From a virus, in IMG/VR virus record IMGVR_UViG_3300017932_000001, positions 1 through 37,956 of that record: a DNA stretch of 37,956 nucleotides. One strand, written 5' to 3'. Position 1 is the stretch's first letter. The number at the start of each line of letters is the position of its first letter. Shown here one piece after another: positions 1 to 37,956 of this stretch. The notes beneath the pieces are model-generated. The model was not told the DNA's origin, ran no database searches, and saw only the letters and a program-made list of their open reading frames with translations. Both the position numbers and the translations under genes were made by a program.

Positions 1-123
1 GGCGCCTGACGTGGCGTCTGACGCTGGGACGGAAGCGGCCACGGTGGCGGTAGCGGAGGCATCGGTGAGCGATGCGGCTGCGGACTCTGGCGCCTGGTGG
101 GCATGGCAGGTAGACGGCGGGGC
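1..123. repeat. Left copy of 123-bp inverted terminal repeat
   Basis: The first 123 bases are the exact reverse complement of the last 123 bases; identity stops at base 124 (g here, t in the other copy). Both ends begin with GGCGCC. At the right end this sequence is the reading frame of a protein gene. At the left end it simply follows the stop codon of the small gene ending at 125. It may be a true terminal repeat, half of a hairpin telomere palindrome, an inversion site, or an assembly fold-back. Confidence 0.95.
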
Positions 124-124
124 G

Positions 125-337
125 CTACTTTACGCTCCAGCTCCACCCGTTCGCCTCCGCCTCGGCCAGCAGCGGCCAGATGTCTTGGATGACGTGCGTC
201 CAAGCGTGGGTGGGGGAGCGGAGAGTCACGCGGTGGTAGACGACGGGGGATGGCTCGGGCTGAGTGGCCGGCACCGGATCGGGCTCCTCGGGAGGGGCCG
301 TCCCGTCCCAGGAGTGGAGGGGATCGGAGCGGTTCAC
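125..337 (-). CDS. Small hypothetical protein (70 aa)
   Basis: A GTG start overlaps the TGA of the preceding minus-strand gene (GTGA), a translational-coupling arrangement seen throughout this window. The protein has a Pro-rich middle (PEEPDPVPATQPEPSP) followed by a Trp-containing C-terminal part (THVIQDIWPLLAEAEANGWS) that looks like an amphipathic helix. The family is not recognised. The stop codon lies only one base inside the boundary of the left terminal repeat, so the native downstream sequence is uncertain. The longer same-frame extension upstream has shadow-like Arg/Pro composition and is not supported. Confidence 0.6.
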   Translation of the reverse strand: MNRSDPLHSWDGTAPPEEPDPVPATQPEPSPVVYHRVTLRSPTHAWTHVIQDIWPLLAEAEANGWSWSVK

Positions 338-495
338 CGCAACTCCCCGAGCGCCGCCATCACGCGCTGCTGGTCGGGCTCGGAGAGTCGGCCTAGGATG
401 CGCGCGATCTGCGCGAGCGCCTGGACGGCTTCGAGGGTCGGACGGGGCTCGTCCGGGGCGACGAGGCGAGCGGGAGGGCGGATTGCGTCGGTCAT
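334..495 (-). CDS. Small hypothetical protein (53 aa), helical
   Basis: The ATG at 495 is preceded by a GGGAAGG ribosome-binding site (in gaacgggaaggtgcgccc). The sequence has a Pro-rich start (MTDAIRPPARLVAPDEPRP) followed by a helical, Leu/Gln-rich segment (LEAVQALAQIARILGRLSEP, then DQQRVMAAL). This pattern is typical of short phage DNA-binding or accessory proteins, but no family is recognised. It is translationally coupled to the gene at 125-337. It lies downstream of a terminator-like hairpin at 531-557, so it may have its own promoter or rely on read-through. Confidence 0.65.
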   Translation of the reverse strand: MTDAIRPPARLVAPDEPRPTLEAVQALAQIARILGRLSEPDQQRVMAALGELR

Positions 496-513
496 GGGCG
501 CACCTTCCCGTTC

Positions 514-532
514 GGTAGTGGCCGGTTTTGAA
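514..532 (-). repeat. 19-bp repeat, copy A (inverted relative to copy B)
   Basis: On the minus strand this reads TTCAAAACCGGCCACTACC, just upstream of the gene starting at 495. The same 19 bases occur on the plus strand at 2026-2044. The two copies therefore face each other across the control region. Confidence 0.85.
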
Positions 533-557
533 AATCGTGTCGCATGCCTGCGGCACG
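531..557 (-). terminator. Terminator-like hairpin after the DUF2158-like gene
   Basis: On the minus strand an 8-bp stem (CGTGCCGC / GCGACACG, one G-T wobble) with a 6-nt loop is followed by ATTTTC. It starts 9 bases after the stop codon of the gene at 566-739. The U-tract is short, so termination strength is uncertain. Confidence 0.5.
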
Positions 558-565
558 GTCCTTGA

Positions 566-739
566 CTACTTGTCGTCCACTTTCTCTAGCGAGGTGCCCT
601 TGAAGACGGACTGCTGCTTCTTGGCGCCTTCGAACCATTCGCAAATAAAGGTTCCTGGATCGTGCGGCTCTTTGATCGTCATCAGTGGGCCACCCGACTT
701 GAGCTGGACCACATCCCCGTCCTTGAATGAATCGCTCAT
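566..739 (-). CDS. YodC/DUF2158-like small protein (57 aa)
   Basis: The sequence starts MSDSFKDGDVVQLKSGGPLM and continues with a CEWFEGAKKQQSVF segment. The family pattern is a short SH3-like beta fold: 'F.xGDVVxLKSGGP.MTV', then 'C.WF.G', then a closing 'F...sLekV' strand. All three parts are present at the expected spacing and length. The function of this family is unknown; members occur in bacteria and phages. The gene begins beside a plus-strand HicB-like gene (902-1294), so the 740-901 interval is a divergent control region. A terminator-like hairpin follows. It was found by codon reading. Confidence 0.8.
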   Translation of the reverse strand: MSDSFKDGDVVQLKSGGPLMTIKEPHDPGTFICEWFEGAKKQQSVFKGTSLEKVDDK

Positions 740-901
740 GGCGCGAGGGTATCAGAATGCCTACGCTGCGCCTTGTGTCCGCGAGCGGCAATGATGGCGT
801 ATAGTTAGCCACGGAGCGGTGTATCGACCGCTTCACGGAGGTTGCACGGTTTTGGAACAAGGAGGCTTCTCCGGCTGTCACGGAGAAAGAGAGTGTGTGT
901 C

Positions 902-1294
902 ATGGACCCCCAATTGAACAAGTCCGAGTTGAAGTTTGACGTGCTGTACTGGCAGCGCGAGGGTCGTCCATTGGTCGGGCAATGCTTGCAGTATAACGTT
1001 GCTGTTCAAGCTCCGTCGCTCGAAGAACTCAAGAAGCGATTCGCTAGGGCGATGGCGACCTACTTCATGGAGCGGGTACAGACCCTTGCAGCGCAAGGAA
1101 AAACGGCCCAGGAAGTTATCCACGAAGTCTTCGCGCTAAATCCGGCACCGAGGCGTTTTTGGGATCTCGCAGCGTCCGGCGTCATGGAAACGGATGACCT
1201 GCCGATGTACGTTCCAAGCATCGACACGCCGCTGCGCGCGAACTTCCGACACACAAAACAGTTGCCACCAGAAACGGCGCTCCGAATAGCGTGA
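902..1294 (+). CDS. HicB-like antitoxin-fold protein (130 aa)
   Basis: The segment FDVLYWQREGRPLVGQCLQY, followed by NVAVQAPSLEELKKRFARAM, matches the HicB/DUF1902-like pattern of a beta-strand, a 'C.qy.v.a' strand, then a helix. The C-terminal ~70 residues contain no recognised DNA-binding domain. No HicA-type toxin lies next to it, so a toxin-antitoxin role is not supported; it may be an orphan regulator. I chose ATG 902, preceded by GGAGAAAGAGAG, over an in-frame ATG at 842 whose extension is Arg-rich and shadow-like. It is the only plus-strand gene among the minus-strand control genes, and it converges on the gene ending at 1318. Confidence 0.7.
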   Translation: MDPQLNKSELKFDVLYWQREGRPLVGQCLQYNVAVQAPSLEELKKRFARAMATYFMERVQTLAAQGKTAQEVIHEVFALNPAPRRFWDLAASGVMETDDLPMYVPSIDTPLRANFRHTKQLPPETALRIA

Positions 1295-1317
1295 TGGTGT
1301 TCTCTTTGAACAACGTT

Positions 1318-1494
1318 TCAGTCGTCCCCCGACTTCTCTAGATGCACGCCGGTTGGCGTCTTCATCAGCGCGGACTCAATCGCGGTCGCGGACGGTTGCG
1401 TCATGCCTACCCAAACGTCACCGAGCGTTGTCGGGTGCGACGGCGGGGAGCAGTACGCCGGAATTGGCGAAACCTCGTCTTTCTTCTCGTGCAT
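1318..1494 (-). CDS. Small hypothetical protein (58 aa)
   Basis: The protein starts MHEKKDEVSPIPAYCSPPSH and ends with a TPTGVHLEKSGDD tail. The ATG is preceded by GGAAGGGA at a good distance, and a promoter (1521-1549) lies just upstream, which together make this strand the coding one. The plus strand carries overlapping ORFs of similar length but without a ribosome-binding site. The family is not recognised. It is probably the last gene of the control block and converges with the HicB-like gene, with a 23-bp gap. Confidence 0.65.
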   Translation of the reverse strand: MHEKKDEVSPIPAYCSPPSHPTTLGDVWVGMTQPSATAIESALMKTPTGVHLEKSGDD

Positions 1495-1520
1495 GGGCGT
1501 CGGTCCCTTCCGGACTACAA

Positions 1521-1549
1521 AGTGTAATCAGCTCGCTGGCGACGCGCAA
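1521..1549 (-). promoter_or_regulatory. Sigma70-like promoter for the 1318-1494 gene
   Basis: On the minus strand TTGCGC (1549-1544) and TACACT (1526-1521) are separated by exactly 17 bp. Predicted transcription starts near 1514, giving a leader of about 20 nt that contains the GGAAGGGA site. The same -10 hexamer, TACACT, is used at 5930-5935. Confidence 0.5.
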
Positions 1550-1610
1550 TCAAATTGCTAGGGATTTCCGTGGCTTTGGTTGATCTTCGTTCAGGTGTCC
1601 CCCAAAATGA

Positions 1611-2030
1611 TCAGCGCGCCTCTGTAGATACGTCCAGAAACGACGACGAGTTTACGGGGCCTCGACCGCAGTGTGGGCAAGCGCCTACGGGAGGCCATAC
1701 CCCGCTGAGCACGTCTTCCAGCGGCACCCCGGCAACCCTGGCCGCGCGTAGCGCGATCCCCGCGCTGATTACCTCGCGCTCCTTCACGGCCGACTGAAGC
1801 GTGCCGTGCTTGGTCCGCATCGCCGCTGCCAGCTTGGCGAGCGTGCCGTGGCGCTTCGCCAGGAAGCGTATCGCGGCCCTCGCGTTCGATTGCTCCTCTG
1901 GCGTCAGGTCCGTCGACCGTCTCGTTTCGTTGGCCGGCCGAGGCGCCTTCCACACCGTTCGCTCACGCAGGATCGCCATGAGCGAAGCGTGATGCGCGGA
2001 GGTGGCAGAGGCCACCAGCGCCGGATTCAA
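1611..2030 (-). CDS. Helix-turn-helix regulator with C-terminal CPHC motif (139 aa)
   Basis: Residues ~43-110 form a Cro/CI-like helix-turn-helix: a helix (EEQSNARAAIRFLAKRHGTL), a second helix (KLAAAMRTKHGTLQSAV), and a closing ALRAARVAGVPLEDVLSG segment. Residues 118-121 are CPHC, a zinc-ribbon half-site. This architecture is familiar from small DNA-binding proteins of myxobacteria and their mobile elements. As the only helix-turn-helix protein in the window it is the best candidate for a lysogeny repressor or early regulator. The start is uncertain: TTG 2030 follows GGGAGG, while ATG 1979 has no visible ribosome-binding site. It lies 9 bp after the ribbon-helix-helix-like gene, probably in the same transcript. 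Confidence 0.75.
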   Translation of the reverse strand: MNPALVASATSAHHASLMAILRERTVWKAPRPANETRRSTDLTPEEQSNARAAIRFLAKRHGTLAKLAAAMRTKHGTLQSAVKEREVISAGIALRAARVAGVPLEDVLSGVWPPVGACPHCGRGPVNSSSFLDVSTEAR

Positions 2031-2044
2031 AACCGGCCACTACC
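2026..2044 (+). repeat. 19-bp repeat, copy B
   Basis: The plus strand reads TTCAAAACCGGCCACTACC, identical to the minus strand at 514-532. It spans the stop codon of the gene at 2040-2210 and the TTG start of the helix-turn-helix gene. A short hairpin, GCCGG-8 nt-CCGGC, also overlaps it. Confidence 0.85.
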
Positions 2045-2210
2045 TCCCGTTCTTCTCCGATGCGTCAAGGGCCTGACCGAGAAGGGCAACGATCGCGTCC
2101 TGGCGCGTCACCGTGAACCTCATCTCGACCGTCTTCTTTGCGCGCCACGCTTCGATGCGTTTGGCAAGCCCCTCGTCCACCCGAATCGAAAACGCCGTCA
2201 TGTCTGCCAT
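2040..2210 (-). CDS. Ribbon-helix-helix-like regulator (56 aa)
   Basis: The N-terminal strand TAFSIRVDEGLAKRIEAWRA, followed by a second helix (RQDAIVALLGQAL), matches the ribbon-helix-helix (CopG/Arc) layout: an alternating beta-strand, helix A, a turn, then helix B with the 'R.dai..LL..AL' pattern. Such proteins are dimeric DNA-binding repressors. It is divergent from the early operon starting at 2313, with the TTGACA promoter between them, so it is well placed to control that promoter and its own. ATG 2210 or ATG 2201 could be the start. Confidence 0.75.
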   Translation of the reverse strand: MADMTAFSIRVDEGLAKRIEAWRAKKTVEMRFTVTRQDAIVALLGQALDASEKNGR

Positions 2211-2260
2211 GGGCTAAAGATTGTCACGGGTGCAGAAACGGCGCAACTAGTTTTTTTAGG

Positions 2261-2289
2261 TTGACACGCTCGCCCGCCTGCCGTACGAA
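2261..2289 (+). promoter_or_regulatory. Early sigma70-like promoter
   Basis: TTGACA (2261-2266, consensus) is followed by a 17-bp spacer and TACGAA (2284-2289). Transcription would start near 2296, after the in-frame ATG at 2289, which supports ATG 2313 as the first start codon of the operon. A run of seven T just upstream (2251-2257) may act as an UP-like element. Confidence 0.6.
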
Positions 2290-2312
2290 TGGGGGACGAA
2301 AGAGAGGGACGC

Positions 2313-2630
2313 ATGGTCAAGAAAGCGACGTCAGCAGGTCAGGCAGCGAACGGCAAGGCTCGGCCCGTACTCATCACGACCGCCAAGCGCGGCGTGTTCT
2401 TCGGATACGCCGACGACGTGAGCGGCGACACCATCGACGCGAAGAATGTCCGCATGGTCGTGTACTGGAGCACCGACACGAAAGGGATCATCGGTTTGGC
2501 TGCGAGTGGCCCGACGAAGAACTGCCGCGTGACGGCCGCTGCACCGGCAGCGCAGTTGCGCGAGGTCACGGCCGTGTTCGAGTGCTCCGATGATGCCGTC
2601 AAGGCGTTCGAGGCCGCGCCGTGGGGCTGA
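2313..2630 (+). CDS. DUF6948-like phage protein (105 aa)
   Basis: Recognised by eye from the order of motifs: PVLITTAKRGVFFGY near residue 20, a central 'NVRMVVYWSTDTKGIIGLA' segment, GPTKNCRV, then a closing 'EVTAVFECSDDAVKAFEAAPW'. This is the pattern of a small beta-rich protein common in tailed phages, function unknown. AGAGAGGG precedes ATG 2313. It is the first gene of the early operon, and the next gene is its usual Gly/Tyr-repeat neighbour. Confidence 0.7.
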   Translation: MVKKATSAGQAANGKARPVLITTAKRGVFFGYADDVSGDTIDAKNVRMVVYWSTDTKGIIGLAASGPTKNCRVTAAAPAAQLREVTAVFECSDDAVKAFEAAPWG

Positions 2631-2635
2631 TTCGC

Positions 2636-2920
2636 GTGAAGCTGACGCGGGCGCAGCTCGTCGCGCTCGCCCCATGTCCCGACAGCAAAGGACTGGAGCT
2701 GTTTGACAGGATCGCTCCGTCCGGAACGTATCAGGCAACCGATGCGGATGCGTTGGAGGCCGATACTAAAAAGCTTGACAGATCGAAACTGGAGTGGCTT
2801 TCGCCAGTGATCCCTACAAAGCGCGGTTCCGGCTACGGCTACGGCTACGGCTCCGGCTACGGCTCCGGCTACGGCTCACTCAATAGCTGGCCTTCTGCTG
2901 GCGCGGAGGTTTCGCAATGA
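2636..2920 (+). CDS. Protein with C-terminal Gly-Tyr-Gly-Ser repeats (~94 aa)
   Basis: A conserved-looking first half (KLTRAQLVALAPCPDSKGLE, then LFDRIAPSG) is followed by a low-complexity (GY/GS)n stretch encoded by tandem hexamers at 2831-2878. Proteins of this kind frequently follow DUF6948-like genes in phages, which supports both calls. Function is unknown; the repeat could be a flexible tail. The start is GTG 2636 or in-frame GTG 2621; neither has a strong ribosome-binding site. The end overlaps the next gene by ATGA. Confidence 0.65.
   Translation: MKLTRAQLVALAPCPDSKGLELFDRIAPSGTYQATDADALEADTKKLDRSKLEWLSPVIPTKRGSGYGYGYGSGYGSGYGSLNSWPSAGAEVSQ
2831..2878 (+). repeat. Tandem hexamer repeat, 8 units of GGCTNN
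   Basis: Eight consecutive hexamers, GGCTAC or GGCTCC and a final GGCTCA, lie inside the gene at 2636-2920 and encode alternating Gly-Tyr and Gly-Ser. Such a repeat can change in copy number by slippage. Confidence 0.9.
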
Positions 2921-3093
2921 CCGCCACCGAACGCATGGTGCTTGCCATGGCCCGCCAGTACGCCACCGCCCGCGCGGCATTCTTCGCACACGAGGTGACG
3001 GACGCGGACAGCAAGCGAGAGGACGACCGTCTCAATGAGGCAATCAGCGACGCGTCGGATGCGCTCTTGCGGGCGGCGGAGAAGATGGGATGA
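2917..3093 (+). CDS. Small helical hypothetical protein (58 aa)
   Basis: The ATG overlaps the previous stop codon (ATGA) and the end overlaps the next start. The protein is one long Ala-rich amphipathic helix pattern (MTATERMVLAMARQYATARA ... DASDALLRAAEKMG). No family is recognised. Its tight packing between two coupled genes makes it likely to be translated. Confidence 0.65.
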   Translation: MTATERMVLAMARQYATARAAFFAHEVTDADSKREDDRLNEAISDASDALLRAAEKMG

Positions 3094-3425
3094 GCGGTTC
3101 AACGAGCGTTAGACCAGCCAAAACCGTGCGTGAAGTACTCATCGCGGCGCGGTGGATACTCGAGCACAACGGGTGGACGCGCGGCAATATGTGCGAACGG
3201 AACGGTGTTCAGAGCGATGTGTTTTCAGCTCGCACCGGCGATTGTTTCTGCGCTATGGGGGCGATTTGGGCTACCGAATCCAACGAGGATTTGCGGCAGA
3301 GATCACTAGTTGCGTTGAGAGTGTTCGCGGCCGTGTCGTCAATACCGTACTGGAACGATGCCCCTGGCCGCACCAAGGCCGACGTCCTTGCTGCATTCGA
3401 CCGAGCGATTGAGGCGCACCAATGA
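3090..3425 (+). CDS. DUF6197-like protein (111 aa)
   Basis: The pattern matches by eye: 'A.ilLe.nGWtrG' near residues 20-30, a central CFCAMGAIWAT block, then 'IPYWNDAPGRTKADVLAAFDRA' at the C-terminus. These are the hallmarks of a small family found in phages and actinobacteria, function unknown. The start overlaps the preceding stop by ATGA and the gene continues the early operon towards the recombination genes. Confidence 0.7.
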   Translation: MSGSTSVRPAKTVREVLIAARWILEHNGWTRGNMCERNGVQSDVFSARTGDCFCAMGAIWATESNEDLRQRSLVALRVFAAVSSIPYWNDAPGRTKADVLAAFDRAIEAHQ

Positions 3426-3508
3426 CCTCCCGCGAGCTGCCCTGGATCGACTCCGGCAACAAGATCGACGTCCACTACAAGGCGCTGACGAAAGGACAGG
3501 GGACATGA
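3422..3508 (+). CDS. Very short ORF upstream of erf (28 aa)
   Basis: The ATG overlaps the stop of the DUF6197-like gene and the stop overlaps the ATG of the Erf gene (3505), so it exactly fills the gap with the usual ATGA couplings on both sides. The sequence begins MTSRELPWIDSGNKIDVHYK. It may be a genuine micro-protein or simply a translational-coupling leader that delivers ribosomes to erf. No family is recognised. Confidence 0.5.
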   Translation: MTSRELPWIDSGNKIDVHYKALTKGQGT

Positions 3509-4260
3509 ACGACCTAGAGAGCGACAGACTGGCCACTCTCGACCCGCCCGCTGTGCCGACGCACGAGCCGGCGACAATCATCGACGCCATTGCCCGTGCT
3601 GCCGCGGACCCGAGTGTCGACGTGAACAAGCTCGAACGCCTGCTCGCGATTCAGCAACAGATCATGGCAGATCAGCGCCGCACGTCCTTCATGGCGGCGC
3701 TCGCTCGGTTGCAGGAGAAGATGCCGCAGATTGCGAAGTCCGGCGTGATTACTGATCGCGACGGACGCGAGCGAAACAAGTTCGCCAAGATCGAGGACAT
3801 CGATCGCGTGATTCGGCCCATGTGCGCCGCGGAAGGCTTCAGCTTCTCGTTCGACTCGAAGCCTGCCGGAAAAGACATCGAATACACGTGCACCATGAGC
3901 CACCGCGACGGGCACTCGGAGACGAAGGCGCTCGCGCTTCCGGTGGATGCCGGTGCGGGGCGAAACGCGGTGCAATCGATCGGGTCGACGACGAGCTACG
4001 CGCGCCGGTACCTGCTCGGCATGCACCTGAACCTCGTGACGCGCGACGAGGACGATGACGGTAATGCGCAAGGCTCGGAGCCAATCACCGCAGAGCAGGC
4101 GGCGCACCTGCGAACGGAGCTCGCAGCGGTCGGCGGCAACGAGGCGCGGTTTCTGAACTGGCTTGCGACTGAAAGCTTCGAGACGGTGCGGGCCGCTAAC
4201 TATCAGCGCGCGCTCAGGAGCATCGATGAGAAAAGGCGGCAGAAAGGCGGTGTGGCGTGA
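3505..4260 (+). CDS. erf: Erf-family single-strand annealing protein (251 aa)
   Basis: The ERF superfamily pattern is clear: a long helix (FMAALARLQEKMPQIAKSGV), then 'KFAKIEDIDRVIRPMCAAEGFSFSF', then SIGSTTSYARRYLLGMHLNL, the signature 'S..sYarRY.l...lgi', followed by an acidic DEDDDGN segment. Such proteins form rings on single-stranded DNA and anneal complementary strands in phage recombination and circularisation. The C-terminal ~70 residues are a helical tail, typical for the family. ATG 3505 was chosen over an upstream in-frame start because of the ATGA coupling. It is followed by an exonuclease, its usual partner. Confidence 0.9.
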   Translation: MNDLESDRLATLDPPAVPTHEPATIIDAIARAAADPSVDVNKLERLLAIQQQIMADQRRTSFMAALARLQEKMPQIAKSGVITDRDGRERNKFAKIEDIDRVIRPMCAAEGFSFSFDSKPAGKDIEYTCTMSHRDGHSETKALALPVDAGAGRNAVQSIGSTTSYARRYLLGMHLNLVTRDEDDDGNAQGSEPITAEQAAHLRTELAAVGGNEARFLNWLATESFETVRAANYQRALRSIDEKRRQKGGVA

Positions 4261-4871
4261 TCGTCCACAACGTCCTCCAAGGCACGAGCGAATGGCTGGC
4301 GCTCCGCGCTGGTATCCCGACAGCAAGCGATTTTGACCGCATCATCACCAAGAGCGGTAAGCCGAGCACGCAGGCCGAGAAGTACATGCACAAGCTTCTG
4401 GCTGAACGCATGATGGGTCGCCCCGTCGTCGAGCACGTGTCCTACTGGATGGGGCGCGGCAATCAGATGGAGGCCGAGGCCGTCAGTTACTACGAGCAGA
4501 TGCGCGACCTAGACACTGAGCGCGTTGGCTTCGTTACGGACGACGCGCGCACGATCGGCGCCTCGCCAGACCGCTTTGTCGGTGTGGATGGCCTGCTCGA
4601 AATCAAGGTGCCCGCCGAGCACACGCACGTCGGCTACCTGCTCAAGCACGCGGTCGACGCGGAGTATTACCCGCAGGTGCAGGGTCAGCTTTGGGTGACC
4701 GAGCGCGCCTGGGCGGACATCCTGAGCTATCACCCTGAGATGCCGCCAGCGCTCGTTCGGGTCGAGCGAGACGAGAAGTTCATCGGCGTTCTGTCCGCTG
4801 CCGTGCGCGCCTTTGCCGGAGCCCTGGAGGACATGGCGGCGCAAGCACGGACGAAGGGATGGCTAGCATGA
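4257..4871 (+). CDS. YqaJ/lambda-exonuclease-type nuclease (204 aa)
   Basis: Diagnostic features of the YqaJ-like viral recombinase domain are in order: 'GTSEWLALRAGIPTASDFDRI' at the N-terminus, a 'MGRGNQMEAEAVSYYE' helix, then the catalytic core 'GASPDRF' (Asp), 'GLLEIKVP' (E-x-K) and 'YYPQVQGQLWVT' (Gln). These residues bind metal in the PD-(D/E)XK fold. The enzyme would resect 5' ends to supply substrate to the Erf protein. The GTG start overlaps the erf stop (GTGA). Length is typical for the family. Confidence 0.9.
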   Translation: MIVHNVLQGTSEWLALRAGIPTASDFDRIITKSGKPSTQAEKYMHKLLAERMMGRPVVEHVSYWMGRGNQMEAEAVSYYEQMRDLDTERVGFVTDDARTIGASPDRFVGVDGLLEIKVPAEHTHVGYLLKHAVDAEYYPQVQGQLWVTERAWADILSYHPEMPPALVRVERDEKFIGVLSAAVRAFAGALEDMAAQARTKGWLA

Positions 4872-5608
4872 CCCCCCGCGAGGCGGCCGACACGGCGTGG
4901 GAAGAGTTGCGCTACCGCTCCGAGGTATGCAGCTCGACGCGGCCACTGCTGGCGCTGCACAAGGACATCCGCGCCGCCGTCCAGGCCGAGATCGCGGAGG
5001 CGATGGCGGAGACTCGTCCTTGCCGCACATGCGCAGGATGCCGATACATCTGCGATGCCGATGAGGTGGTCGGCACGGGGCCATGCTCGCGGATTCGATG
5101 CGACAAGAACCGCCGCCCCTGCCCGTCGTGCAACGGGCCGAAGACGTCCGCAGAGCCCGCGCCTGCCCCAGCCCAAGACCCGAACGATCGTGAGCCGCCA
5201 CCACCGCCCGATCGTCTCGCGGTCGTGCCGATGTGGAACAAGGATGGCGAATTCTACTGGACGGAAGCCGCATGCGATGGGCACCAGTACATCCGCGCCG
5301 ACCTCTACGACGCCGCCCAGGCCCGCGCCGCCGAAGCCGAGAAAGCCGCCGACGCGCGATGGTGCGCCGCTCTTGAGCGTGCCGATTGGGACGGCGGCGT
5401 CTTCCACTACGAAGGCAGGATCTACCCATGGCCTAACGGGTTCGTGCCCGACTGCCCGGCGACATGGACCGCGAAGACCGCGCCGATTGAAGCCGAGCGC
5501 GACGAGGCCATAAAGGTTGCGCGAGAGCTGATCGCGGTAACGATGGTGACCGATCTGGCAGAAGCAAAGAGAGCCGAGCGCCGGCTGAACGCGCTGGCGG
5601 GGAAGTAA
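4868..5608 (+). CDS. Cys-rich protein with Pro-rich linker (246 aa)
   Basis: Three parts can be seen: an N-terminal helix (~1-50); a Cys cluster with C-x2-C-x2-C spacing (CRTCAGCRYICDAD) and a later CPSC at about residues 90-93, likely zinc-binding; and, after a Pro/Ala-rich linker ending in five prolines, a C-terminal region with aromatic residues (WDGGVFHYEGRIYPWPNGFV) and a terminal helix. No family is recognised. ATG 4868 (ATGA overlap) is preferred over ATG 4859. Its position after the exonuclease suggests an accessory early role, but none can be assigned. Confidence 0.65.
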   Translation: MTPREAADTAWEELRYRSEVCSSTRPLLALHKDIRAAVQAEIAEAMAETRPCRTCAGCRYICDADEVVGTGPCSRIRCDKNRRPCPSCNGPKTSAEPAPAPAQDPNDREPPPPPDRLAVVPMWNKDGEFYWTEAACDGHQYIRADLYDAAQARAAEAEKAADARWCAALERADWDGGVFHYEGRIYPWPNGFVPDCPATWTAKTAPIEAERDEAIKVARELIAVTMVTDLAEAKRAERRLNALAGK

Positions 5609-5624
5609 GCGGGCAGGACGTCCT

Positions 5625-5831
5625 ATGCGCGCGCCGTCCCAAGAAGACCTCAACGAGGCGATTGCCGACTACCGGGACTGGTGGGAGGCATGGTCAGTCT
5701 TCATGCACCGCGGCGACCCGAGAACGGCGTTGGCCTACAGCTACGTGCATCTATGCGAAGGTAGAATCTTGGCCGTTGCTAGGGGCGAGCCGTTGACTCC
5801 GCTGGCTCGAAAAGCACGAGAGGAACGCTAG
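5625..5831 (+). CDS. Hypothetical protein (68 aa)
   Basis: A short helical, Trp-rich protein (EAIADYRDWWEAWSVFMHRG ... HLCEGRILAVARGEPL). It starts 16 bp after the previous stop and is the last gene before a 114-bp gap containing a promoter. Not recognised. Confidence 0.6.
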   Translation: MRAPSQEDLNEAIADYRDWWEAWSVFMHRGDPRTALAYSYVHLCEGRILAVARGEPLTPLARKAREER

Positions 5832-5906
5832 ACCCTATGCGCCAGCCGAGCCATCAGCCGCCTTTCGGCAACTTTCGGACTATCTCCTATTGAAATTGAA
5901 GGCTCC

Positions 5907-5935
5907 TTGACGCGCAACGACACTGTCGCTACACT
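5907..5935 (+). promoter_or_regulatory. Sigma70-like promoter before the RHH/GIY-YIG operon
   Basis: TTGACG (5907-5912), a 17-bp spacer and TACACT (5930-5935) form a good promoter. The predicted start of transcription (~5942) is only about 4 nt before ATG 5946, so the first gene may be translated from a leaderless or near-leaderless mRNA. Confidence 0.6.
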
Positions 5936-5945
5936 CTGAGCACTA

Positions 5946-6110
5946 ATGAGACGCCTTCGCCCAGTCGTTCAACTCACGCTCTCCCGAGTCGCCGTTGCTC
6001 GCCTGGACGAGATAGCGGCTCGTCGAGGCGAGACACGCAGCGGCATCGTAGAGATGCTGGCTCGCTCGGCGGAGATGCCGCGCGCGAAACCTTCGGTGAA
6101 GCAGTCATGA
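5946..6110 (+). CDS. Ribbon-helix-helix (CopG-like) protein (54 aa)
   Basis: The strand RPVVQLTLSRVAVARLDEIA followed by RGETRSGIVEMLARSAEM reproduces the CopG pattern: beta-strand with alternating hydrophobic residues, helix A, the 'G.trs.iv..l' turn, helix B. It is likely a dimeric DNA-binding repressor or antitoxin. No Shine-Dalgarno site is visible and the promoter lies immediately upstream. It is coupled by ATGA to the GIY-YIG gene, which it may regulate. Confidence 0.75.
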   Translation: MRRLRPVVQLTLSRVAVARLDEIAARRGETRSGIVEMLARSAEMPRAKPSVKQS

Positions 6111-6586
6111 GCGTTGACGCTGGATGCGAACCGATCTGCATTGCTGGCGGTGTCTACCTCCTGGCCGACACCGTGTGCGACCTCGTGAAGGTCGGGATGT
6201 CCGAGTCGAGCGTAGAGAAGCGCGTCGCGGCGCTTGGGACGGCTAGCCCGCATCCGCTGGAACTGCTTGCGGTGGTGCGGACGTTAGACCCCGCAGGACT
6301 TGAGGCGGCGCTGCATCTCGAATTGCACGCGCTTCACGTGCGCGGCGAGTGGTACCGATGGTCGGCCGATGCCTCGGCAGTTGTCGAGCGCACTGTCGCG
6401 TCACACTTCAGCGCGCTTGGTGACGGCTACGTCGAGGTGACGCCGACCGGAATTGCCAAGGGCGTCACGTTGCACGACATTATGAGACAGACGCGGCACA
6501 AGAGCGAGCGGGTCGCGATGACCTACATCCGGCCCGCGACGGTGTTCGTGCGCAACCCGACCGATGGGCTGGGAGACGAAGAATGA
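6107..6586 (+). CDS. GIY-YIG-type (T5orf172/MUG113-like) protein with tyrosine-recombinase-like C-terminus (159 aa)
   Basis: Residues 16-31 (VYLLADTVCDLVKVGM) give the two halves of the GIY-YIG motif as degenerated in the T5orf172/MUG113 branch. 'RVAAL' (~39-43), 'LEAALHLELHALHVRGEWYR' (~65-84) and the conserved GEW follow as in that family, which has a predicted nuclease fold. Residues ~118-158 are unrelated to it: the stretch TLHDIMRQTRHKSERVAMTY, then IRPATVFVRNP, is what the end of a tyrosine integrase looks like, with the box histidine (H131) and the nucleophilic tyrosine (Y140) but none of the preceding Arg/Lys catalytic residues. The tail looks like an integrase remnant fused to the GIY-YIG domain. 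Confidence 0.75.
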   Translation: MSVDAGCEPICIAGGVYLLADTVCDLVKVGMSESSVEKRVAALGTASPHPLELLAVVRTLDPAGLEAALHLELHALHVRGEWYRWSADASAVVERTVASHFSALGDGYVEVTPTGIAKGVTLHDIMRQTRHKSERVAMTYIRPATVFVRNPTDGLGDEE

Positions 6587-6912
6587 GCCGCGGCGACCTC
6601 GTCATGGGCGGTCCGTGCCATCGCTCGCCGACGTGTACGAAGCCGGCCGGTCACTTTGGACCTTGCTCAGACCCTCGCGAGCTTGGCCGACGCCTCGCAG
6701 AGGAGCTTGCCAAGCTGCCACCCATTTGCGGAGTGCCGCTGGACCCACAACGCTCGTTTGAGCGATGCTCGCTCAAGCCTGGTCATCGAGGAAAGCACGG
6801 AAGGAGAACAGACAATGGGAAACTGGAACATCACCGTTCGAGGCGTCGGAAGTCACCACAACCGAAAGAACCGAAGCGACGCGAACCGCATGGCTGCCCG
6901 TTTTGTCCGTGA
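6583..6912 (+). CDS. Cys/His-rich protein with two GH-x2-C/H motifs (109 aa)
   Basis: Two similar units, GPCHRSPTCTKPAGHFGPC and, about 45 residues later, FERCSLKPGHRGKHG, share C-x(4-8)-C-x(3)-GH-x2-C/H spacing and suggest small metal-binding repeats. The ATG overlaps the stop of the GIY-YIG gene. The last ~33 codons overlap the next gene (6815) in another frame and become Arg/Lys/Pro-rich, so the functional part may end earlier. Not recognised as a family. Confidence 0.55.
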   Translation: MSRGDLVMGGPCHRSPTCTKPAGHFGPCSDPRELGRRLAEELAKLPPICGVPLDPQRSFERCSLKPGHRGKHGRRTDNGKLEHHRSRRRKSPQPKEPKRREPHGCPFCP

Positions 6913-7024
6913 GTTGAAAGCGGCCGGGCACTCGGTCATCTCAGCGAGCATCACGTACGGCGCAGAGCAGGACATCACCGAACCGTCGTCACCGGACTTC
7001 GACGAGGGATGGGACAAGGATTAG
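6815..7024 (+). CDS. Small conserved phage protein, 'GNWNI' type (69 aa)
   Basis: The start MGNWNITVRGVGSHHN, followed by ADRMAA-like and 'FVRELKAAGHSVISASITYG' segments, is a pattern I recognise from many phage and plasmid small proteins of unknown function. AAGGAG precedes the ATG at 6815 by 8 nt. It overlaps the end of the preceding Cys/His-rich gene by 98 bp in a different frame. Confidence 0.75.
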   Translation: MGNWNITVRGVGSHHNRKNRSDANRMAARFVRELKAAGHSVISASITYGAEQDITEPSSPDFDEGWDKD

Positions 7025-7087
7025 GTGTGGGTGCAATCGCCGTGACGCTGCGCGCAATGGGTCGAGACACGGAAGGAAGGTGAAGCG

Positions 7088-7363
7088 ATGACGACGAAAC
7101 GGAGCGGTGCTGACGAAGTACGGTTCGCCGTGCACAAGGGTGGCCGAATCACGCGACCGACGCTGGAGCGGCTACTTCACCTTCTCGAGGAGCGGACCAC
7201 CTACGAGGTGCACCTTGCCGTTGAGGTGCTCACACCGACGATGCTCAAGACGGTCGACAACGAGGAGGATGCTCTGGAGACGATTCGACGCCTCGAAGGC
7301 GCTCCGTTGTCTCAGCGACACAAGGTCAAGGGTGGGCTCGTGTCTGGAACGTCAACGAGGTGA
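7088..7363 (+). CDS. Hypothetical protein (91 aa), first gene of the cassette array
   Basis: The ATG is preceded by GGAAGGAAGG and the boundary motif at 7049. The sequence is mixed alpha/beta (VRFAVHKGGRITRPTLERLL ... TYEVHLAVEVLTPTML) without Cys clusters. The stop codon is part of the next boundary motif. Not recognised. Confidence 0.6.
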   Translation: MTTKRSGADEVRFAVHKGGRITRPTLERLLHLLEERTTYEVHLAVEVLTPTMLKTVDNEEDALETIRRLEGAPLSQRHKVKGGLVSGTSTR

Positions 7364-7390
7364 TGCGCGCAAACCTGAAAGGAGACGAGG

Positions 7391-7756
7391 GTGAGCCAGT
7401 TTGGAGACGGAGATACGGTCACGGTGTGGCGAGACTCCTGGCACCGGGCGCGCAAAGAGCACAAGTGCCGCGCGTGTCACGAGCCCATCGCCGTTGGGCA
7501 CCGCTATCACCTTACGTTCTACATCTTCGAGGGCGACGCGCACACGGTCAAACGGTGCGAGCGTTGTCAGACCATCTTCGAGCACCTGAGCGGTCGCATC
7601 AGCGCAGAGGGTGACTCCGAGGAGTTTTGCGACGAAGAGCTAAATTGCGGTCATACGTACCGGGAACGGTGGGAGGAGGAGGCGCCGCCGTGGCTGGCTG
7701 CGCTCGCGTTCTGGCGTCCCGGAGACCCGTTGCCCGAGCCTCCGAAGGTCGCCTGA
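7391..7756 (+). CDS. Zinc-ribbon-like small phage protein (121 aa)
   Basis: 'HKCRACHEPIAVGHRYH' and 'VKRCERCQTIFEHL' form a C-x2-C ... C-x2-C pair about 30 residues apart, a pattern frequent in phage accessory proteins ('RKEHKCRAC' class). A third partial cluster, CDEELNCGHTY, follows. The start is GTG after AAAGGAGA. Function unknown; a structural zinc site is inferred. Confidence 0.65.
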   Translation: MSQFGDGDTVTVWRDSWHRARKEHKCRACHEPIAVGHRYHLTFYIFEGDAHTVKRCERCQTIFEHLSGRISAEGDSEEFCDEELNCGHTYRERWEEEAPPWLAALAFWRPGDPLPEPPKVA

Positions 7757-7805
7757 TGTGTGGAAGAAAGCCGCGCGGCTGCGCGCAAGGGAGAGCTAGA
7801 CAATC

Positions 7806-8000
7806 ATGAGAACCGCGACCGTGTGTATTGATGTCAAGTCGCCCGACGAATGGGGCAACCTGATTCACAACCTCGCCCTGTCTGATGCGGTGAGCCGAGC
7901 ACACTTCGAGTTCGGGGAATACGCGACACTGGAGCTTGAGTTCGACGAGACGCTACACGTCGTGAGCGGTCGTGTGGTGCCGGTTGCATCCCCGAAGTGA
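7806..8000 (+). CDS. Hypothetical protein (64 aa)
   Basis: The ATG follows AGGGAGAGC and the boundary motif at 7780. The protein has alternating strands and helices (TATVCIDVKSPDEWGNLIHN ... YATLELEFDETLHVV) and no metal cluster. The last codons (ASPK, stop) and the following 15 bases are shared exactly with the gene ending at 9683. Not recognised. Confidence 0.6.
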   Translation: MRTATVCIDVKSPDEWGNLIHNLALSDAVSRAHFEFGEYATLELEFDETLHVVSGRVVPVASPK

Positions 8001-8045
8001 TGCGCGCGAGGGGCTTTAGGACAATGGCAAACGGAGGCGAGGTCG

Positions 8046-8231
8046 ATGGCCGTGCACGAATGTGAGATATGCGGCATGCAGTGCGACTGCGACGGCGAGG
8101 ACATGCAGAATCCTCAACCTGACGACTGCGTGCATCTAGGCCGCGACTGCGACGACGAGTACAGCGACTGCGACGACGAGTACAGCGACAACCCGACCGA
8201 TGGGCTCGGGGATGAGGAGCCGAGCAAGTGA
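8046..8231 (+). CDS. Cys/Asp-rich mini-protein with shared C-terminal tail (61 aa)
   Basis: It contains CEICGMQCDCDGED near the N-terminus, a 21-bp tandem duplication encoding two DCDDEYS units, and a C-terminal NPTDGLGDEEPSK that repeats the end of the GIY-YIG protein. The Cys and Asp content suggests metal binding. ATG 8046 is preceded by GGAGGCGAGG. The composition is unusual for the window. Function unknown. Confidence 0.6.
   Translation: MAVHECEICGMQCDCDGEDMQNPQPDDCVHLGRDCDDEYSDCDDEYSDNPTDGLGDEEPSK
8143..8184 (+). repeat. 21-bp perfect tandem duplication
   Basis: Two exact copies of a 21-bp unit beginning GCGACTGCGACGACGAG lie inside the gene at 8046-8231. They add seven residues (DCDDEYS) and keep the frame. 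Confidence 0.9.
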
Positions 8232-8575
8232 ACAAGCACCCTTGGGTTTGCGCTGAGCACGACGCGAGCGGGTACAACGAAACCGGCAAGTGCCCTTCAT
8301 GCTCTGCCAAGCCGCAACAGCCGTGGCCGCCGCTCGTGGCTCCAGGATGGCCTACGGCCGCAGACGTTCAGCGCGAGCGCGAGCGGAACTGGCAAGCCGT
8401 GCTCCTACTCCGGAAGGCCCTTCAAATGCTTCGTGGCGGCAACTGCTGCGATGGCGAGGACGCGACCATGAGCGACGAAAACAAGGCATTCCAGAAGGAG
8501 CTTGACGCGTACCTTGAGACCTTCGAGGAGCCGGAAAACGTGGACCCCGATTGGGGAAATGGTGTGCCAAGGTGA
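8228..8575 (+). CDS. Zinc-ribbon-like hypothetical protein (115 aa)
   Basis: GTG overlaps the previous stop (GTGA). The N-terminal 'VCAEHDASGYNETGKCPSC' gives a C-x2-H ... C-x2-C site. A helix follows (ERERNWQAVLLLRKALQMLR) and an acidic tail (FQKELDAYLETFEEPENVDP). It is the only array gene joined by overlap rather than by the boundary motif, so it may form one unit with its upstream neighbour. Not recognised. Confidence 0.6.
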   Translation: MNKHPWVCAEHDASGYNETGKCPSCSAKPQQPWPPLVAPGWPTAADVQRERERNWQAVLLLRKALQMLRGGNCCDGEDATMSDENKAFQKELDAYLETFEEPENVDPDWGNGVPR

Positions 8576-8632
8576 GGAACAACGGCGCGGGAGTGCGCGC
8601 AACCTCGATGCAAACGAAGGACAGGTGACGAC

Positions 8633-8917
8633 GTGGACGAATCGAGACGACTGGCGATGCGGCGAGCGCACACGAAGCACGGCATACATTGCACGTGTGG
8701 CAAGGTCGTATGGGGCAACGGTGGAAAGTACGTCCACCGCGAGATGCACGCACGTCGTAATGACGGGCACCACGGCGTCGTCGCCGACGTGTGGCGCTTT
8801 ATGTTTCCAGGGCACGATGGCCGAAAAGCGCGCAGTCCATCGATGACGTACGAGGAGGCGATTGCGGCTGAGCGGAAAGCGTGCGCAGAGCGCGTCAGCC
8901 AACGCGCCGCAATGTAG
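8633..8917 (+). CDS. Cys/His-containing hypothetical protein (94 aa)
   Basis: GTG start downstream of the 8594 boundary motif and GAAGGACAGG. The segment 'HGIHCTCGKVVWGNGGKYVH' followed by REMH gives C-x-C ... H-x3-H, a possible zinc finger. A helix rich in Glu/Ala (YEEAIAAERKACAERV) closes the protein. Function unknown. Confidence 0.6.
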   Translation: MDESRRLAMRRAHTKHGIHCTCGKVVWGNGGKYVHREMHARRNDGHHGVVADVWRFMFPGHDGRKARSPSMTYEEAIAAERKACAERVSQRAAM

Positions 8918-8966
8918 GGAAGATGTTCGATACGCTGCGCGCAACCCGAGAGGAGACACGCGAACC

Positions 8967-9167
8967 GTGAAGAAGTGCATCCGATGCGGCGCGAAGGTGT
9001 CCAGACCGGGCATCGAGTATTGCGAGGAGTGCTGCTACGACCTCTTGGGCGAAGAGGTAGAGGCACACCCGCTCGGTGGTCACCTTTGCGTGAACCTGCC
9101 GCACGGTTGCGACCAAGACCCGCTCGCGCATGAATGGTCGGGCAAGGTATCGAAGAAACGCGCTTAG
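8967..9167 (+). CDS. Zinc-ribbon-like mini-protein (66 aa)
   Basis: The GTG at 8967 follows GAGGAGAC and the 8936 boundary motif; upstream in-frame starts would run through the motif. 'KKCIRCGAKVSRPGIEYCEEC' has C-x2-C ... C-x2-C spacing, characteristic of a zinc ribbon. Cys and His residues in the second half (GGHLCVNLPHGC) could form another site. Function unknown. Confidence 0.65.
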   Translation: MKKCIRCGAKVSRPGIEYCEECCYDLLGEEVEAHPLGGHLCVNLPHGCDQDPLAHEWSGKVSKKRA

Positions 9168-9196
9168 CTGCGCGCATTGAGAGAGGAGACGAGCGA

Positions 9197-9460
9197 ATGG
9201 GAGACATACGGATAACCGGCTGCGACCACTGCGGCAAGCGTGTAGAAAACCCATACGCTGAGCGCGGATGGCTCCAGATCGCCGCTCGTGGCATCGAAGC
9301 GGTGTCAATCTCACGCTCCGTAGGGAGGATGGGGCCGACGTCGTACGAGACCGACTATTTACGGTCCGTGCGTGACTTCTGCGGCATCGCCTGCCTAATT
9401 GCTGCATTGGACCAGAAAGCCCGAGAGCGTGAGGACGAGTCGTTGAAAATCACGAAGTGA
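9197..9460 (+). CDS. Treble-clef-like zinc protein (87 aa)
   Basis: ATG 9197 follows AGAGAGGAGACGAGCGA and the 9169 motif. 'GCDHCGKRVENPYAERGW' near the N-terminus pairs with 'DFCGIACLIAAL' about 50 residues later, the C-x2-C ... C-x3-C arrangement of many small phage zinc proteins in which the last Cys begins a helix. Function unknown; DNA or RNA contact is possible. Confidence 0.65.
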   Translation: MGDIRITGCDHCGKRVENPYAERGWLQIAARGIEAVSISRSVGRMGPTSYETDYLRSVRDFCGIACLIAALDQKAREREDESLKITK

Positions 9461-9485
9461 TGCGCGCGACCCGGGAGAGAATGCC

Positions 9486-9683
9486 GTGAACAAGCCGACG
9501 TGGACGGAAAAGGAAGTTGTCATCTGGCATCAGCTAGAACCTGGGGCGAGCGCCGAGACTCTCATGCGTCGTGCGGGGTATGGCGGGCGCAAGGGGCGCC
9601 GGGCGATACGTAGGCTCAATGTGATGCCTCGGACCGTGGCGCGCATAGGTATCGCGATGATGTCGGAAGCATCCCCGAAGTGA
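9486..9683 (+). CDS. Possible helix-turn-helix mini-protein (65 aa)
   Basis: GTG start after GGGAGAGAATGCC and the 9461 motif. 'WTEKEVVIWHQLEPGASAET' followed by LMRRAGYGGRKGRRAIRRL resembles the recognition part of a MerR/sigma-like helix-turn-helix ('a...l.r.gysgRk...ai..l'). The C-terminal ASPK and its flanking bases are identical to those at 7986-8007. A regulatory role is inferred weakly. Confidence 0.55.
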   Translation: MNKPTWTEKEVVIWHQLEPGASAETLMRRAGYGGRKGRRAIRRLNVMPRTVARIGIAMMSEASPK

Positions 9684-9703
9684 TGCGCGCAAGGGAGACG
9701 AAA

Positions 9704-9910
9704 ATGCCAGAATCAAGCTGCCCCGTCTGCCGCGGTGAGGCCGACCCCGTGAAGCTCTCCCTACAGAGCTTATGCGAGGCGCATCTCGCGAAGGTGCAGC
9801 CACTCTCCGAGGAGCAAGTCAAAGCTGCGCTCGAAGAGGGGCTACGCGCACGAGCGGAGGCCATCGCCGCCACGCCCGCTGTTGTACCGCCGCGTGGGTT
9901 CTTTCGATGA
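9704..9910 (+). CDS. Zinc-binding mini-protein (68 aa)
   Basis: ATG 9704 follows AAGGGAGACG and the last boundary motif (9684). 'SCPVCRGEADPVKLSLQSLC' then EAHL gives C-x2-C ... C-x2-H. A long Glu/Ala-rich helix follows (EEQVKAALEEGLRARAEAIA). Function unknown. Confidence 0.6.
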   Translation: MPESSCPVCRGEADPVKLSLQSLCEAHLAKVQPLSEEQVKAALEEGLRARAEAIAATPAVVPPRGFFR

Positions 9911-10061
9911 TATCGTCGCAGCAAGCCACCTGCGAGGGAGCGGGATCGCGTTCGAAGGTCACCGGCCTGATAAGCCGTGCCATGGCGCAGAACGTCTCTC
10001 GCTTGCCTTGCGCAGCATCGACGACAGGCCGGCTGAGTTATTTACCGATGTGGCGCTGTAG
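9894..10061 (+). CDS. Possible small protein (55 aa) at the end of the array
   Basis: A GTG start inside the end of the previous gene, in another frame, begins VGSFDDIVAASHLRGSGIAF; the protein ends with an 'ERLSLALRSIDDRPAELFTDVAL' segment of natural-looking composition. No clear ribosome-binding site was seen. Other frames in 9911-10115 read less well. It converges on the lysis block. Confidence 0.4.
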   Translation: MGSFDDIVAASHLRGSGIAFEGHRPDKPCHGAERLSLALRSIDDRPAELFTDVAL

Positions 10062-10080
10062 TCAGGATCGGCCTGACGAT

Positions 10081-10093
10081 GCCCCCGCGGGGC
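10081..10093. terminator. GC-rich hairpin between convergent transcripts
   Basis: GCCCC-CGC-GGGGC forms a 5-bp stem in the 54-bp gap between the end of the array (10061) and the end of the GH25 gene (10116). No U-tract follows on either strand, so intrinsic termination is doubtful. Confidence 0.25.
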
Positions 10094-10115
10094 GACCAGA
10101 CGCCAACGAAGTAGG

Positions 10116-10799
10116 CTACAGCGCGTCTCCCGCGCACCACGCGGCGAGCGAGTCGGCGGTGCCCATGAAGACGTCCGTATCGCACCGCGCGCCGTTGGGG
10201 AGCTTGTAAAACGACCCGCCCGACGTCTGCCAAAGCGTCGCCTCTGGCCACGGGGCGAGGACGGTCGGGGCGTCGCCATCCTTCGGCCAAGCAAGCGGGC
10301 TGCGGTAGTCCGCGAGCCAGAGCTTGTAGGCCGCGAAGTCCGCGCGATGCCCGGCGCCGATCGCCATGATGAAGCTCGGATAGCTGTAAAATATCGGTCT
10401 GCAGCCCCAAAGCGACGTTGCGGCGTCGAGGTACGCAAGCGCCCAGTCGCAGAGCTGCGTCGGGGTGCAGTTCTGCGTGGCCCACTTGTCAGGGTCGGGC
10501 CACTCGAAGTCGAGCGATGGGGCCAGTTCGCCAGCATCGCCACCGAGGCCGCCCGAGGCTTGGAAGTGGAGGCCGGCCTGCACCTTCGGGTCATTGCTAG
10601 GCAAGGGGTGCGCGAAGTTGTAGCAGCCGACGATGAGGCCCCCGGCGTGCGCGCTATCGCGGTTCGCGATGAAGTCGACGTCTTGCAGGTTGGAGTGGCC
10701 CTCGGCGCACTTGACGATCGCGAACCGCATCGCGTCGGCGGGCGGGAGCTTGAGGTCCGGGCGGCCCTGATAGGAGCTGAGGTCGAGGCCGCGGATCAT
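10116..10799 (-). CDS. GH25-type muramidase, endolysin (227 aa)
   Basis: The protein begins MIRGLDLSSYQGRPDL, the GH25 start with the first catalytic-site Asp (D6). 'AIVKCAEG' (~27-34), 'GGLIVGCYNFAHP' (~53-65) and 'LAPSLDFEW' (~92-100, with the D-x-E pair D97/E99) follow in family order, ending with a 'LWQTSGG' strand. The enzyme would cleave the beta-1,4 bond between N-acetylmuramic acid and N-acetylglucosamine. No signal peptide is seen, so it would need the holins for release. It is the last gene of the minus-strand operon, with an ATGA overlap to the transglycosylase-like gene. Confidence 0.88.
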   Translation of the reverse strand: MIRGLDLSSYQGRPDLKLPPADAMRFAIVKCAEGHSNLQDVDFIANRDSAHAGGLIVGCYNFAHPLPSNDPKVQAGLHFQASGGLGGDAGELAPSLDFEWPDPDKWATQNCTPTQLCDWALAYLDAATSLWGCRPIFYSYPSFIMAIGAGHRADFAAYKLWLADYRSPLAWPKDGDAPTVLAPWPEATLWQTSGGSFYKLPNGARCDTDVFMGTADSLAAWCAGDAL

Positions 10800-11242
10800 G
10801 GCAGCCGCCTCACGTAGTTGCGGCTCGTCACGACGCGGTAGCCGTCCTTTGCCGCAACCTCGCTGAGCATCCTCGCCTCGAAGGCCCGCTCCTCTGCCAG
10901 CCGCCTCGCCCTGCCGCACCGTCCCGAAGCGAGCCCGGTGAGATCGCCGCACTTGGCCAGGCTCCAGGCCCGGAGGCGCACCCAATACCGCACCCGCTCG
11001 GCAGCAGGCACCGCGCACGGGGTCTGGAGCTCGCCGCACGATTGGCCGGCCCTGGCGTCGGCGCTGTACGGGTGCGGCGCGCGCTGCCAGCCTGATTCGG
11101 CCTCCAGGTACACGGCGCCGTCCGCCACGCACGCCAAGTCCTCCCCGCACGCCGCCGCCAGGCTGAGCGCGATAGAGCGGGCCTCGCTGGAGTGGTGGCC
11201 GAGGAGCGTCGCCAAGCTCAGGGCCAACGCGCTAGGGGTCAT
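10796..11242 (-). CDS. Lytic-transglycosylase-like protein (148 aa)
   Basis: A hydrophobic start (MTPSALALSLATLLGHHSSE) is followed by 'DGAVYLEAESGWQRAPHPYS' and 'GQSCGELQTPCA'. The E-S-G after a helix, and the later G-E-L-Q, parallel the SLT/lysozyme-like fold, where the Glu of 'ESG' is catalytic (E49 here) and 'GLMQ' shapes the groove. The match is partial, so this is a moderate call. Three Cys pairs suggest an exported, disulfide-bonded protein. It overlaps the GH25 gene (ATGA) and the upstream lipoprotein gene by 11 bp. Confidence 0.55.
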   Translation of the reverse strand: MTPSALALSLATLLGHHSSEARSIALSLAAACGEDLACVADGAVYLEAESGWQRAPHPYSADARAGQSCGELQTPCAVPAAERVRYWVRLRAWSLAKCGDLTGLASGRCGRARRLAEERAFEARMLSEVAAKDGYRVVTSRNYVRRLP

Positions 11243-11462
11243 GGCACGGCACCTGTACCGCCTGCCCGTCCGGCCCACGAATGAGCCGGCTCGGCCCGAT
11301 GAGTTGGTCCGTTTGACAGGGCGTGCGGCCCCCATCGCCCGCGTCGAATGGTGGCGGCGTGACCGGCGAGGGGCAGCCGGCGCACATGGCCACACAAATC
11401 GATATGGCGAGACAAGTGAAAACGGGAGACGGCCACATAGAAACAGGTCGATACAACCTCAT
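11232..11462 (-). CDS. Small lipoprotein, possible outer-membrane spanin-like (76 aa)
   Basis: A hydrophobic segment (FTCLAISICVAMCAGCPSPV) ends in MCAGC, a plausible lipobox with C at about residue 27, followed by a Pro/Asp/Gly-rich linker (PPPFDAGDGG) and a short Cys-containing domain. Size and location in a lysis operon resemble an Rz1-like o-spanin, but no partner i-spanin with a coiled coil was found. The start is fixed by an ATGA overlap with the papain-like gene. Confidence 0.6.
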   Translation of the reverse strand: MRLYRPVSMWPSPVFTCLAISICVAMCAGCPSPVTPPPFDAGDGGRTPCQTDQLIGPSRLIRGPDGQAVQVPCHDP

Positions 11463-12274
11463 GTCGTCACCGCGGGGAAAGGCCAAAGCTCCCAGCACGC
11501 GAGGAGCCACGCCGTCGACGCCCAGCACCCGCCGCCGTCGCACCAATTCGAGCCCCACGAGTTTTCGACGCGGAACTCGAGGCTGCCATCAGCCGCGGTG
11601 CGGTATCCCGAGATATACATCGCGTGTCCGCCGCCGTTCGGGTCGGATGCGTTCGGCGGCTGCGCAACCTGCCCGGCTGTCAGCGCCTCGAACGCAGAGT
11701 CGACGAAGCAGCCGAGCCATACGGGAATGCCGGCCGAGATGCACGCCGCGACGGTCTGCGGCGCATTGCTGTCGACCGCAATGGCGTACTCGCCGCTGAC
11801 GAGCGTATGGCCCGCGACTTCGAGCTGCGACACGTCCGGCTCCGGGAATGGCACGCCAGGCACGTCGTCCGGCACGTCGGACCAGCCGTTGCGGCCGGCA
11901 ATCTGCGTCCCCATCGGTGCGAGCCCCCACTTTCGGAGCGCATCGGAAACGGTCTGGAGCTCGGCACCTGTGTCGCTTAGTGTCGGCAGCGTATCGCCGG
12001 GCGGCGTCAGCTCGGCCCGCACGTCGCCGTACGTGCACGAGGCAAGGCAGAGAGGGGAGCCGATGCCTGGCTTGTGGATGGCGCAGCACCCGACCGCCGA
12101 ATGCTCGGCGCAACACTCGCTTTCGCCCTGGTCGGCGTGGGACGATACGGGGATCTGACACGATGCCGCCAGCGCTGCCCCGAGCGCTGCCTTGATGAGC
12201 GGATGCGATGCGGCTGCCAGCCGGTGCGCGACCTTGTGAGGTGTCGACCGCTTTAGGCCCTTACGGCGCGGCAT
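11459..12274 (-). CDS. Papain-like (C1-type) cysteine protease, exported (271 aa)
   Basis: The catalytic elements appear in the papain order: 'ADQGESECCAEHSAVG' (~47-62) supplies the oxyanion Gln and the nucleophile Cys (C54 or C55), 'GGGHAMYISGYR' the His (H217), and 'VENSWGSNW' the Asn (N238). The 'GAELQTVSDALRKWGLAPM' helix also matches the C1 fold. Residues ~20-40 form a hydrophobic export or anchor segment. Phage lysis blocks rarely contain a C1 protease; it may attack peptide parts of the envelope or host surface proteins. The substrate is unknown. Confidence 0.75.
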   Translation of the reverse strand: MPRRKGLKRSTPHKVAHRLAAASHPLIKAALGAALAASCQIPVSSHADQGESECCAEHSAVGCCAIHKPGIGSPLCLASCTYGDVRAELTPPGDTLPTLSDTGAELQTVSDALRKWGLAPMGTQIAGRNGWSDVPDDVPGVPFPEPDVSQLEVAGHTLVSGEYAIAVDSNAPQTVAACISAGIPVWLGCFVDSAFEALTAGQVAQPPNASDPNGGGHAMYISGYRTAADGSLEFRVENSWGSNWCDGGGCWASTAWLLACWELWPFPAVTT

Positions 12275-12554
12275 GGGCCGCCTTGTACTTGCCCACGTTC
12301 GACGTCAGCAGTTGCGCGCGCTCGGCCGAAACCTTTTTGCCATCAATGAGGATCTGGATCGCGTCGATGACCGCAACCGCAGCATCCGGCCCGCACGCAG
12401 CGATGATGGCAGCCGGGTCCGAATTGCCGTCCGTCACGACCTGGGTGTAGACGCAGTTTTCGATCGTCTGAAGGTCGGCGGGGAAGGACGAGCCTTTGGC
12501 GAACAGAGCGCAGCCAGAAGCCGCCATCAATGCAGCAAACGCAATCATCTTCAT
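12261..12554 (-). CDS. Small lipoprotein (97 aa)
   Basis: MKMIAFAALMAASGCALF is a lipoprotein signal peptide with lipobox A-S-G-C (C at 15). The mature part contains two Cys and an 'AIIAACGPDAAVAVIDAIQI' helix. This type is common in myxobacterial phage and prophage lysis regions, by my recollection, without a known role. It is coupled by ATGA to the upstream holin-like gene and overlaps the protease gene by 14 bp. Confidence 0.65.
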   Translation of the reverse strand: MKMIAFAALMAASGCALFAKGSSFPADLQTIENCVYTQVVTDGNSDPAAIIAACGPDAAVAVIDAIQILIDGKKVSAERAQLLTSNVGKYKAAHAAP

Positions 12555-12763
12555 GGCTTCAATCCTCCGCCGAGCTTGGCGATCGTTGCCGCGTCCTTGC
12601 GCGACGTCGTGAGATGCGAGATGTACGTGAGCGCGCCCACGCCGGCCGCCGCCAGCGCGACCTCCCACCACGGCAGCGTCGTGCTCTGCGAGAGCGGCAC
12701 GAGCACGGTCAGTCCGGCCGCCGCGATCATCGTCGCCCATGCGGGCAGCGTAGGGTTTTGCAT
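12551..12763 (-). CDS. Putative holin, two membrane segments (70 aa)
   Basis: The two hydrophobic stretches WATMIAAAGLTVLVPL (~9-24) and WEVALAAAGVGALTYISHLT (~33-52) are separated by a short polar loop, and a charged tail follows (TSRKDAATIAKLGGGLKP). This is a class II holin layout. Its position before lipoprotein and endolysin genes supports a membrane-permeabilising role. The call is topological and not family-based. Confidence 0.6.
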   Translation of the reverse strand: MQNPTLPAWATMIAAAGLTVLVPLSQSTTLPWWEVALAAAGVGALTYISHLTTSRKDAATIAKLGGGLKP

Positions 12764-12829
12764 GCATCCTCCGAACGCGGGCCACTTACCCCGCTTTGCC
12801 CGTCAGCCTGCCCCAGCCCGCGGCCAGTG

Positions 12830-13039
12830 TCAACCGCGAGGCGGCGGACGCACACTATCGCCCATCACGCGCCGAAAGATGCGCTTGCCGAGCAGGTGGC
12901 CGAAGCTCGCTACGCACCCGACGGCAAGCGCGCTCACGAGCTTGGCCGCGAAGTGCAGCCCATCCGGGTAGACGAGCGCGACGATTGCGGCGCCGGCTCC
13001 GGTAACGAGCGGATGATGGATCTGATCGGGATTCGTCAT
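12830..13039 (-). CDS. Small membrane protein, second holin or antiholin candidate (69 aa)
   Basis: Two hydrophobic helices, TGAGAAIVALVYP and FAAKLVSALAVGCVASFGHL, and a basic tail (GKRIFRRVMG). A GTG at 13063 could extend it by eight residues; neither start has a strong ribosome-binding site. The two adjacent small membrane proteins may form a holin/antiholin pair. Confidence 0.55.
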   Translation of the reverse strand: MTNPDQIHHPLVTGAGAAIVALVYPDGLHFAAKLVSALAVGCVASFGHLLGKRIFRRVMGDSVRPPPRG

Positions 13040-13079
13040 GCGAGGCCCGTCAGCGTTAGCCACTCGGGGTCGGAGAAGC

Positions 13080-14666
13080 TCAATTGCTGTACCTCGCGCC
13101 GGACTTCGGGTCCTGCACGTTGCCCGCGTCGTCGATGGCGTATGGCGTGATCGTGAGACCCGTGGTGAACGTGCCTCCGGGCTGGTACGCGGCGCCGGTG
13201 GCTGTCGCGTTCGTCGTGAGCGTCATCGTCGCCACCGTGACGGCCGTCTGCCACGTGGTGCCGGTGATGTTCACCCATGCGCTGCCTTGGTCGGCCTGCA
13301 TCCCTCCAGCTCCCCAAATCTCCGGCGCCGTCTGGACCTTGATCGATGTGTAGGCCCCGGCAAGCGACTCCAAGATTCCGCCGCTCACGATGTGCGCGTT
13401 TAGAACCTGGGAGTACGACGCGATATACGACGTGCCGTGCATGATGATGTCGTCTTGCAACACCACTCGCTCAAAAATGCTCTTGTCGCCTCCTGCGTTG
13501 ATGCTCTGTACGGCGCCTCCGTAGAACGTTGCGCCATGCGCCGCGATGCCTCCGTTGAACCACGGGGAAGCGAAGCGCGGGTAGGACGTAGAGATGCTTA
13601 TTGGCGCTGGAGATTCGGTGATCACGTACGTGTCACCACGCACGAGCGAAAAGATCGAACGACCGCTCGGGGCAATCCGCGTGACGCTGGTCCCGGTGAA
13701 GTTGTAAAGCTCCCCGAATTCGCACCCCTGAACCCAGGAAAAGCCAAGGGTGCTCACGTTCGATGCCGTACCTGCGGTTACCTCGTATGCTTCCAGGTAG
13801 ATGACCGGCTGCGTGTAGACTTGGAGCGTGTCGTTGATCGCCCACGACGATCCGTTCTGCGTAAAGGTGGGCGAGATTCCAGGCGTAGTTAGCGACGTGG
13901 CGGTGTGAGGAGAAGTCAGGGTAGCGGTGTTGACGCTCATGGAGTCGATGAAGGCATACGACCCATTGGCGACCGTCGAGTCGTACAGGATGTTTCCCGC
14001 AACCGGCGCAGCTCCGGCGTCGACTCCTGCTCCTAGAGCAACCTGCAAATCGCTACCTGGATTCGCGCGCGAGATCGCGGTGACCGTGCCCGCGAGAAAC
14101 GTTGGCCCCTGGGCTTGGAGCGAACAGACCATGACGAACGCGCCGTTGCCTGGAGCCGTGAATCCTATGACACCGATCGGATCGCTTGCAGCTTGAGCCG
14201 AGCTTTGCGTCGTGAGGATATGCAGAGTCGTCTTCTGGCCTGCGGTAAGTGTGGCGTAGTGCGAGCCGTATCGCCGGTAAATCTCCGCGATCGTGAGGCA
14301 GGCTGTCGTCGCAGTCGTGCAGTTGTTCGAATCGGAGGCGGTGTCGCCCGGCGCGTTGCCCGCCGGATCCCAGTAGATGTCCGTCGCCGCGTACCAGCTC
14401 GGGTTGTACGCGGGCGTGCCGGGGGCCGTGGCGCCGGTTGCGGCGGTGAGGCCGGAGACTTTCAGGCCATTCAGGCCGCCGCCAGCGTCAGATACTGAGG
14501 CTGCCTGCCCGGTAACAGGGTCGACGATCGTGATCGCGTTGCTGATGGCGGCGGCACCGAAATGGACCGGAGAGACTGGCAAGTGCCTGGTGATGGCGAT
14601 GAGCGAAAGGATCAGCGCGAACGTCGACACGATCGCGACCGTGAGCACTGCCGGACCGGACTTCAC
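13080..14666 (-). CDS. Membrane-anchored beta-rich surface or fibre-like protein (528 aa)
   Basis: A strong N-terminal hydrophobic segment (PAVLTVAIVSTFALILSLIA) is followed by 'AAISNAITIVDPVTGQAASV' and a long Gly/Ser/Thr/Ala-rich body. In its second half repeated short strands (e.g. IAAHGATFYGGAVQSI, 'HIVSGGILESLAGAYTSIKV') suggest a right-handed beta-helix as in tail spikes or adhesins. Spikes do not normally carry a membrane anchor, so it may instead decorate the host surface during infection. The start is GTG, with a GTGA overlap to a short paralog upstream (14663-14833). The strand is opposite to the virion genes and the same as the lysis operon. Confidence 0.6.
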   Translation of the reverse strand: MKSGPAVLTVAIVSTFALILSLIAITRHLPVSPVHFGAAAISNAITIVDPVTGQAASVSDAGGGLNGLKVSGLTAATGATAPGTPAYNPSWYAATDIYWDPAGNAPGDTASDSNNCTTATTACLTIAEIYRRYGSHYATLTAGQKTTLHILTTQSSAQAASDPIGVIGFTAPGNGAFVMVCSLQAQGPTFLAGTVTAISRANPGSDLQVALGAGVDAGAAPVAGNILYDSTVANGSYAFIDSMSVNTATLTSPHTATSLTTPGISPTFTQNGSSWAINDTLQVYTQPVIYLEAYEVTAGTASNVSTLGFSWVQGCEFGELYNFTGTSVTRIAPSGRSIFSLVRGDTYVITESPAPISISTSYPRFASPWFNGGIAAHGATFYGGAVQSINAGGDKSIFERVVLQDDIIMHGTSYIASYSQVLNAHIVSGGILESLAGAYTSIKVQTAPEIWGAGGMQADQGSAWVNITGTTWQTAVTVATMTLTTNATATGAAYQPGGTFTTGLTITPYAIDDAGNVQDPKSGARYSN

Positions 14667-14833
14667 GGCGCCACCACGACGCGACCCGCATCGGTCACGT
14701 TAGCCGCGACTCCAGATACCGGATCCACGATGGTGGACGGATTCGAGATGGCCGCGCCGGGGCTTGCCATGATCCATCCGCCCCAAAGGCACGCGCCGAG
14801 CATCCCGGCGACGACAACGATACGGACGAGCAT
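14663..14833 (-). CDS. Short membrane-anchored paralog of the following protein's N-terminus (56 aa)
   Basis: The signal/anchor segment MLVRIVVVAGMLGACLWGGW is followed by 'AAISNPSTIVDPVSGVAANV', which parallels AAISNAITIVDPVTGQAASV at the start of the 528-aa protein. It thus has the anchor and linker without the beta-rich body. It is the first gene of the minus-strand operon and is coupled to the large gene by GTGA. Confidence 0.65.
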   Translation of the reverse strand: MLVRIVVVAGMLGACLWGGWIMASPGAAISNPSTIVDPVSGVAANVTDAGRVVVAP

Positions 14834-14894
14834 GCCCCTACCGTACCGCGAAACTTTCCTTGCGCGTAGGACGATGATGCGCTAGCGGATAAGC

Positions 14895-15065
14895 GTGGTC
14901 GCGCGCAAGTTCAAGGATGGCCCCGTGCGCGTCCTGTTCGTGCGTGTCGATGAGGACTTTTGCGGGCGATTCGAGACGCGGATGGCGCAGGAGCTGGAGC
15001 AACGTCCGAAGCTGACACGAAGCGATTTCGTGCGCGAGGTGCTGGAGAGAGAGCTTGGGCGATGA
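14895..15065 (+). CDS. Ribbon-helix-helix-like protein upstream of terL, possible small terminase (56 aa)
   Basis: 'VRVLFVRVDEDFCGRFETRM' followed by KLTRSDFVREVLERELG has the ribbon-helix-helix layout (strand, helix, 'tRsdfvRe.l' helix). GTG 14895 was chosen as the first codon giving the full fold. The next gene is the large terminase, coupled by ATGA, where phages usually encode TerS. TerS proteins are normally larger, so this could be a minimal TerS or a late regulator. Confidence 0.6.
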   Translation: MVARKFKDGPVRVLFVRVDEDFCGRFETRMAQELEQRPKLTRSDFVREVLERELGR

Positions 15066-16672
15066 CTGAAGGCGTCTCGCTCCGATCGCCCGTCGATGAC
15101 GAGCCGTGGCTGTACCCTGGGCCGCCGGAGGACGCTGCGAACGACGCGGCATTTCCGGTAATCGAAAGCCGCCCGCGTCGATTCATCCCGTTCACGGACT
15201 TCTGCCGTCGCGTACTGAAACTGGATCTGACGCTGGGACAGTACGCGCTCGCACACGCGTGCTTCGACCCGCCAGGATCGGAGTGGAGCCCGCAAGCAGA
15301 GTTGATGGCCCAGCTCATGTTCGGCGGAGCGGACTTCAAGAACTTTCCCGTCGAAGCGCTCGCGATGGTCGTGCTCCGGTGCGGTCGCGGCGGCGGCAAG
15401 AGCACGATCGCGGCGGCGTACATCCTTTACCGGATGCTCACCGCGGACTGCTCGCAGTGCGGCCCCGGAGACGATCCGACGTTCCTGCTTGTCGGACCGC
15501 TCCTTGACCACGCGAAGGACACGCTGAAGAAGGCGAAGGAGCTCGCGAACAACTGCAACGCGATCGAACGCCTGATGCCGAAGGTGCTCGCGGAGAGCTT
15601 CGAGATTCGTCGGCCGGACGGCGTCACGGTCCGATGCACGGCCATCGCGAAGTCGGCAGGTGGCGCGAGCGGGCGAGGCAAATCGATCCTCGGCATGATC
15701 GTCGATGAGTCAGAGTTCTTGCCGACGCGCGACACTGGGGCCGTGCGCGATCGGGACATCGTCGAGGGTGTGGTCCCGCGTCTCATGCAGGACGGCGTGA
15801 TCGTGCTCGCATCGACTCCGTGGCCAGGCGATTCGATGACGAAGGACGAGTTCCGCCGCAGCTATGGGCATCCGAACTATTCGATCGCATGCAAGGCGCC
15901 GACGCTGCTACTGCGCGACACGGAGCAGAACCGCGCACGGTACGAGGCGCGCAAGGCCCGCTCTCCGCAAGATGCCGCGCGCGAATTCGATTGCGAGGAC
16001 GTGGACGCGAGCGGGTACTACTTCGAGGCGTCCAGCATCGACCGCGCGCGCTCATTGTCGGACCTGAAGCGAACGAGCGGGCGAACAAGCTGCGGCGTTG
16101 ACCTAGCGTTCCTGTCCGATGGGTGCGCGCAGATCATCGTAGAGCGTCAGACGGTGATGGACGGCCAGCGGCTTGCCGTCGTATCGCTCGACCTGTTCAA
16201 ACCGTCACCCGGGCAGCCGCTGCAACCGTCCGCGATCCTCGCCACCTTTGCCCTTCGCGCGCTCGAAAACGGATGCCGCGTCATCGTGGGCGACCACCAC
16301 TACGCCGCGAGCCTGCGTGAGGCCGCTCTCGTCCACGGGCTCCAGGTTGCGACCGGACCCGGCAGTCCTTCGGACTCAGATGCCGCATTCCAACACGTGC
16401 GCGACCTTTTCCGCGAAGGCATGCTGGCCATCGGCCCCGTGGGCGACACGGACTCGGATGCGCTCGCGGAGCAATTGAAGTCGGTCCTTTACTCACACGA
16501 GCCGACCGGGCGCATCAAGCCGGTGCTGCCTCGCGTCGCGGGCGAGGGCCACTGCGATCTTGTCTCGGCCCTTGTGCTAGCGGTATGGTGGGATCGCATG
16601 CGGCACGGACCATTGAGGCGCAAAGGAAGCAAGGTCGAGGCGCCGATCGGGTTCATCAAGAGGGCAGGATGA
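15062..16672 (+). CDS. terL: Large terminase subunit (536 aa)
   Basis: The ATPase domain shows a Walker A-like loop, VLRCGRGGGKST (~104-115), Walker B MIVDESEF (~212-219) with the catalytic Glu, and the coupling motif 'VLASTPWPGD' (~248-257). The C-terminal half carries an RNase H-like nuclease pattern beginning 'SCGVDLAFLSDG' with its first metal-binding Asp and ending 'EGHCDLVSALVLAVW'. The protein pumps DNA into the prohead and cuts concatemers. ATG 15062 is fixed by the ATGA overlap. Length is typical. Confidence 0.9.
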   Translation: MTEGVSLRSPVDDEPWLYPGPPEDAANDAAFPVIESRPRRFIPFTDFCRRVLKLDLTLGQYALAHACFDPPGSEWSPQAELMAQLMFGGADFKNFPVEALAMVVLRCGRGGGKSTIAAAYILYRMLTADCSQCGPGDDPTFLLVGPLLDHAKDTLKKAKELANNCNAIERLMPKVLAESFEIRRPDGVTVRCTAIAKSAGGASGRGKSILGMIVDESEFLPTRDTGAVRDRDIVEGVVPRLMQDGVIVLASTPWPGDSMTKDEFRRSYGHPNYSIACKAPTLLLRDTEQNRARYEARKARSPQDAAREFDCEDVDASGYYFEASSIDRARSLSDLKRTSGRTSCGVDLAFLSDGCAQIIVERQTVMDGQRLAVVSLDLFKPSPGQPLQPSAILATFALRALENGCRVIVGDHHYAASLREAALVHGLQVATGPGSPSDSDAAFQHVRDLFREGMLAIGPVGDTDSDALAEQLKSVLYSHEPTGRIKPVLPRVAGEGHCDLVSALVLAVWWDRMRHGPLRRKGSKVEAPIGFIKRAG

Positions 16673-16959
16673 CGGAGGCTCTGGACATGGTGAGCACGAG
16701 GGAAGCCGGAAGCGAAGATGCAATCCGCCGCGGACTGTCAACGCCCGAAGTGGCCGACGCGATCGACAGGGGGCAGACGATCGTTTTCTTCCACACGCGC
16801 CACGTCACGATCTGGCGTTCAAAGTGCGTCAAGCTTTGGCACGTCATCCGTCCGATCGAAACCGGGGAGCAGCGAGTGCTCGGCGGAGAGGACGGTTACA
16901 TCGCGGAGCTTCGAGCGTTCGCGGACGAGCTTGAGAGGCTGGAGAAGTCGGACCTATGA
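16669..16959 (+). CDS. Hypothetical protein (96 aa)
   Basis: Coupled to terL by ATGA. 'GLSTPEVADAIDRGQTIVFF' leads into a beta segment 'VTIWRSKCVKLWHVIRPI' and a C-terminal acidic helix. Not recognised. It is the first of five small genes between terL and the portal gene. Confidence 0.6.
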   Translation: MTEALDMVSTREAGSEDAIRRGLSTPEVADAIDRGQTIVFFHTRHVTIWRSKCVKLWHVIRPIETGEQRVLGGEDGYIAELRAFADELERLEKSDL

Positions 16960-17204
16960 ACGCGACAGTCCCGGTATTGACGGTGGAGGAGGTGCTACAG
17001 GATCGTCTGGACATTCAGCGGAAGCTGGACGCAATGGTGTGGCTCGTCGAGCAAGTCAACGCCGAGATGCGCACCATCCGCTACCTCACGCGAGCCTCGC
17101 CGCTCATGCTGTCTCGCGCTAGCATCGAGGATCGCAACGTCAAGCTCGCGGCCTGCCTTGACCGAATCTGGGCGCTCATGCCGGACAAGGAAGAGAAATG
17201 CTGA
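16956..17204 (+). CDS. Hypothetical helical protein (82 aa)
   Basis: ATGA overlap with the previous gene. Almost entirely helical, including 'LQDRLDIQRKLDAMVWLVEQ', with a heptad-like Leu/Val/Met pattern that suggests a coiled-coil dimer. No family recognised. Confidence 0.6.
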   Translation: MNATVPVLTVEEVLQDRLDIQRKLDAMVWLVEQVNAEMRTIRYLTRASPLMLSRASIEDRNVKLAACLDRIWALMPDKEEKC

Positions 17205-17219
17205 CGGCTCCGAACAACC

Positions 17220-17606
17220 ATGACCCACTACGAATCCCCCCGCTCTGTCATGCGCGCCGCTCGCCAGTCGTCCGGCGCACTGATCCCGGTCCGTCTCGAG
17301 ATGAAGGAAGGATCGGCCACTAACTCGTACTGGCGCGGTGTGCCGAACATGGAGCACGGGACGCTCTGCCGCGCGTTCGGCCTTGACCCGATCCGTCACC
17401 GCTGGGACTTGCCGACGAGCGCGTACGGGACCGGGTCACGCATCTCCGGCAGCGGCGGAAGCACGACCGGCAACCGCACGATCAACGGCATCCTTCTCCG
17501 TAACGGAGAGGCGGTAGGCAAGATTGCCGTCGTGCGCGAGTCGGACCGCTTCTGGGACTACGACCCGGACAATGCGTCAGACTTCTACAACCTCGAGAGG
17601 ACGTGA
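17220..17606 (+). CDS. Hypothetical protein (128 aa)
   Basis: A basic N-terminus (MTHYESPRSVMRAARQSSGA) is followed by a Gly/Ser/Thr-rich middle (GTGSRISGSGGSTTGN) and an acidic aromatic end (RFWDYDPDNASDFYNLERT). Small late-operon protein, not recognised; a virion-associated role is possible from location. Confidence 0.55.
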   Translation: MTHYESPRSVMRAARQSSGALIPVRLEMKEGSATNSYWRGVPNMEHGTLCRAFGLDPIRHRWDLPTSAYGTGSRISGSGGSTTGNRTINGILLRNGEAVGKIAVVRESDRFWDYDPDNASDFYNLERT

Positions 17607-18007
17607 TGCTTCTGACCGACACTCAGCTGGCCTCGCTCCGTCACGATGCGTCGCTCACCGCTTGCGCATCCGACTGCCGCATGGCGTTCCGCTCTTTCAC
17701 GAGCGCTCGCGGATTCTTCGGCAAGCACGATCCGAACTACGACAAGAGCTTCAACGCGGCAGTCCACCGCGAGCGCCTGGTGAGGACATCGGAAACGCTC
17801 GTATCGGCCATGATGCAGCTCGTCGGCTTCGAGTTCGGACACGAGGTGCCGACCATCGCGCTACGGTCTCAGACGGAAGCCATGGCCGAGACGGACATCG
17901 AACGAAACTACGCGGCGGCCTTGCGGGTGCTAGGCTGCGACTTTCTGATCGTCAAAGAGCTTGCCCCGAGTCCGGTGCAGCTCGTACCAAAGGAGCAGGC
18001 AGGCTAG
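17606..18007 (+). CDS. Hypothetical protein (~133 aa)
   Basis: ATG 17606 overlaps the previous stop (TGATG), with GAGAGGA just upstream; a GTG at 17603 is the alternative. The protein is mostly helical ('YDKSFNAAVHRERLVRTSET', 'AETDIERNYAAALRVLGCDF'). Not recognised; its operon position suggests a head or packaging accessory. Confidence 0.6.
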   Translation: MLLTDTQLASLRHDASLTACASDCRMAFRSFTSARGFFGKHDPNYDKSFNAAVHRERLVRTSETLVSAMMQLVGFEFGHEVPTIALRSQTEAMAETDIERNYAAALRVLGCDFLIVKELAPSPVQLVPKEQAG

Positions 18008-18019
18008 CCTGGACAAATC

Positions 18020-18436
18020 ATGAGCGAAGGCGTTGGACCGATGGGCCTGAAGGCCGGGCACACCCCGCAGTATCCGAACATTCTCCGGCAGCAGGCCAAC
18101 GCAAATCAGTTCATGAAGTACGGCCTGCTCCAGCTCCGTATCGGGTGCATGGCCACCGTCCAGTGCAGCGACGGCACCCCGCGGCAGTTCACCGCTCAGG
18201 ACCGAGTCCGGGCCGAGAAGGGCACCAAGACGGTCGCGCGCTGCCTCACGTGCGCTCGTGACTGGGCGACGAAAGAAGACCTCGAAGCGGCGCACCCGGA
18301 GACGCGGATCATGAAGAAGAACCGCGAGTCGCACGTGTGGGCCGAGTGGCAGGAGCAGGAGATCGTCGGCGCGGACAAGAGCAAGACGATCGTGCGCGCG
18401 CTCTACTCGGACTCCGAGCTGGACCAAGGCGAGTAA
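18020..18436 (+). CDS. Hypothetical protein with CxxC (138 aa)
   Basis: The N-terminal part has a 'NANQFMKYGLLQLRIGCMAT' helix-strand. Residues ~75-80 carry CLTCARDW, and the C-terminus has a Glu/Trp-rich helix ('SHVWAEWQEQEIV'). One CxxC plus two further Cys could bind zinc. Not recognised. Confidence 0.55.
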   Translation: MSEGVGPMGLKAGHTPQYPNILRQQANANQFMKYGLLQLRIGCMATVQCSDGTPRQFTAQDRVRAEKGTKTVARCLTCARDWATKEDLEAAHPETRIMKKNRESHVWAEWQEQEIVGADKSKTIVRALYSDSELDQGE

Positions 18437-18456
18437 AGTCCTGCTAGGATAGGCTC

Positions 18457-18837
18457 GTGCCCGTCCAGGAGTTCGCGCTAACCATCGACGTCGGAAGCGA
18501 TTACTTCAGCCCGTCGCCGGTGTTCGTCTGGTACGAGCCTGAAAGCCTGACGCCGGTCAACCTCACCGGATACACGGCCGTCGCGTACATCCGAGCCGAC
18601 CCACCTGGTAGCCCGGACATCGTGACGATCACGACCACGAACAACCCCGTCCTAGGCAGCATCGTCCTGGGCGCTCAGCCTGGCACGATCACGTGGCACT
18701 TCACGGGCGGAGCTACGGAGCTACTTCCGATCGGCCTTTCGGACACGATCACCTATCTCTGGTGGCTCATCGTGAGCGATCCGTTCGGCGTCCAGACGAC
18801 GATCTTCTCCGGCCCGGTGTACGCGCTAGCTCAGTGA
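18457..18837 (+). CDS. Beta-sandwich structural-type protein (126 aa)
   Basis: The layout 'FALTIDVGSDYF', 'PVNLTGYTAVAYIR', a glycine turn, 'GTITWHFTGGAT', 'TYLWWLIVSDPFGVQTTIF' and 'GPVYAL' is that of Ig-like phage proteins with the 'dLTGytA...ir' signature that occur among head or baseplate genes. GTG start. Likely a virion protein, precise role unknown. Confidence 0.55.
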   Translation: MPVQEFALTIDVGSDYFSPSPVFVWYEPESLTPVNLTGYTAVAYIRADPPGSPDIVTITTTNNPVLGSIVLGAQPGTITWHFTGGATELLPIGLSDTITYLWWLIVSDPFGVQTTIFSGPVYALAQ

Positions 18838-18875
18838 CGTTGCCAAATTGGCGAGCGGCGTGACATAGTGACGGC

Positions 18876-20385
18876 GTGGCCTCCTCTCCGAGCATCCTGA
18901 TCGGGTCGGGGGCATCCACGCGCGTTTCGCCGGGCGCGATCGTGTCGACCGGACCGAAGGGACCGGCACCGATTGCCGACCCGCGCGGCTTCGGTCCGAT
19001 GAGTCCGATCCTCGGCACGGACGGAAGGCCGATCAGTAACGCGGACCTCGACGCGCCGTGGATCCCGTCCGACCCGCTGAAGAACGCGATCCCTCGCGTC
19101 ATCGCTCGGAGTTACGTCCGCGAGATCCCGGCAACGACGGTCATCACGAACTGGAGCGTGCAGCAGGTTCGCGAAACCGCTGCCGCGCTCATCCTCGGCC
19201 TGTTCGACCTTCCCTCGCAGCTCCTGGACGAGATGCTGGGCGACTCGCGCGTCAAGAGCGCCATGGCCAAGCTGACGGCCATCCTCGCGCGTCCGGTCAA
19301 GTTCAAGATCCGGCAGCAGAACAAGGGCAACGCGCTCGCAAAGCAGTGCCTGCGCGACTGGGAGAACGCGTGGCCGGTCATCGGCAGCGAGCCGGTCCTG
19401 AGCGAGATCATCGCCAACGAGGCGACGCTTGGCTTTCAGATCACGCAGCTCATCTGGGACTCGACGCGATCGGTGGGTCAACGCGACTTGTGGCTGCCGC
19501 ACCCGAAGAACTGGTACGGGCGGTACTCGTACTACTACTGGGGCTCGGGCGGGCGAGGCCGGTACATGGCCATCACGCTCGACGGGCAGTACCCGATCGA
19601 ACCCGGCGACGGGCGGTTCTGCATCTTCAGCCGTCACAATCTCTACCGAGGCTGGCTGCGCGGCGCGATGCGCGCGGTCGCTCCGTGGTGGCTAGCGCGC
19701 CAGTACGCGCTCAGGGACTGGGGCCGGTACGAAGAACGAAACGGCATGCCCTGGATCAAGGCGCTTACCCCAGCGGGCGCAGACCCGCAGGATATCGCGG
19801 CGTTTCTCAGCTCTCTTGCGACGCTGGGCCAAGAAACGATCATGCAGCTGCCGCAGTACAACGAGCAGATCGGGAGCAACTTCAACGTCGAGCTCCTGGA
19901 GGCCCAGGTCAATAACTGGGAGGGGTTCCAAAGGCTCATCGAATGCTGCTCCGGCGAGATCGCGCAGAGCTACCTCGGCCAGAACTTGACCACCGAAGTC
20001 AAGGAAGGCTCGCTGGCGGCGGCCCGTCAGCACGGCGACGCGGAGCAGGTGATCCTTGCGGCCATCGCCCGCGCGCTTTGCCTGTACGTGGAGCAGCAAT
20101 GGATCCGGCCGTTCGCGTTCGTCAACTACGGCGACCCGGACGTGGCGTGCGAGATGGTGCTCGACATCACGCCGCCGGAGGACAAGGTGCAGATGGCCAC
20201 CGCGTTCAATCAGTTCGCGATGGGCGTCTCCGCGATGCGCAAGAGCGGCATGAAGATCAAGAACCCGAAGCAACTCGCAAAGAGCTTCGGTCTCCCCGCG
20301 GAAGCCGGCGACTTCTCCGACATCGAGCCGGTGGCAGGCGGTGAGAGCGGGCGCGGGTTCGGTGGCAGTTCCCAGGGAGGCGCCG

Positions 20386-20393
<8 letters not shown>
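18876..20393 (+). CDS. DUF935-type (Mu gp29-like) portal protein (505 aa)
   Basis: The segment 'YLGQNLTTEVKEGSLAAARQ' (~363-382) corresponds to the DUF935 signature around 'iLGqtLtt.....Gs.a....H'. It is preceded by the typical 'PWIKALTPAGADPQDIAAFL' and 'LEAQVNNWEGFQRLIECCSG' segments. The portal forms the dodecameric ring at the capsid vertex through which TerL translocates DNA. Its position after terL and before the protease agrees. The C-terminus overlaps the next gene by 8 bp and is Gly-rich (GGESGRGFGGSSQGGADA). Confidence 0.85.
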
Positions 20394-22074
<1,681 letters not shown>

Positions 22075-22099
22075 GCCGGACCTGTAGGAGCAAACGACC

Positions 22100-23236
22100 A
22101 TGACCGTCACCGCTGACTTCACCGGCTCCGCACGATGGGGAGCCGCCGACGAGGTGATCCCCGGCCTCATATCGCGTCCGATCGCCTCTTCCGTCAACAT
22201 CTACGGCGGCGCGATGGCCGGCGTCGATGCGAGCGGAAACGCACGGCAGGCTGACGACGCTTCTTGCGTCCAGGTGCTTGGCCTCTGTCTGCGTCAGGTG
22301 CTGAGTACGACCGCGGGCACGCTCGTCCAGATGCAGCGCGGCGCCTTCACGTTCAACAACGGCACGGGCGTCGATGCCTGCTCCGCCGCTACGATCGGCT
22401 CGTCCGTCTACGTTCAGGACGCGAACACGGCGGCATTGACGGACACCGGCGGGCGCCTATGGGCCGGCACGCAGATCGACTGGGACAGCGTCACGAGCCG
22501 CCCCGTCGTCGCGCTAGGCATGACCTACGGCCAGGCGATTGCCTCGGTCAACCCATCGACGGCGTTCAGAGCGCGCGCGGTCATCACGTCGATCGACGCG
22601 TACGGCGGCTCCGGCACGAACACGCTCACGGAGACCACGGCCTCGAGCGGACTCGGGACGCAGGACGGCGTGACGCTGGTGGTGGGCGACGTCGTGTTTC
22701 TGGAGGAGGGCACGACCAACATCACGGCGGCCAAGGATGCCGGCCCGTACGTCGTGACGAACCTCGGCTCGGCCAGCGTGAAGTGGGTCCTGACCCGGCC
22801 GACTTGGTGGGAGAACGGAGTCACGATCGTCCCGGGCGCGATCATCGAAGTCGGCGGCGAAGGCACGCTCAAGGGCGGCACTTCGTGGAAATCGTTCGTC
22901 GCCAAGGGCAAGGTCATCGGAACGGATGCGCCGCTCTTCTGGGTCGGACGCCTGACGCAGCAGATCACGCTCTCTTCGGGCACGTTCACGATCACCAACG
23001 TTGGCATCCGGAGCCTGACGCAGACAAGCGCCGCAATCGTTCGCACCCTTCTCAACTCCAGCACCATGACGACTACCGTCACTTATGCGGTGACATCGTC
23101 GAACGGAGCCGCGAGCGGCTTCACTCAGGGCGCGATCAACACCGGGCAAGCTATCGTCGGCGCGATGGTCGCCGCCGGCACGTCTGTCGACGCAAGCGAC
23201 AACTGCAAGCTCAACGTGACAATCATCAACTGGTGA
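22100..23236 (+). CDS. Capsid decoration or head structural protein (378 aa)
   Basis: The N-terminal ~150 residues ('GLISRPIASSVNIYGGAMAG', 'ASCVQVLGLCLRQV', 'GTLVQMQRGAFTF', 'VYVQDANTAALT') follow the beta-rich DUF2190-like cement pattern of phage decoration proteins. The C-terminal half is a longer beta-rich extension ('DGVTLVVGDVVFLEEGTTNI', 'KWVLTRPTWWENGVTIVPGA'). Its location between scaffold and major capsid genes fits. GTAGGAG precedes the ATG. Confidence 0.7.
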   Translation: MTVTADFTGSARWGAADEVIPGLISRPIASSVNIYGGAMAGVDASGNARQADDASCVQVLGLCLRQVLSTTAGTLVQMQRGAFTFNNGTGVDACSAATIGSSVYVQDANTAALTDTGGRLWAGTQIDWDSVTSRPVVALGMTYGQAIASVNPSTAFRARAVITSIDAYGGSGTNTLTETTASSGLGTQDGVTLVVGDVVFLEEGTTNITAAKDAGPYVVTNLGSASVKWVLTRPTWWENGVTIVPGAIIEVGGEGTLKGGTSWKSFVAKGKVIGTDAPLFWVGRLTQQITLSSGTFTITNVGIRSLTQTSAAIVRTLLNSSTMTTTVTYAVTSSNGAASGFTQGAINTGQAIVGAMVAAGTSVDASDNCKLNVTIINW

Positions 23237-23276
23237 CCCGCGAGAATCTAGGGACGAAGGACAAGGACACCCGACC

Positions 23277-24275
23277 ATGCAGACCACTCCGTCAAATCTC
23301 GCGTTCTTCTACACCGCGCTCGAGACGCGCTTCTGGACCGCGTACACCGCGGCGGCCGAATGGCACGAGCAGGTGTGCAACATCTTCCCGGTCGGCACCG
23401 AGCAGTGGGTGAGCGGCTGGATGGACATCCTGCCGAAGTTCCGCCTCTGGCAGGGTCCGCGCAAGACTCAGGCTCCGGCGCTCGAGACGTACCTCGTCCC
23501 GATCGATCCGTACGAACTCACCGTCGGCGTCGACATGTTCAAGATCATGGACGACAAGTACCAGCTCTACTATCCCATCTCGAGCCAGATGGGCCTCCAG
23601 GGCCGCAAGCTCTGGGACTACCAGCTGCGAGACTTGCTCCAGAACACCGGCATCCAGACCGGATCGCGCCAGAACGGCACGGACGGCAACGCGAACTTCT
23701 ACACGCTGCACCCGGTCAACGTGTACGACGCCAGCTTCGGCACGTACTCGAACGACTACCGCGGCACGTTCACGAGCAACGGTGTGGTGTGCGGCGGCCC
23801 GCTGACGAGCGCTAACGCGTTCGCGACGCTCTGGCAGGACATGAGCGCGCGCCCCTCGCCGAACGGAGAGGCACTCGGCCTGAACCCGGATCGGCTCATG
23901 CACGCGCCGATGCTCCGGCAGACGGCGAATACCGTGCTCCAGGCGCAGTTCATCGGCGCCCCGCAGCTCGGCTACCTCGGCTCCGGCTCCGGAGCGGCCG
24001 GCACGATGGTCGGCGCGACGGAGAACATGGTGCGCGGGTGGGCCACGGCCATGAACGTGCCGGACCTAAGCGCGCAGCCTACGACGTGGTACCTCACCTG
24101 CGAGCATGGCGGCCTGAAGCCGTTTTCGATCCTCCTGCGAGAGGCGCCGAACTTCGTGGCGCGTCTGTCGCCCACCGACCCGATCGTGTTCGAGCAGCAT
24201 CAGTACGCGTTCGGCAGTTGGGCCAGAGGCAATCCGGCCTGGTCGCTGCCGTTCCTCTCGTCGATCAGCTCCTAG
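23277..24275 (+). CDS. Major capsid protein, Mu gpT-like (332 aa)
   Basis: The order of features resembles Mu-type major head proteins: an N-terminal helix ('LAFFYTALETRFWTAYTAAA'), 'VSGWMDILPKFRLWQGPRKT', 'PYELTVGVDMFKIMDDKYQL', then a long central region and a C-terminal 'FVARLSPTDPIVFEQHQYAF' strand. It should form the HK97-fold shell. Position after scaffold and decoration genes supports the call. The length is close to that expected for the family. Confidence 0.8.
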   Translation: MQTTPSNLAFFYTALETRFWTAYTAAAEWHEQVCNIFPVGTEQWVSGWMDILPKFRLWQGPRKTQAPALETYLVPIDPYELTVGVDMFKIMDDKYQLYYPISSQMGLQGRKLWDYQLRDLLQNTGIQTGSRQNGTDGNANFYTLHPVNVYDASFGTYSNDYRGTFTSNGVVCGGPLTSANAFATLWQDMSARPSPNGEALGLNPDRLMHAPMLRQTANTVLQAQFIGAPQLGYLGSGSGAAGTMVGATENMVRGWATAMNVPDLSAQPTTWYLTCEHGGLKPFSILLREAPNFVARLSPTDPIVFEQHQYAFGSWARGNPAWSLPFLSSISS

Positions 24276-24323
24276 GTCCCACCCGAGTCCCCGCCCTGAG
24301 CCCGTGTCCCGTGAGGCCCGCCC

Positions 24324-24815
24324 GTGAGTCAGTACGCCGCCGCTTCCGATCTTGCTACCTTCGGCCTGCCCGTGCAGGCGCTGGGCAAGCTCGCGAGTCA
24401 GCCGGCCGTCATCACCGGGCAGCTCATCGCGGCGTCGACCAAGGTTGACGAAGAGGCGCTCATCCCTCGGTATGGTGCGGCGGCGCTTCCGCTCATCGCT
24501 CCGTACCCGTCGAGCGTCGTCGAGGCAACGTGCGTCATCGCGGCGTACCGGATCCTGTCCGTGCGCGGGTTCTCCGCAGAGGACGGCGCGGACGCGAACT
24601 TCCTCGAGCGCTACTACTACATCGCTGGCGGCGGTCCGAACCGTGAGATCGGCTGGCTTCAGAAGGTTGCCAAGCAGATGATCACGCTGACCGGGATCAA
24701 CCTCCAGGCCGCACCGGTGAACGCGGGCGGTTCCGGATTCAGCCAGCCTCGGATCCTATCTTCGAGTGTCGTTGGCCTCGGCAGCGGGGTTACGGCTCCG
24801 CAAAGGGGCTGGTGA
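24324..24815 (+). CDS. Mu gp36/DUF1320-like head-tail protein (163 aa)
   Basis: 'ALGKLASQPAVITGQLIAAS' and 'KVDEEALIPRYGAAALPLIA', followed by 'VVEATCVIAAYRILSVRGF', correspond to the DUF1320 pattern (helices with 'a...id..l..rY..pl'). Such proteins sit at the head-tail joint. GTG start; the end overlaps the next gene. Confidence 0.75.
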   Translation: MSQYAAASDLATFGLPVQALGKLASQPAVITGQLIAASTKVDEEALIPRYGAAALPLIAPYPSSVVEATCVIAAYRILSVRGFSAEDGADANFLERYYYIAGGGPNREIGWLQKVAKQMITLTGINLQAAPVNAGGSGFSQPRILSSSVVGLGSGVTAPQRGW

Positions 24816-25102
24816 TGTACCGCAAGCTCCAGGGCAATAAGTGGAACTATACGGCCGGCGCGTTCGGCACGTTCACGGTACCGAATGGCGCTTTCATCAC
24901 GCAGATCACAGTCCACTCGTCGAGCGGCACCGGCACGGTCAGCATCTTCGGTGGCGCCAGCATCCCGATCGGCGGCGATAACCTCTGCCTTCGGTTCATG
25001 CACGACATGTGCGGCGGTACTCTGGCGAACGGGAACGCCACGATCGTCTTCACGAACACGGACTCGTACTTCGTCGAATACTTCACCGGAGGGCAAGGCT
25101 AG
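24815..25102 (+). CDS. Small beta-rich protein (95 aa)
   Basis: ATG 24815 (or GTG 24812) overlaps the previous stop. The whole sequence is short beta-strands with Gly/Thr/Ser turns ('AFITQITVHSSSGTGTVSIF', 'GNATIVFTNTDSYFVEYFTG'). Possibly a head-tail connector or virion decoration; no family recognised. Confidence 0.55.
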   Translation: MYRKLQGNKWNYTAGAFGTFTVPNGAFITQITVHSSSGTGTVSIFGGASIPIGGDNLCLRFMHDMCGGTLANGNATIVFTNTDSYFVEYFTGGQG

Positions 25103-25545
25103 TGGATGCGCGAGCTGGTATCGCTGCGTTCGCCGCCATGGCCGGTGCGGTTCGGTCGCTCGCCGATGTGCCGAGTCAGGCCGCGACGCTCGCTGCGCCG
25201 CGCCTGTCGGCTCTGCTGGATCAGGAGTTCGTTACGATGACAAGCCCCTACGGCACGCCATGGGAGCCGCTCACCGCCTCAACGCTGGCACGCAAGCGAG
25301 CGAACAAGACGAAGATCCTCCAGCGAACGCGCGACATGCGACGCGGTCTGTCGGTTAAGCCTGCGCAGCGATCCGGTATGACCATGACGAGCTCGCACGG
25401 CTACCTCGCGTTCCACCAGCTCGGCACGCGCCACATGGCCCAGCGTGTCGTTCTGCCGACTGGGGTCCTGCCGCCGACCTGGCGCTCGGCCATCGCGCGT
25501 TCGGTTGACGAGGCGGCACGGAAAGCGTTGGCGAAAAGTGCATGA
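25102..25545 (+). CDS. Virion morphogenesis (Mu gpG / P2 gpS-like) protein (147 aa)
   Basis: 'SPYGTPWEPLTASTLARKRA' and 'KILQRTRDMRRGLS', followed by 'AFHQLGTRHMAQRVVLPTGV' and 'LPPTWRSAIARSV', match the Phage_tail_S family ('G..W.pls..t...k.......L..tg.l..s', 'HQ.G', 'iP.R.flg'). It is a tail-completion protein. GTG start shares the last base of the previous stop. Confidence 0.8.
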   Translation: MDARAGIAAFAAMAGAVRSLADVPSQAATLAAPRLSALLDQEFVTMTSPYGTPWEPLTASTLARKRANKTKILQRTRDMRRGLSVKPAQRSGMTMTSSHGYLAFHQLGTRHMAQRVVLPTGVLPPTWRSAIARSVDEAARKALAKSA

Positions 25546-26156
25546 GCATCGCCTACCTTGTCCGCTCGATTTCGGATCAGCTCCTGCCGCTGCTTCAGGA
25601 CCGAGGCTTGCCGCCACTTTCGGACGGCAAGATCCTGCTGGGTCCTCAGCATCTGAGCGAGCAAGGGTCTGCGCCTCGCGTCGTGTTCGTGCCGCTCGGC
25701 AGCACGCTCGGCCCGTCGCAACCGTCGTCGACCGCGAACAACACTCAGCAGCAGATCGCCGGCGATCCGCAAAACCTCACGCGGGGCGAGCGCTCGCGGC
25801 TGCTTCAGCGGCCGATCGCCAACGACGAGATCACGTTCGAGGTGCACTGCTGGGGCGACGTGCCGAGTCAGGAAGCCGACCCGGACTTTGCCTACGACTT
25901 CGCGCAGGCGCTGGCGCACACGACCGTGCTGGCGGTCAATCAGGCGTGCGGGCCTCAGACGGACTCGAGCTGGCAGGCAAGCAATGGCCTTTGGATCAGC
26001 GCGACGAAGGATGGGGCCAAGCTCAACACCGCCGGGCAGACGTACGTGTTTCAGCTCAAGATCCACGTGCCGGTGCTCGACGTCTCGGAGACATTCGTGG
26101 TGGGCGGAGCGACACTCAACGTCACGGGCGTAACCCTGACCAACATCGCGAGCTAG
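25542..26156 (+). CDS. Tail terminator-like protein (204 aa)
   Basis: ATGA coupling to the gpG-like gene. The order of elements ('YLVRSISDQLLPLLQDRGLP', 'PRVVFVPLGSTLG', 'NDEITFEVHCWGDVPSQEAD', 'AYDFAQALAHTTVLAVNQAC', then 'AGQTYVFQLKIHVPVLDV') is the alpha/beta layout of tail terminators that cap the tail before joining the head. It sits directly upstream of the sheath gene, as in Mu-like phages. Confidence 0.65.
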   Translation: MSIAYLVRSISDQLLPLLQDRGLPPLSDGKILLGPQHLSEQGSAPRVVFVPLGSTLGPSQPSSTANNTQQQIAGDPQNLTRGERSRLLQRPIANDEITFEVHCWGDVPSQEADPDFAYDFAQALAHTTVLAVNQACGPQTDSSWQASNGLWISATKDGAKLNTAGQTYVFQLKIHVPVLDVSETFVVGGATLNVTGVTLTNIAS

Positions 26157-26163
26157 AGGCGAC

Positions 26164-27681
26164 ATGACGACCCCCGGTTACGTTTCGATCACGCTCATCG
26201 ACAATGGCGGCACGAACGTGTCCGTCCCTGGGCAGAGCGTCCAGCTTCACATTGGATGCAGTTCAGGCGGCACGGTCGGGCAGATGTACTCGACGCGGCA
26301 GACGTCCACGCTGAAGACGAGCGCTGGGTACGGTCCGGGTCCGGAGCAGGCGGCAAACTCGATTGCGGTCGGCGGCACGGTCATCTTCACGAAGGTCGCA
26401 CCGAGCGCCAAGGGCACGGCCAACGCTGTCGTCGCTGGGTCCGGCAACACCGGCGCGACCGTGATGACGCTGACGCTAGACGGCACGAACGGCTGTTTCG
26501 ATACGTACTACCTCATCGTGCAATGCACGACCGCAGGCACGATCGGCACGTCCGCGAGCATCAAGATCAGCCTCGACGCGGGACGAAACTACACGCCATC
26601 GATCGCGCTCGGCGTGGCGACCACGTACGTGATTCCGAACACGGGCATCACGCTCAATTTCACCGCGGCCACGATCGCGCTCGGCGATACGTTCTCCACG
26701 TCGACCACTGAGCCTCTCTGGACCGACGGCGAGCTTCAGAGCGCACTCAACGCGTTCGCGGCATCTCCGTACGGAACGGCCGGCATCGGGCTCGCGGTCA
26801 TCGCCGGCAAGGCGGCCGGTACGGATGCGACGGCGGTCTCCGGGTATCTCGTCACGCTTGCCGCGGCGAATCAGCCCGTCTACACGGATTGCCTTATGCA
26901 CGCGCGAGACGCCTCGCCGGCCGTCAGTCCGTGGGGCGGTACCGCGGAGACAGAGTCGGCGTGGATGTCGTCAATCGAAACGAGCTTCTCTGCCGTGTCG
27001 TCGGCGGACGGGCAAGTGTCGGTCAGCGCCGGCCACTACAACATGCAGAGCAACTACTACACGCTGCTCGGCATGACGCCTCGTTTCCGTCGGCCCGCGT
27101 CGTTCTCTCTCTGCGCCAGGGCCATCACGGACCCGCCGAACCGAAGCTGGGGCCGCGTGCAGGACGGCTCGCTGCCGTGGATCATCATCGACCCGGTCAA
27201 CGATCCGCTCGATGGCTTCATTTACCACAACGAGGCGACGACTCCGGGACTCGGGAACGCGACGCAGCGCTTCATGGCCCTGACGACGCGCGCGTACCTG
27301 GGCGGCTACTACCTGCTCGCGCCGTACACGATGGCGCCCACGGGTTCGCAGTACTTCCTACGCCCGTACGCGGCAGTGGCGAACGTCGCGCGCGCCATCG
27401 CATTCCAGGTCGGGCAGACGGAGCTGAATGAGGACGTCCGGATCATCGCCAAGACAGGAGCGCTCGACCCGCGCGATGCCGGGTCGTTTCAGAGCGCGAT
27501 CAATAACGCCCTGAACGCAGGCATGACGCAGCAGGGCATGGTCACGAGTGCGAGCGGAGTCGTGGACACCACGTCGAGCGTCCAGGCCACGAACAACGTC
27601 AACGTCGCGATCCAGCTCGTCCAGAAGACGATCGTGCTGTCGGTCGCCATCACGATCCAGTACTCGATTCCGCTGCAATGA
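26164..27681 (+). CDS. Contractile tail sheath protein (505 aa)
   Basis: The N-terminal start 'GYVSITLIDNGGTNVSVPGQ', the long middle domain, 'YTDCLMHARDASPAVSPWGG' and a C-terminal 'LNEDVRIIAKTGALDPRDAG' region followed by 'NVNVAIQLVQKTIVLSVAIT' are as in DUF2586/sheath proteins of Mu-like and related phages. This establishes the myovirus type. The downstream neighbour is the tube. Confidence 0.8.
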   Translation: MTTPGYVSITLIDNGGTNVSVPGQSVQLHIGCSSGGTVGQMYSTRQTSTLKTSAGYGPGPEQAANSIAVGGTVIFTKVAPSAKGTANAVVAGSGNTGATVMTLTLDGTNGCFDTYYLIVQCTTAGTIGTSASIKISLDAGRNYTPSIALGVATTYVIPNTGITLNFTAATIALGDTFSTSTTEPLWTDGELQSALNAFAASPYGTAGIGLAVIAGKAAGTDATAVSGYLVTLAAANQPVYTDCLMHARDASPAVSPWGGTAETESAWMSSIETSFSAVSSADGQVSVSAGHYNMQSNYYTLLGMTPRFRRPASFSLCARAITDPPNRSWGRVQDGSLPWIIIDPVNDPLDGFIYHNEATTPGLGNATQRFMALTTRAYLGGYYLLAPYTMAPTGSQYFLRPYAAVANVARAIAFQVGQTELNEDVRIIAKTGALDPRDAGSFQSAINNALNAGMTQQGMVTSASGVVDTTSSVQATNNVNVAIQLVQKTIVLSVAITIQYSIPLQ

Positions 27682-27698
27682 GCGCGAGGTAGCCACCC

Positions 27699-28244
27699 AT
27701 GACCATCGGTTTCAACGCAGGCTTGTCGTTCGGACCCCCGAATCAGTACCCGCTGATCAACGGGTTCCGGTACGGCTGGTCATCGATCGAGATGAAAGCC
27801 CTCATCGGTACAGGGCTCACTACCGTCGTGGTCGCGTGCGAATCGCTCGACTACAACCCGAAGCGCACGCGCGAGAAGCAGTGGGGCTTCGCGGTCAACC
27901 CGATCAGCAAGACGCAGGGCGAGATCGACTACGAGGCAAAGATGAAAATCTTCAAGTCGGAGCTGAATCAGATTCTGACCAAGCTCGCTTCGGCGGACCC
28001 GACCGGCAACTACAGCTTCGGCGATCAGATCTTCGGCATCTCCGTGTCGTATACGGACACGACCAACCCTTTCAGCTCGCTCCCGATCACGGACTTCATC
28101 GGCGGGTGCACCATCGACACGCTTCAGCACGCGATGGCCAAGGGTCCGGCCGCCATCGCCGTCGAAGTGGACCTGTCGCCGCTCTACATCCTGTTCAATC
28201 AGGCGCAGATGTCTTCGCAGCTCCTGCCGGTTCCGCAACCTTGA
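27699..28244 (+). CDS. Tail tube protein (181 aa)
   Basis: Located directly after the sheath. 'NGFRYGWSSIEMKALIGTGL', 'ACESLDYNPKRTREKQWGFA', 'QGEIDYEAKMKIFKSELNQI' and 'QIFGISVSYTDTTNPFSSLP' then 'DFIGGCTIDT' give the beta-sandwich pattern with a long insertion helix found in tail tube proteins of Mu-like phages. It would form the inner tube. No ambiguity in frame; good length. Confidence 0.75.
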   Translation: MTIGFNAGLSFGPPNQYPLINGFRYGWSSIEMKALIGTGLTTVVVACESLDYNPKRTREKQWGFAVNPISKTQGEIDYEAKMKIFKSELNQILTKLASADPTGNYSFGDQIFGISVSYTDTTNPFSSLPITDFIGGCTIDTLQHAMAKGPAAIAVEVDLSPLYILFNQAQMSSQLLPVPQP

Positions 28245-28342
28245 CGTCGCGCGCGGACGGTGGCAGGCTGGATTCGGGTGTCGTGGCTGGTAACGCGGCC
28301 TGACGCGCCGTGAGCCCCGATGACGGGCAGCGTCGCGTCCTC

Positions 28343-28361
28343 CCTCCAAACCCCCTGGAGG
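28343..28361 (+). promoter_or_regulatory. Hairpin covering the ribosome-binding site of the chaperone gene
   Basis: CCTCCA (28343-28348) and TGGAGG (28356-28361) form a perfect 6-bp stem with a 7-nt loop. TGGAGG is the Shine-Dalgarno sequence of the GTG start at 28369, so folding would block it. The 124-bp gap before this gene is unusually long for this operon. Confidence 0.5.
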
Positions 28362-28368
28362 TGAAGCC

Positions 28369-28776
28369 GTGGAAGACGAGAAGCAGCCAGTTCCCATCAG
28401 CGAAGATCCATCGTCGCCGTTCTTCGGCGTTGTGACCAAGCATATCGACGCAGCCAAGGCGTTCGAGCTCGAAGGCAAGTGGCGTCGGCTCGAAGTGGTG
28501 CAGTCCGTCCCGTTCAAGAAGTACCGGGATGAGTGGCTTGTCGTACTCCGGTCGCCAACTCGTCCCGAGGCGAAGCAGTGGCAGGCCGGCGTGAACAGCC
28601 CGAGTCCTCAGGTGAAGGTGGACGCGTCCGAAACGCTGTTCGCTCAGCTCGTGGTGTTCCCAGACAAGTCGACCGTGGAGCAGTGGGCGCAGACGCACCC
28701 GATGATGCACGTCGTCGCGGCGCATGCGATGACGCGACTGCTCGGACTCGAAGGCGACGAATCGGGAAAATCCTAA
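28369..28776 (+). CDS. Tail assembly chaperone, 0-frame product (135 aa)
   Basis: Located between the tube and tape-measure genes, where phages encode lambda G-like chaperones. The sequence ('PFKKYRDEWLVVLRSPTRPE', 'DASETLFAQLVVFPDKSTVE', 'AAHAMTRLLGLEGDESG') is of the expected size and has a helical C-terminus. A canonical slippery heptamer lies near its end, so a fraction of ribosomes should make the longer product. GTG start with TGGAGG 7 nt upstream. Confidence 0.85.
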   Translation: MEDEKQPVPISEDPSSPFFGVVTKHIDAAKAFELEGKWRRLEVVQSVPFKKYRDEWLVVLRSPTRPEAKQWQAGVNSPSPQVKVDASETLFAQLVVFPDKSTVEQWAQTHPMMHVVAAHAMTRLLGLEGDESGKS

Positions 28777-28943
28777 CGGAGTTGATCCAAGTGCAGCGGC
28801 AGTCACCGGCTCGATTCTCGGACGGCCTCCAGCGGTGGGGCGACGGCTCCTACGAGTCGGAGGCCGCCGGGATCAACCTCGCGGAGATACTCTTGCGCGT
28901 CGTGAACTTCCTGACCGACAACAAGTTTTCGCAGGGCGGCTAG
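28369..28943 (+). CDS. Tail assembly chaperone, -1 frameshift product (191 aa)
   Basis: Made by reading 28369-28770 and then, after a one-base backward slip, 28770-28943. The joined protein continues after ...GDESGK with ILTELIQVQRQSPARF and ends 'LLRVVNFLTDNKFSQGG'. This has natural composition, whereas the third frame is Arg-rich. The product corresponds to lambda GT and should bind the tape measure during tail assembly. The second part has no ribosome-binding site of its own. Confidence 0.85.
28764..28770 (+). promoter_or_regulatory. -1 ribosomal frameshift site GGGAAAA
   Basis: The heptamer is correctly phased as G GGA AAA (codons TCG GGA AAA TCC TAA). It conforms to the X XXY YYZ rule and lies one codon before the 0-frame stop. 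The lambda G/GT site GGGAAAG is the known parallel. Confidence 0.9.
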
Positions 28944-28958
28944 CAGCAAGGAGAGCGC

Positions 28959-30662
28959 GTGCCTGAGATCGTCATCCCGGTAAAGCTCGAAGACCTTATC
29001 AGCTACCCAGCTCGTAAGGCCGCCGAAGCCATGTCCGGCGCGGTCAAGCAGGCAACGACTCTCGAGCGCTCGCTGAAGTCGCTGGAGGCCCAGGCGGTCC
29101 GAGCACAAGCGCTCGGCGATACGGCCAAGGTCGCCAAGCTCGGCGGAATGACTGAGAAGATCGAACAGTCTCTGAAGAGCGTCAGCATGGAGGCCAAGCT
29201 CGCGGAGTTCGCGGGTGCCGCTCTGGAGGCCGGCGCTGTCGGGGTTGTCGCGCTTGCCGATGCAACGCTGCACGCGGCAGAGACGGCGCTGGAGGTGAGC
29301 GGGGCCTACAACAAGGCAAAAGCCTCCTTCGAGGCGATGGGCGCGGCTGCGGGCATCACAGGCCAGGAAGTGCTCACGATGGTCGCGGACGTCTCGCGCG
29401 AGGTACCGAACAGCGAACAGCAGCTCCGTGGCTGGACGCAGCAGCTTATGGCGGCCGGGCTCGTCGACATGGGCGGGTTGCGTGACACGCTGACGGCGGC
29501 GGCGGGCGCGGAAACGCTCGTCGCTGGTGGAGCAGAAAAGCTCCTTGGCCTGGTGACTCACCTGCAAGAGGCCGCTCTCGCCGGCACCAAGATAAAGTTC
29601 TCCACGCGCATGCTGGCCGGTACGGGCGTCACCGAAGAAGAGTTCATGCAAGCACTCGGCATGACGCCGCGTAACTTCCAGGCCGCAGTCAAGGCCGGGA
29701 CGATCACCGGGACGAAGATCAGCGATGCCTTGACTGCCGTGCTGAAGGAGAAGACGAAGGGATCACTTGCCGCCACGATGGGAGAGATGGGCTCGATCGT
29801 CACCAAAGGCACGGACGCGATCAAGCGTCTATTCGAGGGCATCAACGTCGAGCCGCTGACCGAGGGCATCCGCGACTTTTTCGACGTGTTCGACCAGGGC
29901 AAGTCCAGCGGCGCGGCGCTGCACGACATCCTGCAAGACACGCTCGGCGTCGTCTTCAAGGGTGCTGGCGACGCGACGCACGCCTTTACGCGCATGTTCC
30001 TCTACGCCGAGCTGTACACGCTGAAGGCGGTCAATGCGTTCGGCGAGCTGCGCAAGTCGCTCACTGACGTACCGTGGGCGGCGATTGCGTCAGGACTCGC
30101 GGTCGTTTTCGCTCCGGCCATCATCGCAGGCGTCGTAGGACTAGGGACAGCCATCGCCGGAGCGACCGCAGCGATCTCCGCGTTCATGGTCGCCGCCGCT
30201 CCGTTCATCGCTGCAGGTGCCGCGGTGGGGCTCGCCATTGACCAGGCTTCGAAGCTGGCAAAGGAGATGAAAGGCGTCACGCTTCACGACCTCGGAAACC
30301 CATTTCGCTCTTCCGCTGCGCTGAGTCACACCCTGTCGACCGACACGGCCGGCACCGGGATCACGTCCTGGGGCGCTGGGGCTCTGCCGATGAAGCCGCA
30401 CGCGACCGGCGGAGAGGTGACCGCGCCAGCGCCAGGAGAGTACGTCGCCAGCGTCAAACCCGGCGAGCACATCGTTCCTGCCGGCAAGACGATCGAAGGC
30501 ATGGGCGGAGGCGGCTCGAACGTCGACGTTGGCGGAGTGCACGTTCACGTCTACGCGACTCCGGGCGCACCCGCGGACGTTCAGGCTCGAGAGATCGGGC
30601 ATGAGGTGGCCGAGCAGTTGGCGCTCCTATTCGGGCAGCTTCGGCTGACGCAGGGGGTGTAA
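28959..30662 (+). CDS. Tape measure protein (567 aa)
   Basis: Placed after the frameshifted chaperones. It has an N-terminal helical, Ala-rich region ('AVKQATTLERSLKSLEAQAV'), 'LEVSGAYNKAKASFEAMGAA', a hydrophobic block of ~50 residues at ~378-427 ('AVVFAPAIIAGVVGLGTAIA' and following), and a C-terminal Gly-rich part with 'PGEYVASVKPGEHIVPAGK'. These are the usual traits. At 567 residues the predicted tail is short for a contractile tail. GTG start, GGAGAG upstream. Confidence 0.85.
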   Translation: MPEIVIPVKLEDLISYPARKAAEAMSGAVKQATTLERSLKSLEAQAVRAQALGDTAKVAKLGGMTEKIEQSLKSVSMEAKLAEFAGAALEAGAVGVVALADATLHAAETALEVSGAYNKAKASFEAMGAAAGITGQEVLTMVADVSREVPNSEQQLRGWTQQLMAAGLVDMGGLRDTLTAAAGAETLVAGGAEKLLGLVTHLQEAALAGTKIKFSTRMLAGTGVTEEEFMQALGMTPRNFQAAVKAGTITGTKISDALTAVLKEKTKGSLAATMGEMGSIVTKGTDAIKRLFEGINVEPLTEGIRDFFDVFDQGKSSGAALHDILQDTLGVVFKGAGDATHAFTRMFLYAELYTLKAVNAFGELRKSLTDVPWAAIASGLAVVFAPAIIAGVVGLGTAIAGATAAISAFMVAAAPFIAAGAAVGLAIDQASKLAKEMKGVTLHDLGNPFRSSAALSHTLSTDTAGTGITSWGAGALPMKPHATGGEVTAPAPGEYVASVKPGEHIVPAGKTIEGMGGGGSNVDVGGVHVHVYATPGAPADVQAREIGHEVAEQLALLFGQLRLTQGV

Positions 30663-30663
30663 C

Positions 30664-31266
30664 GTGGGCAATCAGGGCTCAGCGCAGGTCACGCCGGACA
30701 GGTTCCCGGACCTCTGGCATACGATCCGGATCGCCGGACAGACGTCGCCGGGCATCTGCTGGCTGCGAGGGTTCAAGCGTCCGTACGGCTGGGACAAGAA
30801 GACGGGCAAGGGATCGCCGGTCACGACGATCACCTTTCAGACGCTGCCACCGTGCGAGGGCGAGGTGGAGTTTGAACTTTGGCTGCCTGCCCACTACGTC
30901 GCGTGGGGCTCGTTTCAGACGCTCTTCAAGTACGACAAGAGCAAGCCGAAGCAGGGATTCGACATCTACCATCCGTCGCTCGCCGACATCGATTGCAAGT
31001 CGGTCGTGTGCGAGTGGATCAGCGCGCTCGAGCCGATCAGCCGTAAGGACCCGACGCGGCAACGGCGCATCGTAAAGCTCTACGAATATCAGAACGCGCC
31101 GCAGAGCAACGTCACGACCACGCCGAACGGCAGCAAGCCGAACACGTCCGCTACGGACCCAAACAAGCCCCCGGACCCGAATCAGGACTTGCAGAACGAG
31201 ATCCAGGCTCAGCGATTGAAGAACGTGCGCCTATTCAACCCTGGCTTCGTGGGGCCAGTCCTATGA
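30664..31266 (+). CDS. Baseplate or tail-hub accessory protein (200 aa)
   Basis: 'FPDLWHTIRIAGQTSPGICW' is followed by a beta-rich domain ('FELWLPAHYVAWGSFQTLFK') and a Pro/Asn-rich C-terminus ('SATDPNKPPDPNQDLQNEIQ'). The position right after the tape measure is that of the tail-tip or hub-binding protein (DNA circularisation/LysM-type in Mu-like phages). The call rests mainly on context. Confidence 0.55.
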   Translation: MGNQGSAQVTPDRFPDLWHTIRIAGQTSPGICWLRGFKRPYGWDKKTGKGSPVTTITFQTLPPCEGEVEFELWLPAHYVAWGSFQTLFKYDKSKPKQGFDIYHPSLADIDCKSVVCEWISALEPISRKDPTRQRRIVKLYEYQNAPQSNVTTTPNGSKPNTSATDPNKPPDPNQDLQNEIQAQRLKNVRLFNPGFVGPVL

Positions 31267-31949
31267 CCGCCGGACAGTGGTACGCCACGCTCGGCGGCGA
31301 GCGCATCATCTCGGGCGAGATCATCATCCCTCTCTACGGCATGATCACGGTTGACGTCGTGCTCGCAGTCCCGGACGCCATCGCTCAGCAGCCGGTGATC
31401 CAGTGGGGGAACGCGTCGTATCAGGCATCGGTCGTTCGCATGGCAAGCTACTCCGGCTCGCGATCGGCGAGGCTCGTCGGCGGCTTCGGCGGTTGGGGCA
31501 CGCAGCTCGAACCGCGCGCGTGGTCGCTGCCCGGCGGAGTTTCGATGGCTCAGGTACTAACGTCGACCGCGGCCGAGTGCGGCGAGAAGGTGAACGTACC
31601 CGTCAACCGCACGATCCCTTCCTACTTCCGCACCGGCAACGAAAACGCATCGCAGGTGCTTTTCGCACTCGCAGGCCCGGTATGGTACGTGGACGGAGCT
31701 GGCGTGACGCAGGTGCAGAACCGGCCATCGTCGACCATTACGAGTCAGTTTGACGTGCTGTCGTACTCCGGTGGGAAGGGGCTATTCGAGGTGGGCACGG
31801 AGGATCCGGCAAGCTGGGTGCCTGGGGCCATCTTCTCCACGCCAGTCGTCACGACGCCGCAAACGATCTCGATGACGCGGCTGAAGATGGATCGGGATGG
31901 CACCGTGCGGCTTCACGTGCTCGTGCAGGACCAGGCGGCGACGGCATGA
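31263..31949 (+). CDS. Baseplate hub-like protein (228 aa)
   Basis: 'SGEIIIPLYGMITVDVVLAV', 'QASVVRMASYSGSRSARLVG', 'GVSMAQVLTSTAAECGEKVN' and 'ALAGPVWYVDGAGVTQVQNR' follow the beta-rich order of hub proteins (Mu gp44/P2 gpD class). It is coupled by overlap to both neighbours. It should form the central ring that carries the spike. Confidence 0.6.
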   Translation: MTAGQWYATLGGERIISGEIIIPLYGMITVDVVLAVPDAIAQQPVIQWGNASYQASVVRMASYSGSRSARLVGGFGGWGTQLEPRAWSLPGGVSMAQVLTSTAAECGEKVNVPVNRTIPSYFRTGNENASQVLFALAGPVWYVDGAGVTQVQNRPSSTITSQFDVLSYSGGKGLFEVGTEDPASWVPGAIFSTPVVTTPQTISMTRLKMDRDGTVRLHVLVQDQAATA

Positions 31950-32551
31950 TCATCGACCCCACCACGCAGGATCGCATCCTTCGCGGCTTCCGTGCGCTTG
32001 CTCGTTCGGCCACGCCGGAGCTCGCCGCGCTCTACCGTTACGATTACGTCGTCGCCAGCGTCGACACGGTCGCGAACACGCTCTCCGCGATGCCGTACGA
32101 CCGAACGGCCAAGCTTCCTCCGCTGTCCGGCATTCCGATCCGCACCGGCATCCCTGGCGCGACAGTCAACCCGGCCCCAGGGACGCGCTTCGAGGTGGGG
32201 TTCCTTGACGCGGACTTCACCAAGTACGTCGTCATGGGTGGGTACGACGCGACGCAGGCGGTTGCGGCGGCGCTGAATGCTCTGGCGGTCAACCTCGGCC
32301 CGGCACCGAAAGCCGGTCAGCAAGGGGTCGTGCTGGCGCAGCTTTTGGCGATTCAGCTCACGAACCTGTCCCTTGCTCTGCAAGCCATTCAGGCGGCGCT
32401 GGACAACCTCGTGCAAGCCACGCCTGGTATGCCGGCCATAGCGACGGCATCCACTACTCCGCTCAACGCAGCCGTAGACGCTGCGGTGCTCGCCTTCAAT
32501 CTGAGTCTGACCACGCCGAACTACTCCGCCACCGTGGAGGCTAGCCCATGA
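31946..32551 (+). CDS. Baseplate spike-like (gpV/gp45-type) protein (201 aa)
   Basis: The N-terminal half resembles an OB-fold spike: 'YRYDYVVASVDTVANTLSAM', 'GIPIRTGIPGATVNPAPGTR', 'FEVGFLDADFTKYVVMGGYD'. The second half is helical ('QLLAIQLTNLSLALQAIQAA', 'VDAAVLAFNLSLTT') and lacks the Gly-rich beta-helix or HxH tip. Context (hub before, gp25-like after) supports the call. Confidence 0.6.
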   Translation: MIIDPTTQDRILRGFRALARSATPELAALYRYDYVVASVDTVANTLSAMPYDRTAKLPPLSGIPIRTGIPGATVNPAPGTRFEVGFLDADFTKYVVMGGYDATQAVAAALNALAVNLGPAPKAGQQGVVLAQLLAIQLTNLSLALQAIQAALDNLVQATPGMPAIATASTTPLNAAVDAAVLAFNLSLTTPNYSATVEASP

Positions 32552-32564
32552 TGGGAGCACTCTG

Positions 32565-32972
32565 ATGGGAACGACAACGACCGATTACGGCACGGCGATT
32601 CCGTGCGTGCAGGACATCGACTTGTCAGGCAACCTCGTCACGGGCCGCGCCGTACTGTCGCAGGCCCTTGCGCGTCGGCTACTGACGCCACGCGGCCGGC
32701 TCATCGACGACGCCAATTACGGATACGACGTCGCTGGCGAGCTTGGCGACGACTTGGGTCCGAACGACGTCTCTGTCATCGCCGGAAACATCGACACGGA
32801 GTTTCGCAAAGACGAGCGCGTGGTGGACTCGTCGACCGTGGCCACGCTATCGGTCGTTGGCGGCCTGCAAACGCTCACGACCACAAGCACGATCACGGAC
32901 GGCGACGGGCCTTTCCCGCTTGTGCTCGGCATCTCGGGCGTGACCGTTACGATCCTAGGAGACCAAGGCTGA
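32565..32972 (+). CDS. Baseplate wedge protein, gp25/gpW-like (135 aa)
   Basis: The core 'RAVLSQALARRLLTPRGRLI' followed by 'DDANYGYDVAGEL' is the gp25-type signature ('l..al..rL.TprGel..dp.yG'). The protein forms the wedge that nucleates sheath polymerisation. Its length and position before the J-like gene are normal. Confidence 0.8.
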   Translation: MGTTTTDYGTAIPCVQDIDLSGNLVTGRAVLSQALARRLLTPRGRLIDDANYGYDVAGELGDDLGPNDVSVIAGNIDTEFRKDERVVDSSTVATLSVVGGLQTLTTTSTITDGDGPFPLVLGISGVTVTILGDQG

Positions 32973-32973
32973 C

Positions 32974-34704
32974 ATGGTGATCCCCGTCGACTCGCTCTTT
33001 CAGCCGGCCACGCCGAGTGACTGGCTGTCGTTCCTTCTGACGCAGGGTGCCGCGCTCGGCCTCGACACGACCGCGTGGCAGAGCGGCGATCCGAGCCGCA
33101 CGATCCTCGCGATCGAATGCGTCATGCTCGGCCACTCGGACACGCTCGCCTCGCAGATGATCCAGGGTCGGTTTCTGGACTACGCCGCGAGCGGCACCGT
33201 CACCGGAACGGACCTCGACGGCAACACGATCACGCTGCCGGTTTCTCCGGACCCGTCAGTGCCTGGGCAGAATCCGAACGGCGACCCGACGTGGCTCGAT
33301 GTCCTTTGCCAGCAGGAATACAACAACACGATTCGCCTGCAATCGACGAACGCGGCAGGCAACATCGCGATCGTCAACACGACGTCGACGAGTCAGGGCA
33401 CGTTCGCGATCGGCGCATTCACGGTCGGAAACAAGTTCACGTCTGCCACGTACACGAATCAGGCAAGCTTCACCCTCTCGTCGTCGACGAGCCTGCTCGT
33501 GTCAGGTGTCGTCTCTGGCACCATTACGTCCATCACAACCTCGACGCCACACGGACTATCTAGCGGTGCGGCGATCTACATCACGGGCGTGATTGGCATC
33601 ACGATCACCGCGCAATTCTATGTGATTACGGTCATCGACGCGACGCACTTCTCTATCCCGATCGCGACGTCAGGCGTGTACGGTGGCGGCGGGACGATCT
33701 ACGTGGCCCAGCTCGTCGAGTTCTCCTGTCCGACGCTGGGACCATCCGGTAACGCCATCCCTGGAGCCGCATCGGTGAGCATCACGAGCACCGTCGGATG
33801 TTTCTTCGGCAACCCAGCAGCGATGTCGGGGGCGCCGTGGGAAAGCAATCTGGCGTATGCTTCTCGCGCGCGCGCGTCGACCGCTCTGGCGAGTCCGAAC
33901 GGCCCTAGCCAAGCCTACGAATACTTCGCGCTGTCGGCTTACTCGCTGCTTCAGTCCTGGACGCCAGCGATCACACTCGACGGAGGCCCGATCACGGACG
34001 CGGTGACGACGGTCAACACGGCCTACGGCATCGTCACGACCACGATGCGCAATGCTGGCGGCACGGTCGGCGGCTGCATGCAGCTTTCGATCACCGCTGC
34101 GAGCGCGACGTCACCGATCCAGATCACTACGTTCCTGCCTCACAATTGCGTGAGCGGGGATTACGTCCAGGTGAACGGCGTCCAGGGCAACACGAACGCA
34201 AACGGACAATGGCAGATCACGCTTATCGACGCGTTCAACTTCTCGCTCAACACGTCGACCTACGGCGGTACCCCGTACGTGGCAGCGACCGGGACCGTGA
34301 GCGGAGGCGATCTCTACGCCATCGACCTCATCATTCAGGCCAAGTGCGTGCCGGAAGGCGTCACGGCCAGCGAGCAGAGCGGCACGGCGGTGGCCGTCAC
34401 GGTGACCGGGACCGTCTACGTTCCTGCCGCGCTCGTAGCGCAGTATCAGGCGTCGATGCAGAGCACCATGACGGCCTACTTCGCGGGATTTCCGATCGGT
34501 GGGCTCAACGTGGACGCCGGCACGAACCTGCTTCCGTACGGCGACATCGTGGGCCTGCTCTACTCGTCCGGCAATCAGAACGGGCAGATCTACACGAAAA
34601 GCGTGTTCGGCGTGCTCGTGAACGGCTCGACGGCCGACGTGAACATGACCAGCACCGGCTTCCCCGTGCCGAACCTCACCGGCATCACGGTCATCGGAGT
34701 CTAG
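32974..34704 (+). CDS. Baseplate J-like protein with two inserted FCCH-like modules (576 aa)
   Basis: Both ends are baseplate-J-like: 'GDPSRTILAIECVMLGHSDT' and 'YAASGTVTGTDLDGN' at the start, and 'VNTAYGIVTTTMRNAGGTVG' and 'PYGDIVGLLYSSGNQNGQIY' at the end. Two inserts, at ~184-245 and ~381-445, share the pattern 'HGLSSGAAIYITGV..' / 'HNCVSGDYVQVNGVQGNTNA', ending in 'F(S)xP/L..S.Y.G'. Similar repeats occur in E1-FCCH-like phage domains. Such insertions are unusual in a J protein. The start follows the previous stop directly (TGACATG). Confidence 0.75.
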   Translation: MVIPVDSLFQPATPSDWLSFLLTQGAALGLDTTAWQSGDPSRTILAIECVMLGHSDTLASQMIQGRFLDYAASGTVTGTDLDGNTITLPVSPDPSVPGQNPNGDPTWLDVLCQQEYNNTIRLQSTNAAGNIAIVNTTSTSQGTFAIGAFTVGNKFTSATYTNQASFTLSSSTSLLVSGVVSGTITSITTSTPHGLSSGAAIYITGVIGITITAQFYVITVIDATHFSIPIATSGVYGGGGTIYVAQLVEFSCPTLGPSGNAIPGAASVSITSTVGCFFGNPAAMSGAPWESNLAYASRARASTALASPNGPSQAYEYFALSAYSLLQSWTPAITLDGGPITDAVTTVNTAYGIVTTTMRNAGGTVGGCMQLSITAASATSPIQITTFLPHNCVSGDYVQVNGVQGNTNANGQWQITLIDAFNFSLNTSTYGGTPYVAATGTVSGGDLYAIDLIIQAKCVPEGVTASEQSGTAVAVTVTGTVYVPAALVAQYQASMQSTMTAYFAGFPIGGLNVDAGTNLLPYGDIVGLLYSSGNQNGQIYTKSVFGVLVNGSTADVNMTSTGFPVPNLTGITVIGV

Positions 34705-34715
34705 CGAGCCCACAA

Positions 34716-35822
34716 ATGCCCGTCGTCCCGAGCCGCAATTACCTGTTCTCCACGGAAGCGCTCACGCTTGCGCCGCCGTGGCTACAGGTCGGCGGCGACG
34801 GCTCGCCAGGCACCGGAGGTCGCTACCAGTTCCTGCAAGGCATAGCGCTCGACTTCCTGGCCGAGAAGATCAATCAAGGCGCGCTCGCGTCGTTCCCCGG
34901 CCTCACACTCACGACCACAAGCCTGCCTCTCATCGGTGCGGACCGAGGGCTGCTTCAGGGACCGCTCGAGCCGAACGCGGACTACATTGCGCGCCTTCTC
35001 GTATGGCGTCAGACGTGGTCCTTCGCGGGCAACGCGTGGAGCATCCTGAAGGCAGCGCGCGCGTACCTCGACGGGCAAGCGGCGTACGTGCCCGACTGCC
35101 GCATGGTGAGTAACTCGAGCGTGTGGGATTGGTACGTGATCGGGGAGTCAGACACGTTGCCGCCGCACCACTACAACTCGAGCGGCGGCACCGCGAATTG
35201 GAACTGGGACGGCCAGGCGCGATTCTCGCTGGCCGGCAAAGACTGGGACGCGCTCGCGCCAGGCGCTGAGCCGTGGTGGCGCGCGTGGCTCATCATCTAC
35301 AGCGAGACGCCTGCGCTCTGGGTCACGCAATGGCCAACGCTGGGCACAGCAGGCCAGCCGACGCTTGGCAACGCGCCCGGAGCCAGCCTGGGCTTTGCGA
35401 ATCAGCCGCAAGCGTTTTTCCTGACGCTGCTCGACGACGTCTATCCGTTCGTAGATGGCAATTGCTGGCTACGGTGGCTGCTGATCTGCTTCGACCGCAC
35501 CAAGCTCAACCCGGACTTGCCCGCTTCTGGAGGCGTCAATCCGGACGGCACTTACGGCCTAGGCTTCGTCATCACGGCAGGCGTCTACACTGCTACGTGG
35601 CCTTCGTGGCTCGCTCCGGTGCCAGCGCAACCGCCAACGGTCGGCGGAGGTTCGGCCAACACGCGCGGTTGCCCGTTCGGCTTCGCGATTCAGCAGGGAC
35701 AGTACGTCCCATCGCCGAACGCGACGCTTCCGGTCGGCTACAACTTCAACGGCTCGGCCAACAACGTGACTAACCCGATCGGCTTCAGCTTTTCGATCGT
35801 CAACGGCATCTACTCGGATTGA
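34716..35822 (+). CDS. Tail protein I-like / receptor-apparatus adaptor (368 aa)
   Basis: Follows the J-like gene, the usual place for gpI/gp48-like proteins. The N-terminal 'RYQFLQGIALDFLAEKINQG' and the central 'AWSILKAARAYLDGQAAYVP' and 'EPWWRAWLIIYSET' regions are helical and Trp-rich as in that family. The C-terminal part ('RGCPFGFAIQQGQYVPSPNA') is low-complexity and may link to fibres. ATG 34716 was chosen because the upstream in-frame extension overlaps the J gene and is Arg-rich. Confidence 0.65.
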   Translation: MPVVPSRNYLFSTEALTLAPPWLQVGGDGSPGTGGRYQFLQGIALDFLAEKINQGALASFPGLTLTTTSLPLIGADRGLLQGPLEPNADYIARLLVWRQTWSFAGNAWSILKAARAYLDGQAAYVPDCRMVSNSSVWDWYVIGESDTLPPHHYNSSGGTANWNWDGQARFSLAGKDWDALAPGAEPWWRAWLIIYSETPALWVTQWPTLGTAGQPTLGNAPGASLGFANQPQAFFLTLLDDVYPFVDGNCWLRWLLICFDRTKLNPDLPASGGVNPDGTYGLGFVITAGVYTATWPSWLAPVPAQPPTVGGGSANTRGCPFGFAIQQGQYVPSPNATLPVGYNFNGSANNVTNPIGFSFSIVNGIYSD

Positions 35823-35830
35823 GGTGACTC

Positions 35831-36859
35831 GTGCCAGGCACACCTTTCAACGGAATCCCCGGCGATATTCTCTTGCCAACGTACGTCTCGATTCTCTCGA
35901 GCACTGCCGCGAATCCGACCGTCATCCGTACATCGTCCGCGCATGGCCTGCGCTCGGGTGACGTAGTGGACATAACTGACCACTCGGTGAATACCGGAGC
36001 GAACGGTTTCGGTCTCGTCGCCAGCATCGTCGACTCGACGCATTTCTCAGTGCCGATCGACACGAGCACATATTCGAACGGAGCGAACACCGGGGCCGTC
36101 TATCCGCGCGCGTTCACCGGCAACGTCACGTTGCTACCAGCAAACTCAGACCCGTACAGCGCGGCGACGTACATCCCGGCAGCTGCGTGTGAGGCGGATC
36201 GCACCGCCTGGCAACTGTCGCAGACCGGGATCTATCGGCTCATGGGCGGCGTATTTTCGCTGACGTCGATCGCTTCGGCCGATCCTGGCTTCACAACAAA
36301 TTGGGCCTTCGTCAACTACAACAACGGAAAGACGGCGGCGGCTCCAGGACCGATCGTAACGTCGTCATCGAGCGGAGCGCAGCCAGCTTTCGGCTCGCTC
36401 TTGCGCGCGGGGGCCGTGCCGGTGGGAGACGCGGACATCATCGACATATCGGTCATGGTCTCGCTGCACCAGATCGGCACGGGCAATGGCGCCGCGACCG
36501 GTTCTCAGGACGTCTTCCTATCGCTTTTCGGTGCGTACTACGTGCCGGGGTTCGGCGGTACGAAGACGTGGACTCAGTTGCCGTTTTCCGCGCGTGTCTT
36601 CCGTTCGTACATCGCGGCGGCCGGAACCGCCGCGTACCCGCAAGGCGGAAGTCTCACCCTGCGCAGCCGCTTTCAGGTGTTCAACTTGAACGGCCACGCG
36701 CAGGGACACGGAGCCGTGGACACCAGCGGAATGCTCGACGTGCAGATGTACGCCGGGCAAACGGCTGGCAGCGTGAGCGATTACCAGACCGCCCTCTACG
36801 GAGACTCGCTGCTTACGATGGACGTCCTTCGCGCGACGCAAGTTTATCCTGCCACATGA
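35831..36859 (+). CDS. Tail fibre protein with FCCH-like module (342 aa)
   Basis: The N-terminal ~85 residues contain a module like the inserts of the J-like protein ('SAHGLRSGDVVDITDHSVNT', 'GANGFGLVASIVDSTHFSVP'). The rest is Ser/Thr/Gly/Ala-rich and beta-like ('PIVTSSSSGAQPAFGSLLRA', 'SGSLTLRSRF'-type strands), as in tail fibres. GTG start; GAGGTG upstream. Role in host contact is inferred from position. Confidence 0.65.
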   Translation: MPGTPFNGIPGDILLPTYVSILSSTAANPTVIRTSSAHGLRSGDVVDITDHSVNTGANGFGLVASIVDSTHFSVPIDTSTYSNGANTGAVYPRAFTGNVTLLPANSDPYSAATYIPAAACEADRTAWQLSQTGIYRLMGGVFSLTSIASADPGFTTNWAFVNYNNGKTAAAPGPIVTSSSSGAQPAFGSLLRAGAVPVGDADIIDISVMVSLHQIGTGNGAATGSQDVFLSLFGAYYVPGFGGTKTWTQLPFSARVFRSYIAAAGTAAYPQGGSLTLRSRFQVFNLNGHAQGHGAVDTSGMLDVQMYAGQTAGSVSDYQTALYGDSLLTMDVLRATQVYPAT

Positions 36860-36873
36860 GGGAGACCTGAGAG

Positions 36874-37620
36874 ATGAACCCAAATACATGGCTCGGCTTC
36901 CTGCTCAACCCTGGTCTTCAGCTTGACCAGAACGCGGTTCCGTTGCCAATACGGCCGGTCGCGAATTTCGTCAACGGTGCGGTGCTCACGGACAACGTTG
37001 CGCAGAACCGAACGGACATCGCGCTCACTGGAGGCGATCCTGGCGTCATCGTCGCGCCGCCGCTTGCAGCAACGTGGACGCACATAAACTTCGGCGGCGG
37101 CACCACGATCACCGACTCCGGCAGAGTAGGGTTTCCAACCGTCTACCTTGCAGACTTCAGCGGCGGAGGCTCGAACAACAGCCACGTCGCCTATCAGTCG
37201 ACGCCCGGCGCTAACTACACGACGATCGCGGCGGTGCGCGGGCTCATGAGCGGGACGGCAGGGATCGCTATGTGCATCACCGACGGCACAAAACTGATTG
37301 TCTTTCTGTTCTACACGAGCGGAGGAATCGGTCAGCTGGAGGTCTACACCGCAGCGACCGCTACGAGTGCTCCGAGCGCGTTGCAAGGGCCGACGGCAAC
37401 CGACATCTCTGTGAACGCGCGCAGCTGGTTCCGCATCAAGAACGATGGGGCAAATCGGCACTATTCATGGTCTTCCGATGGGCTCAACTGGCTTGACTTT
37501 TTCTCTCATGCTTCGGGGACATTCCTGACCGAGACCGGCATCGGCATCCTCATTATCCCGAACAGCAGCAACGTGGGCGCCGGGCTGACGCTCGAGAGCT
37601 GGGCGAGCACAACTCCTTAG
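36874..37620 (+). CDS. Terminal tail fibre/receptor-binding-type protein (248 aa)
   Basis: A short N-terminal linker ('NTWLGFLLNPGLQLDQNAVP') is followed by a concanavalin/laminin-G-like beta-sandwich pattern: 'ATWTHINFGGGTTITDSG', 'TIAAVRGLMSGTAGIAMCIT', 'LIVFLFYTSGGIGQLEVYTA', then 'WFRIKNDGANRHYSWSSDGL' and 'TETGIGILIIP', a carbohydrate-binding-type layout. Last gene of the late operon; its stop overlaps the convergent minus-strand ORF by 4 bp. Confidence 0.65.
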   Translation: MNPNTWLGFLLNPGLQLDQNAVPLPIRPVANFVNGAVLTDNVAQNRTDIALTGGDPGVIVAPPLAATWTHINFGGGTTITDSGRVGFPTVYLADFSGGGSNNSHVAYQSTPGANYTTIAAVRGLMSGTAGIAMCITDGTKLIVFLFYTSGGIGQLEVYTAATATSAPSALQGPTATDISVNARSWFRIKNDGANRHYSWSSDGLNWLDFFSHASGTFLTETGIGILIIPNSSNVGAGLTLESWASTTP

Positions 37621-37956
37621 GGGCAGCACCAATCCGTGATGCCGTTGCTAGCGTTTGCGTTGGCAGATCCGCGAGCGGGGCCGCCCTGCGCGCATCCGTG
37701 CTGCATCACCGCGGACTCGTCCGATACGGAAAGATCCATGCATTCGATCACGTATCCGGCGCACGACGGCAGGCCAGTCTGAGACCGCCACTCATCGTCG
37801 CTCGTGGGCGAGCACACGGAGTAAAAGCCCGAAGCCCCGCCGTCTACCTGCCATGCCCACCAGGCGCCAGAGTCCGCAGCCGCATCGCTCACCGATGCCT
37901 CCGCTACCGCCACCGTGGCCGCTTCCGTCCCAGCGTCAGACGCCACGTCAGGCGCC
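37617..37956 (-). CDS. Partial gene, Asp/Ala-rich lipoprotein-linker type (C-terminal ~113 aa)
   Basis: The frame is open through the right end of the window (APDVASDAGTEA ... is read from the last bases), so the true N-terminus is missing; a GTG at 37946 exists but without a ribosome-binding site. An Ala/Asp-rich linker (ASVSDAAADSGAWWAWQVDG) is followed by a Cys-containing domain ('GFYSVCSPTSDDEW', 'LPSCAGYVIECMDLSV', 'HGCAQGG', 'DWCCP'), which would be disulfide-bonded and exported. The first ~41 codons lie inside the terminal repeat. The linker style resembles lipoproteins of myxobacteria. Confidence 0.6.
   Translation of the reverse strand, partial: APDVASDAGTEAATVAVAEASVSDAAADSGAWWAWQVDGGASGFYSVCSPTSDDEWRSQTGLPSCAGYVIECMDLSVSDESAVMQHGCAQGGPARGSANANASNGITDWCCP
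37834..37956. repeat. Right copy of 123-bp inverted terminal repeat
   Basis: Exact reverse complement of bases 1-123. Here it is the coding sequence of the truncated gene at 37617-37956, which makes the right copy the more likely original if the left copy is an artefact or a duplication. Confidence 0.95.

Follow-up and report, generated by a model that had tools for sequence, protein, structure and literature searches.

Within the window, by which we mean the whole 37,956-nt stretch of viral DNA analyzed (genome GC content 64%), eleven small genes, g0 (6815–7024) to g10 (9704–9910), follow one another in an array (Table 1). A purpose-written gene caller arrived at the same gene set independently, and the codon-position GC of the array's open reading frames is coding-like. 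Almost no homologues of the encoded proteins are detectable, and none were found in 379 genomes of Myxococcota, the presumed host phylum, in which the single match (E=8e-4) has internal stops. An all-against-all comparison revealed no paralogy among the array proteins, while g4 and the MUG113 protein encoded upstream have a 20-aa tail in common.

Table 1. Genes, junction elements (J) and promoter-like sequence of the array and the region upstream of it, in window coordinates; G005 is a distantly related phage.
Feature	Position	Strand	Remarks
Erf-type single-strand annealing protein	3505..4260	+	phrog_155, E=1e-39; 64% identical in G005
YqaJ/RecE-like exonuclease	4257..4871	+	phrog_149, E=1e-34; 66% identical in G005
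Sigma-70-like promoter TTGACG-17-TACACT	5907..5935	+	precedes RHH gene; only one in 5500-10150
Ribbon-helix-helix (RHH; CopG-type) protein	5946..6110	+	candidate element binder; PF01402, E=5e-4, just under cut-off
MUG113/T5orf172-domain protein (GIY-YIG-like)	6107..6586	+	overlaps RHH gene by 4 nt
g0, 69 aa	6815..7024	+	precedes first element
J1, g0/g1	7026..7057	+	core 7049; begins just past g0 stop
g1, 91 aa	7088..7363	+	no family
J2, g1/g2	7341..7372	+	core 7364; 23 nt within g1, g1 TGA abuts core
g2, 121 aa, zinc-ribbon-like	7391..7756	+	phrog_7314 family
J3, g2/g3	7757..7788	+	core 7780
g3, 64 aa	7806..8000	+	no family
J4, g3/g4	7978..8009	+	core TGCGCGCG at 8001
g4, 61 aa, acidic repeat protein	8046..8231	+	C-terminus in common with MUG113 protein
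g5, 115 aa	8228..8575	+	overlaps g4
J6, g5/g6	8571..8602	+	core 8594
g6, 94 aa	8633..8917	+	contains cysteine/histidine
J7, g6/g7	8913..8944	+	core 8936
g7, 66 aa, CxxC protein	8967..9167	+	
J8, g7/g8	9146..9177	+	core 9169; read by g7 in a different frame than J2, J4, J9 and J10 by their genes
g8, 87 aa, CxxC protein	9197..9460	+	
J9, g8/g9	9438..9469	+	core TGCGCGCG at 9461
g9, 65 aa	9486..9683	+	
J10, g9/g10	9661..9692	+	core 9684
g10, 68 aa, CxxC protein	9704..9910	+	final array gene

An initial annotation of this DNA had described nine gene junctions with a common palindromic core, and this description is borne out: TGCGCGC occurs exactly once in each of the nine array gaps, always on the + strand, as TGCGCGCA in seven and TGCGCGCG in two. 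The nine sites account for every real gap among the eleven genes; only the g4/g5 junction is without an element, because the 4-nt overlap of these genes leaves no room for one. The TGA of the motif is indeed the upstream stop codon in four cases (g1, g3, g8 and g9). The conserved unit, however, is an oriented element of ~32 nt, tGTnnGGAAnAnnnnCGnnnnGnTGCGCGCRA, and not the 12-mer originally singled out, which shows no window-wide enrichment when up to 3 mismatches are allowed (76 matches compared to 67.5 expected); it is the position and the extended element that carry the signal. An extended profile scores the nine copies at 28.4–39.3 bits and the next-best site in the window at 13.8, in agreement with the annotation's remark that nothing similar lies between the other genes.

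The array gaps comprise 364 of 2,680 nt, yet contain all nine + strand TGCGCGC sites. Under a third-order Markov null, motif-bearing gaps average 0.05 with a maximum of 3 (observed, nine of nine), the best 7-mer common to the gaps in 2,000 null sets reaches four of the nine compared to all nine observed, and none of roughly 300 other loci checked has a comparable 7-mer common to its gaps. The upstream flanks of the cores have a mean identity of 45%, compared to 27%, and the upstream half of the element alone, scored by leave-one-out, gives 5.6–18.9 for the array copies, as opposed to −13.6 ± 7.2 (99th percentile 3.7) for 1,997 other TGCGCGC sites. Ordinary tandem gene duplication or GC-rich composition, of which the elements would be a by-product, might be suggested by the tail common to g4 and the MUG113 protein and by the high genomic GC content, but this explanation is contradicted by the Markov nulls, by the other loci and by the array proteins not being paralogues (the protein comparison by itself rules out tandem duplication), and we give it next to no weight.

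Junction arrays with the same core are present in two further phages. The first, G005, has the exact core in four of five gaps with flanks of its own (null mean 0.13), and a profile built from these four sites locates a fifth, degenerate site exactly at the remaining junction (18.1, compared to 13.5 for the next-best site). The second, L007, which was originally picked up via one of its own motif sites and shares no detectable protein homologues with the window, carries the core in all five gaps (null mean 0.06). In addition, the otherwise unrelated contig L247 encodes the only close homologue of any cassette gene, a g2 homologue of 61% identity with the core 33 nt upstream; more distant g2 homologues are without the core. 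Outside the window, the eighth base varies (G or T in L007, T or C in G005), which breaks the 8-bp palindrome, and what is conserved is therefore something other than a simple dyad site. Taken together, the core in the arrays of other phages points to a common gene-control site rather than chance. Such arrays are absent from relatives defined by the exonuclease (58–70% identity) and from the 379 Myxococcota genomes. A terminase-based search found no close relatives, and a strict motif-plus-RBS scan of viral contigs gave mostly isolated chance matches. Two contigs that at first seemed promising (L009 and L298) proved to be coding-sequence coincidences, and k-mer clusters in the relatives L160, L186, L194, L165, L134 and L071 were GC-biased coding repeats.

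Some junctions leave the element untranslated, and in others it lies within the 3′ end of the upstream gene, where it is read in one of two frames depending on the gene. The sequence is therefore constrained as DNA or RNA and not as protein. As the elements always lie in sense orientation 5′ of the ribosome-binding site (often GGAGAC), and the core is asymmetric across phages, they could act in the transcript, setting initiation together with the Shine-Dalgarno sequence or directing a cut between cistrons, and the start-associated sequences (SAS) of cluster K phages likewise precede starts (PMC3203893). We nevertheless consider such a translation or mRNA-processing signal rather unlikely, as the core lies at variable distances from the start codon, 13 to 38 nt (with the Shine-Dalgarno outside the core), the anchor is the upstream stop, which copies abut or supply, and not the start, the consensus fold of the nine junctions is empty, with neither a conserved RNA fold nor an Rfam match, and the last L007 copy lies ~78 nt 5′ of the next gene, a structural one. 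There is also no terminator-like stem on the + strand in any junction, and inverted repeats at short distance around the elements were not reported. A promoter before each gene, read by a nonstandard sigma factor or a phage factor, would match the ~17-nt spacing between the GT..GG block and the core, reminiscent of a −35/−10 pair. However, in J3 and J10 a transcript starting 6–7 nt past the core would have its Shine-Dalgarno truncated or missing altogether, no junction contains a sigma-70-like promoter, and no phage sigma factor was recognized, making this possibility very improbable. The sigma-70-like promoter preceding the RHH gene is itself weak, because the number found about equals the shuffle mean. 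Sigma-54-type and Z-DNA readings were dropped on paper, because the spacing or alternation is not kept.

The annotation further suggested a recombination joint. In this model, Erf and the YqaJ exonuclease, encoded about 2–3.5 kb upstream, would join single-gene cassettes using the elements as short homologies, and genes would come and go while the boundaries on either side stay identical. In several element pairs the similarity indeed continues past the core (J4/J10, 87% over 38 nt; J7/J8, 71% over 56 nt; J9/J10, 72% over 43 nt), which, like the elevated identity of the upstream flanks and the stop codons abutted or supplied by the elements, fits this model, and Erf-type recombinases recombine diverged DNA (PMC3945230). 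The core upstream of the g2 homologue in L247 fits it as well. Set against this, J4 and J10 share 22 identical nt, but most other copies match over only about 7–15 contiguous nt; conservation is focused in certain columns (G-22, C-8 and G-7 are kept in nine of nine copies, adjoining columns are near background, and the columns are more uneven than under a uniform-decay model, P=0.007), a pattern that homology alone would not require; the exonuclease relatives are without arrays; and L007 has the same core without common proteins. The predicted gain or loss of single genes between motifs was not found in relatives, none of which is sufficiently close to form a pair with a swapped cassette between conserved junctions, and recombination seems to us about as doubtful as a signal in the transcript.

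We instead lean, with somewhat less than even confidence, towards the elements being a regulator binding site read gene by gene, with the RHH protein as prime candidate binder. The shared regulator site that the annotation offered as its other option is supported by the frame-independent, oriented conservation over ~32 nt and by the core in other phages' arrays, and further by the absence of arrays from genomes of the presumed host phylum and by the RHH gene tracking arrays among related phages. Specifically, the RHH protein of the window is 61% identical over 41 aa to one encoded within the G005 array, although the portal proteins of these phages are only 35% identical; the subfamily is present in these two array-bearing phages, and searches of four exonuclease relatives and 22 portal relatives, all without arrays, did not detect it. 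This correlation, based on two positive phages and on contigs that are partial, was spotted after the fact. RHH was undetected in L007 and L247, both probably partial contigs, and no copy of the element was detected around the promoter of the RHH gene, although an autoregulator would be expected to have its site there. As no counterpart of the neighboring MUG113 gene turned up in the other array phages, the idea of RHH and a GIY-YIG nuclease as a homing pair was dropped.

In such a regulatory scheme, the array of ten small genes would probably be cotranscribed as one polycistronic accessory operon, and the element in every gap with room for it would be a sequence-specific recognition site at the DNA or RNA level. 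A regulator at each element, putatively the RHH protein encoded just upstream, could then control the genes singly, as stoperators or operators do, with its binding affecting how the gene that follows is transcribed or translated. The cassette-like appearance of the array (the abutted or supplied stop codons and the pairs alike over 38–56 nt) may be a by-product of copying genes along with their control site. A broader and more speculative possibility, which we consider less probable, is that TGCGCGC-centered elements are a widespread, previously undescribed punctuation for small-gene arrays, with family-specific flanks, a conserved reader (the phage RHH or a host protein) and tradable cassettes; if so, any gene set between two elements would gain the same control and could be traded as a cassette. 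Many of the tools that phages use for host takeover and counter-defense reside in small-gene arrays of this kind, and a core common to unrelated phages offers a testable handle on their control and assembly; the element could also serve to locate accessory-gene arrays in phages that lack annotation.

Among known systems, the SAS and ESAS of cluster K are short asymmetric repeats, mostly in one orientation, that precede many small nonstructural genes, sometimes include the upstream stop codon, and are of unknown function (PMC3203893; PMC12699233). The array elements are similarly oriented repeats 5′ of many small nonstructural genes, and the resemblance to SAS noted in the initial annotation is therefore apt in the sense of working alike, but does not extend to sequence. 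The 13-bp SAS consensus GGGATAGGAGCCC has 8 window matches, all with 3 mismatches and none with 2 or fewer, compared to 10 expected at up to 3, and the ESAS-type 17-bp imperfect inverted repeat was not seen at the nine junctions, which have no conserved fold. Moreover, SAS includes the Shine-Dalgarno itself, whereas the array element ends before it, is ~32 nt long, is tied to the upstream stop and occurs only within a single 2.7-kb array. In the Gordonia phage CaiB (cluster DR), block-wise conserved repeats with a GAGAGGAC-type ribosome site precede several genes (PMC9302106); these repeats differ from the array elements in sequence, in preceding dispersed genes and in their fixed distance to starts. 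The promoter-early stem-loops (PeSLs) of T4-like phages are repeated intergenic cassettes proposed to mediate small-gene shuffling (cited in PMC4503421). PeSLs consist of an early promoter and a stem-loop, neither of which was found in the array junctions.

The RHH gene that an RHH-controlled operator array would have next to its sites is present in the window and G005, but was not found in the L007 and L247 contigs. Stoperators are repressor-bound intergenic sites that halt elongation. Those of cluster A phages (L5, TipsytheTRex) bind protein, lie in short intergenic spaces and are asymmetric, pointing in the direction of transcription (PMC9283540); the array elements likewise are asymmetric, occupy short gaps and follow the direction of transcription. 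Unlike them, however, stoperators are 13-bp, genome-wide sites bound by a repressor with HTH and stoperator domains, whereas the candidate binder here is an RHH protein and the next-best window site scores 13.8, compared to at least 28.4 for the array copies. What we take to be the stoperator consensus, GGTGGMTGTCAAG, gave 19 window matches at up to 3 mismatches compared to 16.5 expected, and is thus not enriched. On balance, we favor the view that the array element probably works like stoperators or SAS, while being a member of neither family.

The small-gene array comprises eleven genes arranged head to tail (g0 to g10), with gaps at nine of the junctions and a 4-nt overlap at the remaining one, g4/g5. 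The heptamer TGCGCGC (the core) is present once in each of the nine gaps, which sum to 364 nt, and no further copy occurs on the + strand from g0 to g10; an independent gene caller, blind to the motif, returned exactly the same array genes. A third-order Markov null predicts 0.05 motif-bearing gaps as compared to the nine observed, and across 2,000 null arrays the best 7-mer common to any gaps reached at most 4 of 9; for practical purposes, chance and gene duplication are excluded as the source of the junction cores. The palindromic-core boundary that the initial annotation had proposed before nine consecutive small genes is thus borne out, but the element is longer than was reported, and in two copies the base after the core is G instead of A.

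We aligned the nine copies ungapped on the core. Three columns, numbered relative to the core, are invariant (G-22, C-8 and G-7), four are conserved in eight copies (T-21, A-13, G-2 and A+8), and G-18 is conserved in seven. In a leave-one-out analysis of the 24 nt 5' of the core, the nine copies score 5.6-18.9, compared to a mean of -13.6 (sd 7.2, 99th percentile 3.7) at 1,997 other TGCGCGC sites. The full profile, run on both strands of the window and of ~300 other loci (8 million positions), scores the nine copies at 28-39 and nothing else above 20, with a runner-up of 13.8 within the window. The flanks of the copies are on average 45% identical upstream of the core and 36% downstream of it, compared to 27% at random positions, and the copies are therefore related beyond the core. 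As conservation differs more between columns than would be expected had all copies decayed uniformly from one ancestor (variance P=0.007; number of 9/9 columns P=0.03), we read this pattern as probable copying plus constraint at particular bases. A recombination joint acted on by Erf/YqaJ is an unlikely account of the elements: Erf-type recombinases do tolerate sequence divergence (PMC3945230), but the present comparisons turned up no exchanged cassette. The 30-nt repeat common to the coding ends of g4 and of the gene for MUG113, a GIY-YIG-like domain protein (table), is another sign that gene ends of this region have exchanged sequence.

From their overlaps with the upstream gene ends (table), it follows that the elements abut or supply stop codons. 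The core lies anywhere between 13 and 38 nt ahead of the start codon, and the element is therefore anchored to the upstream gene end and not to the downstream start. The reading frame of J8 within its gene differs from that of J2, J4, J9 and J10, and the constraint on the element does not lie at the protein level. No conserved RNA fold was found across the junction elements, nor did they match Rfam, and we give little weight to an RNA-level start or processing signal. A promoter search of the junctions returned none in any of them; that the elements are individual promoters is less probable still. We tentatively favor a protein-binding site at each operon junction, which would allow control gene by gene, with the ribbon-helix-helix protein (RHH) encoded just ahead of the array as the candidate binder.

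Features of the array region and of related repeats in other phages
Feature	Position	Description
Sigma-70-like promoter	5907-5935	sole one of region, in front of RHH gene; shuffle average also ~one match
RHH protein	5946-6110	54 aa, just 5' of array; PF01402 E=5e-4, marginally under cut-off
MUG113	6107-6586	downstream partner gene of RHH
MUG113/g4 repeat	6553-6582; 8189-8218	30 nt, 87% identical, C-terminal coding ends, NPTDGLGDEE
g0	6815-7024	first array gene
g2	7391-7756	widespread phrog_7314 family, small phage proteins carrying paired CxxC motifs
g4 repeats	8083-8184	in-frame repeats of GCGACTGCGACGACGAGTACA, encoding DCDDEYS, acidic cysteine repeat
g10	9704-9910	last array gene
J1, J3		element begins after upstream stop
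J6, J7		element overlaps upstream gene by 5 nt
J2, J4, J8, J9, J10		element overlaps final 22-23 nt of upstream gene
G005 core sites	L125 5960, 6149, 6890, 7217	
G005 degenerate site	L125 6302	TGAGCGCG
L007 cores	5081, 5408, 5847, 6074, 6303	
L007 second repeat family	near 2172, 7395, 8388, 9182	intergenic, long perfect palindrome TCGGAAACCCGGGTTTCCGA, between structural-region genes
L007 small protein	7766-8272	by eye like DnaA domain IV DNA-binding region (SYPMIGSFVGGRDHTTV)
L246 repeat	7822-8601, minus strand	GGAAACCG common to three gaps within 0.8 kb
Portal relatives L126, L154	10459-10675; 914-1594	short AT-rich repeats, four copies each, CCAATAAGATTG and ATCAGGTTTT

An unbiased tally of 7-mers common to same-strand gaps (303 loci, 1,736 gaps) ranks the window first (9) and the phage contig L007 second (4), with phage G005 (locus L125) among the loci with 3, and the most-shared 7-mer is TGCGCGC in all three. 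G005 (59,962 bp), picked up by portal homology and not by the motif, is by its protein identities to the window (structural proteins ~20-40%, Erf 64%, exonuclease 66%) a distant relative. A profile from its four core sites finds a fifth, degenerate site at the remaining junction (18.1 bits vs ≤13.5 elsewhere); its core flanks, TAGACTCAnCC-N3-core-TTG, are unlike those of the window. L007 (25,835 bp), which has no detectable protein in common with the window or G005, carries the core in all five gaps of a small-gene array (vs 0.06 in the null), starting 0-14 nt past the stop codon; one of these sites served to detect the contig in the first place, which leaves four as independent observations. 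Of the cassette genes, only g2 has a good homologue (61%), on contig L247, where CAACACTGCGCGC occurs twice, 33 nt ahead of that homologue and another 149 nt farther upstream, with flanks resembling the window element above chance (p=0.005). No core was found upstream of more distant g2 homologues; weak relatives of the g2 family occur in Gordonia, Arthrobacter, Klebsiella and Rhodobacter phages. The repeat in L246 is possibly a further junction-repeat array in another phage.

The RHH protein of G005, encoded within that phage's own array and directly ahead of an element, is 61% identical over 41 aa to that of the window (E=4e-15). A profile of the two matched none of four exonuclease and 22 portal relatives, all without arrays, and gave one match at E=0.007 in G031, a g2-bearing contig. 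RHH thus appears to track arrays, a correlation that was noticed post hoc and is based on two positive phages and on contigs that are partial. As no RHH was seen in the L007 and L247 contigs, the reader of the elements could also be a factor of the host, or one that the phage encodes outside these contigs. MUG113 was found in the window only.

The window is an IMG/VR virus record in its entirety (37,956 bp), with recognizable genes for terminase, portal, protease, capsid, baseplate, Erf and exonuclease. The best named relative of its portal is that of Myxococcus phage Mx4 (33%), and the host is thus likely from the Myxococcota or a related group. Nothing in the phage collection is similar at the DNA level to the array or to the window's left two-thirds, and no syntenic relative was found. 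The initial annotation's proposal also gains from the distribution of the motif: arrays are lacking in exonuclease relatives of 58-70% identity, TGATGCGCGCRA is absent from 23 portal relatives, and the strict stop-core-RBS-start pattern occurs across 379 Myxococcota genomes as one match in each of 14, with no clusters. The motif is thus not general in the presumed hosts or the wider phage family.

No description of the junction element was found in the literature searched, most subscription journals being outside its coverage. The element works like the start-associated sequences of cluster K (PMC3203893) and the stoperators of cluster A (PMC9283540), but matches neither when tested by sequence, and it also resembles the repeated intergenic regions of Gordonia phage CaiB (PMC9302106). 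It is set apart from all three by its length of ~32 bp, its anchoring to upstream stops and its confinement to one array, as well as by a core that recurs in the array of an unrelated phage.
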